Positions 1 through 64,000 are shown, numbered from the stretch's first letter. The stretch: 64,000 bases of DNA from an uncultured SAR116 cluster alpha proteobacterium (GCA_902595515.1 CACJQK010000001.1:1-64000); one strand, 5' to 3'. Numbers and translations are program-made. Notes: generated by a model from the letters alone, not told the origin.

Positions 1-100
1 TCCTTAAAACTTGCTTTTAAATGAAACTGTAAGTATCTCAAAATTTTGTTGACCCTAACCCAAATAATTTTAAAATTCAACTTTTTTTAATCTCTGATTT
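1..100 (-). promoter_or_regulatory. Leader downstream of tolB, probably upstream of pal
   Basis: This non-coding stretch lies just after tolB on the minus strand. In alphaproteobacteria tolB is normally followed by pal. The minus strand ends at the window edge in a purine-rich AAGGA, which could be the ribosome binding site of pal just outside the window. No convincing promoter hexamers or terminator hairpin were found. The assignment rests on synteny and is an inference. Confidence 0.3.
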
Positions 101-1441
101 TTAATTAGGTAATAATGGAGACCATGCAGGATCTGAACCATCACTAGGTGTAACTATTCTTGTTTCTCTAAATCCCGTAATATCAATTTTAAATAGATTT
201 ACGTTAGTACTTTTCCCATCGTCAATTGGGGCTTTTTGTTTAAAGTACATAAGCACCCTTCCATTTGGTGCCCAAGTTGGTCCTTCAACTAAGTACCCTT
301 GCGCTAATAATCTTTCCCCAGATCCATCTGGAGACATTACGCCAATATAAAATTTATTCTTAAGCATTTTAGTAAATGCAATAAGTTCTCCTTTTGGTGC
401 CCATACTGGTGTTGCATATCTTCCTTTTCCAAATGAAATTCTTGTAACATTTCTTCCATCAGAATCCATTAAATACAATTGCTGTGTCCCTCCACGATCA
501 GAGTTAAAAATAATTTTTTTGCCATCAGGAGAAAAACTTGGCGAGGTATCTATTGATAGGCTGTTAGTAAGTCTCTTTACTTCCTGATTGTTTAAATCCA
601 TTGTGTAAATATCTGTTATACCCTTGTCAGCTAGACTCATTATAATTTTATCACCAGAAGGTGAGAATCTGGGAGCGAAAGTCATACCTGGGAAAGATCC
701 TAACAATTCCTGCTGTCCTGTCTCTAAATTAAAAATATAAACTCTGGGCTCATTTTTAAAATATGCAAGATATGTAATTTCTTGTGAAGTAGGAGAAAAT
801 CTTGGAGTAAGTACCAAAAAACTTCCATCAGTTAAAAACTGATGATTTTCACCATCTTGATCCATAATAGCAAGTCTTTTGATACGTTTATTTTGAGGAC
901 CTGATTCAGCTACATAAACAATTCTTGTATCAAAATAACCACTATCTCCCGATAATCTTTCAAAGATCTCATCAGAAATAATATGTGCTACCCTTCGCCA
1001 AGCTTTTGAGTTGACTGACAATCTTAAACCAATAAGGTCTGTCTCGGCAATTACGTCCCATAACCTGAATTCTACTTCAATTTGATCGTCATTAATCTTT
1101 TTAACAGAACCTGTAATTAATGCTTTAATTCCCAAAGGTAACCAATCTGTGAAATTAGGTCTTACGGACGGACTAGTTGGAGGTGCTATAAAAGCTGCAC
1201 TTTCTATAGCCTTAAATTGTCCTGAACCTATTAAATTGTTTGAAATTACAGTTGAAATCTGCATTCCAATTTTATTAGCGCTTCCTTCTTCTCCAGTAAA
1301 ATTTGCGATAGCTATAGGTAATGGTTCGACTTGACCAGAATTAATTTTAATCCTTAAATCTTCTGAAAACGCTTGTGAAAAGTAAAGTGAAATTAGTAGG
1401 ATGATTGTCGGACAAAATATCGGCTTAAAACTTTTATACAA
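101..1441 (-). CDS. tolB: Tol-Pal system beta-propeller protein TolB
   Basis: Periplasmic TolB, which links the inner-membrane TolQRA motor to the outer-membrane lipoprotein Pal during envelope constriction. The 446-aa product has an N-terminal signal peptide (hydrophobic residues about 9-24, followed by AFSED), an N-terminal alpha/beta domain, and C-terminal WD40-like propeller repeats seen as recurring 'FSPDGKKI', 'WAPKGELI' and 'WAPNGR' motifs. Length is normal for the family. The start is TTG, preceded on the minus strand by a good GAGG Shine-Dalgarno sequence about 6 nt upstream; no nearby ATG fits better. It is the last tol gene in the window, 85 bp after tolA, and pal probably follows outside. 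Confidence 0.96.
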
Positions 1442-1526
1442 AACTTACCTCAACTTTTTTATAAACAACTTAATTAAATATTTATTCTATGAGGCAGGAT
1501 TATGGCAAAAGAAAGAAAAAATTTAA

Positions 1527-2411
1527 TTAATAATTATTTATGAAAGAAGTATTAAAATCGAAAATGAAGTTTTTAAATTTATTTTCTTTACCTTTTGGAA
1601 GAGGTAAAGGTGAACTATCTAGAACAGCTCTTCTTGCTGCATCTGCTGCTGCTCTGTAAAATTTATTTTTTTTGTAGGAAGATTTGTCAAGAATTTTCGC
1701 ACTTTTTATAGTTCCATCAATATTTGCACTAATTTTTAATGGTATAATGATTTTAACCTCCGTAGCGGCATAAGAAAGATTAAAGTATTTTGTGACATGC
1801 ATTTGTATTCTATTAATATCTGTTTGGCTTAATTTTATTTCTGTTTGTTGAACTTGTCTGTGAGAATTACCGACTATCATCTTTAATTTTTTTAAAACTT
1901 CTTTGTTACTATTTTTTTTATCTTTTTTTACATTGTCTTTTATAGTTTCTGGCTTTGTTAATGTTTTAAGAATACCTCTCGCAAGGTTCTCTTTTTGTTT
2001 GTTTTTTATTTTTTCTGGTTTTTTAATTATTTTTGGGGGGGTTGACTTATTTTTCTTTTCTATCTCAATTTTTGGTCTTTTCTTTATTAATGCAGCAATC
2101 TCTTTTATTTCTTTCTCCTTTTTTAAAGCTAAATTCTTCTTTTCTACCATTTTTTTTGTTGGGATTGGCGGTGGTGGTGAGGGATTTTTATTATTTTTTT
2201 TCTCTTTAATAATTTTTTCATCAATTTCTTTTATTTTCTTTTTCTTTTTTTCTCCTAACTTTAGAGAGGTTTTAGAACTTATTGGAGTGTCCTCAACAAT
2301 GTCAATTGGTAATTCAATAGGCTCTTTTACTTTCAAAGCTGGCAAACCAAAATAAGCTAAAGTAAGAAAAATGGAGTGTAAACCAAAAGAAATAAAAGTA
2401 GATCTAATCAT
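1527..2411 (-). CDS. tolA: Cell envelope integrity protein TolA (TonB-like)
   Basis: TolA is the inner-membrane tether that transmits proton-motive force from TolQR to TolB and Pal. The 294-aa protein has one N-terminal membrane helix (about residues 5-25), a long Lys/Glu/Pro-rich middle region (about 45-180, with a PPPPP segment) equivalent to TolA domain II, and a C-terminal TonB/TolA-like fold with 'AADAARRAVLDSSPLPLPKG', typical of the TolA C-terminus. The lysine-rich middle reflects both the family and the AT-rich codon bias. It lies 4 bp after tolR, consistent with one transcript. The long antisense ORF here is a shadow of the low-complexity region. Confidence 0.9.
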   Translation of the reverse strand: MIRSTFISFGLHSIFLTLAYFGLPALKVKEPIELPIDIVEDTPISSKTSLKLGEKKKKKIKEIDEKIIKEKKNNKNPSPPPPIPTKKMVEKKNLALKKEKEIKEIAALIKKRPKIEIEKKNKSTPPKIIKKPEKIKNKQKENLARGILKTLTKPETIKDNVKKDKKNSNKEVLKKLKMIVGNSHRQVQQTEIKLSQTDINRIQMHVTKYFNLSYAATEVKIIIPLKISANIDGTIKSAKILDKSSYKKNKFYRAAADAARRAVLDSSPLPLPKGKENKFKNFIFDFNTSFINNY

Positions 2412-2415
2412 GATC

Positions 2416-2838
2416 TTAACCTTCTTGTAACTTAGCTACTAAGGCAACCTTCTTAAAACCAGAACTTTTGATTTTTGCAATTGTATCTAAGACCAAACCA
2501 TATGGAACATTTTTATCACCCCTAACGTATATTCTAAGATTTTTATTCCCTGAAGAAATGGCTTTTAACCTAGGTAATAATTGAAGAGTATCAATTTCTC
2601 TTTCTTGTATAAATACTTCTCCATTTTTCTTAATACTAATTATAATTGGATCACCTTTTGAGTTTAACTGTGAAGCTTTAGTTTTTGGTAGATCTACAGA
2701 AACTCCAACAGTTAATAATGGTGCAGTAATCATAAAAACTATTAGCAAAACCAACATTACATCAACAAAAGGTGTTACATTAATCTGTGACATTATTTTA
2801 TATTTTTTACTTAATTTATTATTTATGCGATTATACAT
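2416..2838 (-). CDS. tolR: TolR, proton-channel subunit (ExbD/TolR family)
   Basis: TolR forms the proton-driven motor with TolQ. The 140-aa protein has the family signature 'INVTPFVDVMLVLLIVFMIT'. The Asp within that single membrane helix (about residues 22-42) is the essential protonatable residue of the family. A periplasmic TolR/ExbD domain follows ('VSVDLPKTKA' onward). Its ATG abuts the tolQ stop codon with no gap, which suggests translational coupling and fixed stoichiometry. Confidence 0.97.
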   Translation of the reverse strand: MYNRINNKLSKKYKIMSQINVTPFVDVMLVLLIVFMITAPLLTVGVSVDLPKTKASQLNSKGDPIIISIKKNGEVFIQEREIDTLQLLPRLKAISSGNKNLRIYVRGDKNVPYGLVLDTIAKIKSSGFKKVALVAKLQEG

Positions 2839-3552
2839 TTAATTATCTTCAACTTGACGTAACAACACATTTGAAAACTCAATCGAAAAGTATTCTAGGT
2901 TATTAGATAATTTTTCTAAATCATTTGAAAATTTATTGTATGCCGCAACAGCAGGTATAGCAGCTAGTAATCCTAGTGCTGTTGCAAATAGTGCCTCAGC
3001 TATTCCCGGTGCAACTACTGCAAGACTAGTATTATTGCTGATAGCTATGGATTGAAATGCATTAACTATACCCCATACCGTACCTAACAAGCCAATAAAT
3101 GGAGCTACCGAACCAATTGAACCAAGAAAACTCATACCTTTTTCCAATCTCTCAATTTCTTTATTAATAGATATATGCATAGAGTTATTAATTCTTTGAA
3201 TAAAATCTTTTAATTTTGAGCTAGATAAGGTTTGTCTTTGATTTAGTTTATTAAATTCTCTCATTCCACTAATAAAAACTCTTACCTGAGAGTTACTGAC
3301 ATTTTCAGAATATTCTTGGTATAAATCATCTAAATTAACGCCTGACCAAAAAACATCTTCAAATTCAATTGATAATTTTTTTTCATTTCTTAAAAGCGCA
3401 TATTTATTAATTATAATTGCCCAACACCATATTGATGCAAAAATAAGAAGGAACATGACACCTTTTACAAATGGATCAGCTTGGAAAAAGAGTCCTAATA
3501 TAGTTAAATCAGGTCCACTTGATATTACCTCTGTTTTAACATCTGGATTCAT
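2839..3552 (-). CDS. tolQ: TolQ, proton-channel subunit (MotA/TolQ/ExbB family)
   Basis: TolQ is the multi-span partner of TolR in the inner membrane. The 237-aa protein has a first membrane helix at about residues 28-50, a cytoplasmic loop, and the paired helices carrying the family motifs 'FIGLLGTVWGIVNAFQSI' and 'EALFATALGLLAAIPAVAAY'. Length matches the family. The start is ATG with GAGG upstream. It follows ybgC by about 23 bp, the classic ybgC-tolQRAB arrangement. Confidence 0.97.
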   Translation of the reverse strand: MNPDVKTEVISSGPDLTILGLFFQADPFVKGVMFLLIFASIWCWAIIINKYALLRNEKKLSIEFEDVFWSGVNLDDLYQEYSENVSNSQVRVFISGMREFNKLNQRQTLSSSKLKDFIQRINNSMHISINKEIERLEKGMSFLGSIGSVAPFIGLLGTVWGIVNAFQSIAISNNTSLAVVAPGIAEALFATALGLLAAIPAVAAYNKFSNDLEKLSNNLEYFSIEFSNVLLRQVEDN

Positions 3553-3575
3553 TTTTATAACCTCACAAATTCTAG

Positions 3576-4043
3576 TTATTTATTTTGAAAAAATTTACAA
3601 TTCAAAATTTTATTAATTCTTTTTACTTTAAAATCTTTATTGATTGCTACTATTTGAATTATGCCCGATACTAATAACTCAATTTTTTTTTCCATGCCAA
3701 AAAAGCGATATGCTTCTTGTTTAATAGTTATACTCGTATTTTTGGCATATTTAAGGCAACTTTTAATTAAAATTATATCATTAAACAATGCTGGTTTGTG
3801 CCAAATTAAATCAGCTTTTCTAATAACTAAACTTATATTATGGTTTTTTCTTAAATCAACTTGATCTATTTTTAATAAATTCAATAAAGATGTTCGAGCT
3901 CTTTCAAAATATTTTAGATAATTGGTATGATATACAATCTGCCCTGCATCTGTATCTTCATAATAAACTTTAAGGTAGTAGTAATGATTTTCATCTTGGA
4001 TTTCTCCATCAAGATTTTTAAAATTATTATATTTAGATTTCAT
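3576..4043 (-). CDS. ybgC: Tol-Pal associated acyl-CoA thioesterase YbgC
   Basis: Cytosolic hotdog-fold thioesterase of the 4-hydroxybenzoyl-CoA thioesterase/YbgC family, conserved at the head of tol operons. The diagnostic motif 'VYYEDTDAGQIVYHTNYLKY' (about residues 26-45) contains the catalytic Asp of the family. The 155-aa length is slightly above the usual ~135 because of a short N-terminal extension. It begins 4 bp after the ruvB stop. Its physiological substrate is unknown; in other bacteria it has been linked to phospholipid metabolism. Confidence 0.92.
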   Translation of the reverse strand: MKSKYNNFKNLDGEIQDENHYYYLKVYYEDTDAGQIVYHTNYLKYFERARTSLLNLLKIDQVDLRKNHNISLVIRKADLIWHKPALFNDIILIKSCLKYAKNTSITIKQEAYRFFGMEKKIELLVSGIIQIVAINKDFKVKRINKILNCKFFQNK

Positions 4044-4047
4044 CAGT

Positions 4048-5106
4048 TTAGTTTTTAGATGTGTCTATAAGATCAATCTGTTCCACTGCATTTTTTGGAG
4101 GGCTTAGACCTAAATGTCTCCATCCTGAGGCTGAAACAAACCGTCCTCTAGAGGACCTTTGAATTAATCCACGCTGTAATAAATATGGCTCAATTACTTC
4201 TTCAATCATATCTTTTTGCTCGGATAAAGTTGCTGACAAAGTATCTAAGCCTACAGGACCACCGTGATATTTTTCTATAATTATTTTTAAATATTTTCTA
4301 TCAATTGCATCTAAACCTGATGAGTCAACATCTAGCTGAGATAAAGCATTTTCTGCAAACTTATGATCTATAATATTTGTGTTTGAAACGGAAAGAATAT
4401 CCCTTACACGCCTCAACAATCTTCCAGCAACTCTAGGAGTGCCTCTTGATCTTCTAGCAATCTCATAAGCACCACTTTCTTGCAGACTAACCTTTAATTT
4501 TTCAGCCTGTTTTAGCAGAATTTTAACTAAATCATTTGGATTATAAAATTCCATTCTAATTTGGATACCAAACCTATCTCTTAAAGGAGTTGTTAAAAGA
4601 CCAGAACGAGTAGTTGCACCAACTAATGTAAAAGGAGGTAGATCAATTTTAATTGTTCTTGCGGAAGGCCCCTCACCTATAATCAAATCTAATTGTAAAT
4701 CTTCCATTGCTGGGTATAGAATTTCTTCAATATTTGGAGAAAGTCTGTGTATTTCGTCTATAAACAAAACATCCTTAGGTTTTAAATTTGTTAACAAAGC
4801 TGCTAAATCACCTGCTTTGTTAATAATTGGGCCAGAGGTGGCTTTAAAACCTACACCAAGTTCGATAGAAATTATCTGCGCAAGTGTAGTCTTACCTAGT
4901 CCTGGTGGACCAAATAAAAGCACATGATCCATTGCTTCTTTCCGAGTTTCTGCTGCTGTAATGAATGTTAATAAATTTTTTTGAACTTGTGGTTGACCTA
5001 TAAATTCAGAGATACGTCTTGGTCTGAGGCTTATATCATTAGATTCTATATTATTAATAACATCTGAGTTGACTAACCTTTCATCTATTTCATTATCGTC
5101 AATCAT
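4048..5106 (-). CDS. ruvB: Holliday junction DNA helicase RuvB
   Basis: AAA+ ATPase that drives branch migration with RuvA. The 352-aa product shows Walker A 'GPPGLGKTT', Walker B 'LFIDEIHRL', sensor '[10 protein letters not shown]', the arginine-rich '[17 protein letters not shown]' segment, and a C-terminal winged helix ('[17 protein letters not shown]'). Length is as expected. Its ATG overlaps the ruvA stop by 4 bp (ATGA), so the two are translationally coupled. Confidence 0.98.
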
Positions 5107-5774
5107 CTTGTCACCTGAGTTAAAGCTTTTAAGGCTAAAGGTATAATATAACCAACTGTAAAGTCTTTACTTTCGTGTTTCAAAGTAAATTCTTTTTTAA
5201 TTTTCATTACTGTTGAAAAGACTTCACTTCTATTATAGCCAAGGTTAACAAGAGCGGAAATGACATCTTCTACAACTTTAGTTTCAATATTATTAGTTTC
5301 ATTTACTAAACTTAAATTTTCTAGGGGAGTTTCAACGATATCTATATTTTTATCTATATTTATAAGATTAAGATTAGATACTTTTTCCAACAATTCTGTG
5401 GCTATCCTTCCGGCAACCTTTGAACCAACTCCTTCTGCTCTTGAAATCATAGCTTTATCACCTGATGAAATCGCTAAAATTAATTCGTCAATAGTAAGTG
5501 CCGAAAGAATAGAAAGTGCAGCTTTAGGCCCAACGCCTTGAACAGATTGTAATAACTTAAAGATAGTCTGGTCAATTTTGTTAAAAAAACCATACATTAC
5601 AATTTTATCATCTTTCACTTGTAAATCTGTAAACATCTCCAACTTTGAACCAATATTACCTAAAGAAGATATGACTTTAGATGAGACATTAAGAAGATAT
5701 CCTACGCTATTTACTTCTAAAACAATTTCTGATTTTGAAATCGACTTTAATGTACCTGAAAGAGAAGCTATCAT
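5103..5774 (-). CDS. ruvA: Holliday junction branch migration protein RuvA
   Basis: RuvA recognises four-way junctions and loads RuvB. The 223-aa protein starts with the OB-fold motif 'MIASLSGTL', has helix-hairpin-helix segments ('[20 protein letters not shown]' and '[19 protein letters not shown]'), a variable linker (about 140-170) and a C-terminal domain ('[15 protein letters not shown]') that contacts RuvB. It lies between ruvC (30 bp upstream) and ruvB (4-bp overlap). Confidence 0.97.
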
Positions 5775-5804
5775 ATCTTGCCTTAATTACTAAAATATTA
5801 ATTA

Positions 5805-6350
5805 TTATTTATTTTCCTCTTTAAGTAATGCTTTTGCAATTGCTAAATTTAGACCATCACTCTTGTTTGAAATAGAAAGTTTATTATCATAACCAATGTT
5901 TTGACCAGAAATCGCAATGGCTAGGGCATCTGAACTGTCTTCATTTTTGGGAACAATATTTAATAATTTTTCAATCATTGATTTAATCTGTTCTTTAGAT
6001 GCGCTTCCATAACCAGTTACTGTCTTTTTGACAAACTTTGGAGATAACTCATTTACAATCAATCCAGCCTCAGCTAGTGCAATCATTGATGCTCCTCTTG
6101 CCATTCCAAGTTTTAAACTACTGATTGATCCAGACCCAACAAATATTTTTTCTATCACAGACATATTAGGATTATATTTTTTTATTATTATTAGTAATTG
6201 GTTTTTTATTTCAAGTAATCTTTTACCATCATCAAGTTTAGTTGAAGGTGATATGGATCCATCTTTGATGTGAAGTATTTTATTATTTTTAAACTCAACC
6301 ACTCCCCAGCCTGTATGCCTTAAACCAGGATCTACACCTATGACTCTCAA
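5805..6350 (-). CDS. ruvC: Crossover junction endodeoxyribonuclease RuvC
   Basis: Holliday-junction resolvase with an RNase H-like fold. Acidic active-site residues are visible: Asp7 in 'VIGVDPGLRHTGWG', Glu in 'MSVIEKIFVG' and the Asp pair in 'EDSSDALAIAI'. The 181-aa length fits. The start codon is TTG (Met-Arg-Val-Ile-Gly), supported by an AAAGG Shine-Dalgarno about 6 nt upstream and by family alignment. It sits 11 bp after yebC and heads ruvCAB. Confidence 0.97.
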   Translation of the reverse strand: MRVIGVDPGLRHTGWGVVEFKNNKILHIKDGSISPSTKLDDGKRLLEIKNQLLIIIKKYNPNMSVIEKIFVGSGSISSLKLGMARGASMIALAEAGLIVNELSPKFVKKTVTGYGSASKEQIKSMIEKLLNIVPKNEDSSDALAIAISGQNIGYDNKLSISNKSDGLNLAIAKALLKEENK

Positions 6351-6361
6351 ATTAAAACCTT

Positions 6362-7108
6362 TTATATATTAATTTTATTAATTATTTCGTCTTCAATATC
6401 AAAATTACTATAAACACCTTGAACATCTTCACAATTATCAAGAGTGTCTAAAAGCTTTAAAATTGATATGGCTTTCTTTTCGTCATCTATTTTAATAAAG
6501 TTTTCAGGTTGCCATATGATTTGTGCTTGCTCAGGCATGCCTAACAATTTTTCCAGCTTTTCACGAACATTATTAAACTCATTTACAGATGTAAATATTT
6601 CATGATTGTTTTCATCAGAATTGACATCATCTGCTCCTACATCACTTGCAATCTCAAAAATATCTTCATCACTTTTTATATTTTTATTATAGATAATTTG
6701 ACCAATATTGTTAAACATAAAGGAAACCGAACCAGTTTCACCCAAAGTTCCACCATATTTAGTAAAAGAGGACCTGACTTCAGCTGCAGTTCTATTTCGA
6801 TTATCTGTTACTGCATCAACAATAAGAGCAATTCCACCACTTGCATAGCCTTCATATCTAATTTCTTCAAGATTCGATGACTGGCCAGATTCTGCTTTTT
6901 TAATAACTCTTTCAATATTATCTTTAGGCATATTCACTGATCTACAAGCAGAAAGAGCAGACCTTAACCTCGGATTACTTGAAGGATCTGTACCTCCTCG
7001 AACAGCTACTTGTAATTCTTTTGTAAGTCTTGCAAACTTTTTTGCTCGCTTTGCATCTTGGGCTCCTTTACGATGCATAATATTTTTAAATTTCGAGTGA
7101 CCTGCCAT
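6362..7108 (-). CDS. yebC: YebC/PmpR family regulator / TACO1 homologue
   Basis: YebC-family protein, known as a transcription regulator in some bacteria and as a translation factor acting on difficult proline stretches in others. The 248-aa product begins with the family signature 'MAGHSKFKNIMHRKGAQDAK' and contains 'EVRSSFTKYGGTLGETGSV'. Length is typical. It sits directly upstream of ruvC, its usual position in alphaproteobacteria and many other groups. Confidence 0.96.
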   Translation of the reverse strand: MAGHSKFKNIMHRKGAQDAKRAKKFARLTKELQVAVRGGTDPSSNPRLRSALSACRSVNMPKDNIERVIKKAESGQSSNLEEIRYEGYASGGIALIVDAVTDNRNRTAAEVRSSFTKYGGTLGETGSVSFMFNNIGQIIYNKNIKSDEDIFEIASDVGADDVNSDENNHEIFTSVNEFNNVREKLEKLLGMPEQAQIIWQPENFIKIDDEKKAISILKLLDTLDNCEDVQGVYSNFDIEDEIINKINI

Positions 7109-7134
7109 TTAAATAACTCCAGTAAAATTAAAAA

Positions 7135-7947
7135 TTAGGTTTTTAAAAATACTTGTTCTAATTTACCTCCCAATCTAAGAGGATTTATTGATTTACTCAA
7201 ACCAGTAGCATTTGTTTCAATTAAAACAGCACATAAAGTTGGCTCCCCAGATGATACTTCAAGTCTAGCTTTCTTATTATTTGGATGTGTAAACCTTTTT
7301 AGGGCATCATCTTTATTCATACCGATAATAGAATTATAATCGCCACTCATGCCAACATCTGTTATGTAGGCAGTCCCTTTGTCTAAAATTTGATGATCGG
7401 CAGTAGGTACGTGAGTATGTGTGCCAACCACTGCAGATACTACTCCATCAAGAGCATTAGCTATTGCCATTTTTTCAGACGAAGCTTCACCATGTACATC
7501 TACTAATGAAAAATTAACATTTTCATTAAGTTTGAGATATTTTACAATATCAGGAATTTTATCGAAGACAGGATCTGTTTTAGTCATAAATAAATTAGTC
7601 ATAATATTTGCAACCCCGAGGGATCCTGCATTTACTTTAATTACTGTCATTCCCAATCCAGGAGTTCCTTTAATCATATTTAAGGGACGAAGCAACCTAT
7701 CACTTTTAGAGATATAAGATATTATTTCTCTTTTATCCCAAATATGATTACCGGTTGTTAGGACATCAGCGCCAGCTGAAAAGAAATCATCACATATAGA
7801 AGGAGTAACGCCAAATCCACCAGCCGCGTTTTCTACATTAACAATGACAGCATCAAGTCGAAGTTGATCCTTTAATTCTACAATTTTCTTTTGAGCAAAA
7901 TTTCTTGCTTTTCTTCCTACTATATCTCCAATAAATAGTACTCTCAT
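7135..7947 (-). CDS. YmdB family metallophosphoesterase (TIGR00282)
   Basis: Calcineurin-like phosphoesterase of the YmdB family; the Bacillus member has 2',3'-cyclic nucleotide phosphodiesterase activity. Metal-binding motifs are present: 'MRVLFIGDIVGR' (Asp), 'ENAAGGFGV' (Glu/Asn), 'LTTGNHIWD' (GNH), 'VDVHGEASSEK' and 'VVGTHTHVPTAD'. I chose the ATG at 7947 because a strong AAGAAGG lies just upstream and family proteins start with MRVLFIGD. The longer track ORF begins 8 codons earlier at an ATG overlapping the previous stop, with no clear Shine-Dalgarno. The product is 270 aa. Confidence 0.9.
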   Translation of the reverse strand: MRVLFIGDIVGRKARNFAQKKIVELKDQLRLDAVIVNVENAAGGFGVTPSICDDFFSAGADVLTTGNHIWDKREIISYISKSDRLLRPLNMIKGTPGLGMTVIKVNAGSLGVANIMTNLFMTKTDPVFDKIPDIVKYLKLNENVNFSLVDVHGEASSEKMAIANALDGVVSAVVGTHTHVPTADHQILDKGTAYITDVGMSGDYNSIIGMNKDDALKRFTHPNNKKARLEVSSGEPTLCAVLIETNATGLSKSINPLRLGGKLEQVFLKT

Positions 7948-7967
7948 AAAACCTTCTTTAAATTTTA

Positions 7968-8554
7968 TCAATTAATATTAGATAACACATCTTTTTCTGT
8001 AATAATGCAGTCCAATTTTATATCATGTTTTTCTCTAGGTATCTTTTTTTCTTCTTGAATGCTATATGCAAGACCAATTGTAATAAAAAATTTCTTTTCT
8101 TTTTTAAAGTATTTTTTTAAATAATTTATTGATTTATCGTAATATCCACCTCCATAGCCTAATCTATAAAATTCTCTATCAAATGAAAGTAATGGAACTA
8201 CTAATATTTGTGGGAAAATAGATATCTGAGTTTTTTTTGGTTCCATTGTACCAAATGGACCATTTATTAATTCATCATTTGGTATCCATTTCTTAAATTC
8301 CATAGATTTATTTTTCTTATCTATTATCGGCAAAGAGAGTGTTACTCTTTTTTGTTGTAAATAATAAATGAAATCAAATGGAGAAATCTCATTATTTATT
8401 GGGAGGTATAAACCTGCAGTTTCAATTTTTTTAGTACTACGAAAAATTTTATTTAAGCAAATATGAATTGATTTTTTTAAGTTAACTTTTGCCTTAAAAT
8501 CTAATTGAAATTTTATTCTTTTTTTTTTGCGACAATTCTAAGTGTATTTTTCAT
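7968..8554 (-). CDS. fau: 5-formyltetrahydrofolate cyclo-ligase, apparent 1-nt frameshift near N-terminus
   Basis: ATP-dependent conversion of 5-formyl-THF to 5,10-methenyl-THF. The ORF track shows only a 121-aa C-terminal piece from a TTG that is clearly internal. Reading the minus strand upstream, the same frame stays open and encodes the missing N-terminal half ('KIETAGLYLPINNEISPFD', then 'KRVTLSLPIID'), but it has no ATG, GTG or TTG before its stop. An ATG at 8554 begins a good 5-FCL N-terminus ('MKNTLRIVAKKK') in another frame, and the frames meet at a run of 10 A (8519-8528). One extra A would give a 195-aa protein of normal length. C-terminal motifs 'LGYGGGYYDKS' and 'GLAYSIQ' are intact. 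It may be a sequencing error, slippage or a young frameshift. Confidence 0.82.
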
Positions 8555-8570
8555 CTGAAGCTCTAATTTT

Positions 8571-8730
8571 AAGATGAAAGCCAAATAGTCGTCGGATAAG
8601 TTATCCTATGTTGCCTGTTAAACAGGTGGGCACCATTTAATTTAACCAAGGCTAAAGCAGTGACGGTTCCCTAAGAATACTTATGGCCCCAAGGATTAAA
8701 GTTCCTAACAAAAAATCCAGCTTTCATTAT
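8571..8730 (-). ncRNA. ssrS: 6S RNA (SsrS)
   Basis: The long gap between zapA and the cyclo-ligase gene fits 6S RNA, which binds sigma70 RNA polymerase. The two ends pair perfectly: ATGAAAGC at the 5' end (minus strand) with GCTTTCAT at the 3' end, enclosing about 160 nt. The interior shows GC-richer blocks such as TTGGGGCC, TTAGGGAACCG and GTGCCCACCTG that stand out from the AT-rich background and can form the interrupted long helix around a central bubble. The order zapA-ssrS-fau is conserved across many proteobacteria and is the strongest support. Ends are approximate. Confidence 0.85.
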
Positions 8731-8736
8731 TTGAAC

Positions 8737-9048
8737 TTATTTATTTTCAAGTAACTTTGCAACTTTATTCATTCTTTGAGTAGCTTTTTCTAACCAATTA
8801 ATAAGCTCATTTATGACATTATCATGATCTGAATTATATTGTTGTGCAATAGATTTATCAGCTAGTATTAAAGATGTCATTGCTAATAATCTTGATTCTC
8901 CTACTGTTTCCGAAACATTTGATAGACTTGCAATAACTTTATTAACCTCTTTTGACGACTCAATAAGTCTATCCTCTTCTCCAGCCATACAAGAAACTGG
9001 ATATACTACTCCATTTATTTCAATTTTAACAGTTACAATTTCTGACAT
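8737..9048 (-). CDS. zapA: Cell division protein ZapA
   Basis: Small FtsZ-ring-associated protein. The 103-aa product has the ZapA N-terminal globular domain ('VTVKIEINGVVYPVSCMAGE'-like start, then 'EEDRLIESSKEVNKVIASL') and a C-terminal coiled coil (about 68-103). Its position directly before the 6S RNA gene supports the assignment. It follows a small coiled-coil gene by 17 bp and is probably co-transcribed with it. Confidence 0.9.
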   Translation of the reverse strand: MSEIVTVKIEINGVVYPVSCMAGEEDRLIESSKEVNKVIASLSNVSETVGESRLLAMTSLILADKSIAQQYNSDHDNVINELINWLEKATQRMNKVAKLLENK

Positions 9049-9065
9049 ATTTACCTTAGTAAGTT

Positions 9066-9296
9066 TTATCTTATTATAGTATTTTCAAAATCAACTTTCA
9101 ATTCTTCCAAATATCTTTCAGCTTCAATAAACTTGTTGTTAGCCTCTTTTAAATCTTTTTTTATTGAATCAAGTTTAGCTTTATTAGTAATGCTTTCCGC
9201 GACATGGCTTTCAAGTATTTTCATGCTCTCATCAAATGATTCTTGCAATTTTCTGATATTCTCTAACTTAATTCTATTTTTTTCGTGAAATTTCAT
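9066..9296 (-). CDS. Small coiled-coil protein upstream of zapA (possibly DUF4164-like)
   Basis: A 76-aa protein with almost continuous charged heptad-like sequence ('ENIRKLQESFDESMKILESH', 'KKDLKEANNKFIEAERYLEE') and no membrane segment. Many alphaproteobacteria carry a small DUF4164 coiled-coil gene immediately before zapA, so I assign it tentatively by position and character. A role in division together with ZapA is plausible but unproven. ATG start; 17 bp before zapA; a candidate promoter lies just upstream. Confidence 0.6.
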   Translation of the reverse strand: MKFHEKNRIKLENIRKLQESFDESMKILESHVAESITNKAKLDSIKKDLKEANNKFIEAERYLEELKVDFENTIIR

Positions 9297-9335
9297 TAGT
9301 AACTACTCAATATATAATTAATTTTATAAATAAAT

Positions 9336-9365
9336 ATCATAACAGATCTAACTTAGGATAGACAA
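9336..9365 (-). promoter_or_regulatory. Candidate sigma70 promoter for the zapA operon
   Basis: On the minus strand, TTGTCT (-35) and TATGAT (-10, 5 of 6 consensus bases) are separated by 18 bp, placing a start about 35 nt upstream of the coiled-coil gene. It lies in the 167-bp divergent region shared with fba. Prediction by eye in AT-rich DNA. Confidence 0.4.
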
Positions 9366-9463
9366 ATTTTATTGTATTTAATAAAATTTAAATTTATAGG
9401 TAATAAATACTATATTACTATGTTTAGTCCAATGATCCATTATGCTTCAAGGAAATTTTTAAA

Positions 9464-10390
9464 ATGAAATTTACAAGAAATATTAAAAAAATATTAAGTT
9501 ATTATGAAAGTGATAATCCTGGTGTAAAAACAAATTTGGCAAGAATTCTAATGTCTGGGAAATTAGGTGGAACTGGAAAGTTAGTTATACTTCCTGTCGA
9601 TCAGGGATTTGAACATGGTCCTGCTAGATCTTTTGCCAAAAATACCTTAGCATATGATCCTCACTATCACTTTAATTTAGCAATTGACGCAGGACTAAAT
9701 GCATTTGCTGCTCCATTAGGCATGCTAGAGGCTGGGGCTGACACATTTGCAGGTCAAATCCCTCTAATAATGAAAGTTAATAGTTCTAATTCTCTATCTA
9801 ACGAGAAAACTGCGCCTTCACAAGCTTTAACTGGCAGTGTGACTGAGGCTATTAGATTAGGTTGTTCTGCAGTCGGATTTACAATTTATCCTGGATCTGA
9901 AATGGCCTTAGATATGATATCAGAAATACAAGAAATTGCTGCTGAAGCAAAAGACGCTGGACTTGCTGTCGTAGTATGGAGTTATCCAAGAGGTGGTAAT
10001 ATTAGTAAAGAAGGGGAAACTGCTATTGACATAGTTTCTTATGCTGCTCATATGGCAGCTCTTGTTGGTGCACATATTATTAAAGTTAAACCTCCAACTT
10101 CTCATATAGAACAAGACGAAGCTAAAAAGGTTTATGTGTCAGAGAATATTCCTATTGCGTCATTAAACGAAAGAATAAAACATGTCGTTCAGTCATGTTT
10201 TAATGGTAAAAGAATTGTAGTTTTTTCAGGTGGTTCATCTAAAGATAAGGAGAGCCTCTTAGAAGAAATAAAAGAATTGTATTTAGGTGGAGCTAGTGGA
10301 TCAATAATTGGTAGAAATTCTTTTCAAAGACCATACAGTGAAGCACTGATTTTATTGAACCAAATTATAGATATTTATAAGGGAAAATAA
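9464..10390 (+). CDS. fbaB: Class I fructose-bisphosphate aldolase (DhnA/FbaB type)
   Basis: Schiff-base aldolase for cleavage or synthesis of fructose 1,6-bisphosphate in glycolysis and gluconeogenesis. The 308-aa protein has the DhnA-type TIM-barrel hallmarks 'LVILPVDQGFEHGP' (about 42-55) and 'GAHIIKVKPP', whose lysine region corresponds to the Schiff-base site, plus a phosphate-binding 'VVFSGGSSKD' and 'GGASGSIIGRNSFQRP'. It is not the class II metal-dependent type. An AAGGAA lies about 10 nt before the ATG. efp follows after one base, so the two are probably co-transcribed. Confidence 0.93.
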   Translation: MKFTRNIKKILSYYESDNPGVKTNLARILMSGKLGGTGKLVILPVDQGFEHGPARSFAKNTLAYDPHYHFNLAIDAGLNAFAAPLGMLEAGADTFAGQIPLIMKVNSSNSLSNEKTAPSQALTGSVTEAIRLGCSAVGFTIYPGSEMALDMISEIQEIAAEAKDAGLAVVVWSYPRGGNISKEGETAIDIVSYAAHMAALVGAHIIKVKPPTSHIEQDEAKKVYVSENIPIASLNERIKHVVQSCFNGKRIVVFSGGSSKDKESLLEEIKELYLGGASGSIIGRNSFQRPYSEALILLNQIIDIYKGK

Positions 10391-10391
10391 G

Positions 10392-10958
10392 TTGAAAGTT
10401 AATGGAAATACAATTAAACCTGGAAATGTCATAGAACATAAAAAAGGATTATGGGTAGCAACTAAAACAAGTCATGTTAAACCCGGTAAAGGTGGAGCTT
10501 TTGCCCAAATAGAATTAAGAAATTTAAAAGATGGTACGAAACTTAACGAGCGCTTTAGATCATCAGAAAGCGTTGAAAAAGTAATTCTTGAAGAAACCCC
10601 ACATATCTTTTTGTATAAAGAAGATGAAAATTTTATATTCATGAACAATGACACTTTCGAACAGATGAGTGTTGGCATCAATATGATAGGAGACCAATCT
10701 GCTTTTTTACAAGATGGCATGACTGTTATTATTAATATATATAATGATGAGCCTGTTTCGATAATTATGCCAGATAGTTGTGTTGAGGAAATAATTGAAG
10801 CTGACGCTGTTATAAAAGGCCAAACTGTCTCTTCATCATTCAAGCCTGCCATATTAAAAAATGGTGTAAAAGTGATGGTTCCTGGACATATCGAGGTTGG
10901 CACAAAAATAGTAGTAAGACCATCTGATAATACATATATAGAAAAAGCAAAAAATTAG
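10392..10958 (+). CDS. efp: Elongation factor P
   Basis: EF-P relieves ribosome stalling at polyproline stretches. The 188-aa protein has three beta domains; the domain I loop 'VKPGKGGAF' carries the tip lysine (Lys33) that is post-translationally modified in many bacteria, and the C-terminal 'GTKIVVRPSDNTYIEKA' is typical. The start codon is TTG, one base after the fbaB stop; alignment (M-K-V-N-G-N-T-I-K-P-G) shows this is the true start. No modification enzyme is encoded in the window. Confidence 0.96.
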   Translation: MKVNGNTIKPGNVIEHKKGLWVATKTSHVKPGKGGAFAQIELRNLKDGTKLNERFRSSESVEKVILEETPHIFLYKEDENFIFMNNDTFEQMSVGINMIGDQSAFLQDGMTVIINIYNDEPVSIIMPDSCVEEIIEADAVIKGQTVSSSFKPAILKNGVKVMVPGHIEVGTKIVVRPSDNTYIEKAKN

Positions 10959-10999
10959 TATTATTGTAAGATTAAATTTTTACCTATTTTGGAGTGATA

Positions 11000-11809
11000 A
11001 TGAGTAATAGATCACCACTTTTAAATGTTATTTTTCAGTCCATTAATAAGGTAACTAAAAATATATTAAGAGATTTTGGAGAAATAGAAAATTTACAAGT
11101 ATCTCCTAATTCATTGGAACAATTTGTTTTAAAAACTGAGAAAAAAATTTCTACATCTCTTTTAAAGGATTTGAAAAAATCAAGACCAGAATGGGGTATA
11201 AAGTTATATAATGATCAGGATTATGTTAAAGATAAATATTATTGGATTGTAGATACATTAAATGGTCGATTTAATTTTTTACATGGGTTACCACATTTCG
11301 CAATTTCTGTTTCTGTAGAGCTTAATAATGAAATATTATCTAGTGTTATCTTTGATCCAATAAGAGACGAATTATATTTTGCTGAAAAAGGGAAAGGCTC
11401 TTTTCAAAATGATAGAAGAATAAGAGTTTCAAATAGAAAAGTATTAAAATCATGTGTGTTTTCAATATGCGACGAATATACTTTTGATAAAGAATTCTCA
11501 ATTTTAAATTCTTATGAAAAAATCAATATTTTGTCATATCAGTCTTCTTCAGTTATACGTTCATTTGGTTCTTCAGCTCTAAGTTTCGCATGGTTAGCTT
11601 CTGGAAAAATTGATTGCTTATTTGTAAATAATCTAAAAAAAAATCAAATAGCATGTGGCGAATTAATTATTAAAGAAGCAGGAGGCTATTTAACTAACTT
11701 AAAATACATTAATGCTTATGGCACTCAGGGTGGTTTATTAATAGGTGCTAATCCCATACTACACAAAGAAATTTTGAAGAAATTAAATAACAAAGATTTA
11801 AATTATTAA
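11000..11809 (+). CDS. Inositol monophosphatase-family protein, SuhB-like, probably catalytically inactive
   Basis: The 269-aa protein aligns along its whole length with SuhB/inositol monophosphatases ('GLPHFAISVSVE', 'IFDPIRDELYFAEKGKGSF', 'IIKEAGGYLTNL'). However, the metal-binding motifs are degraded: the EES glutamate is replaced in 'IKLYND', DPLDGTTNF has become 'DTLNGRFNF' (second Asp to Asn, Thr to Arg), and the WDxAAGE motif reads 'NQIACGE' (Asp to Gln). Three of four metal ligands are therefore missing. E. coli SuhB also works in rRNA antitermination independently of catalysis, so a structural role is possible. Start chosen at the ATG at 11000, 5 nt after GGAG; the track's GTG overlaps that Shine-Dalgarno. 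Confidence 0.85.
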   Translation: MSNRSPLLNVIFQSINKVTKNILRDFGEIENLQVSPNSLEQFVLKTEKKISTSLLKDLKKSRPEWGIKLYNDQDYVKDKYYWIVDTLNGRFNFLHGLPHFAISVSVELNNEILSSVIFDPIRDELYFAEKGKGSFQNDRRIRVSNRKVLKSCVFSICDEYTFDKEFSILNSYEKINILSYQSSSVIRSFGSSALSFAWLASGKIDCLFVNNLKKNQIACGELIIKEAGGYLTNLKYINAYGTQGGLLIGANPILHKEILKKLNNKDLNY

Positions 11810-11824
11810 TATTTTGATATATGT

Positions 11825-11847
11825 CATTAAAAAGTCATGTTTTAATG
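11825..11847 (+). other. AT-rich inverted repeat between suhB-like and MotA-like genes
   Basis: CATTAAAA and TTTTAATG form a perfect 8-bp stem with a 7-nt loop, 16 bp after the suhB-like stop codon. No T tract follows, so it is not a standard intrinsic terminator. It could be a weak processing or pausing hairpin between two sub-operons, or chance in AT-rich DNA. Confidence 0.3.
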
Positions 11848-11896
11848 TTCAATATAAGCTGTATTTTATAGATAAATCTTTGATGAGGGTATAGAA

Positions 11897-12949
11897 ATGA
11901 CAGATCCAAATAAATATGCTTTTAGAATGTTATTCTTGCTAGTGATAGTTGCCTTACTAATAACCATATTATTTGAACCTCTTAAAAATGCTTTTGAAGG
12001 AAACGTTGTACTAAATAGTGTAATAGTTAGTACATTTATTTTAGGAACAATTTTCTCTTTTCGTCAAACAGTCCGCCTAAGTAAGGAAGCTAAATGGCTT
12101 AAATTTATAAAAAGAAAAGATAGTTTAATGCCAGCTAATGTGGCATCAAAAATCAAACCAATTCTGCTTGCACCTGTAGCTGCTGTCCTTTCAGATGACA
12201 GAAATGAGAATCCATCTTTGTCTGCAAATTCTCTTGGTACTATTTTAGATGGTGTTTCATCAAGATTGGATGAAAGTAGAGAAATACTAAGGTATATGAT
12301 TGGACTTCTAGTATTTTTAGGATTATTAGGAACTTTTTGGGGTTTGTTACAAACAATTTCTTCAGTGTCTGGAGTAATAAATACAATTGATTTTAATATT
12401 GGCAATATTTCTAATAAAGGAAATGCATTATTTATGGAAATTCAAAAAGGATTAAGTGCTCCACTTGACGGAATGTCTACTGCTTTTTCTTCTTCTTTAT
12501 TTGGCTTAGCTGGATCATTAATATTAGGTTTTCTTGACCTCCAAGTAGGACAGGCTAGTAACAGATTTTTCAATGAACTAGAAGATTGGTTATCACAAAT
12601 GGCTATTTTTACTACAAATGAATTAGGAAATTCTGGTTTGAGTGAGGCCGCTGTTGAAAGTCTTGCACTAGTTGCGAAAAGAGCAAATCAAAATGAAAAT
12701 GATAGAGTAAGAGTTTCAGAAAATATTAATGAACTTAATATTGTTTTAGATAGACTAGTAGAAAAACTTGACGAAGACAGGTCCATCAAAGATTATTTAG
12801 TAAAAATTTCCTCTATATTAAAAAATTTAGGAAATGAAAATACTGGTAAAATTTCTGAAATCCAATCTAGTTTAACCATTGAACTAAGGGCTATTTCTAA
12901 GCAATTATCAAATTTGGAAAAATCAATTGCCAAGCTTAATAACAAATAA
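11897..12949 (+). CDS. MotA/TolQ/ExbB-like proton-channel family protein
   Basis: A 350-aa inner-membrane protein with four predicted helices: about residues 9-30, 37-57, 130-155 ('LLVFLGLLGTFWGLLQTISS') and 192-215 ('STAFSSSLFGLAGSLILGFL'). The last two match the paired channel helices of MotA/TolQ/ExbB. A cytoplasmic segment (58-128) and a roughly 130-residue C-terminal tail with coiled-coil character complete it. It pairs with the downstream MotB/OmpA-like gene (28 bp), so the two probably form an ion-driven stator. It differs clearly from TolQ in this same window. The pair is conserved downstream of efp/suhB in other alphaproteobacteria, as far as I recall; function is not established. 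Confidence 0.85.
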   Translation: MTDPNKYAFRMLFLLVIVALLITILFEPLKNAFEGNVVLNSVIVSTFILGTIFSFRQTVRLSKEAKWLKFIKRKDSLMPANVASKIKPILLAPVAAVLSDDRNENPSLSANSLGTILDGVSSRLDESREILRYMIGLLVFLGLLGTFWGLLQTISSVSGVINTIDFNIGNISNKGNALFMEIQKGLSAPLDGMSTAFSSSLFGLAGSLILGFLDLQVGQASNRFFNELEDWLSQMAIFTTNELGNSGLSEAAVESLALVAKRANQNENDRVRVSENINELNIVLDRLVEKLDEDRSIKDYLVKISSILKNLGNENTGKISEIQSSLTIELRAISKQLSNLEKSIAKLNNK

Positions 12950-12977
12950 AAGATGAGATGTCTTATCGAGATTCTTA

Positions 12978-14123
12978 ATGATACAAAATAGAATTAGAAA
13001 AAAACAATTAGATTACACTTGGCCAGGTTTTGTTGATGCTTTGTCAAGTCTTCTAATGGTAATAATATTTGTACTAATGATTTTTGTTATTTCTCAATTT
13101 TTTATTTCCCAAAAAATGAGTGGTCAAGACGAAGCTCTTTCAAAGTTAAGAAATAATTTAACTGAGCTTAGCGAGCTACTCTCATTGGAAAGAGGTACAA
13201 CAACAGAACTTACTGCACAACTCTCTGTTTTAGAAGAACGAATTGAGGTAATTAAAGAAGATCTATTCAAGGAAAAAGAAATAACAAGACAATATCAAGA
13301 AGAACTTACAGGAACAAAAAATATTATTACTTTAAATGAGAGTGAAATTAATAAACTAAAAAAAGCTCTTGATGAAAAAATTATGGAAAATAAAAAGTTT
13401 TCGACTGATATCTCAGCCTTAAATAAACAAGTTAGTATGAAAAATTTTGAAATTCAAAATAAGGAAAATATTTTAAAAGCTAATAAAGAAGAGGTAAACC
13501 AACTAATAGCTACAACGTTAAATTTAAAAAATAAACTGACTCAACTTCAAACTCTGTTATCAGCCTATAAAGCAAAAGATAAAAAGGAAAATGTTAAAAC
13601 TGTAAACCTAGGAAAAGATGTAAACTCAGCTCTGGCCAGAAGAGTAGAAGAACTAGAAAAATTTAAATCTGATTTTTTTGGAAGAGTAAAAGAGCTCATA
13701 AAAGGTAGAAAAGAAATTAGAGTAGTTGGTGATAGATTTGTATTTCAATCAGAAGTTCTTTTTTCTTTGGGCTCTGATGAACTTGGTGTAGATGGACAAC
13801 TAGAAATGCAGAAGCTAGCTACTACTTTAATGGAAATTGAAAAATCATTGCCTACGGATATAGATTGGATTTTACAAATTGAAGGTCACACTGATAGTTT
13901 ACCAGTAAAAAAAGGACAGCCTTATAAGGATAATTGGGAGTTATCCACTAAAAGAGCATTGTCAGTATTAAGATTTTTGATAAAGCAAGGTATTGCTCCA
14001 AGCAGGTTATCTGCGTCAGGATATGGGAGTTTTCAACCAATTGATAAAAAAAAGACAAAATCTGCAAGAATGAAAAATAGAAGAATAGAAATGAAAATTA
14101 CACAAAACATTAAACTTAAATAA
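12978..14123 (+). CDS. MotB-like peptidoglycan-binding protein with long coiled coil (OmpA domain)
   Basis: A 381-aa single-pass protein. The N-terminal membrane helix (about 17-47) begins 'WPGFVDALSSLLMVIIFVL', placing an Asp where MotB has its essential proton-binding Asp. A long alpha-helical coiled coil follows (about 50-230, Glu/Lys/Leu-rich), then a C-terminal OmpA/MotB domain (about 250-380) with the peptidoglycan-binding signatures 'IEGHTDSLPV', 'NWELSTKRALSVLRFL' and 'SASGYG...NRRIEMKI'. Together with the upstream MotA-like protein it looks like a cell-wall-anchored, ion-driven motor. There are no flagellar genes nearby, so it is not annotated as motB. Confidence 0.85.
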   Translation: MIQNRIRKKQLDYTWPGFVDALSSLLMVIIFVLMIFVISQFFISQKMSGQDEALSKLRNNLTELSELLSLERGTTTELTAQLSVLEERIEVIKEDLFKEKEITRQYQEELTGTKNIITLNESEINKLKKALDEKIMENKKFSTDISALNKQVSMKNFEIQNKENILKANKEEVNQLIATTLNLKNKLTQLQTLLSAYKAKDKKENVKTVNLGKDVNSALARRVEELEKFKSDFFGRVKELIKGRKEIRVVGDRFVFQSEVLFSLGSDELGVDGQLEMQKLATTLMEIEKSLPTDIDWILQIEGHTDSLPVKKGQPYKDNWELSTKRALSVLRFLIKQGIAPSRLSASGYGSFQPIDKKKTKSARMKNRRIEMKITQNIKLK

Positions 14124-14132
14124 AGAAGAGAT

Positions 14133-14429
14133 ATGATCCAAAACTTAATTGACAAATTTAATGCTAAATCTAAAGTACATTTATTAGTAATTTTTTTAGT
14201 TTTTGGTTTAAGTGGTTCTTTTTCGCTATGGGTTTCTTCACCGATCATGTCAGCTTTAGAATTAAAAAATATTTTAAATAATGATTTTCTATATATTTTT
14301 TTAAGATTTTTAATATTAATTCCCATCTACCAGTTTATTTTAATAATATTTGCTACTTTATTTGGTGAATTTGAATATTTTTGGAGATTTGAAAAAAAGT
14401 TTTTAAAACGTATTAAAATCATTAAATGA
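14133..14429 (+). CDS. Small two-helix membrane protein (DUF6787-like)
   Basis: A 98-aa protein with two hydrophobic helices (about residues 15-37 and 52-78) and a basic C-terminus ('RFEKKFLKRIKIIK'). The layout, including a conserved-looking 'FGEFEYFWRFEKKFLKR' after the second helix, resembles small DUF6787 membrane proteins. That is a family resemblance from memory, not a search. It starts 10 bp after the MotB-like gene with AGAAGAG upstream of its ATG, so it may be an accessory component of the same operon. Confidence 0.6.
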   Translation: MIQNLIDKFNAKSKVHLLVIFLVFGLSGSFSLWVSSPIMSALELKNILNNDFLYIFLRFLILIPIYQFILIIFATLFGEFEYFWRFEKKFLKRIKIIK

Positions 14430-14490
14430 CTTGAAATAAAATAATTTTAAATGTAGTTATATCAATAAATTAATAATGACTGAGATTACC

Positions 14491-14718
14491 ATGAAAAAAG
14501 ATATCCACCCAGATTATCACGAAATTACAGTAATAATGACAGACGGTAGTAAATATAAAACACGATCAACCATGGGAAAAGTTGGAGACACTCTTAAATT
14601 AGATATTGACCCCAAATCACATCCGGCTTGGACTGGTCAGCACAGAATCTTAGACACTGGTGGTCAAGTTGCCCGATTTAATAAAAGGTTTTCAGGCTTA
14701 GGTGTTAAAACCGATTAA
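14491..14718 (+). CDS. rpmE: 50S ribosomal protein L31
   Basis: L31 of the zinc-independent type: '[20 protein letters not shown]' and '[20 protein letters not shown]' are typical, and the CxxC zinc ligands are absent. Family members start MKKDIHP, so I place the start at the internal ATG at 14491 (75 aa) rather than the track ATG 15 bp earlier; a GAG lies upstream of it, but the signal is weak. Its stop overlaps the convergent glyS stop. Confidence 0.93.
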
Positions 14719-16808
14719 TTTTCAATAAACTTAAAGCTCGAGAATTCTGAAATGGAGTTATGTAAGTTTTTTAATAAGTTTAATCTGTTTGTCTTAATAT
14801 TGTAATTATGGTGATTAACTATTACTTTGTCGAAGAATAACGAGATTGACTCATTCATTTTTATTAAACTAGTGATCAAAACTTTTTGAGATTCTTTACA
14901 TATGCCTTTTTTCTTTATTTCTTTTGAAAAAGAGTCGATAAAATTATAAATGTTTTCTTCTTCAATAGTTTCAAAAAATTTGATATTTACTTCAAATTGA
15001 GCATTGTTTGAAAATTTTTCACTTTTAAGTATATTATTAATACGTTTGAAATTAGCTAAAAAGATTTTAAAATCATTATTTTTAGTAAATTTCATTATAA
15101 TATCTATTCTACTTGAAATTGCTTTTATTGGTAAATCTTTTACAATTGTTGTATTTAAAACTGATTCAATTACATCAATTCTATTATTTTGATTAGAGAG
15201 TATAAATTTTAATTTATCAATCATGAATTCAATTAGGCTAAGTTTTATTGTTTGTGAAGAACAAACATATTCTTTTAAAGATGGCGCAATAATTTCATTT
15301 AATGACATATTAAGTTTCCAATTAATTAATATTTGAGCAATTGAAAATCCATTTCTTCTAAGAGCAAACGGATCTTTAGATCCAGTAGGTTTCTTACCTA
15401 TAGTAAAAAAACCTACCAAAGTATCAATCTTATCAACCATTGACAATAAAGATCCAATATTTGTTTCTGGCAAATTATCAGAAATACCCTTAGGTTTGTA
15501 ATGTTCAAAAATAGCTCTTGAAATTTCATCGGATTTGTTTTTTATTTTAGCATAATATCCCCCCATAATACCTTGGAGTTCAGGAAATTCCGTAACCATT
15601 TCAGAGACTAAATCTGCCTTTGATAAAAGAGTAGCTTGTTTAGCCAACTCTGATTTAACTCCAAAAGCTTGTGCAAAATTGGAAGAAATGTTAGCCATTC
15701 TTATGGTCTTATCATGCAAAGATCCTAAACCCTCATAAAACAAAACTTTTTTGAGTTTTTCATTCCAATTTTCAAATGTATTAGTAATGTCATTTTCAAA
15801 AAAATAACTAGCATCAGATAAGCGAGCATTTAAAACTCTCTGATTCCCTTCAATGACACTAAAATCCCTATCTTTTTCTTTAAGACTATTAGCAACAAAT
15901 AAAAATTTGGATACTAAATTATTTTTTTTGTCTAATATTGAAAAATACTTTTGATGCACACGCATTGCTGTCGATAATACTTCTCTCGGAAGTTTCATAA
16001 ATTTTTTACTAATGGATCCAATGAGAACATTAGGATATTCTACAAGACCAACAACTTCTTCTATCAAAGATTTATCATCAACTAATTTTAACTTTTCCTC
16101 CTCAAGTAAATATGAGGTGTCATTAATAATTTTCTGTAATCTTTTATTTCTGTCTATAATCACAAGATTATCTTCTAATAATTGCTCATAATTTTTTATC
16201 TTGTTAATAGTGATTTTTTTATCAATATGTCTGTGTGAATACGTAAAATTAGTAAAGTTTAAAAAAACATCTTTTCCTATTTTTATTTTACCCTTAACAA
16301 TATCATCATTAAGAAGCAAAACAATATTTCTAAGTGGTCGTGCCCACCTTAGATCTGTAAATCCCCATCTTTGACTCTTAGGCCAAACAAAGCCGTTAAC
16401 TATTTCATGAATTATATCTGGTAAAATTTCGCAAGTTTTTTTACCTTTGATCATTTGAGAATGGAAATAAAATTTTCCATTTTTTGTATCTTTTATAACA
16501 GTTTCATTAAGGTTTAATTGATTAGATTTTAGAAACCCATCAATTGCTTTTTGGTGTGCATCAAATCTTGGTCCTCTTTTTTCTATTTTTTGATCTTTTT
16601 GCTCTAACTCAATATTTTTAATAATAATTGATAAATGTCTTGGACCACTGTATGTTTTGAAACTTTCAAAATCTATCTCTCTTTGTGTGAGAGACTTAAT
16701 AAACAAATTTTTAAGTTGTTTTTCTGAGTTTAATTGCATCCTTGCAGGTATTTCCTCAGAAAAAAACTCTAAAAGTAAATTTCCTCTACTAATGTCCATT
16801 CTATTCAT
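14715..16808 (-). CDS. glyS: Glycine--tRNA ligase beta subunit
   Basis: Beta subunit of the bacterial alpha2beta2 glycyl-tRNA synthetase, involved in tRNA recognition. The 697-aa length is as expected. Visible signatures include '[14 protein letters not shown]' at the N-terminus, '[20 protein letters not shown]', '[12 protein letters not shown]', '[18 protein letters not shown]' and '[19 protein letters not shown]'. It overlaps glyQ by 8 bp, which allows translational coupling for subunit balance. A second Met three codons in (MDISRGN) is an alternative start. Confidence 0.97.
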
Positions 16809-17688
16809 TTAATTTACCCATCCAAGCAAGACAAGACGATCTAGCCATATTTCTAACTCTTAAAATATAAGATTGTCTCTCAGAGACGGAAATAACACCT
16901 CTTGCATCTAACAGGTTGAAAATATGACTTGCTTTAATACATTGGTGATAAGCGGGTAGCGCTAAAGCATATTTCTTATTATTTAATAAATTTTTGCACT
17001 CTGTTTCAGAATCATTAAACTGCTTAAATAAAAAGGATGTCTCAGATTTTTCAAAATTATATATAGAAAATTCTTTTTCTTGCTGCAAAAAAATATCGCC
17101 ATAAGTTTTACCACCCTTATTTTTTTCAATACCGTCCCAATCTAAATCATAAACATTTTCAAGTTTTTGAATAAACATAGCTAATCTTTCAAGGCCATAG
17201 GTGATTTCACTTGCAACAGGTTTAACATCAATACCACCGACTTGTTGAAAATATGTAAATTGACTTATTTCCATGCCATCGCACCAAATTTCCCAACCTA
17301 AACCTGAAGCACCAAGTGTAGGACTCTCCCAATCATCTTCTACAAACCTGATGTCATGATCTTTAGGGTTGAGGCCAATAAATTTTAAACTCTCTAGGTA
17401 TAAATTTTGTATCTCTTCAGGGGATGGTTGAATAATCACCTGAAATTGATAATAATGTTGGAGTCTGTTGGGATTTTCACCATATCTCCCATCTGTTGGT
17501 CTTCGACACGGTTGAACATAAGCAGCTTTCCAAATTGGGTCTGGACCTAAAACCCTCAGTATTGTTGCAGGGTGAAATGTACCAGCACCAACTTCAAGAT
17601 CATACGGTTGTAGCAAAACACACCCTTGGTCAATCCAAAAAGATTGAAGTTTCGTAATGATGCTCTGAAAACAATTTATTTTACTCAT
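16801..17688 (-). CDS. glyQ: Glycine--tRNA ligase alpha subunit
   Basis: Catalytic class II subunit that activates glycine. The 295-aa protein carries '[20 protein letters not shown]', '[20 protein letters not shown]' (motif 2 region), '[20 protein letters not shown]' and '[14 protein letters not shown]' (motif 3). It is the first gene of the glyQS pair and is separated by 69 bp from the upstream small zinc-ribbon gene. Confidence 0.98.
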
Positions 17689-17757
17689 TTGATTTAACTA
17701 GTTGTTGCACATTGAAATAATTTTTTTAAATCTGATCTTTTGGAAATAATTTTTTAT

Positions 17758-17976
17758 CTATTTCGAATTAGAACATTCTTTATTATTGCACTTTTTTCCG
17801 GTACTCCACAAACCACAAACATCACATTTAAAAGCATCTATTCCTTTTTTGTTAATATTCTCATTTTTTTGTTTGTTATTAGCTAGGTTAATTTTTCTTT
17901 TCTCAACAATTTTGAAAATGTACCAGACAGCTGCTAAAATTATTATAAGCCAAAAAACTTTACCTATGGAAAGCAT
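17758..17976 (-). CDS. Small membrane protein with C-terminal zinc-ribbon-like cysteines
   Basis: A 72-aa hypothetical protein. One N-terminal membrane helix (about residues 5-22, 'VFWLIIILAAVWYIFKIV') is followed by a basic linker and a tail with four cysteines arranged 'CDVCGLWSTGKKCNNKEC', suitable for binding one metal ion. Small membrane proteins with a similar tail occur near sppA or glyQ in other alphaproteobacteria, to my recollection. It starts 4 bp after the S49 peptidase gene and so probably belongs to that transcript. Function unknown. Confidence 0.7.
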   Translation of the reverse strand: MLSIGKVFWLIIILAAVWYIFKIVEKRKINLANNKQKNENINKKGIDAFKCDVCGLWSTGKKCNNKECSNSK

Positions 17977-17980
17977 AATA

Positions 17981-18790
17981 TTATAGCCCGAATCTTTTGT
18001 AGTTTATTCGTTCTTCGATTTTATAAATTAAAATATCTAAAGCTCCTGAAAACAAATTACCAAAACCGAAGAGCTTTTTTTTAGGAGCAAACTCTTTAAT
18101 TTTTACATCTTCTCCGAATCTTTCCTTTAATGTTAATTTCATTTCACCAAAAGCATCAATTAAGCCTAGATCTAAGCTTTTTTCACCTGACCAGAAAGCT
18201 CCAGTAAATAAATCTTTATCTTTGTTTTTTATTTTGCTCCCACGCCTAGATTTAACAAAAGATATGAATTGATTATGTAATTCTTTTTGAATATCTTTTA
18301 ACCTTTTAACATCATCTTCATTTTCTGGTAAAAATGGATCCAAAATCGCTTTGTTTTCACCAGATGTATAAAGACGACGATCTATGCCAATTTTGTCAAT
18401 TGCCTTGTCAAAACCAAACCCAGACGAGACGACACCAATGGAACCAATAATTGAAGCTTTACTAGCAAAAATCTCGTCAGCTGCACATGCAAGCCAATAA
18501 CCTCCAGAAGCAGCCACATCCTCAACAAAAGCTAATACTGGCACATTTTTTTTATCTGACAATTCTCTTACTCGCTTAGAAATCATCTCAGATTGAACAG
18601 GAGAGCCACCTGGTGAATTAATCTGTAAAACGACAGCTTTTAGGTTTTTAACTAAAAAAGCTTGTTCAATAACCTTATCAAGTTCATTTAAATTTAAGCC
18701 TTTTCTTCTTCCCATATTTGGAGCTATAATTCCATTTAATGGGATACAAGATACGTTTTGTGACTTTCTAAAAAAAGAAAGAAAACTCAT
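17981..18790 (-). CDS. S49 family peptidase (SppA/SohB-like)
   Basis: Signal peptide peptidase-like serine protease. The 269-aa protein shows 'VVLQINSPGGSPVQSEMI', the nucleophile motif 'EDVAASGGYWLACAADEI' and the lysine region 'YTSGENKAILDPFLPE', the Ser-Lys dyad of the family. There is no N-terminal membrane helix, so it is the short single-domain form common in alphaproteobacteria rather than E. coli SppA. The ATG has a GGAG 7 nt upstream. It presumably degrades signal peptides or membrane-associated peptides; the substrate is not evident. Confidence 0.9.
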   Translation of the reverse strand: MSFLSFFRKSQNVSCIPLNGIIAPNMGRRKGLNLNELDKVIEQAFLVKNLKAVVLQINSPGGSPVQSEMISKRVRELSDKKNVPVLAFVEDVAASGGYWLACAADEIFASKASIIGSIGVVSSGFGFDKAIDKIGIDRRLYTSGENKAILDPFLPENEDDVKRLKDIQKELHNQFISFVKSRRGSKIKNKDKDLFTGAFWSGEKSLDLGLIDAFGEMKLTLKERFGEDVKIKEFAPKKKLFGFGNLFSGALDILIYKIEERINYKRFGL

Positions 18791-18879
18791 TTAATCTCCT
18801 CTACTTTAGATTAACATTCATGTAAAATTAATAACTTTTTCTTTAATACAACATTTATTTAATTTCTTAAATAAATTGT

Positions 18880-19629
18880 TTATAAAAAATTAAATATGCC
18901 ATTTTCACCGTATGTTCTTGCTTTTTGGGTTATCTTACCTTGAGTGTTGAACAATTTCAGTCCGGACATTAATTCGGTAGGACTACTACCACCTTTTTTA
19001 GCCATAAGTATCAATCTTTTCGAAGACTTTTTTTGATTAGGCCAAATAGGAAAAATTCTGAAAGATCCAGCTTTTTTTCTTAAACTTATTAGTGTTTTTT
19101 CAAGAAGTCCAGTTGGAATTATTAAAAAAATTACACCTTTGTCTTTAAGTATTTTAAGAGATCCTTCTATCCAACTTTCATAATTTATTATTCTTTTAGC
19201 ATAATTATCTAACTCATTTTGTGATTGTTTTTGTTTATCAACATAAAATGGTGGGTTAGTTACTACAAAGTCAAAAAAATTATTTAACTGACTGTCGATG
19301 TTTAATATATCACCCTCAATTAAATTAATTTTTTTTTGAAAGTTATTTTTTTTAAAATTTTCACTCGCGAGTTCTAGGTAGCTCTTGTTATTTTCAATTG
19401 CAGTAATACTAATATCATTATTTTGATAAGCGATTATTAAACTGATTGTACCAACCCCAGAGCCAACATCTGCCAATAAAAATTTTTTTTTCTTAATTTT
19501 TTTTAAGTAACCATTTACAAATGCTGCTAGAAAAACTGCTTCAAATCCATATCTAAAACCTTTTTTTAATTGTATAATTGAAATTTTACCTCTTAAAATT
19601 TTGTCAACAGTTATATTTTTGGAAAACAT
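18880..19629 (-). CDS. tRNA1(Val) adenine-N6 methyltransferase-like (TrmN6/YfiC family)
   Basis: SAM-dependent methyltransferase with 'ADVGSGVGTISLIIA' (motif I), 'ITAIENNKSYLELA' (motif II) and the N6-adenine catalytic motif 'VTNPPFYVDK'. The N-terminal 'DKILRGKISIIQLKKGFRYG' matches the 'QPKxGYRxGxDAVLLAA' type start of the COG4123 family. 249 aa is normal. A strong CAGGAG precedes the ATG. It is divergent from the polyprenyl synthase gene. The exact modified base (tRNA or other RNA) is inferred from family. Confidence 0.82.
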   Translation of the reverse strand: MFSKNITVDKILRGKISIIQLKKGFRYGFEAVFLAAFVNGYLKKIKKKKFLLADVGSGVGTISLIIAYQNNDISITAIENNKSYLELASENFKKNNFQKKINLIEGDILNIDSQLNNFFDFVVTNPPFYVDKQKQSQNELDNYAKRIINYESWIEGSLKILKDKGVIFLIIPTGLLEKTLISLRKKAGSFRIFPIWPNQKKSSKRLILMAKKGGSSPTELMSGLKLFNTQGKITQKARTYGENGIFNFL

Positions 19630-19713
19630 AAATTCTCCTGAATAAAATTATATAAATGTTTTATATATATAATAATCAAGTTATAATTTAAATTTAATCT
19701 TTGGAAAATGCTT

Positions 19714-20718
19714 ATGAATGTAGTTAAAACAGAAAATGTGAAAAATAGCGTTTTCAAATTAAAACAATTATTAGGAAGAAGCCTAGAAGCTGTAGATCAA
19801 GAAATTATAAATAGATTAAATAAATCAATACCTCTTATTAATGATATTGGTAAACATCTCATTAATGCTTCTGGTAAAAGATTACGTCCTCTTTTAACAT
19901 TAGCAATGGCTGCACAATTTAATGATTACTCAAAAAATCCAATTATATTAGCAGCGGCGGTAGAATTTATTCATACAGCAACTTTATTGCATGATGATGT
20001 AGTAGATGAGTCAAATTTAAGGAGAGGAGAAAAAACTGCTAACATAATTTGGGGCAATGAATATAGTGTTTTAGCTGGAGATTTTCTGTTTGCACAATCT
20101 TTTGAATTAATGGTGGAAACTAAGTCTATAGAAGCTCTATCAATTTTAGCAAGTGCTGCATGCAAAATAACTCAAGGAGAATTTCAACAAATGCAAATTG
20201 CAAACAAACCAGAAACTAGTCAAGAAGTTTACTTTGAAGTTATTGGCAAAAAAACAGCTGAGTTATTTGGTGCCTCATGTAAAAGTGGTGTTATCGTAGC
20301 TGGAGGAAATATTGAACAACAAAATGCAGCTTATGATTATGGATTCAATTTGGGATTAGCTTTTCAAATAGTAGATGATCTGATGGATTTTAATAATTTG
20401 CCCAATAAAATGGGTAAAAACCTAGGAGATGATTTTAAATTAGGAAAGACTACATTACCTGTTATTTTAGCTTGGCAAAAAAGTAATGCTAAAGAAAAAA
20501 AATTTTGGATTAAAACTCTGAAAGAATTAAATCAAGAATCTGATGATTTTATTAATGCAATTGAAATTTTTAATAAATATAATATTTTCGAAATTTGCAA
20601 AAAGAAAACTCAAGAATTTATTTCTATGTCCATCAAATGTCTTGAAAAACTGCCCGATACGGAAATCAAGAATTATTTGATAGGCTTAGCTAATGAAAGT
20701 GTTGAGAGATCAAAATAA
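19714..20718 (+). CDS. ispB: Polyprenyl diphosphate synthase (octaprenyl/decaprenyl type)
   Basis: Trans-isoprenyl diphosphate synthase making the ubiquinone side chain. It contains both aspartate-rich motifs, 'ATLLHDDVVDES' (first) and 'VDDLMDF' (second), plus 'GKRLRPLLTLAMA', 'GGNIEQQNAAYDYG' and 'KLGKTTLPVILA'. Start: GGAA at 19703 is too close to the track ATG at 19708, while the next ATG at 19714 has optimal spacing, giving 334 aa. Chain length cannot be read from the sequence. It heads a plus-strand cluster with an XRE-like protein, an RNA methyltransferase and an RHH protein. Confidence 0.9.
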   Translation: MNVVKTENVKNSVFKLKQLLGRSLEAVDQEIINRLNKSIPLINDIGKHLINASGKRLRPLLTLAMAAQFNDYSKNPIILAAAVEFIHTATLLHDDVVDESNLRRGEKTANIIWGNEYSVLAGDFLFAQSFELMVETKSIEALSILASAACKITQGEFQQMQIANKPETSQEVYFEVIGKKTAELFGASCKSGVIVAGGNIEQQNAAYDYGFNLGLAFQIVDDLMDFNNLPNKMGKNLGDDFKLGKTTLPVILAWQKSNAKEKKFWIKTLKELNQESDDFINAIEIFNKYNIFEICKKKTQEFISMSIKCLEKLPDTEIKNYLIGLANESVERSK

Positions 20719-20722
20719 TAGG

Positions 20723-21364
20723 ATGGTCAATACAGAAGAAATAAATAATAAAACTAATATTGATAACGACGATGTAAGAGAGAAAATTAAAAATTTAATA
20801 AAAAAAAAGAACTATAATCTTCGTGATTTATCAAGAAATATAAAAAAGAATGATGCTTATTTGCAACAATATCTCTACAGAGGAACTCCCAAAGTTCTTC
20901 CTGAAGAATATAGATATTTATTAGCTAAATTACTTGATGTGAACGTAAATGAATTGGTGCCAAATTGGTTAAAAAAAATTTCTTTACAAGAAGAATTTTT
21001 TATACTCAGAAATATAGAAAATAAAATTGATTATATAAACCAAATATCATTTTCAAAAGAATTATTCCTTGGCTTAGATTTTTTTGATGAAAAAAATTTA
21101 TATTATTTTCAAACTTACATGTCAGATTGTAAGATAACTACCATTGTAGATGTAAGTATAAAAAAATTTATAAGACCTGATATTTATCTATTAAATGATA
21201 AAAAAAATTACTTTCTTGCTATCATTGAATTAAGCAAACTTAGTCAGAATAAATTAAGTGTAAAACCATATTTCAATAATTTTTCTCCTTTTCAAATTAA
21301 TGCAAATTTTTTGAATATAAGTGGTTTAATTTTGTGGCAATGTTCTAACATATTTTCAAAATGA
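20723..21364 (+). CDS. XRE-like helix-turn-helix protein with unrecognised C-terminus
   Basis: The N-terminal part (about residues 20-75) contains a helix-turn-helix segment ('NLRDLSRNIKKNDAYLQQYL' then 'RGTPKVLPEEYRYLLAKLL'), matching the 'SRALGRNDAYLQQF...RGTP' pattern of alphaproteobacterial LexA-like XRE-S24 proteins. The remaining ~135 residues are Phe/Lys/Asn-rich and show no convincing S24 Ser-Lys dyad, so the peptidase half appears lost or highly diverged. I prefer the ATG at 20723 (213 aa), just after the ispB stop; the track ATG at 20693 overlaps ispB. Its stop overlaps the next gene's ATG by 4 bp. Confidence 0.6.
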   Translation: MVNTEEINNKTNIDNDDVREKIKNLIKKKNYNLRDLSRNIKKNDAYLQQYLYRGTPKVLPEEYRYLLAKLLDVNVNELVPNWLKKISLQEEFFILRNIENKIDYINQISFSKELFLGLDFFDEKNLYYFQTYMSDCKITTIVDVSIKKFIRPDIYLLNDKKNYFLAIIELSKLSQNKLSVKPYFNNFSPFQINANFLNISGLILWQCSNIFSK

Positions 21365-22695
21365 GTAAGTTTGAAAAATTACAAAAAAACACAGATAACA
21401 AACTGTTAACAGTCAAATATATTGGATCAAGGGGTGAAGGTATATCTAATTTAACAACTGAGATTAATTATAGAGTGAATAATTATACTTTTTTTATTCC
21501 TTTTACTTTACCTGATGAAATAGTTGTTGTTAAACCAACTCTTTTTAATTCTGAAGGTGTTAGGGCAAATTTAGTTGAAATAAAATCACCATCACCAAAA
21601 AGAATTGATCCTAAATGCGAACATTTTTTTCAATGTGGTGGATGTTTACTTCAGCACTGGAATTTTGAAGATTATACCTCTTGGAAATTTGATAAAATTT
21701 CGCTACCAATATTAAAAATTTCGCCAACAACAATGATGAAAGAAATTAAAACATCTTCGATAAAAAGTCGTAGACATGCTAAATTTAAAGCAAAAAAATA
21801 TAAATCTAATACAATAATTGGGTTTAATGAATACAGGAGTAAATTTATTACAAAAATTCAAGAATGCCTAATTATTGAATCAAAACTTCAGAGATTTATT
21901 CATTATTTGGAAAAACCATTACATAAACTTCTTGGTATAGGTGATGAAATTGATATTCATGCAAATCTTCTAGACAACGGAATAGATCTACTCATACATG
22001 GTATAGATAAAATAGATTACCATAAATTAAATATCTTTGTTGATACTATTTCAAAAAGCTCAGTTATTAGATTTAATAGAAAATTAGAAGATAATACTAA
22101 CGAATTACTATTTACAACAGACCTATCAAGTTTATCTAACAAGTCTTTTTCATCTATTACTTTTCCTCCTCCAGGTGGGTTTCTTCAAGCAACTATGGAG
22201 GGAGAAAATGCGATTCTTGAAAGCGTTTTCTTGGGATTAAGTGAGAACAAAAAAACAAAACTGATTTGTGAACTTTTTTGTGGCTGTGGAACCATAACCT
22301 TACCATTATTAAAAAAACATTACCAAATACATTCATTTGAATTAGACAAAGATTCTTTAAAATCTCTAGATATTGCCGCTAGAAAAGAAAGTTTTGGAAA
22401 CAATGTTAAAACAAAAGTAAGAGATTTAAAAAATTTCCCTTTGACATCAGATGAACTCAGCAAATATGACGCAATTATAATTGACCCTCCACGTTCAGGT
22501 GCAAAATTGCAATTTTTGAATATTGCAAGATCAAACGTGTCAATAATAATAAGTATCTCTTGTAATGTTAACACTTTTATACGAGATGCCAAAATATTGA
22601 TTGAGAGTAATTATGAATTAAAATGGGTACAACCAATTGATCAATTCTTATTTTCTGCACATGTTGAATTAGTTGCAATATTTCAATTAAAATAA
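21361..22695 (+). CDS. 23S rRNA/tRNA m5U methyltransferase, RlmD/TrmA family
   Basis: Fe-S cluster SAM-dependent uridine C5 methyltransferase. The 444-aa protein has an N-terminal TRAM-like domain ('KYIGSRGEGISNL'), the 4Fe-4S motif 'CEHFFQCGGCLLQH' with a fourth Cys in 'IQECLII', motif I 'ICELFCGCGTITLPLL', 'AIIIDPPRSGAK', and the catalytic Cys in 'ISISCNVNTFIRD'. This matches the RumA/RlmD subclass. Start ATG overlaps the upstream gene by 4 bp (ATGA). Target uridine is not determinable. Confidence 0.9.
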   Translation: MSKFEKLQKNTDNKLLTVKYIGSRGEGISNLTTEINYRVNNYTFFIPFTLPDEIVVVKPTLFNSEGVRANLVEIKSPSPKRIDPKCEHFFQCGGCLLQHWNFEDYTSWKFDKISLPILKISPTTMMKEIKTSSIKSRRHAKFKAKKYKSNTIIGFNEYRSKFITKIQECLIIESKLQRFIHYLEKPLHKLLGIGDEIDIHANLLDNGIDLLIHGIDKIDYHKLNIFVDTISKSSVIRFNRKLEDNTNELLFTTDLSSLSNKSFSSITFPPPGGFLQATMEGENAILESVFLGLSENKKTKLICELFCGCGTITLPLLKKHYQIHSFELDKDSLKSLDIAARKESFGNNVKTKVRDLKNFPLTSDELSKYDAIIIDPPRSGAKLQFLNIARSNVSIIISISCNVNTFIRDAKILIESNYELKWVQPIDQFLFSAHVELVAIFQLK

Positions 22696-22698
22696 AAA

Positions 22699-22902
22699 AT
22701 GTTAATAAAAAAATCTATTACTATAAAAAAACATAGAACATCTTTATCTTTAGAAAAAGAATTTTGGGATGCCTTAAAAATCATCTCAAACGAACAAAAG
22801 TGTTCCCTAGAAACTTTGATTACTAAAATTGATTCTAACAGAAAAACTTCGCTTGCCTCATCAATAAGAGTCTATCTTTTAAAATTTTATATGAAAAACT
22901 AG
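22699..22902 (+). CDS. Ribbon-helix-helix domain protein
   Basis: A 67-aa protein matching the small alphaproteobacterial ribbon-helix-helix family. 'HRTSLSLEKEFWDALKIISN' has the strand-helix start, and 'SLETLITKIDSN' and 'LASSIRVYLLKFY' form the following helices. Family members are putative DNA-binding proteins, often mis-annotated as arylsulfate sulfotransferases. It begins 3 bp after the methyltransferase gene and its stop overlaps the convergent uxaA-like stop by 4 bp. Confidence 0.8.
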   Translation: MLIKKSITIKKHRTSLSLEKEFWDALKIISNEQKCSLETLITKIDSNRKTSLASSIRVYLLKFYMKN

Positions 22903-24446
22903 CCTGTTATTCCAATTTGCCAAGGCGCAAATTCATGGCGACCAAGGTTTAAAATTTCACTTTTTGTTTTTTTACCAGAAGCAAAAGAAATAAATTCTTC
23001 AAAAATAATTTTACCCATTTCTTCAATATCTTTATCTCCGTCAATAACTAAACCACAATTTATATCCATATCTTCATACATTTTTTTATAAAGAGAAGAA
23101 TTAGTTGCTAATTTTATTGAAGGTGTTGGTTTTGCACCAAAACATGAACCTCTACCTGTAGTAAATGCTATTAGATTTGCTCCACCTGCAATCTGACCAG
23201 TTGCTGAAACAGGATCAAATCCAGGTGTATCCATAAAAACAAACCCTTTTTCATCGATTCTATCTGCATAATTATATACTTCCATTAAACCTGTTGTTCC
23301 ACCTTTCATAGCTGATCCTAAGGATTTTTCTAAAATATTTGCAAGACCTCCTTTTTGATTTCCTGGGCTAACTATTCCATTTATTTGTACGTCTCGACCA
23401 ACTGCGTAAACATTCTTCCACCAATTTACACGGTCCAATAATTTTTCTGCTACAGAGGAATTTACAGCTCTTGCAGTTAAAGTATTCTCAACGCCATATA
23501 TTTCAGGTGTTTCTGATAAAATAGCAGTACCACCATGACTTACAAGTATATCAACAGCTTTCCCCAAAGAAGGATTTGCAGAAATAGAAGAAAAAGCGTC
23601 TGACCCTCCACACTGAAGTCCTACCATAAGATTAGATAGTGGAACTTTTTCTCTAAAGATCACATTCGCCTTTTCTAGCATAACCTCTACAATTTTAATT
23701 CCTTCTTTAATTGTTGCAGTAGTACCACCATTTTCTTGCATTACTAAAGTTTTTAAATTTTCATTTTCTGAAAGTCCTTGGTGTGAAAACAAGCCTCCAA
23801 CCTGACACCTTTCACAACCAAGACCAACGACTAAGGATGAGGCAACATTTGGGTGACTTATGTAACCGCCTAATGTTCTATTTAACAAATTCATTGGTTC
23901 ACCTGACAATTCCATTCCACATCCAGTTGAATGACTAAAAGCGGCTACGCCGTCAACATTAGGATAATTAGTAAGTTTTTCAGGGGTAAAATAAGATGCA
24001 ATTTCATGTACAACAGTTGCAGAACAATTAACTGTTGACACAACTGCAATAAAATTTCTGGTACCTACGCGTCCATCTAATCTTTTAAAACCTGAAAATG
24101 TTCTTTCGCTTGAAGAATTTACAAATCTGGTTGGCTCATATTTGGAGCAATATTCATGTTCTCGTCCAAACTCTTTAAACACAACATTTGAATTTGTTAA
24201 AACTTGACCTTTTATTAAATCTGTATCTGCAAAACCTATTATTGTACCATATTTATAAATCGGGCTATCTTTAGCAATATCTAATCTAGCAATTTTTTGT
24301 CCTGAAAGTATTGGAGAATCTAATGTAATGTCAAAATCATCTAAGTGTTGATAGGCTTCCATATTTTTTATTGCAATAACAATGTTATCTACATCATTTA
24401 GAAGCACTGCCTTTGACGCATTTATATTAATTTGTTTTTTATCCAT
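22899..24446 (-). CDS. UxaA family altronate/galactarate-type dehydratase
   Basis: A 515-aa sugar-acid dehydratase with an N-terminal SAF domain (about residues 1-95, 'SPILSGQKIARLDIAKDSPI') fused to the UxaA/GarD catalytic region ('GFKRLDGRVGTRNFIAVVST', 'HSTGCGMELSGEPMN', 'VGLGCERCQVGGL', 'MVGLQCGGSDAFSSISANP', 'GRGSCFGAKPTPSIKLATNS'). Conserved cysteines of the family are present. It would dehydrate an aldonic or aldaric acid to a 2-keto-3-deoxy acid. It is last in a three-gene operon with an RraA-like and an IlvD/Edd-family gene; the precise substrate is not evident. Confidence 0.88.
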   Translation of the reverse strand: MDKKQININASKAVLLNDVDNIVIAIKNMEAYQHLDDFDITLDSPILSGQKIARLDIAKDSPIYKYGTIIGFADTDLIKGQVLTNSNVVFKEFGREHEYCSKYEPTRFVNSSSERTFSGFKRLDGRVGTRNFIAVVSTVNCSATVVHEIASYFTPEKLTNYPNVDGVAAFSHSTGCGMELSGEPMNLLNRTLGGYISHPNVASSLVVGLGCERCQVGGLFSHQGLSENENLKTLVMQENGGTTATIKEGIKIVEVMLEKANVIFREKVPLSNLMVGLQCGGSDAFSSISANPSLGKAVDILVSHGGTAILSETPEIYGVENTLTARAVNSSVAEKLLDRVNWWKNVYAVGRDVQINGIVSPGNQKGGLANILEKSLGSAMKGGTTGLMEVYNYADRIDEKGFVFMDTPGFDPVSATGQIAGGANLIAFTTGRGSCFGAKPTPSIKLATNSSLYKKMYEDMDINCGLVIDGDKDIEEMGKIIFEEFISFASGKKTKSEILNLGRHEFAPWQIGITG

Positions 24447-24464
24447 ATAAACCTCATATAAAAA

Positions 24465-25181
24465 TTAATTATTTTTTTTAGTACTTAACCAATTTTCAAA
24501 TATTTTTTTTTCTTTTTTGTCGGTTAATGGATATAACCCTCTGATAGTTGCTCCTTTTTGAACCTTATCTATTACATAATCTTCATATACTGTCATAGAT
24601 TTAACCTCATCAGAAATTTCTTTTATAACCTCATTAGGTATCACGACAACACCCTCTTTGTCGCCAACAATTAAATCATTTGGCCAAATAGCAACATCTC
24701 CACAACCAATAGGAGTGTTAATATCTATGGCTTGATGCAAAGTAAGATTAGTTGGAGATGATGGTCTATTGTGGTAGGCTGGAATATTCAATTTTTTTAT
24801 TTCATCTGAGTCTCTAAACCCACCATCTGTTACTACACCAGCACATCCTCTAACCATTAATCTTGTAACTAGTATGGCACCTGCTGATGCGGCTCTGGGA
24901 TCTTTCCTGCTATCAAAAATTAAGACATAATCTTTAGGACATTCCTCAATAGCTAACCGTTGCGGATGTTTTGGATTTTTAAATACCTCTATACTATTTA
25001 GATCTTCCCTTGCTGGAATATATCTAACTGTATAAGCTAATCCCACCATATTAGGTAATTTTGTATTTAGTGGGGAAACTCCTTGAATAAATTGATTTTT
25101 TAGTCCTTTTTTGAATAAAGCAGTACAAATTGTTGCTACACTTGCGTTTGAAAAAATTTTTTTTAATTCATTTGATAACAT
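24465..25181 (-). CDS. RraA family protein, probable 2-keto acid aldolase/decarboxylase
   Basis: A 238-aa member of the RraA/HMG-aldolase family ('VGLAYTVRYIPAREDLNSIE', 'VVTDGGFRDSDEIKKLNIPA', 'PIGCGDVAIWPNDLIVGDKE'). The family includes regulators of RNase E and class II 4-hydroxy-4-methyl-2-oxoglutarate aldolases. The catalytic-type motif with Arg-Asp ('GGFRDSD') and the operon with two sugar-acid dehydratases argue for an aldolase or related catabolic step rather than RNase regulation. It lies 18 bp before the uxaA-like gene and 9 bp after the IlvD-like gene. Confidence 0.8.
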   Translation of the reverse strand: MLSNELKKIFSNASVATICTALFKKGLKNQFIQGVSPLNTKLPNMVGLAYTVRYIPAREDLNSIEVFKNPKHPQRLAIEECPKDYVLIFDSRKDPRAASAGAILVTRLMVRGCAGVVTDGGFRDSDEIKKLNIPAYHNRPSSPTNLTLHQAIDINTPIGCGDVAIWPNDLIVGDKEGVVVIPNEVIKEISDEVKSMTVYEDYVIDKVQKGATIRGLYPLTDKKEKKIFENWLSTKKNN

Positions 25182-25190
25182 TCTTAATCT

Positions 25191-26921
25191 CTAAAAAATA
25201 TCCGGCTCTTTCGCAGAACTTCCAAAATCGCTCTCTAAAAAATCAAAGTCACAACCTTCATTTGCTTGGCGAACATGATTACTATACATCCATAACCATC
25301 CTCTACCTGATTTTGGATTATTTTTTTTAACTTTCTTTTTTCTTTGTTGTAAAGTCTTTTCATCTACAAGCATGTTTATTGATCTCAAGTTTACATTTAT
25401 CTCTATAATATCTCCTGTTTCTAACAACGATAATGGACCACCCACATAACTTTCTGGAGCAACATGAAGAATGCAGGCACCATAACTAGTTCCACTCATT
25501 CTTGCATCAGAAATTCTAACCATGTCTCTTACACCCTTTTTAAGAAGTTTCTTTGGTATTGGCATCATTCCCCACTCAGGCATTCCTGGCCCCCCAACAG
25601 GACCAACGTTTCTTAAAACTAACACATGATTTTCAGTCACATCTAATTCATCACTATCAATAATTTTTTTCATATCTGGATAACTATCAAAAACTATAGC
25701 TGGACCTTTGTGTTTTAAAAATTTTTTATCACATGCAGCTGGTTTAATAACACAACCATCTGGTGCTAAATTTCCTTTTAAAACAGCTAGTGATCCTTCT
25801 TTATAGATTGGGTTATCTAAAGCCCGAATTATGTCTTGATTAAGCGTTTCTTTTCCATTAATAAGTTCGCTTAGCTTCATTCCTGATACAGTTATTTCTT
25901 CTAAATTAAGTTGGCTTGCTAAAGAATACATCAAAGATAGAATACCTCCAGCATAATAAAAATCTTCCATTAAATAGTCTTTTCCAGAAGGTCTTATATT
26001 CGCAATCAAAGGAATTTTTCTTCCTTTTTTATCTAGATCATCCATTGTTAAATTAACACCAGCTCTCCTTGCCATAGCTATCAAATGAATAATAGCGTTA
26101 GTAGAACAACCCATTGCCATAGCTACTGTAACAGCATTTTCAACAGAGTTTTCTGTTATGATATTTCTTGGAGTTAAGTCTTCCCATACCATTTCTACAA
26201 TTCTTTTTCCGACATTTGCAGACATTCTAATATGATTAGAATCTGCTGCGGGAATAGAACTAGCACCGGGTAAACATAATCCAATGGCTTCAGCGATTGC
26301 TGTCATTGTACTCGCTGTTCCCATAGTCATACAATGTCCATAGGATCTAGCAATACCAGTCTCAACTTCTTCCCAATCTTTTTGAGAAATATTTCCTGCC
26401 CTCAATTCATCCCAATATTTCCAACCATCTGAACCACTTCCTAAAAATTTACCTTTATAATTTCCTCTTAACATTGGTCCAGCTGGTAAAAAAATTGTTG
26501 GTAAATTTAAAGATATTGCTCCCATAATTAAAGCAGGTGTGGTTTTATCACAGCCCCCCATCAAAACAACCCCATCAATGGGATGAGATCTTATAAGTTC
26601 CTCTACTTCCATTGACAACATGTTTCTGTATAACATTGTTGTAGGTTTCACATACATTTCAGCAAGAGAGATAGCTGGAAGCTCTATTGGGAGACCACCT
26701 AATTGATAGATTCCTTTTTTTACATCTTCAACTCTTTGTTTGAAGTGCATATGACATGGTTGTATATCAGACCAAGTGTTAATAATACCAATAACAGGTT
26801 TGTTTTCCCAATCCTCTCTATCTAATCCCATTTGCATAGCTCTAGATCTATGACCAAAAGATCTTACATCATTGGGTGCAAACCATCTATAACTTCTAAG
26901 TTCTTCATATTTTTTTTTCAA
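25191..26921 (-). CDS. IlvD/Edd family sugar-acid dehydratase (arabinonate/xylonate type)
   Basis: A 576-aa Fe-S dehydratase with cysteines in 'SDIQPCHMHF', 'VLMGGCDKTTPALIMGA' and 'SYGHCMTMGTASTM', plus 'AMGCSTNAIIHLIAMARRAG'. The GGCDKTTPALIMGA variant and the context with RraA and UxaA genes indicate the sugar-acid branch of the family rather than branched-chain biosynthetic IlvD or Edd. It would dehydrate a sugar-derived aldonate to its 2-keto-3-deoxy form. The start is TTG with AAAGGA about 6 nt upstream. First gene of the cluster; neither a transporter nor a regulator is adjacent. Confidence 0.88.
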   Translation of the reverse strand: MKKKYEELRSYRWFAPNDVRSFGHRSRAMQMGLDREDWENKPVIGIINTWSDIQPCHMHFKQRVEDVKKGIYQLGGLPIELPAISLAEMYVKPTTMLYRNMLSMEVEELIRSHPIDGVVLMGGCDKTTPALIMGAISLNLPTIFLPAGPMLRGNYKGKFLGSGSDGWKYWDELRAGNISQKDWEEVETGIARSYGHCMTMGTASTMTAIAEAIGLCLPGASSIPAADSNHIRMSANVGKRIVEMVWEDLTPRNIITENSVENAVTVAMAMGCSTNAIIHLIAMARRAGVNLTMDDLDKKGRKIPLIANIRPSGKDYLMEDFYYAGGILSLMYSLASQLNLEEITVSGMKLSELINGKETLNQDIIRALDNPIYKEGSLAVLKGNLAPDGCVIKPAACDKKFLKHKGPAIVFDSYPDMKKIIDSDELDVTENHVLVLRNVGPVGGPGMPEWGMMPIPKKLLKKGVRDMVRISDARMSGTSYGACILHVAPESYVGGPLSLLETGDIIEINVNLRSINMLVDEKTLQQRKKKVKKNNPKSGRGWLWMYSNHVRQANEGCDFDFLESDFGSSAKEPDIF

Positions 26922-27026
26922 ATTAAATCCTTTAATTTTATCTCAATTTCATTTTGACTCTAATATAATAGAATTTCAAAGAAAAAATATTTTAAAGAAT
27001 TTCGTTGAGTTTTTTTTAAAAGAGTT

Positions 27027-27103
27027 TGGTAGGCCTGGAGGGACTTGAACCCCCAACCACTCCGTTATGAGCGGAGGGCTCTAACCAGTTGAGCTACAGG
27101 CCT
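27027..27103 (-). tRNA. tRNA-Ile (anticodon CAU, lysidine-type)
   Basis: Folds as a full cloverleaf on the minus strand: a 7-bp acceptor stem AGGCCTG/CAGGCCT, D arm 'GCTC...GAGC', anticodon stem CTCCG/CGGAG with loop CTCATAA (CAU), T loop TTCAAGT, discriminator A and an encoded CCA. A CAU anticodon fits Met, initiator Met or Ile2. The A1-U72 pair excludes an initiator. The TTCAAGTCC T arm and the position next to rpoD, as with E. coli ileX, favour Ile2, which needs TilS lysidine modification. Elongator tRNA-Met is the alternative. Confidence 0.85.
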
Positions 27104-27173
27104 AATAAAAATATAGGAGCTTTATACTAGCACATATTGAGTATGTAAAGCTCAACTATTGAAAGTTAAGCTC

Positions 27174-29189
27174 TTAATTTTCTAAAAATGACCTTAATTT
27201 TCTAGATCGTGTTGGATGCTTTAATTTTCTTAGAGCTTTAGCCTCTATCTGTCTAATACGTTCACGAGTAACACTGAATTGTTGACCGACTTCTTCTAAG
27301 GTATGATCAGTATTCATACCGATGCCAAAACGCATTCTCAAAACCCTCTCCTCCCTGGGTGTTAAACTTGCTAAAATTCTTGTGGTGGTTTCTCTTAAAT
27401 TAGCATGAATCGCAGCCTCTAATGGCTGAACTGCCATTTTGTCTTCAATAAAATCTCCCAGATGACTATCATCTTCATCACCAACAGGAGTTTCTAAAGA
27501 AATAGGCTCTTTAGCAATCTTTAAAACCTTCCTAACTTTGTCAAGGGGCATTGAGATTTTTTCTGATAACTCTTCGGGAGTAGGCTCTCTTCCAATTTCG
27601 TGAAGCATTTGCCTTGATGTTCTAACAAGTTTGTTAATAGTTTCAATCATATGAACAGGAATTCTAATTGTTCGAGCTTGATCAGCAATAGATCTAGTGA
27701 TTGCCTGCCTGATCCACCAAGTAGCATAAGTTGAAAACTTATATCCACGTCTATATTCAAATTTATCAACTGCTTTCATTAAGCCAATGTTTCCTTCTTG
27801 AATTAAATCTAAAAACTGCAATCCTCTATTTGTGTATTTTTTTGCAATAGAAATAACTAATCTCAAATTTGCTTCAACCATCTCTTTTTTAGCTCTGGCT
27901 GCCTCTCTTTCACCTCTTTGAATAATCTGTATCAATTTTTTGTATTCTTGAACTGGCATATTTACATTATTCACAAAATCAAAAACCTGGTCACACAGAC
28001 TAATTATTTCATCATTATGATTTTCTGTGAATTTTTCCCATGATTTTGATTTTCCTGGTTTAATTGCCCAATTGTGATTTATCTCATTACCTACCCAACT
28101 ATTTATAAAGTCTTTTCTCTTGACACCTGAATTTTCAGCTAACCTTAATATAGATCCCTCAACATTAGTGATTTGACGATTCAATCCATACATTTGATCT
28201 ATTAATTCTTCTTGTTTGTTGTTATTAAGATAAATTTTTTCCATTTGCTCAATTAGTGTAATTCTTAAGTCAGATAATCTTTTTTCTGAGCGAGCTACTA
28301 AAGTTTCGCCTTTTCTTAACCTCGCTATTCTTCTTTCACTAAGAGTTAAAATTTCTTTAAATGTTTTAGCAACTTCATCAATCATAGCTAAAATCTGATC
28401 TTTAATTTCAGCTTCCATTGCTACTAGAGAAAGATTAATATCATCATCATTCTCTTCTTCATTCTCTTCTTCATTCACTTCTTCATTATCTTTATTTAAA
28501 TCATCTAGGTCTTCACTTTTTTCTTCATCTTTATTTACTAAATTACCTTTTTTGCTGACTAAATTTGGAGTTACATTTGCAGTTTTCAAATTATCAAATC
28601 TAAAATTATTTAAATTTTCGTTAATAAGTACTGGTTCATTAGCTCCTCCGTTTATTCGAGAATAAGTTGTTTCTAGGTCAATTATGTCTCTCAATAACAT
28701 AGTCCCATCATCAACTTCGTCTCTCCATTTTAGAAAAGCTCTCATAGCTAATGGAGATTCATAAATACCTCCCACCATTAGTTCTCTTCCTGCTTCTATT
28801 CTTTTTGCTATAGATATTTCACCTTCTCTAGACAAAAGTTCAACAGATCCCATTTCTTTCAAATACATTCTTACAGGGTCATCAGACCTAGCTCCTTCTT
28901 CATCGGATAAATTACCAGTATTTTTTTCATCCATTTCTTCTAAGGAGGTTTCTTCTTGCTCATCAACAATATTGAAACCCATGTCATTAATTGCTGAATG
29001 AATGTCTTCTATTTGCTCAGAGGTGTATTCACCAGGTGGCAAAGCTTGATTTAACTCATCAAGAGTGACAAAACCATTTGTTTTCCCTTTTTTAATAAGA
29101 GATTTAATTGCTGAATTGTTGAGATCTAAAACAGGACTATCGTTATTGCTAACTTTAGAATTATTTTTATTTTCATTTTTGGCCAGCAT
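27174..29189 (-). CDS. rpoD: RNA polymerase sigma factor RpoD (sigma70)
   Basis: Primary sigma factor. The product (671 aa from the ATG at 29189; the track uses a GTG four codons earlier) contains region 1.1, region 1.2 ('[20 protein letters not shown]'), a non-conserved region with a very acidic insertion, region 2 ('[20 protein letters not shown]'), region 3 and region 4 ('[20 protein letters not shown]'). A GAG 8 nt upstream of the ATG favours it. It follows dnaG by about 40-50 bp in the alphaproteobacterial yqeY-dnaG-rpoD version of the macromolecular-synthesis operon. Confidence 0.98.
28450..28485 (-). repeat. 12-bp tandem repeat (three copies) inside rpoD
   Basis: Three adjacent 12-nt units, two identical (plus strand TTCTCTTCTTCA) and one with a single change (TTCACTTCTTCA), encode repeated acidic Glu-Glu-Asn/Val blocks in the non-conserved region of sigma70. 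The in-frame 12-nt period allows length variation without breaking the gene. Confidence 0.85.
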
Positions 29190-29240
29190 TATTAAACTCA
29201 CTTATAATAAACTTTATCAATTTTTTTGGTTATAAAAAAA

Positions 29241-30908
29241 CTAAATATTCTTAAAATCTAACAAACTTAGTAACTCTTTAAAAATAGTACATATATTTTC
29301 TTCATTTAAATGGTCAAGCTCTAAATTTAATCTAGATGGATAATTACTTTGCATAAAATTATTGATTTGAACAGAAAAACCTTCATTAATCATCTTCTGT
29401 TGCAGATCTTTAGGACTTATTTCAGGGCAATTACTAACCTTGTTCAATATTGAATTTTTTAAATTATTAAAATCCTTATTTTTGAATTTTATCAATGAAA
29501 TTTTTTCATTGAAGATTATACAGATTTTTGGATACATTAACATAATAAAAATGATAGCTCCAATCTTAATTTCAACTCCTGTCTTAGGAATATTTTTTTT
29601 TGAAGAAAATAATTTTTGATTTTTTACATTTATCACATTAGTTTTACGATAAATATTTTTGTTTTTTTCTCTAAATATTTTTATTCTTTTCTCTATTTCA
29701 TCACGATATGCTGACTTTAGATTACTATTTTCAATTGTATTTACTTTTGTTCTTAAATAGTTCCATGAATATGCATAACTTTCAGGTTCATTTTGTCTAA
29801 TAAATTTTAGACCCTGTGCCCATAACATATCAAAAACTCCTATTGCTTTATCCAAGAGATTTTCAAATTCTGCCAATCCATGATTCTTTATAAATTCTTC
29901 TGGATCAAGTTTGTCAGGCAAAAATACAAATTTTATTTTTTTTTTCAGTTTTAGTTTTGGAAGATATTTTTGAAAAACTCTTTCGGTAGCATTTTTACCA
30001 GCAATATCACCATCAAAAACTAAAAAAGCTTCGTCAACTATATTAAAGATTTTTTCTATTTGGTCATCTGTTAATGCTGTCCCAAGAGAAGCAACAGCAG
30101 GATACCCATGAGAATGAAGGCAAATTACATCAGTATAACCCTCACAAATTATAAAACGTTTTTTATGCAAAAGTTTTTTAGCATTAAAAATTCCAAATAA
30201 TTGACTGCTTTTAAGAAATAAAGAGGTTTCAGGAGAATTTAAATATTTTGGTTGACCATTTCCTAAAATTCTACCACCAAATGCAATTATTTTACCTGAG
30301 TTATTTAAAATAGGAAACATGATTCTTTGTTGAAAGAAAAAATCTAAATTTTCATTATTATTTTTTTTAACTAGACCTACTTCAATAAAATCATTTACAG
30401 AAAAACCCTCTTTTAATAAAGTAGAAACTAAATGCTTATTAGATCTTAAATTACCAGAATATCCCAAATTAAAGCTGTTTATAGTTGATTCATTAAAACC
30501 TCTTTTGTGTAAATAATTTCTAGCTTTTTCACCAAACGGAGCATTTAAGTTATTTATGTAAGATTGAGAAACTCTTTTTAGAAGGTTAAAATGATTTGTA
30601 ACTTTAGGATCATCAAAATATTGATATTTATTAGTATTAATTCCTGCTTGATCAGCTAATCTTTTTAATGCCTCTACAAAAGATAAATTTTCTGTTTCCA
30701 TTATGTAATTAAATATATCTCCATTTTTTCCACAACCAAAACAATGATAAAAACCTTTATCATCTGAAATGTTAAAAGAGGGTGTTTTTTCCTTGTGAAA
30801 TGGACATAGAGCTACGTAATTATTATTATCACGTTTTTTCAGAGATAAGTGTTTACCTATAACTTCAGAAAGTTTAATTGAATTTTTAATTTCTTCTTTT
30901 AAATCCAT
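29241..30908 (-). CDS. dnaG: DNA primase DnaG
   Basis: Synthesises replication primers. The 555-aa protein has the N-terminal CHC2 zinc finger ('ALCPFHKEKTPSFNI...YHCFGCGKNGDIFNYI'), the RNA-polymerase basic patch, a TOPRIM core ('IICEGYTDVICLHSHGYPAV', 'VFDGDIAGKNA') and a short, divergent C-terminal region (about 430-555) where the helicase-binding domain would be. Slightly shorter than the usual 580-650 aa. It lies between yqeY (27 bp upstream) and rpoD. Confidence 0.96.
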   Translation of the reverse strand: MDLKEEIKNSIKLSEVIGKHLSLKKRDNNNYVALCPFHKEKTPSFNISDDKGFYHCFGCGKNGDIFNYIMETENLSFVEALKRLADQAGINTNKYQYFDDPKVTNHFNLLKRVSQSYINNLNAPFGEKARNYLHKRGFNESTINSFNLGYSGNLRSNKHLVSTLLKEGFSVNDFIEVGLVKKNNNENLDFFFQQRIMFPILNNSGKIIAFGGRILGNGQPKYLNSPETSLFLKSSQLFGIFNAKKLLHKKRFIICEGYTDVICLHSHGYPAVASLGTALTDDQIEKIFNIVDEAFLVFDGDIAGKNATERVFQKYLPKLKLKKKIKFVFLPDKLDPEEFIKNHGLAEFENLLDKAIGVFDMLWAQGLKFIRQNEPESYAYSWNYLRTKVNTIENSNLKSAYRDEIEKRIKIFREKNKNIYRKTNVINVKNQKLFSSKKNIPKTGVEIKIGAIIFIMLMYPKICIIFNEKISLIKFKNKDFNNLKNSILNKVSNCPEISPKDLQQKMINEGFSVQINNFMQSNYPSRLNLELDHLNEENICTIFKELLSLLDFKNI

Positions 30909-30935
30909 AATTTTTCTTATTAATTGAAATAAATA

Positions 30936-31400
30936 CTATAAGTTAGAGAGTTTTTCTTTGACAACTTTACTAACGTAACCAAAGTCCATCATTCCATCAT
31001 ATTGTTCTTTTATAATCTTTATTATTTTCCCCATATCTTTCATAGAATTACATTCTGATGACTTAATAGTTTTATTTATTATCTCATCAATCTCTTGTCT
31101 AGAGAGTTGGCTTGGTAGAAAATTCGTGATTATCTCAATTTCATGTTCTTCTTTTTTTGCTAAATCTAATCTGTTACCTTTAACATACAAGTCAATTGAT
31201 CCTTTTCTTTGTTTTATCATAGTCTGAAGTAGGGAAATAATTTCTTTGTCATTAATTTCTGAATCATGTCCTTTTCCTTTATATATTATGTCTCTCTCTT
31301 TTATAGCTGCCAGTATCAATCGAAGAGTGCTGACTAGATTAGTATCTTTTTTAATCATTGCTTCTTTTAAATTTTTTGAAACTTTTTCTCTAATATTCAT
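30936..31400 (-). CDS. GatB/YqeY domain-containing protein
   Basis: A 154-aa YqeY-like protein sharing the C-terminal helical domain of GatB ('STLRLILAAIKERDI', 'LLQTMIKQRKGSIDLYVKGN', 'NFLPSQLSRQEIDEII', 'DMGKIIKIIKEQYDGMMDFG'). It may bind tRNA; its precise function is not known. It precedes dnaG, its usual place in alphaproteobacteria. AGGA sits upstream of the ATG. It diverges from carA across a 237-bp intergenic region. Confidence 0.9.
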   Translation of the reverse strand: MNIREKVSKNLKEAMIKKDTNLVSTLRLILAAIKERDIIYKGKGHDSEINDKEIISLLQTMIKQRKGSIDLYVKGNRLDLAKKEEHEIEIITNFLPSQLSRQEIDEIINKTIKSSECNSMKDMGKIIKIIKEQYDGMMDFGYVSKVVKEKLSNL

Positions 31401-31637
31401 TTATTTTTCCTAATAATATTTGTTGATATATGTACACCAAGTCTAATTTTAAGAAAATTGATAACATAATTTATAAAATTTTAATCAAATAATTTGAAAT
31501 TTTATTGACGAAGATACTAATACAATCTAATTAAATCTTGATGAAAATTTTGTTTACAAATTATTTCTTTTTAAATCCCAAAAATTCAAAAAACAATTAT
31601 ATTAAAAACCAGTTTTTTAGAAACCTAAAGGTGTCTA
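31401..31637. promoter_or_regulatory. Divergent intergenic region, yqeY-dnaG-rpoD / carAB
   Basis: A 237-bp AT-rich region that must contain promoters for both directions. A TTGACG at about 31505 is a -35 candidate for carA, but no convincing -10 at the right distance was found. No leader peptide, riboswitch fold or terminator hairpin was recognised. AAAGGTG just before the carA ATG is the ribosome binding site. Confidence 0.35.
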
Positions 31638-32861
31638 ATGAATAATGTTAATAATCAGTTTAAAGATAGTGGTTATATACCTTTTAATCTTAATTTAATT
31701 AATAAAAATTATACATTAAATAGTATATTAATTTTAGATAATGGATCATACTTTTTAGGAAGATCTTTTGGTTCTAAAAAAGAATGCTTAGGAGAAATAT
31801 GCTTCAATACTTCTATTTCTGGCTATCAAGAAATAATCACTGATCCATCATATACCGGACAAATCATAACCTTTACTTTTCCTCACATTGGTAACATAGG
31901 TTCAAACAAATTTGATGATGAAGGAAACACAAATTCTATTGCAGGTATTGTAGTTAGGCAACACCCAACAAACGACTCTAATTGGCGATCAGAAATCAGT
32001 TTTAATGAGTGGTTAACGAAAAATGATATACCTGGTATTTCTGGTATTGACACTAGATTGCTAACAAAAACAATTAGAAAACATAAAAGCTGTAATGCAA
32101 TGATATGTTACGATAAAACTGGAAATTTTAAAATTGAAGAATTAAAAAATAAACTAAAAGAGCATCCAAAAATGGATGGATTAAATCTTTCATCTTCTAT
32201 AACTACAAAAAAACAATACAAGTATACTGAAGGTGTACATGAATTAATATCATCAGAGGTTTATAATTTAAAAAACTACAAACCCAAAATTGCTGTCATA
32301 GATTTTGGCGTTAAACAAAATATATTGAGACACCTTGTTAACTTAAATGCAGAAGTTAATGTTTTCTCAGAAAATGCGTCTATTGAGGATATAAATAATT
32401 TCAAGCCTGATGGTATTTTTTTATCAAACGGTCCTGGAGATCCATCAGCAACAGAAATAAAATGTAGAAAACTATTAAGTGCTTTATTTCAACTTAAAAT
32501 TCCTGTTTTTGGAATATGTATTGGTCATCAATTAATTGGGCTATCGTTTGGAGCCAAAACTAATAAAATGCCTCAAGGTCATAGGGGAGCTAATCATCCT
32601 GTCAAAAATATATTTAAAAATAAAGTTGAGATTACCAGTCAAAACCATGGATATCAAATAGACTTAGATACTTTACCAAATTGTTTAGAAGTGACCCATA
32701 CATCTTTATTTGATAACTCAATAGAAGGTATAAAGCATAAATCTTTACCAATTTTTTCAGTTCAGTACCATCCAGAAGCTTCTCCCGGACCAACTGAGTC
32801 ATCTTACTTGTTCAATGAATTTTTAAACTTAATAAAAGTATCAAAAAATGCCAAAACGTAA
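31638..32861 (+). CDS. carA: Carbamoyl-phosphate synthase small (glutaminase) subunit
   Basis: Hydrolyses glutamine and passes ammonia to CarB for carbamoyl phosphate (pyrimidine and arginine synthesis). The 407-aa protein has the N-terminal CPSase domain ('[20 protein letters not shown]') and a class I glutamine amidotransferase with the nucleophile in '[16 protein letters not shown]' and His/Glu in '[13 protein letters not shown]'. It overlaps carB by 14 bp. Confidence 0.97.
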
Positions 32862-35800
32862 AGATATTGAATCAGTTTTAATAATTGGTGCTGGTCCAAT
32901 AGTAATTGGACAAGCTTGTGAATTTGATTACTCCGGAGCGCAAGCTTGTAAGGCACTTAAAGAAGAGGGGATTAGAGTAATACTAATAAACTCTAATCCT
33001 GCCACCATTATGACTGATCCAATTATGGCTGATTCTACATATATTGAACCAATAGAAAAAAATACCATTGAAAAAATTATAGAAATTGAAAGACCAGATG
33101 CAATTCTTCCTACTATGGGAGGCCAAACAGCTCTAAACGCAACCTTAGATCTATACAAGTCTGGTATTTTAAAAAAGTTTGATATTGAAATCATTGGTGC
33201 AAAACCTGATTCAATAAATAAAGCAGAAGATCGAGAATTATTTAAAGAAAGTATGAATAAAATTGGTTTAGAGTCTGCGAGGGCTCAAATTGCAAAAAAT
33301 ATTGATCAAGCTATTTCTGCGTTAGATTTTGTTGGTTTGCCAGCAATTATAAGACCATCCTTTACTCTTGGAGGTGAAGGCGGTGGTGTAGCTTATAATA
33401 AAGAAGAATTCCTTGAAATTGTAATTAACGGATTAAAATTATCTCCAACTACTGAAGTGCTTATTGAAGAATCACTTTTAGGATGGAAAGAATATGAAAT
33501 GGAAGTAGTAAGAGATAATGCGGATAACTGTATAATAATTTGTTCTATTGAGAATGTTGATCCAATGGGAGTTCATACAGGTGATTCTATAACGGTAGCA
33601 CCAGCCTTGACTTTGACAGATAAAGAATATCAGAAAATGCGTAATGCAAGTATTGCTGTTTTAAGAGAAATTGGGGTCGATACTGGAGGTTCAAATGTAC
33701 AATTTGCCCTTAATCCAAAAAATGGAAGATTAATTGTAATTGAAATGAACCCAAGAGTAAGTAGATCTTCTGCGTTGGCATCAAAAGCGACGGGTTTCCC
33801 AATAGCTAAAGTTGCTGCAAAACTTGCTATTGGATATACATTAGATGAATTACAAAACGATATTACAAAATCCACACCTGCTAGTTTTGAACCTACAATA
33901 GACTATGTTGTTACAAAAATTCCTCGTTTTACTTTTGAAAAATTTCCTGGATCAAATAATCTTTTAACTACTTCTATGAAATCAGTTGGAGAGGCAATGG
34001 CTATTGGAAGATCTTTTCAGGAGTCTCTTCAAAAAGCGTTAAGATCCCTTGAAACAGGTTTGTCAGGACTCGATGATGTTTATTTTCCAATTCCAAATGA
34101 AAATTTAAACAACAAAGACAATATTTCAGGCTGGTTAGCTGAACAGGTTCCAGAAAGAATATTGAGAATAGCAACTGCGTTTAGACATAGAATTTCAATG
34201 GAAGAAATTTCTGACATTACTGGCTGGGATAAATGGTTTTTAGAACAGATTTTAGGTATAGTTCAAGTTGAAGAACATTTAAAAAATGGTGATTATATTA
34301 TGGATGAGATATTTCTAAGAGGTATTAAATCTATGGGTTTTTCTGATAAACGTATTTCTGAAATAATTCAAATTAGTACTTCAAAAATCTCTGAACTTAG
34401 ATCAAAATTTGGTGTATTTCCATCTTATAAAAGGGTTGATACATGTGCGGCTGAATTTTTTTCAGAAACTGCGTATCTTTACAGTACTTATGAACAGAAT
34501 AAGAATAATGAGTGTGAAGTTTACCCATCAAATAAAAACAAAGTAATTATTCTTGGGGGTGGCCCTAATAGAATTGGACAAGGTATAGAGTTTGACTATT
34601 GTTGTGTTCACGCCGCTTATTGTTTATCTGAAATTGGGTTTGAGACAATAATGATAAATTGCAACCCTGAGACTGTTTCAACAGACTATGATACTTCTGA
34701 AAAATTATACTTTGAACCTCTTAATCATGAAGATGTTTATTCTATTATTGAAAAGGAAAACCAAAATGGCAAAGTAATTGGTGTTATTGTTCAATTGGGA
34801 GGACAAACTCCACTCAAGATTGCTACGAGTTTAGAAAAAGCTGGTGTTAAAATTTTAGGAACATCCGTTGAAGCTATAGATTTAGCTGAAGATAGAAAAA
34901 GTTTTAAGGAATTACTGCAGAGCTTGAAATTAAATCAACCCCTAAATGAAGTCGCAAGCAGTAAAGATGAAGCTTCCAAGATTACACAAAAAATTGGTTT
35001 TCCCGTTGTAATAAGACCTAGTTACGTTCTTGGCGGTCGTGCTATGGAAATTGTACATAACGAAGATCAATTACAAACATATATAAATGAAGCTGTAAAA
35101 GTTTCTGGTGATAACCCAGTTTTGATTGATAGTTTTTTAAAAAATGCCATAGAGGTTGATGTTGATGCTATTTCTGATGGTAATGAAACATTCATTGCAG
35201 GCATTATGGAACATATAGAAGAGGCTGGGATACATTCTGGAGATTCAGCATGTGCCCTTCCTCCACAAACCCTTGATAGAAAAATAATTGATGAAATAAT
35301 TTTACAAACTAAAAAACTTGCAAAATCTCTGAATGTTATTGGCTTCATAAACATACAATTTGCAATTCAAAATAAAAATATATTTATTTTAGAAGTTAAT
35401 CCTCGTGGGAGTAGAACAATACCTTTTGTTGCTAAGTCTACTGGGATACCACTTGTCAAAATTGCATCACAAATAATGATTGGTAAAAAATTATCTGATT
35501 TTAAATTATTAAATAGAAAACTTAACCATATATCGGTAAAAGAAGCGGTATTCCCTTTTGCAAGGTTTCCTGGAACAGATGTAATACTTGGTCCCGAAAT
35601 GAAATCTACTGGTGAAGTAATGGGTATAGGTTTGACTTTTGGTGAAGCTTTTGCAAAAAGCCAACTTGGGGCAGGTATAAATTTACCTTTAGAAGGTAAA
35701 GTTTTCATCTCAATAAAAGATGACGATAAAAATAGTGTAGTGCCTATTGCTAAAAGTTTTTTCAACTTAGGATTTACAATATGTGCAACTTCAGGAACTG

Positions 35801-36087
35801 CAAAATATTTGAACGATAATAAAATTGAAACTCAATATATAAAAAAGGTTATTGAAGGAAGACCAAATGCAGTTGATGCAATGTTATCTAAAGAAATCCA
35901 ACTTGTAATAAATACAGCACAAGGAAGAAATTCAATTAAAGATAGTTTTTCTTTAAGACAAACTGCACTTTTAAATAAAATACCTTATTATACTACTATT
36001 CAGGGTGCTAAAGCAGCTACTCTTGCTATAGAGGCATTAAAAAGTTCTGAATTAAATATTAAATCTCTTCAATCATATTTTGAATAA
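32848..36087 (+). CDS. carB: Carbamoyl-phosphate synthase large subunit
   Basis: Synthetase subunit making carbamoyl phosphate from bicarbonate, ammonia and two ATP. The 1079-aa protein shows the internal duplication of two ATP-grasp halves ('[20 protein letters not shown]' and '[20 protein letters not shown]'; '[16 protein letters not shown]' and '[16 protein letters not shown]'), the oligomerisation domain between them and a C-terminal MGS-like allosteric domain ('[16 protein letters not shown]'). Length matches the family. Coupled to carA by overlap. Confidence 0.98.
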
Positions 36088-36138
36088 AATTTATTTCTGT
36101 ATTATATTTATTCTGTTGTAATTAATGGAAACATATTC

Positions 36139-36618
36139 ATGGAAAAAGTACCATTTACATTTTCTGGGTTAGAGAAAATTAAGTCAGAATTAGATAATTT
36201 AAAGAAATTTGAAAGGCCTCAAGTAATACAGGCAATTTCTGCAGCTAGAGAACATGGTGATCTAAAAGAAAACGCTGAATATCATGCCGCAAAAGAGAAA
36301 CAAGCATTTTTAGAAGGTCGTATTACAGAACTTGAAGATGTAACTAGTAGAGCAGAAGTAATTGATCTTAGTAAACTCTCGGGTGAAACTGTTACTTTTG
36401 GAGCCAAGGTAAATATTATTGATGAAGATAACGATCAGGAAACGAATTATCAAATAGTAGGACCTTACGAAGCAAACTTAGAAGAAGGCCTTATATCCAT
36501 TGCATCCCCAATAGCAAAAGCTCTGATAGGGAAAGAAGAAGGCATGTCAGTAGTAGTTACAACTCCAAGTGGTACGAAGCATTATGAGATTTTGTCTATA
36601 AAAATACCTAAATCATAG
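36139..36618 (+). CDS. greA: Transcription elongation factor GreA
   Basis: Stimulates transcript cleavage in backtracked RNA polymerase. The 159-aa protein has the N-terminal coiled coil with acidic tip ('[20 protein letters not shown]') and the C-terminal FKBP-like domain ('[20 protein letters not shown]'). Start ATG is 51 bp after carB. Its 3' end overlaps the convergent Lrp gene by 11 bp. Confidence 0.97.
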
Positions 36619-37093
36619 TTTCAAAAGGTATTCCTGGTAAATTTTTCACACTCCTAATATTTAATGAAGTTTTAACATTACTTACTTTAGGTGCTTGCGT
36701 AAGATTATTAGTTAAAAAAAACTGAAAATCATCCCAATCTTTCGTAACAATTTTTAATAAAAAATCGACTTCACCAACTAGCATATGACACTCTCTAACC
36801 TCTGGAAAATTAGATATGTAGTTTTCAAATGTCTTAAGATCGATTTCAGCTTGACTTTCTAGCCCTACATAGGCAAAAACTATAACTTTAAAACCTAAAA
36901 ATTCTGGGTTAACAATAGCGTTGTAACCAAGAATTAAATTTTTATCTTTTAATGATTTAACACGCCTTAAGCAAGATGGAGGCGAAATTTTTACTATTTT
37001 AGCAAGCTGCACATTAGTAATATCACTGTTACTTTGCAATTCGTTCAATATTTTTAAATCAATATTATCTAATTTGTTTTTTTCATTTTTCAT
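36608..37093 (-). CDS. Lrp/AsnC family transcriptional regulator
   Basis: A 161-aa regulator with an N-terminal winged HTH ('[20 protein letters not shown]', '[20 protein letters not shown]') and a C-terminal RAM/AsnC ligand domain ('[20 protein letters not shown]'). Such proteins sense amino acids. The target is not evident; it is divergent from the ELM1-like gene with a 137-bp gap and convergent with greA. No adjacent amino-acid exporter is present. Confidence 0.92.
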
Positions 37094-37230
37094 TTAATCA
37101 ATACTTCTTTATATTAATTATTAAATAATTATTGTAATAATATTAATATTAAGCCTCAAAATACGCAATTTTATTTCAATTTATTTTAATAAAATTTTTA
37201 TAGAATGTTGGAGAAAAAAAGATAAAGAAA

Positions 37231-38181
37231 TTGAATACAGAAACTTGGATATTATCTGACAGTACCAAGGGTATGGAAAATCAATCAATTGCTTTAGCAA
37301 AAATGTTGAAAAATAACTTTAAGTTAATTCATTACGATCCACCATATTTTTTGAAAAAATTTCCCATGTTAGGAAAAATTTATACTCCATATTTTTTACG
37401 ACAAAAATTACTCTCAAATCTACAACCCTCAATTATTATTACAACTGGTAAAAGAATGGCTGGCACATCAATAGCTCTAAAATCTATTCTAAAGAGTAAT
37501 GTTAAAACTATACATATCCAAAACCCTAAATTATCACTTAAAAATTTCGATTTATTACTAATTCCAGAGCATGATAGAATAAAAGGTAAAAATGTAATTC
37601 AAACAAAAGGTGCTCTTTCTTTTTTTGATGATAAATATATAAATAAAACTAAAGAAACGAGTTTTAATGAAATTAAAACTAACAATAATACAGTTTTATT
37701 AATGATGGGTGGTAATAGTAAAAGGATAAAACCTCAAAATAATGAATATTACGATTTGAGCACTAAGGTAATAAAAGGAGTCAAAAACTTAGATGCTAAA
37801 TTGATTGTTGCTGTGTCCAGAAGAACACCAAACAAAGCTATTAAAATATTGCAGTCCAATTTTTCAAAACATTTAAGAGATTTTAAAATATTCTTTCCAT
37901 CCGAAAAGAACCCTTATCCGCACATTTTAAAAATAATTGATTATGTTATAGTTACGAGTGATAGTGTTAATATGATTTCAGAAATAGCCAACCTCTCTAA
38001 ACCCTTATTTATTTCTCACTTTTCAAACGAGAATAAAAAAATTTCTAAGTTTATATCAAATCTTAAAGAACTAAATGTTGTTAGAGACTATGATGGCAAT
38101 TTATATAAATTTGAGAAAAACAAACTTCAAACAAACAAAAATTGCATATTACAAGTTAACAAGTTTTTTGGATTCCAATAA
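37231..38181 (+). CDS. Mitochondrial fission ELM1-like family protein (DUF1022)
   Basis: A 316-aa member of the ELM1-like family conserved in alphaproteobacteria and plants; family hallmarks are 'WILSDSTKGMENQSIALAKM' at the N-terminus, 'IITTGKRMAGTSIALKS', 'TIHIQNPKLSLKNFDLLLIP' and 'VVTSDSVNMISEIANLSKPL'. The fold resembles GT-B glycosyltransferases. The bacterial function is unknown. The start is TTG with only a weak purine-rich stretch upstream. Its last 33 bp overlap the convergent selO gene. Confidence 0.85.
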   Translation: MNTETWILSDSTKGMENQSIALAKMLKNNFKLIHYDPPYFLKKFPMLGKIYTPYFLRQKLLSNLQPSIIITTGKRMAGTSIALKSILKSNVKTIHIQNPKLSLKNFDLLLIPEHDRIKGKNVIQTKGALSFFDDKYINKTKETSFNEIKTNNNTVLLMMGGNSKRIKPQNNEYYDLSTKVIKGVKNLDAKLIVAVSRRTPNKAIKILQSNFSKHLRDFKIFFPSEKNPYPHILKIIDYVIVTSDSVNMISEIANLSKPLFISHFSNENKKISKFISNLKELNVVRDYDGNLYKFEKNKLQTNKNCILQVNKFFGFQ

Positions 38182-39576
38182 GTTTCCCAATCTTCTAACA
38201 TTATAAATCTTTTCATTTAATAGTGTCCAATTATCGTTTTCATCAATTTCACTCCAAATCTGCTCTACTTCATTTATTAACATATTTTGTCTGTTATTAT
38301 CTAACTCATGTTTCTTTTCTAAAGCACCTTTGCATGGAAAACTTTCTTTCAAAATTTCAACAACTTTTGAAAATTCATTAATTTTATATTTTTTCCCATA
38401 ATTCGTTTTAATACAGTCTAATATCGAATTCCTTCCTCCATAGAAATCGAAAAACATGTTAGCAAAATCAATTTTATTCTTTTCGCTTTCATTTAATATT
38501 ATTACCATTATTTCATTTAGATTTTTACTACCAATATCTTCTATTCCCATTCGCCAACAAAAATGTTTTTGCAAAGATTGGTGAAAGTTTTTAGAAAACT
38601 GGTTCAAAATTTCAATAATTATTTTTTCGTCTATAAACTCATCTAAACTTTTTCCTAATTGGGTTAGCGCCCATAAAGCAGCCTCAGGTTGTCTCCCAAA
38701 AGAATATCTTCCATTATTATCAAAATAAGCAGCTGTGAAAGAAGTATTTGCAAATTCTATAAATCTCCACGGACCATAATCAAATACTTCTCCAGTGACA
38801 TTGAAATTATCAGTATTTAAAACTCCATGGACAAAACCTGAAGCAATAATTCTGCCAATTGATTCTGCTACTCTTTTAACACTTTCTAAAAATATATGTT
38901 CAGCTAAAGTTTTAATACATTTATTAGGTTTGATATTAGTAAAATAATTTTTTCTAAGGTACTTTAATAATAGTTCAATGTTTTCATAATCATTTAGATA
39001 TTTTAATCTTTGAAATGTACCTATTCTTATATGACTATTGCTTCTTCTGACAAGAACAGCTGATCTTGTTGGAGAGGGTTCATCATTTCTTTGCAATTCT
39101 TCTGCAGTTTCAATAATGGAAAAAGTTTGACTCGTGGACACACCTAAAGCAGTCAAAAATTCAGTTGCTAATAATTCTCTGACTGCCCCTTTTAAAGTAA
39201 GTCTACCATCCCCTCCTCTACTATATTTTGTTTGTCCAGATCCTTTTGTTCCTAAATCCCATAAAATATTATTTTTATCTAAAATTTGTGCTAGCAGAAA
39301 CCCTCTTCCATCACCTAAGTCAGGATTATAATAACCAAATTGATGGCCATGATATTTTAATGCTAATGGCTTATGAAGACACCCGGGAAGTTTTTCAAAT
39401 TTACCAAAATATTTAATCCACTCATTATCGTTTAATTGATCTAAGTCAAGTAATTTAGCGGCTCTATCATTTCTAAATCTTAAAATGTGACGAGGAAACT
39501 TTGCTGGTGTGGCAATATGATAAAAGGAGTCACCTAAATTAAAATGATTATTTGCAACTTTGGCTTTATTTATCAT
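38149..39576 (-). CDS. selO: Protein adenylyltransferase SelO (YdiU)
   Basis: Pseudokinase-fold enzyme that transfers AMP to protein hydroxyls and, in E. coli, responds to oxidative stress. The 475-aa protein contains 'GDGRGFLLAQILD', the Lys region 'LGTKGSGQTKYSRGGDGRLT', and the catalytic/metal region 'HGVLNTDNFNVTGEVFDYGP'. No C-terminal selenocysteine or equivalent Cys-Ser-Ser end is present. It follows msrP by 18 bp and is likely co-transcribed; the two share an oxidative-stress theme. Its 3' end runs 33 bp into the ELM1-like gene on the other strand. Confidence 0.93.
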   Translation of the reverse strand: MINKAKVANNHFNLGDSFYHIATPAKFPRHILRFRNDRAAKLLDLDQLNDNEWIKYFGKFEKLPGCLHKPLALKYHGHQFGYYNPDLGDGRGFLLAQILDKNNILWDLGTKGSGQTKYSRGGDGRLTLKGAVRELLATEFLTALGVSTSQTFSIIETAEELQRNDEPSPTRSAVLVRRSNSHIRIGTFQRLKYLNDYENIELLLKYLRKNYFTNIKPNKCIKTLAEHIFLESVKRVAESIGRIIASGFVHGVLNTDNFNVTGEVFDYGPWRFIEFANTSFTAAYFDNNGRYSFGRQPEAALWALTQLGKSLDEFIDEKIIIEILNQFSKNFHQSLQKHFCWRMGIEDIGSKNLNEIMVIILNESEKNKIDFANMFFDFYGGRNSILDCIKTNYGKKYKINEFSKVVEILKESFPCKGALEKKHELDNNRQNMLINEVEQIWSEIDENDNWTLLNEKIYNVRRLGNLLESKKLVNL

Positions 39577-39594
39577 TCATAAACCAAACCATGT

Positions 39595-40557
39595 TTATCT
39601 AAAGAGTTTATCCTGCAAAGTTTTTTCTAATTCTTTGTACAAGTAGGATACTTGCTCTTCATAACCATTATATTTAACAGTAGGTATTCTCCCATCAATG
39701 CCCAACTGCTGTTCTGTTTCTTGAGACCATCTAGGATGAGAAACTTTAGGATTAACATTTGCCCAAAAACCATACTCATTTGGAGCAAGTTTTTCCCACA
39801 AACCAATAGGCCTTTCAGCCAAGAAACTTATCTTTACAATTGATTTTATTGACTTAAAACCATATTTCCATGGCAAGACAAGACGTAAAGGAGCACCATT
39901 TTGATTTGGTAACTTTTTCCCATATATCCCAGTAGCTAAAAAACTTAGTTCATTTTTAGCTTCCTCGATTGTAATACCCTCTTGATACGGCCATGGATAC
40001 CATTTTTGTTTTTGACCTGGCGCAATTTCAGGATCATAAAAAGTTTCAAATTTTAAAAATTTTGCGTCTTTTTTTGGCTCAACTAGTGATAAAATTTTGT
40101 TTAAAGGAAAACCCGCCCATGGCACTGTCATAGACCAAGCTTCAACACATCTAAATCGATAAACCCTCTCTTCAATACCACCAAGTTTTTTTATTAAATC
40201 ATTTACGTCAATAACCATTGGATTATCTACCAACCCATCGATAGTTATTGACCAGGGTTCAGTCTTTAGCTTAGAGGCTCTTCTCCAAATATTTTTACTT
40301 GATCCAAACTCATAAAAATTTGTATAAGTTGTCGCTAAACTTTTAGGAGTTAGGGGTTTGCTGATTGTATAAGACTTATTCACTTCCGGAGGATAAAGCG
40401 AACTATAAGCAGGACGAGATATAAAAGATGTACCAGGTAAAAATAATGAGCCTGCACCTAATTTTTTTAAAAAATCTCTTCTAGTATTATAAAAGTTTTC
40501 TGGAGTAACTTTATTATCTTTTAATTTCCAAACTTTCTTTATTTTATAAAATGCCAT
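39595..40557 (-). CDS. msrP: Protein-methionine-sulfoxide reductase catalytic subunit MsrP
   Basis: Periplasmic molybdoenzyme that repairs oxidised methionines. The 320-aa protein has a twin-arginine export signal ('RRDFLKKLGAGSLFLPG', about residues 26-43), and the Mo-ligand Cys in 'YRFRCVEAWSMTVPWAGFPL'. Other YedY signatures such as 'VLPWKYGFKSIKSIVKI' are present. The heme partner MsrQ is not adjacent. It lies between aspC (16 bp) and selO (18 bp). Two molybdopterin synthase genes (moaD, moaE) occur 6 kb away. Confidence 0.94.
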   Translation of the reverse strand: MAFYKIKKVWKLKDNKVTPENFYNTRRDFLKKLGAGSLFLPGTSFISRPAYSSLYPPEVNKSYTISKPLTPKSLATTYTNFYEFGSSKNIWRRASKLKTEPWSITIDGLVDNPMVIDVNDLIKKLGGIEERVYRFRCVEAWSMTVPWAGFPLNKILSLVEPKKDAKFLKFETFYDPEIAPGQKQKWYPWPYQEGITIEEAKNELSFLATGIYGKKLPNQNGAPLRLVLPWKYGFKSIKSIVKISFLAERPIGLWEKLAPNEYGFWANVNPKVSHPRWSQETEQQLGIDGRIPTVKYNGYEEQVSYLYKELEKTLQDKLFR

Positions 40558-40573
40558 TTTAAACCTTCAATAT

Positions 40574-41776
40574 TTAAGAAAGAGTTAAAACAGCTTTTTC
40601 GATTCTGTTCATTGCTTCTTTTAAAACTTCTAAACTGGTTGCGTAAGACACTCTAAAATATGGTTCTAGCCCAAAAGCTACCCCAGGTACTGCAGCAACT
40701 TCGGCGGACTCTAGAAGCCATTCTACAATTTCAGCATCATTGTTGAGTATTTTTCCATTTTGTGTTTTCTTACCTATTAAACCTGACACGTTAGGGTAAG
40801 CATAAAACGCTCCTTCAGGTAAAATACAATAAATACCCTCTATACTATTAAGTTTTTCTACAACAAAATGTCTTCTTTCATCAAAGGCATTTAAACAAGG
40901 TTTTAAAAATTCTTTACTTCCACTTATACCAGCTAAAGCTGCATATTGTGAAATAGATGATGGATTAGAAGTTGACTGACCTTGAATCTTTATCATAGCT
41001 TTAATTAATAATGGTGGACCAGCTGCATAACCAATTCTCCAACCAGTCATGCAATAACTCTTAGAAACACCATTTACAGTTAAAATTCTATCTTTTAAAT
41101 CAGGTGCAACTTGCGCAAATGTGTAAAATCGAAAATTATCATATACAATATACTCATAAATATCGTCAGTCATAACATATAAATCGTCATATTTTCTTAC
41201 AATATTTGCAATTTCTTCAAGTTCACTCATTGAATAACAAGAACCAGTTGGATTAGATGGGCTATTCAGTATTAGCCATTTACTATTTTTGGTTATTACC
41301 TTATCTAGAGCTTCACCAGTAAGTTTAAAGTTAGTTTCTGAAGAACAATCTACAAATATTGGTTTACCACCCGCTAATAATGTCATATCAGGATAGGAAA
41401 CCCAATAAGGGGCTGGAATTATTACTTCATCGTCTTTATTTAAAGAACTCATCAAAGCATTAAACAAAATTTGTTTTCCACCAGTTCCAACAATGACGTT
41501 ACTTACATCATAATTTAAATCATTATCCTTTTTGAATTTTTCTACAATTGATTGTCTCAATTCTGGGATACCTTCTATATTAGTATACTTTGTATATCCG
41601 CTATTAATTGCATCAATGGCTGCTTGCTTAACATGTTGAGGTGTATCAAAATCAGGTTCTCCAGATGATAAACCAATGACCTTTTTCCCCTCTCTTTTAA
41701 GTTGAGTAGCTTTTGCAGTTATAACCATTGTTGCAGAAGGTTTAATCCTATTTAAACTGTCAGAAATAAAAGTCAT
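40574..41776 (-). CDS. aspC: Aspartate aminotransferase (class I, PLP-dependent)
   Basis: Fold-type I aminotransferase, 400 aa, of the alphaproteobacterial AspAT I-gamma type: 'LSSGEPDFDTPQHVKQAAID', 'LNSPSNPTGSCYS' and the PLP lysine in 'VNGVSKSYCMTGWRIGYAAG', with Arg at 'PYFRVSYATS' binding substrate carboxylate. It interconverts aspartate and oxaloacetate, possibly also other amino donors. First gene of aspC-msrP-selO; divergent from uvrB. Confidence 0.92.
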   Translation of the reverse strand: MTFISDSLNRIKPSATMVITAKATQLKREGKKVIGLSSGEPDFDTPQHVKQAAIDAINSGYTKYTNIEGIPELRQSIVEKFKKDNDLNYDVSNVIVGTGGKQILFNALMSSLNKDDEVIIPAPYWVSYPDMTLLAGGKPIFVDCSSETNFKLTGEALDKVITKNSKWLILNSPSNPTGSCYSMSELEEIANIVRKYDDLYVMTDDIYEYIVYDNFRFYTFAQVAPDLKDRILTVNGVSKSYCMTGWRIGYAAGPPLLIKAMIKIQGQSTSNPSSISQYAALAGISGSKEFLKPCLNAFDERRHFVVEKLNSIEGIYCILPEGAFYAYPNVSGLIGKKTQNGKILNNDAEIVEWLLESAEVAAVPGVAFGLEPYFRVSYATSLEVLKEAMNRIEKAVLTLS

Positions 41777-41864
41777 TTAACTACTCCAAATATATGATTT
41801 CCATTTAGCTTTACTACAATTTATTTGAGACTAACACCTTTTTTATTAATTAATTAGTTATTAT

Positions 41865-41893
41865 TTGATATACATAATTACTTCAAATATTTA
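41865..41893 (+). promoter_or_regulatory. Candidate promoter for uvrB
   Basis: TTGATA (-35, 5 of 6) and TATTTA (-10) are 17 bp apart, placing a start about 12 nt before the uvrB ATG. No alphaproteobacterial SOS box (GTTC-N7-GTTC) was seen in the aspC-uvrB gap, so LexA control is not supported here. Weak prediction in AT-rich DNA. Confidence 0.3.
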
Positions 41894-41911
41894 ATCACAA
41901 AATTTATTAAT

Positions 41912-43984
41912 ATGAATAATATTGAAAAAATTGAAAATAATACAATTATACCCTCTAAATCCATTTTTAGTTTAAATTCAAGCTTTACACCTACAGGAGA
42001 TCAGCCAGAGGCTATAAAAGAATTGGTTTCTGGAATTCAAAATGATGAAAAAGATCAAGTATTATTGGGGGTAACTGGTTCTGGTAAAACATTTACAATG
42101 GCAAACATTATTAATTCACTAAATAGACCTTCATTGATAATGGCACCTAATAAAACATTGGCCGCACAATTATACGCAGAGATGAAAGATTTTTTTCCAA
42201 ATAATGCAGTTGAATACTTTGTTTCATATTATGACTATTATCAGCCAGAAGCCTATGTTCCCAGATCTGATACATACATTGAAAAAGAATCTAGTATTAA
42301 TGATCAAATTGATCGCATGCGTCATTCTGCTACAAGGGCTCTTCTTGAAAGAAAGGATGTAATAATAGTTGCTTCTGTATCATGTATTTATGGTATCGGT
42401 TCAGTTGAAACATATTCAAAAATGACAATTGAATTAAAAAAAACACAACAAATTCCTAGACAAACATTGCTGAGACAATTTACTGAACTTCAATATACAA
42501 GAAATGATATGTCATTTGTAAGAGGCACTTTTAGAGTTAGAGGTGACATAGTTGAAATTTTTCCTGCACACTTAGAAACTGTAGCCTGGAGAATAACTCT
42601 ATTTGGAGATGAAATTGAAGAATTATTTGAAATAGATGCTCTAACAGGCGAAAAACTTACATCATTAAAGTCGATAAAAATTTATGCCAATTCTCACTAT
42701 GTTACACCTAGACCAACATTAAACGAAGCTATTAAATCTATTAAAGAAGAATTAAAAAGTCATTTAGAAATTTTATATAAAAGTAATAAATTGGTGGAAG
42801 CACAGCGCTTAGAACAAAGAACAAATTTTGATCTTGAAATGATGTTGGCCGCTGGAACTTGTCCAGGAATAGAAAACTACAGTAGATACCTCTCAGGAAG
42901 AAATCCTGGGGAGCCTCCACCTACACTTTTTGAATATTTACCAGATGATGCCCTTGTTTTTACTGACGAAAGTCATATCACAGTTAGTCAGATAGGAGCT
43001 ATGTATAAAGGAGACTTTAGAAGAAAGTCAACTTTAGCTGAATATGGCTTTAGATTACCTTCTTGTTTAGATAATAGGCCTTTAAAATTTGAAGAATGGG
43101 AAGCATTCAGACCAAATACTATTCACGTTTCAGCTACGCCTGGGGAATGGGAACTAAATAAAACCAATGGTGTTTTTGTTGAGCAATCTCTGAGACCAAC
43201 TGGCCTGGTAGATCCCGAAATTTTAATAAGGCCAACAAAAACTCAAGTTGATGATCTTATTTACGAAACAAAAGAACAATCCAAAAAAGGAAATAGAGTA
43301 TTAGTTACAACTTTAACCAAAAAAATGGCTGAAGCTTTAAGCGAATACATGTTTGAAGCGGGATTAAAAGTTAGATATATTCACTCTGATGTAGACACTT
43401 TAGAACGTATTGAAATAATTAGAGATTTAAGGCTAGGTGTGTTTGATGTTTTGATTGGAATAAATCTCTTAAGAGAAGGGTTAGATATCCCTGAGTGTGC
43501 ATTAGTAGCAATTTTGGACGCTGATAAAGAAGGTTATTTAAGATCAAAAACTTCATTGATACAAACTATTGGTCGTGCTGCAAGACATGTTGAAGGAAAA
43601 GTAATTCTATATGCTGATAACATTACAGGTTCAATGCAATACGCAATAGACGAAACTGATAGAAGAAGAAAAAAACAAATAAGTTACAATTTAAAAAATA
43701 ATATCACTCCTAAAACAGTTATTAGCAAAATTTCTGACATATTAGCAGACCTAAGTGATAATGATGATGATAAAGATAATAAAAACCAAAAAAATACAGG
43801 GAAAAATTTAAAAGAATCAATTCAAGATCTCCAAAACGAAATGGAGAAAGCAGCTAGCAATCTTGAATTTGAAGAAGCAGCAAGAATACGAGATGAAATA
43901 AAAAAATTACAACAAAAAGAGTTAGGTTTGATGGCAATTCCTAATACAAATTTTAAAACGAGTTCATATTATAAAAAAAAATAA
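41912..43984 (+). CDS. uvrB: UvrABC system protein B
   Basis: Helicase-like damage-verification subunit of nucleotide excision repair. The 690-aa protein has Walker A '[17 protein letters not shown]', the beta-hairpin region '[20 protein letters not shown]', DEAD-type box 'VFTDESHIT', helicase motif VI '[18 protein letters not shown]' and a C-terminal UVR domain ('[20 protein letters not shown]') that binds UvrC. uvrC follows 45 bp downstream. Confidence 0.98.
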
Positions 43985-44029
43985 ATTAAATTATTTAAAA
44001 TGTAATTAATCAAAAACGAAAATTTTTAA

Positions 44030-45907
44030 ATGATTAAAAATAATAAAGCGTCTCTGAGTAAAGGGATTGAAATAATTAAAAATGAGCTTTTGACAATTCC
44101 AAACAAATCTGGGATTTATCAAATGATTGGAGAAAATAGTGAATATTTGTACGTAGGAAAAGCAAAAAACTTAAACAATAGAATTAAATTTTATACTCAA
44201 CCAAAAAGACTTAACTCAAGATTAAGTTATATGGTTTCAAACACTGTTAAATTGGAGATAATTGTTACGTCTTCAGAAATAGAAGCGTTACTCCTAGAGT
44301 CTAATTTAATAAAAAAATTTGAACCTATATTTAATATATTGCTTAAAGACGATAAAAGTTTTAGTTCAATTTTATTCAATTTATCTCACTCTTTTCCTCA
44401 ATTATCTGCACATAGAGGTCAAAGAAATATTAAGGGCGATTATTTTGGACCTTTTGTCTCAAAAAAAACTGTTCAAAAAACAATAGAAACACTACAGAAA
44501 ATTTTTCTTTTAAGAACTTGCAATGATAATATTTTTAAATCTAGAACTCGCCCTTGCTTACAATTTCAAATCAAAAGATGCAGTGCTCCATGTGTAAATT
44601 TAATATCAAAAGAAAGTTATCGAGACAGTCTTAACGAAGCAAAAAAATTCTTACAAGGAAACTCAAAGTCGGTAAAACAAAATTTAATAAAAAAAATGTA
44701 CGATGCATCTAATAAACAAAATTTTGAAGCAGCTGCAATTTTTAGAAATAGAATAAAAGCTCTTACTGATGTAAATGCAAGTCAAAATATTAATGTACCA
44801 AACGTCAATGATGTTGACTTCCTTGTGCTACGAAAAATTGAAAATAAAGTCGTAATTCAAATGACCATAGTTAGAAGTGGTTGTAATTACGGTTCTAAAT
44901 CATATTTTCCTAGTCCAGGTAAAAATGGTACTGATGTTTTAGAAGAAGAGATTATGCAAGCCTTTATATGTCAATTTTATGATAAAAATATTCCCCCTGA
45001 AAATATTTTGGTTAACTTAAATCCCAAAGATAAAAGTCTAATTGAAGAGCTTTTGCATGAAAAGCATAAAATAAAAGTAAAAATTCAACTACCTCAAAGA
45101 GGAAAAAAGTTAGAAATTATAAAATCAACGCTCAAAAATGCAGAAGAAAATTTAAATAGAAAAATCTATGAAAGATCTTCAAATAAAAACAATCTTAAAA
45201 ATTTGCAACAAACGTTTAACTTTAAAAATTCTATTCAAAAATTAGAAGTTTATGATAACTCACATAATCAAGGAAAATCACCCGTAGGTGCAATGATAGC
45301 TTTTAACGAAGATGGTTTTTTAAAATCATTATATAGAAGATATAACATTTCAACAGAGCATAAAAACTCATCAAAACAAATCAGTGATGAGTTTATAAAT
45401 AATAATGATTATTTAATGATGAAGGAAGTAATTAAACGTAGATTTGCAGGGAAAAATTCATCTGGATTTCCTGATTTAATAATCATTGACGGTGGCAAAG
45501 GACATTTAAACATAGTTTTAAATGTACTTAAAGATTTACAAATAAGTAGCATTGAAGTTTTGGCAATTTCAAAGGGCATAAAAAGAGATGCGGGTAGAGA
45601 AAATTTTTATACAAAAAATTCTGATAGTTTTAGATTTAACAAAGATGATCCTACATTATTTTTTCTTCAAAAATTAAGAGATGAAGTTCATAGATACGCA
45701 ATTGCAGGTCATAGAATTAAAAGTAAAAAAAATATTTTCAAAAATCCTTTAGACGAGATTGATGGAATTGGAGTAAACAGAAAAAAATCTCTTTTGGAGG
45801 AATTTGGTTCTGCAAAAGCTGTAGGAACTGCAAGTATTAGTGATTTATTAAAAGTTGAGGGAATAAATAAGTCAACTGCTAAAAAAATATTTAATTTTTT
45901 TAACTAA
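44030..45907 (+). CDS. uvrC: UvrABC system protein C
   Basis: Dual-incision endonuclease. The 625-aa protein has an N-terminal GIY-YIG nuclease ('KSGIYQMIG' and 'YLYVGKAKNLNNRIKFY'), a Cys-rich linker, a UVR motif ('QNFEAAAIFRNRIKALT'), the RNase H-like C-terminal nuclease ('LEVYDNSHNQGKSPVGAMIA', 'FPDLIIIDGGKGHLN', 'DEVHRYAIAGHR') and tandem helix-hairpin-helix ('EFGSAKAVGTASISDLLKVE'). It sits after uvrB, which is convenient for coordinated repair gene expression but not universal. Confidence 0.98.
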   Translation: MIKNNKASLSKGIEIIKNELLTIPNKSGIYQMIGENSEYLYVGKAKNLNNRIKFYTQPKRLNSRLSYMVSNTVKLEIIVTSSEIEALLLESNLIKKFEPIFNILLKDDKSFSSILFNLSHSFPQLSAHRGQRNIKGDYFGPFVSKKTVQKTIETLQKIFLLRTCNDNIFKSRTRPCLQFQIKRCSAPCVNLISKESYRDSLNEAKKFLQGNSKSVKQNLIKKMYDASNKQNFEAAAIFRNRIKALTDVNASQNINVPNVNDVDFLVLRKIENKVVIQMTIVRSGCNYGSKSYFPSPGKNGTDVLEEEIMQAFICQFYDKNIPPENILVNLNPKDKSLIEELLHEKHKIKVKIQLPQRGKKLEIIKSTLKNAEENLNRKIYERSSNKNNLKNLQQTFNFKNSIQKLEVYDNSHNQGKSPVGAMIAFNEDGFLKSLYRRYNISTEHKNSSKQISDEFINNNDYLMMKEVIKRRFAGKNSSGFPDLIIIDGGKGHLNIVLNVLKDLQISSIEVLAISKGIKRDAGRENFYTKNSDSFRFNKDDPTLFFLQKLRDEVHRYAIAGHRIKSKKNIFKNPLDEIDGIGVNRKKSLLEEFGSAKAVGTASISDLLKVEGINKSTAKKIFNFFN

Positions 45908-45977
45908 AATAAATTTTTTAAAAATCTATTTTGTTTTAAAGATAGTCTTAACTTAAAAATCTCGTTAAAGTTAATTT

Positions 45978-46571
45978 ATGAAGCAAAATAATTCTATATT
46001 AAAGATCATACCTAACTTTTTAACCTTATTCAGAAGTTTGGCAGCCATTGTACTTCCTTTAATAATCATTTATGGCGGTGAAATTGGGGCCTTAATGGCA
46101 ACACCAATTTTAATATTAGCCGGTATTAGTGATTATTTTGATGGATTTTATGCAAGAAAATATAACGTGACATCTAATTTTGGGAAAATCTTAGATCCAG
46201 TTGCAGATAAATTATTGGTTATTGGGATAATTTTAGCCTTAGCTTCAGAAAACATGTTGGATTATTATTATTCATTTATTCCTGCACTTTTAATAGTTTT
46301 AAGAGAAATTTTAATCTCAGGTTTGAGAGAGAGTATCTCTTCTTATAAAGTTTCGTTGGAGGTAACCCTATTAGCAAAATGGAAGACAACTATACAATTA
46401 ATTGCTTGTGGAAGTTTTCTAGTTTGGAGATCGAATGTTTTGTTTTACAATTTAGATATTTTAGGTTTAATTTCTTATATTCTTTTGTGGATAGCTGGAA
46501 TAATTACATTTATAACAGGTTTGGAATATATTATTAAAGTAACGAAAGTTTTTATAGAGAATAAATTATGA
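45978..46571 (+). CDS. pgsA: CDP-diacylglycerol--glycerol-3-phosphate 3-phosphatidyltransferase
   Basis: Makes phosphatidylglycerophosphate for anionic phospholipids. The 197-aa polytopic membrane protein carries the CDP-alcohol phosphotransferase motif 'SDYFDGFYARKYNVTSNFGK' continuing to 'ILDPVADKL', with all acidic residues. About five hydrophobic helices. In alphaproteobacteria pgsA is commonly followed by moaD and moaE, as here; the moaD ATG overlaps the pgsA stop (ATGA). Confidence 0.95.
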   Translation: MKQNNSILKIIPNFLTLFRSLAAIVLPLIIIYGGEIGALMATPILILAGISDYFDGFYARKYNVTSNFGKILDPVADKLLVIGIILALASENMLDYYYSFIPALLIVLREILISGLRESISSYKVSLEVTLLAKWKTTIQLIACGSFLVWRSNVLFYNLDILGLISYILLWIAGIITFITGLEYIIKVTKVFIENKL

Positions 46572-46819
46572 TTATAAAATACTTTTCTTGGATAAAAGAA
46601 CAAATAGGTAAATCTGAGGAACAAATTGAGTTACCACATCATATAAAAAATGTTAATGAACTTATAAACTATTTGAATGAAATAGATGAGAAATATAATT
46701 TAATATTTGAAAAAAAAGATATAATTAAAATTGCTGTAAATAAAACGTACTCATCTTTTGATACAAACATCAATGATAATGACGAAATTGCATTTTTTCC
46801 TCCAGTTACAGGCGGATAA
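46568..46819 (+). CDS. moaD: Molybdopterin synthase sulfur carrier subunit MoaD
   Basis: Ubiquitin-like sulfur carrier. The 83-aa protein begins 'MIIKYFSWIKEQIGKSEEQI' and ends in 'DEIAFFPPVTGG', the C-terminal Gly-Gly that is thiocarboxylated. It is joined to pgsA by a 4-bp overlap and abuts moaE with no gap. Confidence 0.95.
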   Translation: MIIKYFSWIKEQIGKSEEQIELPHHIKNVNELINYLNEIDEKYNLIFEKKDIIKIAVNKTYSSFDTNINDNDEIAFFPPVTGG

Positions 46820-47293
46820 ATGACTAAAAGCCCTCCGCTAATTAAAATTAAAATCCAAAATGAAGATTTTGATGTATCGGTAGAAACAAATATACTTCAA
46901 CAAAATAATACCGGTGCAATAGTTAATTTTGTTGGAATAGTAAGAGGTTATGACGAAAAAAATGATCAAATAATCAATTCAATGACATTAGAACATTACC
47001 CGGGAATGACTGAATCCGAAATAGAAAATATAATAGTTGAAAGTTATAAAAAATGGGAATTAACAGGTATAACTGTGATACATAGGGTAGGTTATTTAAA
47101 ACCTTATGATCAAATAGTTTTTGTAGGTGTTTCCTCTAAACACCGGCAGAACGCTTTTAATGGATGTAATTTTATAATGGATTGGTTAAAAACTAAAGCT
47201 CCCTTTTGGAAAGTTGAAGAAAAAAACAATGAAAGAAATTGGGTAAGTTTTAATGAATCCGACAATAAAGCATTAAAGAAATGGGAAAAATAA
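46820..47293 (+). CDS. moaE: Molybdopterin synthase catalytic subunit MoaE
   Basis: Inserts dithiolene sulfurs into cyclic pyranopterin monophosphate together with MoaD. The 157-aa protein shows 'GAIVNFVGIVRGYDE', 'TLEHYPGMTESEIE', 'VIHRVGYLKPYDQIVFVGVS' and the active-site Lys region 'WLKTKAPFWKVEE'. Other Moco genes are not in this window. A plausible client is MsrP, encoded 6 kb away. Confidence 0.95.
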   Translation: MTKSPPLIKIKIQNEDFDVSVETNILQQNNTGAIVNFVGIVRGYDEKNDQIINSMTLEHYPGMTESEIENIIVESYKKWELTGITVIHRVGYLKPYDQIVFVGVSSKHRQNAFNGCNFIMDWLKTKAPFWKVEEKNNERNWVSFNESDNKALKKWEK

Positions 47294-47301
47294 TTTACTT
47301 T

Positions 47302-48180
47302 TTATATTCCATTAACTAAGTCTGAGTAAGCTTTTGTCAATTTTAGACAATACTCACCTGGTTTAAAATTAAATTCACCAATGGATTGAACAGGTGTAAC
47401 TTCAGCAGCAGTACCAGTTAAAAAACATTCCTCCGCCTCAGCCATTTCTTTAGGCATAATCTTACGTTCTACGATTTCAATACCATTATCTGCAGCAAGT
47501 TTCATAACAGTCCTTCTTGTAATGCCATCAAGAAAACAATCGGCTATCGGTGTATGTAATTTACCGTCTGGCATTTTAAAAAAAATATTCGCTCCAGTAG
47601 CTTCTGCTATTTGTCCCCTGTAATCTAACATAAGCGCGTCACTAAATCCTTTTGCTTCTGCTTCGTGTTTAGACAATGTACAGATCATATAAAGTCCAGC
47701 AGCTTTTGCAAGAACAGGTCCACATTCTGGACTTGGGCGTCTCCATTTCGCAATATCAAGTTTTATTCCTTTCATTTTCTGCTCAGGATCAAAGTAACTT
47801 GGCCATTCCCAAACAGCAATCGCAACATTTATTTTTGTTGCTTGCGCTGAAACGGCCATCATTTCGCTTCCTCTCCAAACTACTGGTCTAACATAAGCAT
47901 CTAAAAGTGAGTTTTTTTCTAATAGAATATCTTTTGCATCTAATATTGCTTTTTGAGAAAAAGGAATCTCCATATCAAGAGATTTAGCTGAATTAAACAA
48001 TCTTTTTGTATGTTTTTCAGTTTCAAAAATTTTTCCTCTATAAGCTCTTTCTCCTTCAAAAACACAGCTTGCATAATGCAATCCATGATTTAACACATGA
48101 ACATTTGCATTTTTCCATTCAATTAAATTACCGTTATACCAAATAAATCCCTCACGGTTGTCAAAAGATAGATTATCCAA
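47302..48180 (-). CDS. ilvE: Branched-chain amino acid aminotransferase
   Basis: PLP fold-type IV aminotransferase for the last step of Val/Leu/Ile synthesis and the first of their breakdown. The 292-aa protein contains 'VLNHGLHYASCVFEGERAYR', the PLP lysine region 'GPVLAKAAGLYMICTLSKHE', 'QIAEATGANIFF' and 'DGITRRTVMKLA'. A GGGAGG precedes the ATG. It is convergent with moaE (8 bp apart) and divergent from the response regulator. Confidence 0.94.
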   Translation of the reverse strand: MDNLSFDNREGFIWYNGNLIEWKNANVHVLNHGLHYASCVFEGERAYRGKIFETEKHTKRLFNSAKSLDMEIPFSQKAILDAKDILLEKNSLLDAYVRPVVWRGSEMMAVSAQATKINVAIAVWEWPSYFDPEQKMKGIKLDIAKWRRPSPECGPVLAKAAGLYMICTLSKHEAEAKGFSDALMLDYRGQIAEATGANIFFKMPDGKLHTPIADCFLDGITRRTVMKLAADNGIEIVERKIMPKEMAEAEECFLTGTAAEVTPVQSIGEFNFKPGEYCLKLTKAYSDLVNGI

Positions 48181-48270
48181 AAAAAAAACCTCCCAAATTA
48201 GTTATTACATATAATCCACATTATTGTTAAATAATCAAATGTTAAGAAATAAGTTTAGTAATTAATTAGG

Positions 48271-48299
48271 TTGTTTAGTGTTTTTAGATTTAATATAAT
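48271..48299 (+). promoter_or_regulatory. Candidate sigma70 promoter for the ompR/envZ-type operon
   Basis: TTGTTT (-35) and a perfect TATAAT (-10) are separated by exactly 17 bp, giving a start about 40 nt upstream of the response regulator ATG. This is the best promoter match seen in the window. Confidence 0.5.
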
Positions 48300-48346
48300 T
48301 TAGATAAGTTATTATTTATTGTGACAATATAAATTTAATCATAAAG

Positions 48347-49072
48347 ATGAATAATCAAGATTTAAAAAAATATAATTTTCATATTTTAATTATTGATGAT
48401 GATCAAAAAATTAGGCTTCTTCTGAAAAAGTTTTTGGAGAACAATGGTTTTAGAGTTTCAGATGCAGAAAATACTGATCAAGCAAAAAAAATTATGGAGA
48501 GTTTGGTCTTCGACTTGTTAGTAATTGATATTATGATGCCAGGACAAAATGGATTAGACTTTTTAAAAGAAATAAGACAAACAAACTCAATTCCATCATT
48601 GATGCTTACTGCTATGTCTAATCCTGAAGATAGACTTGACGGTCTTGAGTATGGCGCAGATGATTATATGACCAAACCTTTTGAACCTAGAGAATTATTA
48701 TTAAGGATTCAAAATATCCTAAAAAGACTAACCAAAAATATCAAGAATTTTGAAAATCAAGAGAATACAAGATTTGGTCCTTTTTCATTTAATCAAAAAT
48801 CTCTTAACTTATATAAAAACAATATACCTGTTCATTTGACCACTTCTGAGCAAAAGCTATTAAATTGCTTTTGCAAATCTCCAAACACTGCTTTTTCTAG
48901 GGATGATATAAATAATTCACTTGGTGGGAATATGGAAGCTAGATCAATAGATGTAGCCATAGCAAGAATAAGAAGAAAAATAGAAATTGATCAAAGGTAT
49001 CCTATATATTTACAAACAGTTCGTGGTATTGGCTGGATGCTGCAAACTCATGAAGAAGAATATGATGATTGA
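48347..49072 (+). CDS. OmpR-type response regulator
   Basis: A 241-aa regulator with a receiver domain ('ILIIDDDQKIRLLLKKFLEN', phospho-acceptor Asp in 'DLLVIDIMMPGQNGLDFLKE', Lys in 'DDYMTKPFEPRELLLRI') and an OmpR/PhoB winged-helix domain ('TRFGPFSFNQKSLNLY', 'SIDVAIARIRRKIEIDQRYP', 'IQTVRGIGWML'-like end). It is adjacent to an EnvZ-like kinase and probably forms a two-component system with it; no target gene is evident. Confidence 0.93.
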   Translation: MNNQDLKKYNFHILIIDDDQKIRLLLKKFLENNGFRVSDAENTDQAKKIMESLVFDLLVIDIMMPGQNGLDFLKEIRQTNSIPSLMLTAMSNPEDRLDGLEYGADDYMTKPFEPRELLLRIQNILKRLTKNIKNFENQENTRFGPFSFNQKSLNLYKNNIPVHLTTSEQKLLNCFCKSPNTAFSRDDINNSLGGNMEARSIDVAIARIRRKIEIDQRYPIYLQTVRGIGWMLQTHEEEYDD

Positions 49073-49088
49073 TAGTAAAGTATAGATT

Positions 49089-50399
49089 ATGAGATTGAGA
49101 GACATAACCCCAAAAAGTCTTTTTGGCAGAATGTTAGCCATTATTCTAATTCCAATAATTCTTGTTCAGGTTATTTCTGTGTCAATTTTTTATGAACGAC
49201 ACTGGGATTGGGTATCTAGGCATATGGCAAAAAATTTGTCTAAAGATCTAGGGTTGTTAATTGACGAACTTGGTAATGAACCTTCAAAAGATCAAAGGGC
49301 CTTATCAGCAGTTAGGGCAAGACAATACTTTAACATTATTTTTTATTGGTTAGAAGGAGGCATTTTAAAGCCTAACCAATCTTTCAATGCTAAATTTGAA
49401 AACTTCCGTAATTCTCTTCAATCAAGAATTAAAGAACCTTTCTATTTATCATCTATAGAAAACTCAAGTCAATTTTATGTGGATATTCAACTAGCTAATG
49501 GAATTGTAAGAATGCATATAAATAATAAGCGTTTATTTGTTCCTACAGGTATCACATTCATAATGTGGTCCATAGGTGCCTCCGTTATCTTATTTTCTAT
49601 TGCAATTATTTTTCTTAGAGGACAAGTTAGACCAATTTTAAGACTTGCAAATGCAGCTCGTCAGATAGGTTTTGGCAGAGAAGTTGATAATTATAATATT
49701 GAGGGTGCAACCGAAGTGAGAATAGCAGGAAGGGCCTTTCAAGCTATGAGACACAGAATTAATAAACAAATTTCTGAGAAAACCTCACTTCTTGCAGGTG
49801 TAAGCCATGATTTAAAAACTCCTTTGACTCGAATGAGACTACAATTAGCAGTTATGGAAGGGAAAAAGGAAATGAAAAAAGATTTTGAAAAAGAGTTAAT
49901 CGAATTAGAAGATATGATTGATGGTTATTTAGAGTTTGCTAGAAATGAAAGAGAAGAACAAATGGTAGATGCAAGTTTATTTAAATTACTTCAACAAGCA
50001 GCTAAGACATCTGATCCTACAGGTGAAAAAATCACTATTTCTGTTCCATCCGATAACATACCAATCTTTCCAATTCAAGTACAATCGATAAGAAGAGCAT
50101 TAATAAATTTATTTACAAATGCAATTAGATATGCCGGTAAAGCAAATGCTCAAATACAAATTTTTGACGATCATAGCGAAATAATAATTGACGATAATGG
50201 TCCTGGTATACCTAGAGACAAAAGAGATGAGGTAGTTTTACCATTTACCAGATTAGAAAATTCAAGAAATATAAAAACAGGAGGAACCGGACTTGGATTG
50301 TCAATAGCCAAAAATTCTGCGTTGAATCATGGAGGCGAATTAATTCTAGAAGATAGTCCACTTGGCGGGTTAAGAGTTAGACTTTTATTACCTTTATAA
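49089..50399 (+). CDS. EnvZ-like sensor histidine kinase
   Basis: A 436-aa inner-membrane kinase. It has an N-terminal membrane helix (about 14-34), a short periplasmic sensor region (about 35-155), a second membrane helix (about 156-177), HAMP ('PILRLANAARQIGFG'), the phospho-acceptor His in 'LLAGVSHDLKTPLTRMRLQL' and an ATPase domain ('NLFTNAIRYAGKANAQIQIF', 'IDDNGPGIPRDKRDEVVLPF', 'TGLGLSIAKNSALNHGGEL'). This resembles the conserved alphaproteobacterial EnvZ-type kinase. It starts 17 bp after the response regulator and ends 4 bp from a convergent TetR-like gene. Confidence 0.93.
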   Translation: MRLRDITPKSLFGRMLAIILIPIILVQVISVSIFYERHWDWVSRHMAKNLSKDLGLLIDELGNEPSKDQRALSAVRARQYFNIIFYWLEGGILKPNQSFNAKFENFRNSLQSRIKEPFYLSSIENSSQFYVDIQLANGIVRMHINNKRLFVPTGITFIMWSIGASVILFSIAIIFLRGQVRPILRLANAARQIGFGREVDNYNIEGATEVRIAGRAFQAMRHRINKQISEKTSLLAGVSHDLKTPLTRMRLQLAVMEGKKEMKKDFEKELIELEDMIDGYLEFARNEREEQMVDASLFKLLQQAAKTSDPTGEKITISVPSDNIPIFPIQVQSIRRALINLFTNAIRYAGKANAQIQIFDDHSEIIIDDNGPGIPRDKRDEVVLPFTRLENSRNIKTGGTGLGLSIAKNSALNHGGELILEDSPLGGLRVRLLLPL

Positions 50400-50403
50400 A
50401 AGA

Positions 50404-51015
50404 TTATTTATTTTTTATTATGCCCACAAAGATACCTAAATCTTGCATATCACTTAAATATTTATCTAAATGCCTAATCACTGAATCTAAATCTTTATTT
50501 TCAACTTTTAAAAATTTTTCAAGACATTTTGTAAACACAAAATTTAAAGCTAGAGATTTTAAAGTTTTAATTCCACAATTCTGGTCTTCCTCGATTAAAT
50601 TTAAAAGGTTAGAAGAAAAATTATAATTCTCTCTAAAAAGGTTAAAGAAAACTTTGGCTCTTTGCTTTGAGTTTTGACTCAAAATTTTAAACGATTCTTT
50701 ATATTTCATGTATTTCTCAAATCTTAATGAGAAGCCCTCTAGAATTTTGTCATAAGTTGTTGAAATAGTGTCATCAACAATATCAGCTTTTAATTCATTC
50801 AAAACTTCTTTATCAAGTTTTGATATAAGAATTTTCAAGAAAAAAATTCTATTATCAATTAAATTATCAGAAACTATTCTATTTACTTCTTCTATAGAAA
50901 TTTTGGTTACCTTAGAAAGTTGTTCTAAGTCTACTTGTGAAGTCATATTTTTTTCTAAAATTGAAAAATAAGCATCACATAATTTCCATTCTAAATTATT
51001 ATTATCTGTATTCAT
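50404..51015 (-). CDS. TetR/AcrR-like regulator
   Basis: A 203-aa all-helical protein. The N-terminal part ('LEQLSKVTKISIEEVNRIVS' then 'NRIFFLKILISKL') fits a TetR-type HTH, and the rest is a divergent helical domain. A TetR-like gene often lies next to proC in alphaproteobacteria, which supports this. Ligand and targets are unknown. It sits 10 bp after proC on the minus strand. Confidence 0.6.
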   Translation of the reverse strand: MNTDNNNLEWKLCDAYFSILEKNMTSQVDLEQLSKVTKISIEEVNRIVSDNLIDNRIFFLKILISKLDKEVLNELKADIVDDTISTTYDKILEGFSLRFEKYMKYKESFKILSQNSKQRAKVFFNLFRENYNFSSNLLNLIEEDQNCGIKTLKSLALNFVFTKCLEKFLKVENKDLDSVIRHLDKYLSDMQDLGIFVGIIKNK

Positions 51016-51024
51016 ATTTTATGT

Positions 51025-51849
51025 TTATCCATCAAAATTTAACTCTTTGGCTCTTTTTATGGCATTATTGATCGTTGAATTAAGTAAAGGATATAACCCA
51101 TTTTTTTGGGATTCAAGTACTAGTAACCCCGCTTCAGTAGTTCCACCAGGACTTGTAACGTTCTCTTTTAGTGTTTTTGGATCAATATTAGACGATTCAA
51201 CCAACCTTGCGGATCCTATCAAGGTTTCTTTTGCTAAAGTTTTTGCGTCTTTTATTGTAAATCCTTGATCGATAGCTATTTGATAAAGCACTTCAATTAA
51301 ATAAAAAATATAACCAGGTCCCGAACCAGATATTGCTGTTACATTGTCAATCAGATTTTCATTATTTAAATAAATTGTCTTACTAAACGCAGATAACAAT
51401 GTATAGACATCTTTTTCTTCCTCATCACTTAAATTTTTGCTTTCACAGTAACCAGTTACACCTAATCCGATAGAGGCTGGTAAATTTGGCATTGCTCTAA
51501 CTATTTTAATATCTTTATTAATTTTCTTCCTGAACCAAGAAAACGACAGACCGGCAGCAATAGAAATAAAAACTATTTCTAAATAGTTGACCTTGGAAAA
51601 ATGCTTAACAGTTTCTTCCATTTGCTGTGGTTTAACAGCAAGAAAAACAATATGAAATTTTTTTGAATTTTCACATTCATTAAAAAAATCAATATTTTCG
51701 TAAGCCTTAAAGCCATCCTTTATAGCATTTTTTCTCAGAGAATACTCTTTTTCAATTATAAAAAAATTAAGTTCTATTTTTTTAAGGATCCATCCCCTTG
51801 CAATAGATGAACCCATCTTTCCATAACCAAATAAAAGTACGTTTTTCAT
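51025..51849 (-). CDS. proC: Pyrroline-5-carboxylate reductase
   Basis: Last step of proline synthesis. The 274-aa protein has an N-terminal Rossmann motif 'LLFGYGKMGSSIARGW', 'VFLAVKPQQMEETVKHFS', 'VRAMPNLPASIGLGVTGYCE', and the C-terminal signature 'NVTSPGGTTEAGLLVLE' with 'AISGSGPGYIFYLIEVL'. The TetR-like gene follows after 9 bp; the YbjN gene precedes it by 38 bp. Confidence 0.95.
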   Translation of the reverse strand: MKNVLLFGYGKMGSSIARGWILKKIELNFFIIEKEYSLRKNAIKDGFKAYENIDFFNECENSKKFHIVFLAVKPQQMEETVKHFSKVNYLEIVFISIAAGLSFSWFRKKINKDIKIVRAMPNLPASIGLGVTGYCESKNLSDEEEKDVYTLLSAFSKTIYLNNENLIDNVTAISGSGPGYIFYLIEVLYQIAIDQGFTIKDAKTLAKETLIGSARLVESSNIDPKTLKENVTSPGGTTEAGLLVLESQKNGLYPLLNSTINNAIKRAKELNFDG

Positions 51850-51887
51850 GCAATCCCTATTAATTTTTTTATTTTAAATTTAAATTT

Positions 51888-52376
51888 TCATGAATGGCCT
51901 TCATTTTTCAAAAATAATAATTCTAACAAGCTACCTTTAATTTGTTGTCCATAAACTAAGTTATGGACACCTGAAACAAAATTATGAAATAAACTTTTAG
52001 TTAAATCTAATTTAATTTTTAAAAATTCTTGAAGGTTTCTTTCATTTAACATTACAGAGTCAAATGAAATTAAATTATATTTTATTTTTCTAACTTTAAA
52101 GTCAAAAACAAAAAAACCTTCATCAGTATTTTGATTTGCAACATTGACTAAAATTAGTAACTTATTTAACTTAATATTGGAAATATTAAAATTTAAAGTA
52201 AACTGAAAATAAATCTTATCATTGTAATTAAAAATATTTAAATAATAGTCCGCTAGTTCTCCAACAAAAGAAAAATTATATTTTTTTTTTGCATCATTAT
52301 TTATTATCCAATCATATTTGTAGAATATATTTGAAATTTGTGGAGAAAAAATTATTTTTTTTAATTCTTCAGTCAT
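51888..52376 (-). CDS. YbjN domain-containing protein
   Basis: A 162-aa protein with the YbjN layout: 'YNFSFVGELADYYLNIFNYN', 'NKLLILVNVANQNTDEGFFV' and 'KYNLISFDSVMLNERNLQEF', resembling a secretion-chaperone-like fold. YbjN genes are commonly upstream of proC in alphaproteobacteria. Function is unknown in this lineage; in E. coli YbjN affects stress and motility phenotypes. Confidence 0.75.
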   Translation of the reverse strand: MTEELKKIIFSPQISNIFYKYDWIINNDAKKKYNFSFVGELADYYLNIFNYNDKIYFQFTLNFNISNIKLNKLLILVNVANQNTDEGFFVFDFKVRKIKYNLISFDSVMLNERNLQEFLKIKLDLTKSLFHNFVSGVHNLVYGQQIKGSLLELLFLKNEGHS

Positions 52377-52449
52377 ATTATCTATATATAGTATGAAGTT
52401 TGTTGTTTTAAAAAATTATATACTATATGTTGACAAATAAAACTAGAAG

Positions 52450-52713
52450 TTAATTTTTCTTTTTAGAAATTACTTTTGTTTTATCTTTATTCTTTAATTT
52501 TGTTTTTAATAAAATAAATTCTGAATTAAGTTTTTCGTGTCTATCAACTAATGCTTCGAAATCCTCACGATTAACAATACCTTGAGAGTTAATAAATTTT
52601 TCAAATCTACTTTTTATAATGTTATCAATTTCAGTTTTTAAATCAGCAAAAGTGGAAAGTGCCCCAGTAATTATGGATGCCGTATCCTTCAAAAAAAATT
52701 TACTATTTTTCAT
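52450..52713 (-). CDS. ubiK: Ubiquinone biosynthesis accessory factor UbiK (BMFP)
   Basis: An 87-aa membrane-fusogenic/accessory protein with a coiled-coil C-terminus ('VNREDFEALVDRHEKLNSEF') and a basic Lys-rich tail ('KNKDKTKVISKKKN'). The pattern, with 'TDLKTEIDNIIKSRFEKF'-like N-terminal helix, matches the YqiC/UbiK family that assists late ubiquinone steps with UbiJ. It is divergent from lgt, as in other alphaproteobacteria. Confidence 0.8.
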   Translation of the reverse strand: MKNSKFFLKDTASIITGALSTFADLKTEIDNIIKSRFEKFINSQGIVNREDFEALVDRHEKLNSEFILLKTKLKNKDKTKVISKKKN

Positions 52714-52806
52714 ATAATTTCCTTATAATTGAACTTTATATATCTAATATTAGTTTATTATAAGATATTTTTATTAATTGTTAAAATCATATTGTAGTTG
52801 TTTAAA

Positions 52807-53601
52807 ATGTTTCAATTTCCAAATATAAATCCAATAGCTATAGATTTAGGATTAATTAAAATTAGTTGGTATGCTCTTTCATATGTTATGGGCATTTTAT
52901 TAAGTTGGTATTTTATACTAAAAATAATCAAAGTAAAAAAAATTGATATTTGTAATAAAATAATAAGTGACCTAATTAGTAATTGTATGATTGGAATTAT
53001 ATTAGGTGGGAGACTAGGTTATGTAATATTCTATAATCCTGAATATTATTTAAATAATTTGTGGGATATTTTAAAAATATGGAATGGTGGCATGTCATTT
53101 CATGGAGGTTTAATTGGCGTGATACTAGCTATCATTTATTCTAGTAAAACTTCAAAAATTCCAATAACTATTTTTTCTGATCTAATCTCGATAGTTTCCC
53201 CAATTGGTCTTTTTTTTGGAAGAATAGCAAATTTTATCAATGGTGAACTTTTTGGAAGAGTAACTAATCATCATTTTGGTATGGTATTTCCAAATGGTGG
53301 AAGTCTTCCTAGACACCCTAGTCAATTATATGAGGCTATTTTTGAAGGATTGATTTTATTTTTGATTATGATTTTATTAATGAATAGATCTGATATTTTT
53401 CAAAAGAAGGGGTGTTTGACTGCGTCATTTATATTTTTATATGGAATTTTTAGGTTTTCTATAGAATATTTTAGAGAACCTGATGAACACATTGGTTTAT
53501 TTTATTTCAACTTTTCAATGGGACAAATTTTATCATTACCAATGATAATTTGCGGTTTATATTTCATAATTATTTTTTTTAATAAAAAAATAAATTATTA
53601 A
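52807..53601 (+). CDS. lgt: Prolipoprotein diacylglyceryl transferase
   Basis: Transfers diacylglycerol from phosphatidylglycerol to lipobox cysteines. A polytopic protein with 'WNGGMSFHGGLIGVILA', the Lgt signature 'GRIANFINGELFGR' and 'PRHPSQLYEAIFEGL', and 'GIFRFSIEYFREPD'. Start is at the ATG at 52807 (264 aa, 'MFQFPNINPIAIDLG'), not the TTG three codons earlier, from family alignment. No clear Shine-Dalgarno is visible. Confidence 0.95.
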   Translation: MFQFPNINPIAIDLGLIKISWYALSYVMGILLSWYFILKIIKVKKIDICNKIISDLISNCMIGIILGGRLGYVIFYNPEYYLNNLWDILKIWNGGMSFHGGLIGVILAIIYSSKTSKIPITIFSDLISIVSPIGLFFGRIANFINGELFGRVTNHHFGMVFPNGGSLPRHPSQLYEAIFEGLILFLIMILLMNRSDIFQKKGCLTASFIFLYGIFRFSIEYFREPDEHIGLFYFNFSMGQILSLPMIICGLYFIIIFFNKKINY

Positions 53602-53629
53602 TTTAATTTTCACTTTATATAATAAAGAA

Positions 53630-54421
53630 ATGTTAATAATGACTACAAAAAAAATACATCATCCGAAATTAGAATTTAATGATGTTAGTTATGGATTTTT
53701 TACAAAAAAAGGTGGGTACTCTAAATTTCCTTATGATTCGCTTAATTGTAGTTTTAACGTAGGGGATGATGAGTCTAATGTTAATGAAAATTTAAAATTA
53801 GTATGTAATGAACTAAAATTAGAAAAATTAATAAAATTAAATCAAATTCATTCATCTAAAGTTTTTGTAGTTAATAGTAAAGATGACCAAATTAATAATA
53901 TTGCTGGAGATGGATTAGTAACAAAATTAAAGGGTATTGGATTATCAATCTTAGGTGCTGATTGTGCACCAATTTTATTTTATGACAAAAGTTCAAAAAT
54001 TATTGGTGCCTGTCATGCTGGTTGGCGAGGAGCAATTAGCGGAATCATTGAAGCTACAGTTAGTAGTATGGAAGATCTAGGGGCAAGACGAAATAATGTT
54101 ATTTCTATAATAGGGCCTACAATTCAAAAAGAATCTTATGAAATTAAAAAAGATGTGGTCTTACTAGTAAAAGAAACTAAATTTTACAAAAAAAATCATT
54201 CTATATTGTTTCAAGTAAATAAGAACAAGTATCTATTTGATCTACCTTTGCTGATTAAGGAAAGTTTAAAATATTCAGGAATTAATAATTTTGGGGACAT
54301 TTATATGAACACTTACGAAAAATCTGATTTGTTCTTTAGTCATAGAAAATCAAGTCAAAAAAATTTTCCTAAGCAAGCTATAACTGGTAGACATATCTCT
54401 GTAATAGGATTGATTAGTTAA
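53630..54421 (+). CDS. pgeF: Peptidoglycan editing factor PgeF (polyphenol oxidase/YfiH family)
   Basis: A cytoplasmic amidase that removes mis-incorporated L-Ser from peptidoglycan precursors in E. coli; older annotations call it laccase. The 263-aa protein has 'GFFTKKGGYSKFPYDSLNCS', metal-binding His/Cys in 'LNQIHSSKVF', 'LGADCAPILF' and 'ACHAGWRGAISGI'. An in-frame ATG 9 bp later is an alternative start. It follows lgt by 28 bp. Confidence 0.92.
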   Translation: MLIMTTKKIHHPKLEFNDVSYGFFTKKGGYSKFPYDSLNCSFNVGDDESNVNENLKLVCNELKLEKLIKLNQIHSSKVFVVNSKDDQINNIAGDGLVTKLKGIGLSILGADCAPILFYDKSSKIIGACHAGWRGAISGIIEATVSSMEDLGARRNNVISIIGPTIQKESYEIKKDVVLLVKETKFYKKNHSILFQVNKNKYLFDLPLLIKESLKYSGINNFGDIYMNTYEKSDLFFSHRKSSQKNFPKQAITGRHISVIGLIS

Positions 54422-54568
54422 CAAAATGCCACATTTAATAATTTTTTCGTTTGTTATGTTTTTAGGTTTATTTCTTTTATTATTTATATAAACAAACTCA
54501 ATTTTTTCTTGCTATAACTTTAACTAGACTGCTATTAAATATCTTAAATTATTTTGGGAAAATATTTA

Positions 54569-55501
54569 ATGAAAATACTGTCTTGCAACTCAAATATTAA
54601 TTTAGCAGAAAGTATTTCCCAAACACTTAATACAAGACTTGTAAAAGCAGAAGTTAAAAGATTCTCTGATATGGAAGTTTTTGTTGAAGTTCAAGAAAAT
54701 GTTAGAGGTGAGGATATGTTTGTTGTGCAATCTACTTCTTACCCAGCAAATGATAATTTAATGGAATTACTAGTTTCCCTAGATGCACTTAGAAGAGCAA
54801 GTGCTAGAAGAATAACAGCTGTTATTCCATACTATGGATATGCTAGACAAGATAGGAAATCTGGTCCAAGAACACCAATTTCTGCAAAATTAGTTGCCAA
54901 TCTAATAACTAAAGCAGGAGCTGATAGAATTCTTACGATGGATCTTCATGCAGGTCAAATACAAGGATTTTTTGATATACCTACTGATAACTTATTTGCA
55001 GCTCCAGTTTTTGTCAAAGATATAGAAGAGGAATATAAGAATAAACCTGTAGTTATAGTTTCTCCAGATATAGGTGGCGTTGTAAGAGCTAGGGCTTATG
55101 CTAGGCGAATCAATTCTAATTTAGCCATTATTGATAAAAGAAGAGAAAAACCTGGATCATCTGAAGTTATGAATATTATTGGAGATGTGTCTAATCAACA
55201 CTGTATCATAGTAGATGACATAATTGATTCTGGAGGTACAATATGCAATGCCGCGCGAGCGCTTATGGACGTAGGCGCAATTAGTGTAGATGCATACGTT
55301 ACTCATGGCGTTCTATCTGGCTCTGCAGTAAGTAATATCTCTAATTCTCCTTTGAGTTCTCTTGTAACGACAAACTCAATTAAAGCGACTGAAGCAGTAA
55401 ATATGTCTAATAATATAAGGCAAATCTCCATTGCCCCCATAATTGGGGAAGCCATACGTAGAGTTCATATGGAACAATCTGTTTCTAGTCTTTTTGAATA
55501 G
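54569..55501 (+). CDS. prs: Ribose-phosphate pyrophosphokinase
   Basis: Makes PRPP for nucleotide, His and Trp synthesis. The product contains '[20 protein letters not shown]', '[20 protein letters not shown]' and the PRPP-binding '[20 protein letters not shown]'. The track starts at a TTG that overlaps the Shine-Dalgarno; the ATG at 54569 has GGGAA about 8 nt upstream and gives 310 aa, the normal length. It is followed by rplY, pth and ychF in a typical alphaproteobacterial order. Confidence 0.97.
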
Positions 55502-55599
55502 ATTTACATTATTTACTTTAATTTTTTTTATTAAAAGGTTATGTATGCTGTATTCTTTTGCACCCCTGGAGGCGAAAGAGAATTTTAAGGAGAAAATTA

Positions 55600-56250
55600 A
55601 TGCAAACTATTGATATTAAAGCTGAAGCTCGTAGTGAGGTTGGTAAGGGGTCTGCCAGAGCAGCAAGGCGTGCAGGTTTAGTTCCTGCAGTTATTTATGG
55701 TAATAAACAATCACCAATCCCTATTACATTAGATGCCAACAAATGGCGTCAGCTAATGCATAAGCCTGGTATATTTAGTCAATTAATGAATATTGAAGTT
55801 AATAATGAGACACATTTCGTATTGCCTCGTGATATTCAACAACACCCAGTTTCAGAAGAGGCTGAGCATGTTGATTTTCTAAGAGTTACAGAAAATGCTA
55901 CAGTTGCTGTAGGAATTAATGTTGAATTCTTAAATGAAGACAAATGTACAGGTTTGAAACTAGGTGGAGTGCTTAACGTTGTTAGAGCACAGGTTGAATT
56001 GAATTGTCCTGCTATTTCTATTCCTGAAAAAATAACAGTGGATTTAGAAGGTCTTAATGTTGGGCATACTATTCATATTAGTGCAATTAAACTTCCTGAT
56101 GGTTGTACGCCAACTATAACAGATAGAGATTTTACTGTTGCTACTATTGCTGCACCAAGAGGTGGTTTAGGCGATTCCGAAGAAGAGGAAGAAACTGGAA
56201 CAACTGATGAAACTTCTGAAGATACTGATGAAGATAAAAATGATAGTTAA
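55600..56250 (+). CDS. rplY: 50S ribosomal protein L25/general stress protein Ctc
   Basis: Binds 5S rRNA. An N-terminal L25 domain ('IDIKAEARSEVGKGSARAAR', 'PAVIYGNKQSPIPI') is followed by the TL5/Ctc beta domain ('GLKLGGVLNVVRAQVELNCP') and a very acidic C-terminal tail rich in Glu, Asp and Thr. The true start is the ATG at 55600 (216 aa), preceded by AAGGAG with 7-nt spacing; the track adds 14 spurious codons. Confidence 0.96.
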   Translation: MQTIDIKAEARSEVGKGSARAARRAGLVPAVIYGNKQSPIPITLDANKWRQLMHKPGIFSQLMNIEVNNETHFVLPRDIQQHPVSEEAEHVDFLRVTENATVAVGINVEFLNEDKCTGLKLGGVLNVVRAQVELNCPAISIPEKITVDLEGLNVGHTIHISAIKLPDGCTPTITDRDFTVATIAAPRGGLGDSEEEEETGTTDETSEDTDEDKNDS

Positions 56251-56287
56251 AAACATTATTAAAAAAAATTGAGTTTTAACTTTTGAA

Positions 56288-56860
56288 ATGTTTTTAATAG
56301 TTGGTTTAGGTAATCCTGGTATATTTTACAGAAATAATAGGCATAATATTGGTTATAAAATTATAGACAATATCAGAGAAGTGTATGATTTTCCTGAATT
56401 CTCAAAAAAATTTAAATCTGAATTTTCTAAATCTGAGTTAAACAAAAACATATTGTTTTTACTTAAACCAACTACATACATGAATAATTCAGGTATAGCC
56501 CTAAAAGAAATTAAAAGCTTTTACAATATTGATATAAATAATATCTATGTAATACATGATGAGATAGACCTAGATCAAGGGCGTGTTAAAGTAAAAAATG
56601 GGGGGGGTCATAATGGACACAATGGCCTGAAGAATATAGATAAAATGATTGGTAAAAACTATAACAGAGTTAGGGTTGGGGTATCTCGACCATCAAAAAT
56701 ATATGAAGAAAATATTGATGAAAACATATCAAATTGGGTGCTTTCTGACTTCACATCTAATGAAAAAGATAAATGGCTTGATAACACAATTAATTACGTT
56801 TCTGAAATGGTTATATCTTTAATTAATAGTAAAAATGGTTTTTGTGGTAAAAATGTGTAG
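56288..56860 (+). CDS. pth: Peptidyl-tRNA hydrolase
   Basis: Recycles tRNA from stalled peptidyl-tRNA. The 190-aa protein has 'LIVGLGNPGIFYRNNRHNIG' (catalytic His in RHNIG), 'LLKPTTYMNNSGIAL', 'IHDEIDLDQGRVKVKNGGGH' and 'RVRVGVSRP'. Order rplY-pth-ychF is conserved. A run of seven G within 'GGGH' codons is notable in this AT-rich genome but keeps the frame. Confidence 0.96.
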   Translation: MFLIVGLGNPGIFYRNNRHNIGYKIIDNIREVYDFPEFSKKFKSEFSKSELNKNILFLLKPTTYMNNSGIALKEIKSFYNIDINNIYVIHDEIDLDQGRVKVKNGGGHNGHNGLKNIDKMIGKNYNRVRVGVSRPSKIYEENIDENISNWVLSDFTSNEKDKWLDNTINYVSEMVISLINSKNGFCGKNV

Positions 56861-56868
56861 GTGCATAA

Positions 56869-57966
56869 ATGGGTTTTAAATGTGGCATTGTAGGCTTACC
56901 AAATGTAGGGAAATCTACCTTATTTAATGCTCTGACAGAAACCTCATCAGCAGAGGCTGCAAATTATCCTTTTTGTACGATTGAACCTAATTCTGGCATT
57001 GTATCAGTTCCTGATAAAAGATTAAATTTACTCTCTAATTTAGCTAAATCTCAAAAAACTATTCCTGCACAGATGCAATTTGTAGATATTGCTGGACTTG
57101 TAAGTGGTGCTAGTAAAGGGGAAGGATTAGGGAATAAATTTTTATCTCATATAAGAGAAGTTGATGCAATTATACATGTGGTTAGATGCTTTGAAAATAC
57201 CGACATAACACATGTAGATAATACAATAAACCCTATAAGAGATACAGAAACCATAGATACTGAATTAATGTTAGCTGATTTAGAAAGTTTAGAAAGACAA
57301 ACTCAAAATTTGTTAAAAAAAGCAAAATCAAATGATATAGACGCTAAAAATGATTTAGTACTAATGAGAAAATTAATTGAATTTTTATCTGATGGCATTC
57401 AACTTCGTTTGGCAAAATTAACGGATGTAGAAAAGAAAAGAATAAAAACTTTTAATCTACTCACATCAAAGCCAGTTCTTTATGCATGCAACGTAAGTGA
57501 AGATGATGCCTCCGATGGAAATAACTTTACTAAAAAAATATTTAATAAAGCTAAAACTGAAAACTGTGATGCTATAATAATTTCAGGTTCTATAGAATCT
57601 GAAATCGCAATTTTAGAAGAAACTGAAAAGAAAGAATTTCTCAAAGATTTAAATTTGGAAGAGTCTGGACTGAACAGATTAATAAGAACAGGATTCAGCC
57701 TTCTTGATCTAATCACATTTTTTACAGTTGGGCCAAAAGAAACAAGAGCATGGACAATAAAAAACAACTCAACTGCACCAGAAGCTGCCGGTATAATTCA
57801 TACAGATTTTCAAAAGGGATTTATTCGCGCCGAAACAATATCTTATGATGATTATTTAAGTTACAAAAGCGAGCAAGCAGCAAAAGATGCTGGACGTATG
57901 AGAGTCGAGGGTGCAGATTATATAGTTAAAGATGGAGATGTATTTCATTTTAGATTTAATGTTTGA
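56869..57966 (+). CDS. ychF: Redox-regulated ATPase/GTPase YchF
   Basis: Obg-family P-loop protein that binds ribosomes and prefers ATP. The 365-aa protein shows G1 'GIVGLPNVGKSTLFNALTET', G3 'VDIAGLVSGASKGEGLGNKF', the YchF-specific 'HVVRCFENTDITHVDNTINP' and a C-terminal TGS domain ('FTVGPKETRAWTI', 'RVEGADYIVKDGDVFHFRFN'). It starts 8 bp after pth. Confidence 0.97.
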   Translation: MGFKCGIVGLPNVGKSTLFNALTETSSAEAANYPFCTIEPNSGIVSVPDKRLNLLSNLAKSQKTIPAQMQFVDIAGLVSGASKGEGLGNKFLSHIREVDAIIHVVRCFENTDITHVDNTINPIRDTETIDTELMLADLESLERQTQNLLKKAKSNDIDAKNDLVLMRKLIEFLSDGIQLRLAKLTDVEKKRIKTFNLLTSKPVLYACNVSEDDASDGNNFTKKIFNKAKTENCDAIIISGSIESEIAILEETEKKEFLKDLNLEESGLNRLIRTGFSLLDLITFFTVGPKETRAWTIKNNSTAPEAAGIIHTDFQKGFIRAETISYDDYLSYKSEQAAKDAGRMRVEGADYIVKDGDVFHFRFNV

Positions 57967-57979
57967 TTGGAGCTAAGTT

Positions 57980-58645
57980 ATGAATGATTTTATAGAAATT
58001 ACAGCAAAAGATAATCATCAATTCTCAGCTTATATTTCTCAACCTTCGGGGAAACCAAAAGCAGGAGTTGTAATTATACAAGAAATTTTTGGTGTAAACA
58101 CTCATATCAAAGAAGTAACAGACTTATACGCTAGCAAAGGTTATTTATGCATTGCACCTTCATTGTTTGACAGAATTGAGAAAAATATAACTCTAAATTA
58201 TGACAAAAAAGGTGTATCTAAAGGAAGAGACTTAAAAGCATTGTGTGATGATAACGCCTTAAAAGATATAGAGGCTAGTATTTCTGTAGTATCCTCAGCT
58301 GGGAAAGTGGGTGCAATAGGATATTGCTGGGGTGGATCATTATCTTGGAGAGTTGGATGTGAGGCTTCCAACCTCTCAGCTTCTGTTTGCTACTATGGTG
58401 GGGATATTCCAAAACTTAGAGATTTAAAACCAAAATGCAATGTTTTAACCCATTTTGGTGAACTTGATAAGGGAATACCAATAAAAGATGTTAAAATTTT
58501 TGAGAAAAAAAGACCTGAAGTTCATACATACACATATCCTGCTGACCATGGTTTTAATTGTGACCATAGAAGTCAATATAATAAGACCTGTGCAAGAATT
58601 GCACTTGATAGAACATTAAAATTTTTAGAAGAAAATTTAACTTAA
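57980..58645 (+). CDS. Dienelactone hydrolase family protein
   Basis: Alpha/beta hydrolase, 221 aa, with the Cys-Asp-His triad of the family: nucleophile in 'GAIGYCWGGSLSWRVGC', Asp in 'FGELDKGIP' and His in 'YPADHGFNCDHRS'. The natural substrate is probably a lactone or ester but cannot be read from sequence. It starts 13 bp after ychF with GGAG upstream and meets the convergent cytochrome c1 gene 1 bp after its stop. Confidence 0.88.
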   Translation: MNDFIEITAKDNHQFSAYISQPSGKPKAGVVIIQEIFGVNTHIKEVTDLYASKGYLCIAPSLFDRIEKNITLNYDKKGVSKGRDLKALCDDNALKDIEASISVVSSAGKVGAIGYCWGGSLSWRVGCEASNLSASVCYYGGDIPKLRDLKPKCNVLTHFGELDKGIPIKDVKIFEKKRPEVHTYTYPADHGFNCDHRSQYNKTCARIALDRTLKFLEENLT

Positions 58646-58646
58646 A

Positions 58647-59438
58647 TTATTGATTTTTTATAGGAGCCCAAATCTGCTTCATGGCAAAATAAGATAAAGC
58701 AGTAAGTAATAACAAGAATAGCATGACTGATATGCCCAATCGCTTCCTATCTTCCATCTCAGGCTCAGAAGCCCATGCAAGGAAAGCTGTGACGTCTTTT
58801 GCCATTTGATCAGGTGTAGCTTTAGTCCCATCGGCATATTCAACTCCATCATCGTAAAGGGGTTGAGGCATACCAATCAAATTTCCTGAATAATATTTAT
58901 TATAATACATGCCATCAGGAACTTTTTGGTCTGCAGGAGCATCTATGTAACCCGTTAATAGAGCATGTAAGTAATTTGCACCATCAGGTCTAGCTTTGAC
59001 AATTAATGATAGATCTGGTGGATAGGCCCCTCCATTTGCAGCTCTTGCAGCTTTATCATTAGGATATGGAGATACAAATTTATCACTCGGTCTAGCTGGT
59101 CTTTCAACCACTTCACCATCATCGTTAATTGTATTAACGCTATTTTCTGATGCAAATGCTTTGATCTCATCCTCATTATAACCAATAGCTTTTAGATTTC
59201 TATATGCTAAAAGTCTCATTCCATGACACCCTGAACACACCTCTTTATAAACTTGAAGCCCCCTCTGCTGTGATGCCCTATCAAAAGTACCCAAAATTCC
59301 AGAGAAGGACCAATTTAATTGTGGGTAGCTTATTTTATCACCTGCAGCAAATGAGAGATTAGATGAAAAGATTATTAACAAACCTAGGTAAAGTTTTACA
59401 ATATTGTTGGAGAAAAAACTTGATGAGTGATTGATCAT
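58647..59438 (-). CDS. petC: Ubiquinol-cytochrome c reductase cytochrome c1 subunit
   Basis: Membrane-anchored heme c subunit of complex III. The 263-aa protein has an N-terminal signal (about 15-32), heme-binding 'VYKEVCSGCHGMRLLAYRNL' (CSGCH), axial Met in 'GNLIGMPQPLYDDGVEYADG', and a C-terminal membrane anchor ('ISVMLFLLLLTALSYFAMKQ'). It abuts the cytochrome b stop with no gap. Encoded separately from cytochrome b, unlike fused forms in some alphaproteobacteria. Confidence 0.97.
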   Translation of the reverse strand: MINHSSSFFSNNIVKLYLGLLIIFSSNLSFAAGDKISYPQLNWSFSGILGTFDRASQQRGLQVYKEVCSGCHGMRLLAYRNLKAIGYNEDEIKAFASENSVNTINDDGEVVERPARPSDKFVSPYPNDKAARAANGGAYPPDLSLIVKARPDGANYLHALLTGYIDAPADQKVPDGMYYNKYYSGNLIGMPQPLYDDGVEYADGTKATPDQMAKDVTAFLAWASEPEMEDRKRLGISVMLFLLLLTALSYFAMKQIWAPIKNQ

Positions 59439-60689
59439 CTATTTTTTCTCCCTCACCGCAAAAGCTGAAGCGGTTGATCCTCCACCCAAAATTGGTTCAG
59501 ATATAGAAATTGGAAGTGGTTTTGTTTTTTCTATGTAGGGCAACAACGGAAATAAAATTAGGAAGTGAAAAAAGTAGTAAGCTGTTGCTATCCTTGACAG
59601 TATTACATAAATACCTTCTGCGGGCATTGCACCTAAATAGCCTAACAAAATACAATCTAATAAAAGTATCCAAAAGAAAATTTTATATATAGGTCTAAAT
59701 TGAGACGATCTAACTGATGATCTGTCTAACCATGGTAAAATAAACAAAACTGCTATTGCACCAAACATAAAAAGTACACCACCAAGCTTGTCTGGAATTG
59801 CCCTAAGTATTGCATAGAAAGGAAGAAAATACCATTCTGGGACAATATGAGCTGGTGTTACCATTGGATTTGCTTCAATGTAATTATCTGGATGACCCAT
59901 AAAATTAGGAAAGAAAAATACCGCTGCAGCAAAAAAAGATAAAAATACACTTAATCCAAACAAATCTTTTATTGTATAGTAAGGGCTAAAAGGAACTGTA
60001 TCCTGAGTTCCTTTAACATCAATACCAATTGGATTATTAGAGCCAAAGCGATGCAATGCAACCAAATGAAGAATTACAACACCAACGATGACAAAAGGTA
60101 AAACAAAATGAAGTGAAAAAAATCTATTTAAAGTAGAATTATCAACAGAAAAACCACCCCATAGCCATGTTACAATATTCTCTCCAACAAGTGGTATAGC
60201 TGAAAATAAGTTTGTGATAACTGTGGCTCCCCAGAAGCTCATTTGTCCCCATGGTAGAACGTATCCCATGAATGCTGTAGCCATCATTAATAAAAGTATT
60301 AAAACTCCTAATATCCATAAAAGCTCTCTAGGAGCTTTATAGGAACCATAATATAATCCTCGAAAAATATGGATATAAACAACAATAAAGAAAAAGCTAG
60401 CCCCATTCATATGAATATATCTTATTAGCCATCCATGATTTACATCTCTCATAATTCTTTCAACGGAATCAAAAGCATAATCAACGTGAGCTGTGTAGTT
60501 CATGGACAAAACAATTCCAGTTACTATCATAGCTACAAGAGCAAAACCCGCTAGAGAACCAAAATTCCAAAAATAATTTAGATTTTTTGGTGTTGGATAA
60601 TGATTAAGTTCATGATCCATAAAAGAAAACACAGGTAATCTATGATCGATCCATTTAACTACTGGGTTTTTAAACTTAGACTTTGACAA
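59439..60689 (-). CDS. petB: Ubiquinol-cytochrome c reductase cytochrome b subunit
   Basis: Eight-helix cytochrome b of complex III. The 416-aa protein shows heme-binding His in '[20 protein letters not shown]' and '[20 protein letters not shown]', the Qo-site '[18 protein letters not shown]' and '[20 protein letters not shown]'. N-terminal part reads '[15 protein letters not shown]'. It follows the Rieske gene by 23 bp and carries a short Ser/Ala-rich C-terminus. Confidence 0.98.
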
Positions 60690-60712
60690 TTATTACTCCT
60701 AAAATAAAAAAG

Positions 60713-61255
60713 TTAACCAATTTTAATAATGTTATCAGACAAAAACTTGTATGATGGAACTTCTAGATTAGTCGGTGCTGGCCCCTTTCTAATTCTACCT
60801 GAATGGTCATAGTGAGAACCATGACAAGGACAAAACCATCCACCATACTGTCCTTTTACATCTCCAGATTTTTGACCAAGCGGAACACAACCTAAATGTG
60901 TACAAACACCTACTAATACAATAAATTTTTCGTTAGGAACTCTTTCCTCATCTGTTTCAGGGTGCCTCATTTCATCTAAAGAAACTTCTTTAGCTAACTT
61001 AATTTCTTCGGGTGTTCTATGACGAACAAATACAGGCTTACCTCTCCATGTTACAGTTATGGCTTGACCTTCTTCTAACGAGGACAAATCTACCTCGGTG
61101 GATGCCAGTGCCAAGGTATCTGCTGCGGGGTTCATTTGATCAATTAAAGGCCAAGCAACAGACGCAGCACCAATGCCAGCCATGGCATAGGTTGAAATTA
61201 TTAAGAAATCTCTTTTACCGTCTTTATTATTTTTTGATTTAGAATATGTAGGCAT
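60713..61255 (-). CDS. petA: Ubiquinol-cytochrome c reductase Rieske iron-sulfur subunit
   Basis: Rieske 2Fe-2S protein that moves electrons from ubiquinol to cytochrome c1. Ligands are in '[15 protein letters not shown]' and '[20 protein letters not shown]'. The N-terminal anchor helix (about 17-37) is preceded by '[10 protein letters not shown]', a Tat-type motif with KR instead of RR. 180 aa is normal. First gene of petABC; a 101-bp gap separates it from hemF. Confidence 0.96.
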
Positions 61256-61356
61256 TTATCTCACTTTATAAATATAATATTTATATAACATTGTAGAAAA
61301 AAAATTCCAGTGTTTTTTAAAATGATTCTAAAAAAGAATTAATTTGTTTTAAGAAT

Positions 61357-62268
61357 TTAATACCAACTTACTTTTGGAGGCAAACTCATTAATACTGCTT
61401 CGGTATTTCCACCAGTTTTTAACCCAAAAATTGTGCCTCTGTCATATAATAAATTAAACTCCACATAGCGACCTCTTTTGATTAACTGAAAGTCTCTTTC
61501 TTGCTGGTTAAATGCTTTACTCGATCTGCTTTTAATAATCTTCAAATAAGAGTTTAAGAATGTTGAACCAATATCTTTTATGAAAGATAAATCTCTTTCC
61601 CAGTCTTCGTTGCAAAGATAATCAAGAAAAATTCCTCCCACACCACGAGGCTCTCCTCTGTGAGGTAAATAAAAGTATTCATCACACCAACTCTTAAATC
61701 TAGGATAATAAGATTCATCATATTTATCACATGTATTTTTTAGTTCTTGATGAAATATATTTGATGATTTTATGTCCTTGAAAGTTGGGGTAAGATCACC
61801 CCCCCCACCAAACCAAATTTTTTTTTTATTACCTTTTCCCGTTACAAGCATTCTTGTGTTCATATGGGCTGCTGGAACATGTGGATTACACATATGAGAG
61901 ACTACAGAAATACCTGATGCCCAAAATAAACCATTCTCTTCTGCTCCAGGTATTTGTTGTCTAAACTCATTAGAGAATTCACCATGCACAGTTGAGATAT
62001 TAACGCCAACCTTTTCAAAAACGTTACCGCGCATAATTGATATTAATCCTCCGCCTCCTCCATCTCTTTTCCAGTTTTTTTGATCAAAGGTTACTTTCTG
62101 TTTCTTATTTATTTTTTTATTTTCAATATCTTCAAAAGAATTACAAATTTTATCACGAAGCTCTTTAAACCACGAACTAGCTAATTCTTTTTTGTTTTGC
62201 AGTGTTTGAAAATTGTCCAAACATTTTTTTTTATGTAAATTTTTAATCATTTCATTTTTTACAGACAT
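61357..62268 (-). CDS. hemF: Oxygen-dependent coproporphyrinogen III oxidase
   Basis: Aerobic heme synthesis step converting coproporphyrinogen III to protoporphyrinogen IX. The 303-aa protein contains 'RDGGGGGLISIMRGNVFEKV', 'AAHMNTRMLVTGKGNKKKIW', 'FGGGGDLTPTF', 'CDEYFYLPHRGEPRGVGGIF' and 'LYDRGTIFGLKTGGNTEAVL'. It lies between the CCA-adding enzyme gene (12 bp upstream) and petABC; both heme synthesis and cytochromes are thus neighbours. Confidence 0.96.
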   Translation of the reverse strand: MSVKNEMIKNLHKKKCLDNFQTLQNKKELASSWFKELRDKICNSFEDIENKKINKKQKVTFDQKNWKRDGGGGGLISIMRGNVFEKVGVNISTVHGEFSNEFRQQIPGAEENGLFWASGISVVSHMCNPHVPAAHMNTRMLVTGKGNKKKIWFGGGGDLTPTFKDIKSSNIFHQELKNTCDKYDESYYPRFKSWCDEYFYLPHRGEPRGVGGIFLDYLCNEDWERDLSFIKDIGSTFLNSYLKIIKSRSSKAFNQQERDFQLIKRGRYVEFNLLYDRGTIFGLKTGGNTEAVLMSLPPKVSWY

Positions 62269-62280
62269 ATTTTTAACTTC

Positions 62281-63606
62281 TTAACTTTGTTCTAAGAAAT
62301 TTGAAATTTCTTTTGGTGAACTTTGAAAATTATTATTTACCCAAAAATCTTCGGCTTGGAAAAATAATCTTTTGACCTGATCATTTGTAATTGTTTTTTT
62401 TGATTTTACTATTTCTTCTCTAACTAATGGAAATATAGGCCACTTTATTTCAAAAAAATCAATGTCTTTTATTTTTTCAAATGGCAGAATATGTAATAAT
62501 GCAAGTTTATACCAATTAAATGGAATTCTATCTTTATTAAATAATCCTTGTTTTTTTGAATTTATACCACACCTAAGTTGCCAAATTAATTGAAAGATAT
62601 ACATTCGTTTATTTCCAACTACGTGTGACTCCAAATAATTATTTTTAATGTTAATTTTTAAATTAATTATTTGTTTAATAAAATGTAAAAACTTAATTTT
62701 TCTTTTATTTAAATCAAACCTGTTAATTATTTTATCAATACAATGATCTCCATATAAATGAACCATTATCACAGAAATTAAATCTAATTTTTCATTTTGT
62801 ACCAGAGTTATTGCATTTAATTTAATAAAATCAATTATTCCAAAATTTTTTAGTATAAATCCAGAGGATATCTCAGATCTTCTATAGTTATTTTTAGAAA
62901 TCAGAAGATATTTGTCTAAAGTTAATTTTGTCATCATTAAAAAACATTTATAACAATTCTTAGTTAATAAGATTTTATCTATCTCATCCCTAATTCTCTT
63001 GTTGGATAAATTAATGATTTTGGGAACTCTTAAAATAATTTCTTTTTTGAGATTTTCTGACATTTTGTTGTCAAAACTTCCAGAAAAACGACAAAATCTT
63101 ATAATTCTTAAATAATCTTCTTTAATTCTCTCTAAAGGGTTACCTATGAAAATAAGCTTTCTTTTAATTAGATCATTTTCTCCATTAAAAAAATCAGTTA
63201 AATTTCCTTTAGAGTCTAAATATAAGCTATTAATAGTAAAATCTCTTCTTTTGACATCATCGTTCAAACTGGCAGCAGTATCAACTAATGCAGATCTTCC
63301 ATAAGAAATTAGATCCTTTCTGAGGCTAGTTACATGATATTCTTTTTTATTAATTATAAGTGATATAGTTTTATATTTTATGTAATAGTCTTTAACAACT
63401 ATATTATTTTTACTTATTTTTTTTACGAATTTTTTTATATCTTCATTTATTACAAAATCAATGTCAGTTACTATTTCATTAGTCAGGTAATCTCTTAAAG
63501 CCCCACCAACAATCCAAATTTTAACACCAATACTCTCTGCAAGATTAAAAATAACTTCAATATTCTGATCTATTTTAAAAAAATTTATAAATTTATTTTT
63601 TATTAT
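62281..63606 (-). CDS. cca: CCA tRNA nucleotidyltransferase, start codon unresolved
   Basis: Adds or repairs tRNA 3' CCA ends. The track ORF (328 aa) starts at an internal TTG. The same frame is open upstream and encodes the missing nucleotidyltransferase N-terminus: 'IWIVGGALRDYLTNEIVTDI' with the GG-RD and D-x-D catalytic motifs, then 'SLRKDLISYGRSALVD' and 'DDVKRRDFTINSLY'. No ATG, GTG or TTG occurs in frame before the TGA at 63607-63609. A TTG at 63610, just after AGAGGA, lies one frame off and would be joined by dropping one A from a run of six; initiation at ATA (63606) is the other option. Full length would be about 440 aa, normal for the family. The C-terminal domain is AT-rich and divergent. 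Confidence 0.85.
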   Translation of the reverse strand: MIKNKFINFFKIDQNIEVIFNLAESIGVKIWIVGGALRDYLTNEIVTDIDFVINEDIKKFVKKISKNNIVVKDYYIKYKTISLIINKKEYHVTSLRKDLISYGRSALVDTAASLNDDVKRRDFTINSLYLDSKGNLTDFFNGENDLIKRKLIFIGNPLERIKEDYLRIIRFCRFSGSFDNKMSENLKKEIILRVPKIINLSNKRIRDEIDKILLTKNCYKCFLMMTKLTLDKYLLISKNNYRRSEISSGFILKNFGIIDFIKLNAITLVQNEKLDLISVIMVHLYGDHCIDKIINRFDLNKRKIKFLHFIKQIINLKINIKNNYLESHVVGNKRMYIFQLIWQLRCGINSKKQGLFNKDRIPFNWYKLALLHILPFEKIKDIDFFEIKWPIFPLVREEIVKSKKTITNDQVKRLFFQAEDFWVNNNFQSSPKEISNFLEQS

Positions 63607-63618
63607 TCAAATTCCTCT

Positions 63619-63873
63619 TTACTTGGAAAAATTACCATCTTTAACTTTTCCATCAATTATTGAGGGTGGTTGATAAGAGTAACTTGGATCAAAAGAATCT
63701 AATTCTAAGTACGTAAAACATGATAAAACAAAAACACAAAAACCCACAATACTAACTAATGTTGAGTAAAAAATTTGATTATTTTTTGTTAGTTTGTTTA
63801 GAATATATTTTGTTAAGAAAAAAAGACCTATAGAAAATATTATTGCTAAAAGTATAATTAAATATCGTCGCAC
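63619..63873 (-). CDS. DUF6111-like small membrane protein
   Basis: An 84-aa protein with two hydrophobic helices (about residues 4-23 and 36-58) and a C-terminal segment 'YQPPSIIDGKVKDGNF' that resembles the 'YVPPRLEDGRIVPG' end of DUF6111 proteins, which lie between the CoA pyrophosphatase and CCA genes in many alphaproteobacteria. The start is GTG at 63873 (V-R-R-Y-L-I), with GAGGGAG about 8 nt upstream; the longer track ORF reads through the nudix gene in another frame. It overlaps the nudix stop by 16 bp. Function unknown. Confidence 0.75.
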   Translation of the reverse strand: MRRYLIILLAIIFSIGLFFLTKYILNKLTKNNQIFYSTLVSIVGFCVFVLSCFTYLELDSFDPSYSYQPPSIIDGKVKDGNFSK

Positions 63874-64000
63874 GGCGGAAACTCCCTCAAACCTAATCCT
63901 GCAGATATAGTCACTAATATCCTTGCTGTTAACCCCCAAATATTTTTATTATTATAGTTAATTATCCATGTCATGGACATGCTTGAGTTAAGTGGAAGTT
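63858..64000 (-). CDS. CoA pyrophosphatase (Nudix family), C-terminal fragment cut by window edge
   Basis: Not in the ORF track. On the minus strand the frame ending at TAA 63858 encodes about 47 residues, with 'IWGLTARILVTISAGLGLRE' and the end 'FPPCDDI'. The 'IWG-x-TA-R-IL' segment is the standard C-terminal part of alphaproteobacterial Nudix CoA pyrophosphatases, and the order nudix-DUF6111-cca is conserved in that group. The Nudix box itself lies outside the window. Confidence 0.75.
   Translation of the reverse strand, partial: LPLNSSMSMTWIINYNNKNIWGLTARILVTISAGLGLREFPPCDDI

Follow-up and report, generated by a model that had tools for sequence, protein, structure and literature searches.

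A putative non-flagellar ion-driven motor pair of the alphaproteobacterial envelope

Results

A motor-like gene pair in a SAR116 genome

The window, a stretch of 64,000 nucleotides from an uncultured SAR116 cluster alphaproteobacterium, encodes two proteins, here designated A and B, that resemble the two subunits of ion-driven envelope motors. With confidence evenly balanced for and against, we propose that the two make up an ion-driven motor that does not belong to the flagellum, is a housekeeping component of the envelope in alphaproteobacteria and probably serves wall growth or division. The motor part of this proposal is based on an invariant membrane Asp in B together with invariant Thr and Ser residues in A, on the MotB-like OmpA fold of B, on retention of the pair throughout the class, on synteny and on proximity to the tol genes. 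The role in growth or division, and a partnership with either of two neighboring gene products (protein X or RgsF, see below), are suggested by gene context.

The gene for A (350 amino acids) is located on the plus strand at positions 11897–12949 and is followed on the same strand by the genes for B (12978–14123, 381 amino acids) and for C (14133–14429), a small membrane protein of 98 amino acids. The genes form a tight cluster with gaps of 28 bp between A and B and 9 bp between B and C. The three open reading frames that a sequence-only reading of this DNA had proposed were confirmed at these positions. A gene of the inositol monophosphatase (IMPase) family upstream (10994–11809) and rpmE, encoding ribosomal protein L31, downstream (14476–14718), both on the plus strand, are kept neighbors and are treated as context; the IMPase is not a part of the motor. 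The window also harbors genes for TolQ (about 2839–3552), TolR (about 2416–2838) and TolA (about 1527–2411), in agreement with the earlier statement that the cell has a TolQR system.

The A subunit

A was assigned to the MotA/TolQ/ExbB/ZorA superfamily by the Pfam domain MotA_ExbB (PF01618, 28.6 bits at a cut-off of 22.9), by its AlphaFold model and by its class-wide orthologues. The model, built from an alignment of 68 sequences (overall pLDDT 80), shows helices at residues 4–24, 37–73, 110–163 and 175–241, followed by a C-terminal tail with helices 248–290 and 295–349, for which the confidence was lower (pLDDT 56–80). The tail (residues 248–349, positions 12638–12943, plus strand) is predicted to be cytoplasmic. 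A hydropathy scan revealed three clear membrane helices (8–26, 37–55 and 130–148), and a fourth one at about residues 193–216 is predicted from the model and from a conserved stretch in the alignment. The combined estimate places the membrane helices at about 8–26, 37–55, 130–157 and 193–216, so that the four-helix, MotA/TolQ-like protein with a C-terminal tail seen by the first reading was borne out by the Pfam match and the model.

Thr146, Thr153 and Ser200 were present in all 135 A sequences and Ser198 in 132 of 135; these residues are located in helices 3 and 4. A was 44–48% identical between SAR116 families and 36–42% identical over the class as a whole, and 29 alignment columns were invariant, which argues against a chance locus. 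The closest named records were from SAR116-cluster genomes (84–91% identity). Internal stops were reported for A in some genomes. These look like matches that overran the end of the gene, since the intact gene of the window gave the same signal.

The B subunit

B belongs to the NCBIfam family PRK09039 ("peptidoglycan -binding protein") by the curated cut-off: model NF006543 (PRK09039.1-2) matched residues 6–376 of 381 with 342.2 bits at a cut-off of 305. The models of the PRK09039 set (NF006542–NF006546) matched all 50 B relatives scanned, and B model matches were above the cut-off in 46 of 61 relatives, many of the remaining genomes being incomplete. An AlphaFold model of B built from 50 sequences (pLDDT 82) shows a single helix of 184 residues (18–201), a break, a second helix (212–241) and an OmpA fold. 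The membrane helix comprises residues 25–43 and Asp20 is located at its start, within the motif WPGFVDA (Asp codon at 13035–13037, plus strand). The first reading had put the key Asp at the beginning of this helix and depended on its conservation among orthologues. Asp20 was found in all 127 distinct B sequences, and Trp15 and Pro16 were equally invariant. Asp20 presumably faces the Thr and Ser residues of A.

The predicted periplasmic rod extends over residues 45–241 (13110–13700, plus strand). Assuming a straight helix with 1.5 Å per residue, residues 45–201 (157 residues) would span about 24 nm. Together with the 30 residues of helix 212–241, the modeled helices account well for the "about 180 residues of coiled coil" described before. 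The length of rod plus linker ranged from 143 to 444 residues over the family while both ends were conserved, and we therefore consider the rod to be adjustable in length between fixed ends. A separate plug helix was not predicted in the AlphaFold model of B.

The rod is followed by a peptidoglycan-binding domain of the OmpA/MotB type (residues 247–376, 13716–14105, plus strand; PF00691, 62.6 bits), for which Foldseek retrieved MotB-like and MotS domains as the closest structures (TM-scores 0.80–0.83). The OmpA domain was also part of the first reading. In Pal and OmpA, two conserved residues of this type of domain bind peptidoglycan. We take Asp306 and Arg326 to be the corresponding residues of B; they were present in 124 of 124 and 122 of 122 ungapped sequences, respectively. 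Of the features of the ion-driven 5:2 superfamily, the domain and fold of A, the membrane Asp of B and the Thr/Ser residues of A were found in the pair.

Relation of A to ZorA

A search of the PDB with the A sequence alone retrieved nothing relevant. Profile searches retrieved mostly generic coiled coils plus one ZorA (8vvn, E 0.012), which was the best match spanning the membrane part. The PADLOC profiles ZorA1 and ZorA3 matched all 68 A members at tens of bits. The A protein of the window scored 54.5 bits against ZorA1, partly over the coiled tail, compared to about 290–470 bits for true ZorA proteins. In hhalign comparisons, the probabilities for A were 96% with ZorA when three ZorA sequences were used (52% with two), 79% with TolQ and 41% with MotA. 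Foldseek listed ExbB first by E-value and matched mainly ExbB, ZorA and TolQ with TM-scores of 0.3–0.6; the highest target-normalized TM-score among the matches listed was 0.59 for 8vvn_D, a type I ZorA. Based on these sequence and model comparisons, A is likely to be nearest to ZorA.

The pair is not a general flagellar stator

The first reading had described the pair as lying outside any flagellar context. This holds for the locus and does not hold for the cell, which encodes FlhA on contig 3 and a typical MotA (254 amino acids) and MotB (397 amino acids) on contig 9. We compared the occurrence of the pair and of FlhA in 241 genomes: both were present in 105, the pair alone in 60, FlhA alone in 42 and neither in 34 (Fisher p = 0.26). 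A SAR116 genome consisting of one contig (G043) had the pair and lacked FlhA. The retention of the pair without FlhA refutes a flagellar stator as its general role. We regard it as hardly credible that A and B are an alternative flagellar stator, even though the OmpA domain of B is similar to those of MotB and MotS and databases name A a MotA/TolQ/ExbB protein: the genome carries a separate MotAB set, 60 of the 165 pair-bearing genomes lack FlhA, and the sequence of A is far from MotA in hhalign. No NCBIfam MotA model matched A. Flagellar function was thus rejected because of the independence from FlhA and the separate MotAB. The first reading had named a flagellar stator as an outcome that would refute its claim. 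With this rejected and the Asp conserved, its view of the pair as a second stator-like machine, driven by ions and of unknown function, was correct. At least three others are encoded in the cell: TolQR, the MotAB of the flagellum and, also on contig 9, an odd pair.

This odd pair is encoded at bases 75–1616 of contig 9 (loci L003 and L036). A MotA_ExbB-like protein of 152 amino acids at the contig edge is followed by proteins of 206 and 156 amino acids. The 206-residue protein carries an Asp in its membrane helix and matched neither Pfam nor PHROG; the 156-residue protein is a membrane protein. From its sequence, this may be another type of ion-motor-like pair.

Distribution and inheritance

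The class sample comprised 241 alphaproteobacterial genomes, drawn at 90% completeness or above apart from our own genome (80% complete), which is one of the 241. A profile matches, mostly in single copy, were obtained in 165 of the 241 genomes, although a few were weak matches (E about 1e-14 to 1e-17) that could come from paralogues. When genomes were split by size, which omitted G000, G039 and G042, 111 of the 123 with at least 2.8 Mb carried the A-B pair, versus 51 of 115 smaller ones. Since about 10% of the large and over half of the small genomes lack the pair, it is not universally needed. The genomes of 2.8–4.3 Mb without the pair (G063, G070, G091, G156, G179, G184, G199, G212, G243, G265, G279 and G291) fall in a few families, e.g., f14 and f35.

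In the A tree, SAR116, Rhizobiales-like, Acetobacteraceae-like and Azospirillum-like sequences each clustered together. The tree tracks taxonomy, and inheritance was apparently mostly vertical. Outside the class, A matches at E ≤ 1e-15 were found in 6 genomes of a phylum-wide sample. A small group of A sequences from outside the alphaproteobacteria (Tahibacter and a beta MAG) probably reflects transfer or faulty binning, as does the sequence from a Desulfobacula MAG. A phage or plasmid origin of the pair was also considered and dismissed, as no viral contig and no phage record were found; the plasmid matches were rhizobial replicons, one of them a 3.7 Mb chromosome-like record labeled pSymB.

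Conserved neighborhood of the pair

Among 80 named loci, many of which end early, 65 had IMPase as a neighbor, 61 had efp and 38 had rpmE. The conserved order was efp-IMPase-[X]-A-B...rpmE. This fixed core synteny with housekeeping neighbors bears on an anti-phage role. Zorya is a defense system with effector genes (PMC11890865), and the profile likeness of A and B to ZorA and ZorB would fit a Zorya defense system here too. Such a function is nevertheless highly unlikely in view of the synteny, of an A tree that follows taxonomy with mostly one copy per genome, and of the flanking genes: no ZorC/D/E-like gene was seen among those looked at, which were not each scanned against Zorya models. Defense was rejected because of neighbors and inheritance, and Zorya was kept as the likely nearest relative.

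The tolB gene was found within 45 kb of the pair in 45 of 52 genomes with both on the same contig (an approximate hand count from the listed rows), with a median distance of 19 kb over 49 genomes when the far pairs in G078, G180 and G190 were excluded; this same-contig counting favors near pairs in fragmented genomes. In one-contig (closed) genomes among the matches listed, the pair was near tolB in 7 of 10.

Protein C (positions 14133–14429) has two hydrophobic segments by hydropathy and matches Pfam DUF6787 (PF20584, 70.7 bits), as expected from its initial description as a small two-helix protein. DUF6787 was present in only 7 of the 241 class genomes. It was therefore rejected as a core third subunit and is probably a local associate. 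It adjoins the pair in two lineages, where its gene runs in the same direction as the pair here and in the reverse direction in family f11; it was also seen in G067, G181 and G262. No paper on DUF6787 was found in the open-access literature.

In many Rhodospirillales-type loci the gene directly upstream of A encodes a secreted or lipoprotein-like protein, here named X (e.g., L085:4386–5864, L099:4717–5913 and L117:4878–5936). X combines an N-terminal motif that is short and conserved (VDLSVLD) with a long region rich in proline and, at the C-terminus, a domain resembling OmpA. This domain retains the Arg of the LSxxRA motif, and its GHTD motif reads AYAG; X may therefore not bind the wall in the usual manner. 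X was present at 64 of 100 loci with room for it and at none of the SAR116 or Rhizobiales-like loci. Searches of SAR116 for X gave weak matches to short Pal-like open reading frames, with none in our own genome.

In many loci, a gene for an MsbA-like ABC exporter separates B from rpmE and runs on the other strand (e.g., L163:9963–11777 in S. meliloti and L040:4405–6219). With the frequent proximity to tolQRAB and the resemblance of X to a Pal- or TolA-like linker protein, this gene could point to a motor for outer-membrane or lipid maintenance, either Tol-Pal-like or linked to lipid export, that pulls outer-membrane or periplasmic lipid machinery. We think this unlikely, since the exporter gene does not share the strand of the pair and is missing from some loci, and B binds the wall itself rather than handing force to a TolA-like arm.

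The rhizobial locus and RgsF

In S. meliloti Ak57 the gene order was tkt-gap-(glycolipid-binding)-pgk-fba-PhzF-TPR-hypothetical-MFS-DUF1192-DUF1465-rpmE-ABC-B-A-IMPase-Sel1-thiE. The tkt2 gene is SMc03978 (PMC9611204). Counting genes from there, and assuming that the 764 bp separating pgk from fba contain one gene that is not listed, we infer that B is SMc03992, A is SMc03993, IMPase is SMc03994 and the Sel1-repeat protein is SMc03995. In conflict with the IMPase assignment, PMC9611204 names SMc03994 as ribosomal protein S21. In the Sel1 protein beside the pair (L163:5337–6482), the Sel1 repeats scored 101 bits, and a weak TPR match and a signal-like N-terminus were also seen. SMc03995 is RgsF (PMC7327166), and by this count the Sel1 protein would be RgsF.

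RgsF, which is required for polar growth, was essential in a knock-out test (PMC5929573). It is located at the growing pole and septum, its depletion results in short round cells, and it was co-isolated with RgsA, as were TolQ and TolR (PMC7327166). A and B are not named in the accessible parts of the Rgs pulldown reports. Other Rgs proteins were considered as candidates for B and were dismissed. Four further loci without X (L107, L113, L123 and L158) also had an upstream gene for a Sel1 homologue. Sel1 and X seem to be mutually exclusive at this position.

The gene for A appears in another published data set: a ChvI-binding fragment was located inside SMc03993 (PMC3687685), which is the A gene by count. 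This would suit a Zorya-like sensor of wall stress, in which B would probe the peptidoglycan, a flow of ions would set in and the rotating tail of A would signal to a cytoplasmic partner, so that the output is cytoplasmic rather than work in the periplasm. The matches of all 68 A members to the ZorA profiles, the preference of the PDB profile search, hhalign and TM-score for ZorA, and the ZorA-like helical tail of A would agree with it. The tail, however, has only about 100 residues, and no gene for a cytoplasmic partner is conserved alongside, whereas those for the periplasmic X and RgsF are. We consider a sensor of this kind possible, if on the doubtful side.

Discussion

Our preferred reading remains an ion-driven motor of the envelope. 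By analogy to the known motors, five A subunits would be expected around two B subunits (A5:B2). Protons, or Na+, would pass Asp20 at the A/B interface, and their passage would make the ring of A subunits rotate relative to the B dimer, with the rod of B tying the machine to the peptidoglycan. Because B would be tied to the wall, work could reach either the wall or periplasm by way of B or the cytoplasm by way of the A tail as it rotates. The most likely role would be coupling of force or signal at sites of wall growth or division, beside Tol-Pal and distinct from it. A candidate periplasmic partner is encoded alongside in other lineages, which would be X in Rhodospirillales-like lineages and the Sel1 protein RgsF in Rhizobiales. 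These neighbors point to wall growth. Gene neighborhood is indirect evidence for function, as the neighbors also include efp, rpmE and glycolysis genes.

No functional study of the A-B pair or of PRK09039 was found in the open-access literature. The family appears to be unstudied and is already named in annotation as PRK09039.

Few rotary ion-driven envelope motors are known: the flagellar, Tol, Ton, gliding and Zorya systems. If our reading is correct, about 90% of the larger alphaproteobacterial genomes encode a further such motor, which adds to the basic functions of the envelope in the class of rhizobia and major ocean bacteria. Through its link to RgsF, the pair would give access to the question of how polar growth of the wall is powered or coordinated in Rhizobiales. 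The pair also bears on the origin of Zorya. In its fullest form, the idea would be that a class-wide housekeeping motor related to ZorAB drives or gates wall growth via a wall-bound rod and a swappable partner, X or RgsF, with Zorya as a defense spin-off; as a whole we hold this to be doubtful.

A 2025 mBio survey of the superfamily states that B subunits other than flagellar ones lack homology to OmpA, and its tree does not include ZorAB (PMC12505986). The A-B pair is not discussed in the accessible part. Since B is non-flagellar and bears an OmpA domain, the pair falls outside the scheme as presented there, and it bears on the claim that the OmpA-type wall-binding domain is confined to flagellar B subunits.

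Compared to the flagellar MotA/MotB stators (including PomA/PomB, MotS and MotD), the pair has the same MotB-like wall-binding domain, the membrane Asp and the order of A before B. It differs by the weak match of A to MotA, the lack of a predicted separate plug helix in B, the long rod and its retention in the absence of flagella. TolR and ExbD have about 140 amino acids and no OmpA domain. With TolQ/TolR and ExbB/ExbD the pair shares the superfamily of A (PF01618), a B subunit with a single membrane helix and an Asp, and the non-flagellar setting, whereas B has an OmpA domain here and no TolA or TonB gene adjoins the pair. B is a member of the PRK09039 family, and the S. meliloti pair carries the names "peptidoglycan -binding protein" and "MotA/TolQ/ExbB proton channel family protein", but these names come from annotation only. 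The closest likeness is probably to ZorA/ZorB of Zorya, with a four-helix A that has a cytoplasmic helical tail, a B with a membrane Asp and an OmpA domain, and no connection to flagella. ZorA, however, has about 700 amino acids with a far longer tail than the roughly 100 residues of A, the ZorB chain of 8vvn (282 amino acids) is too short for a long rod, and the A-B pair is a class-wide housekeeping system.
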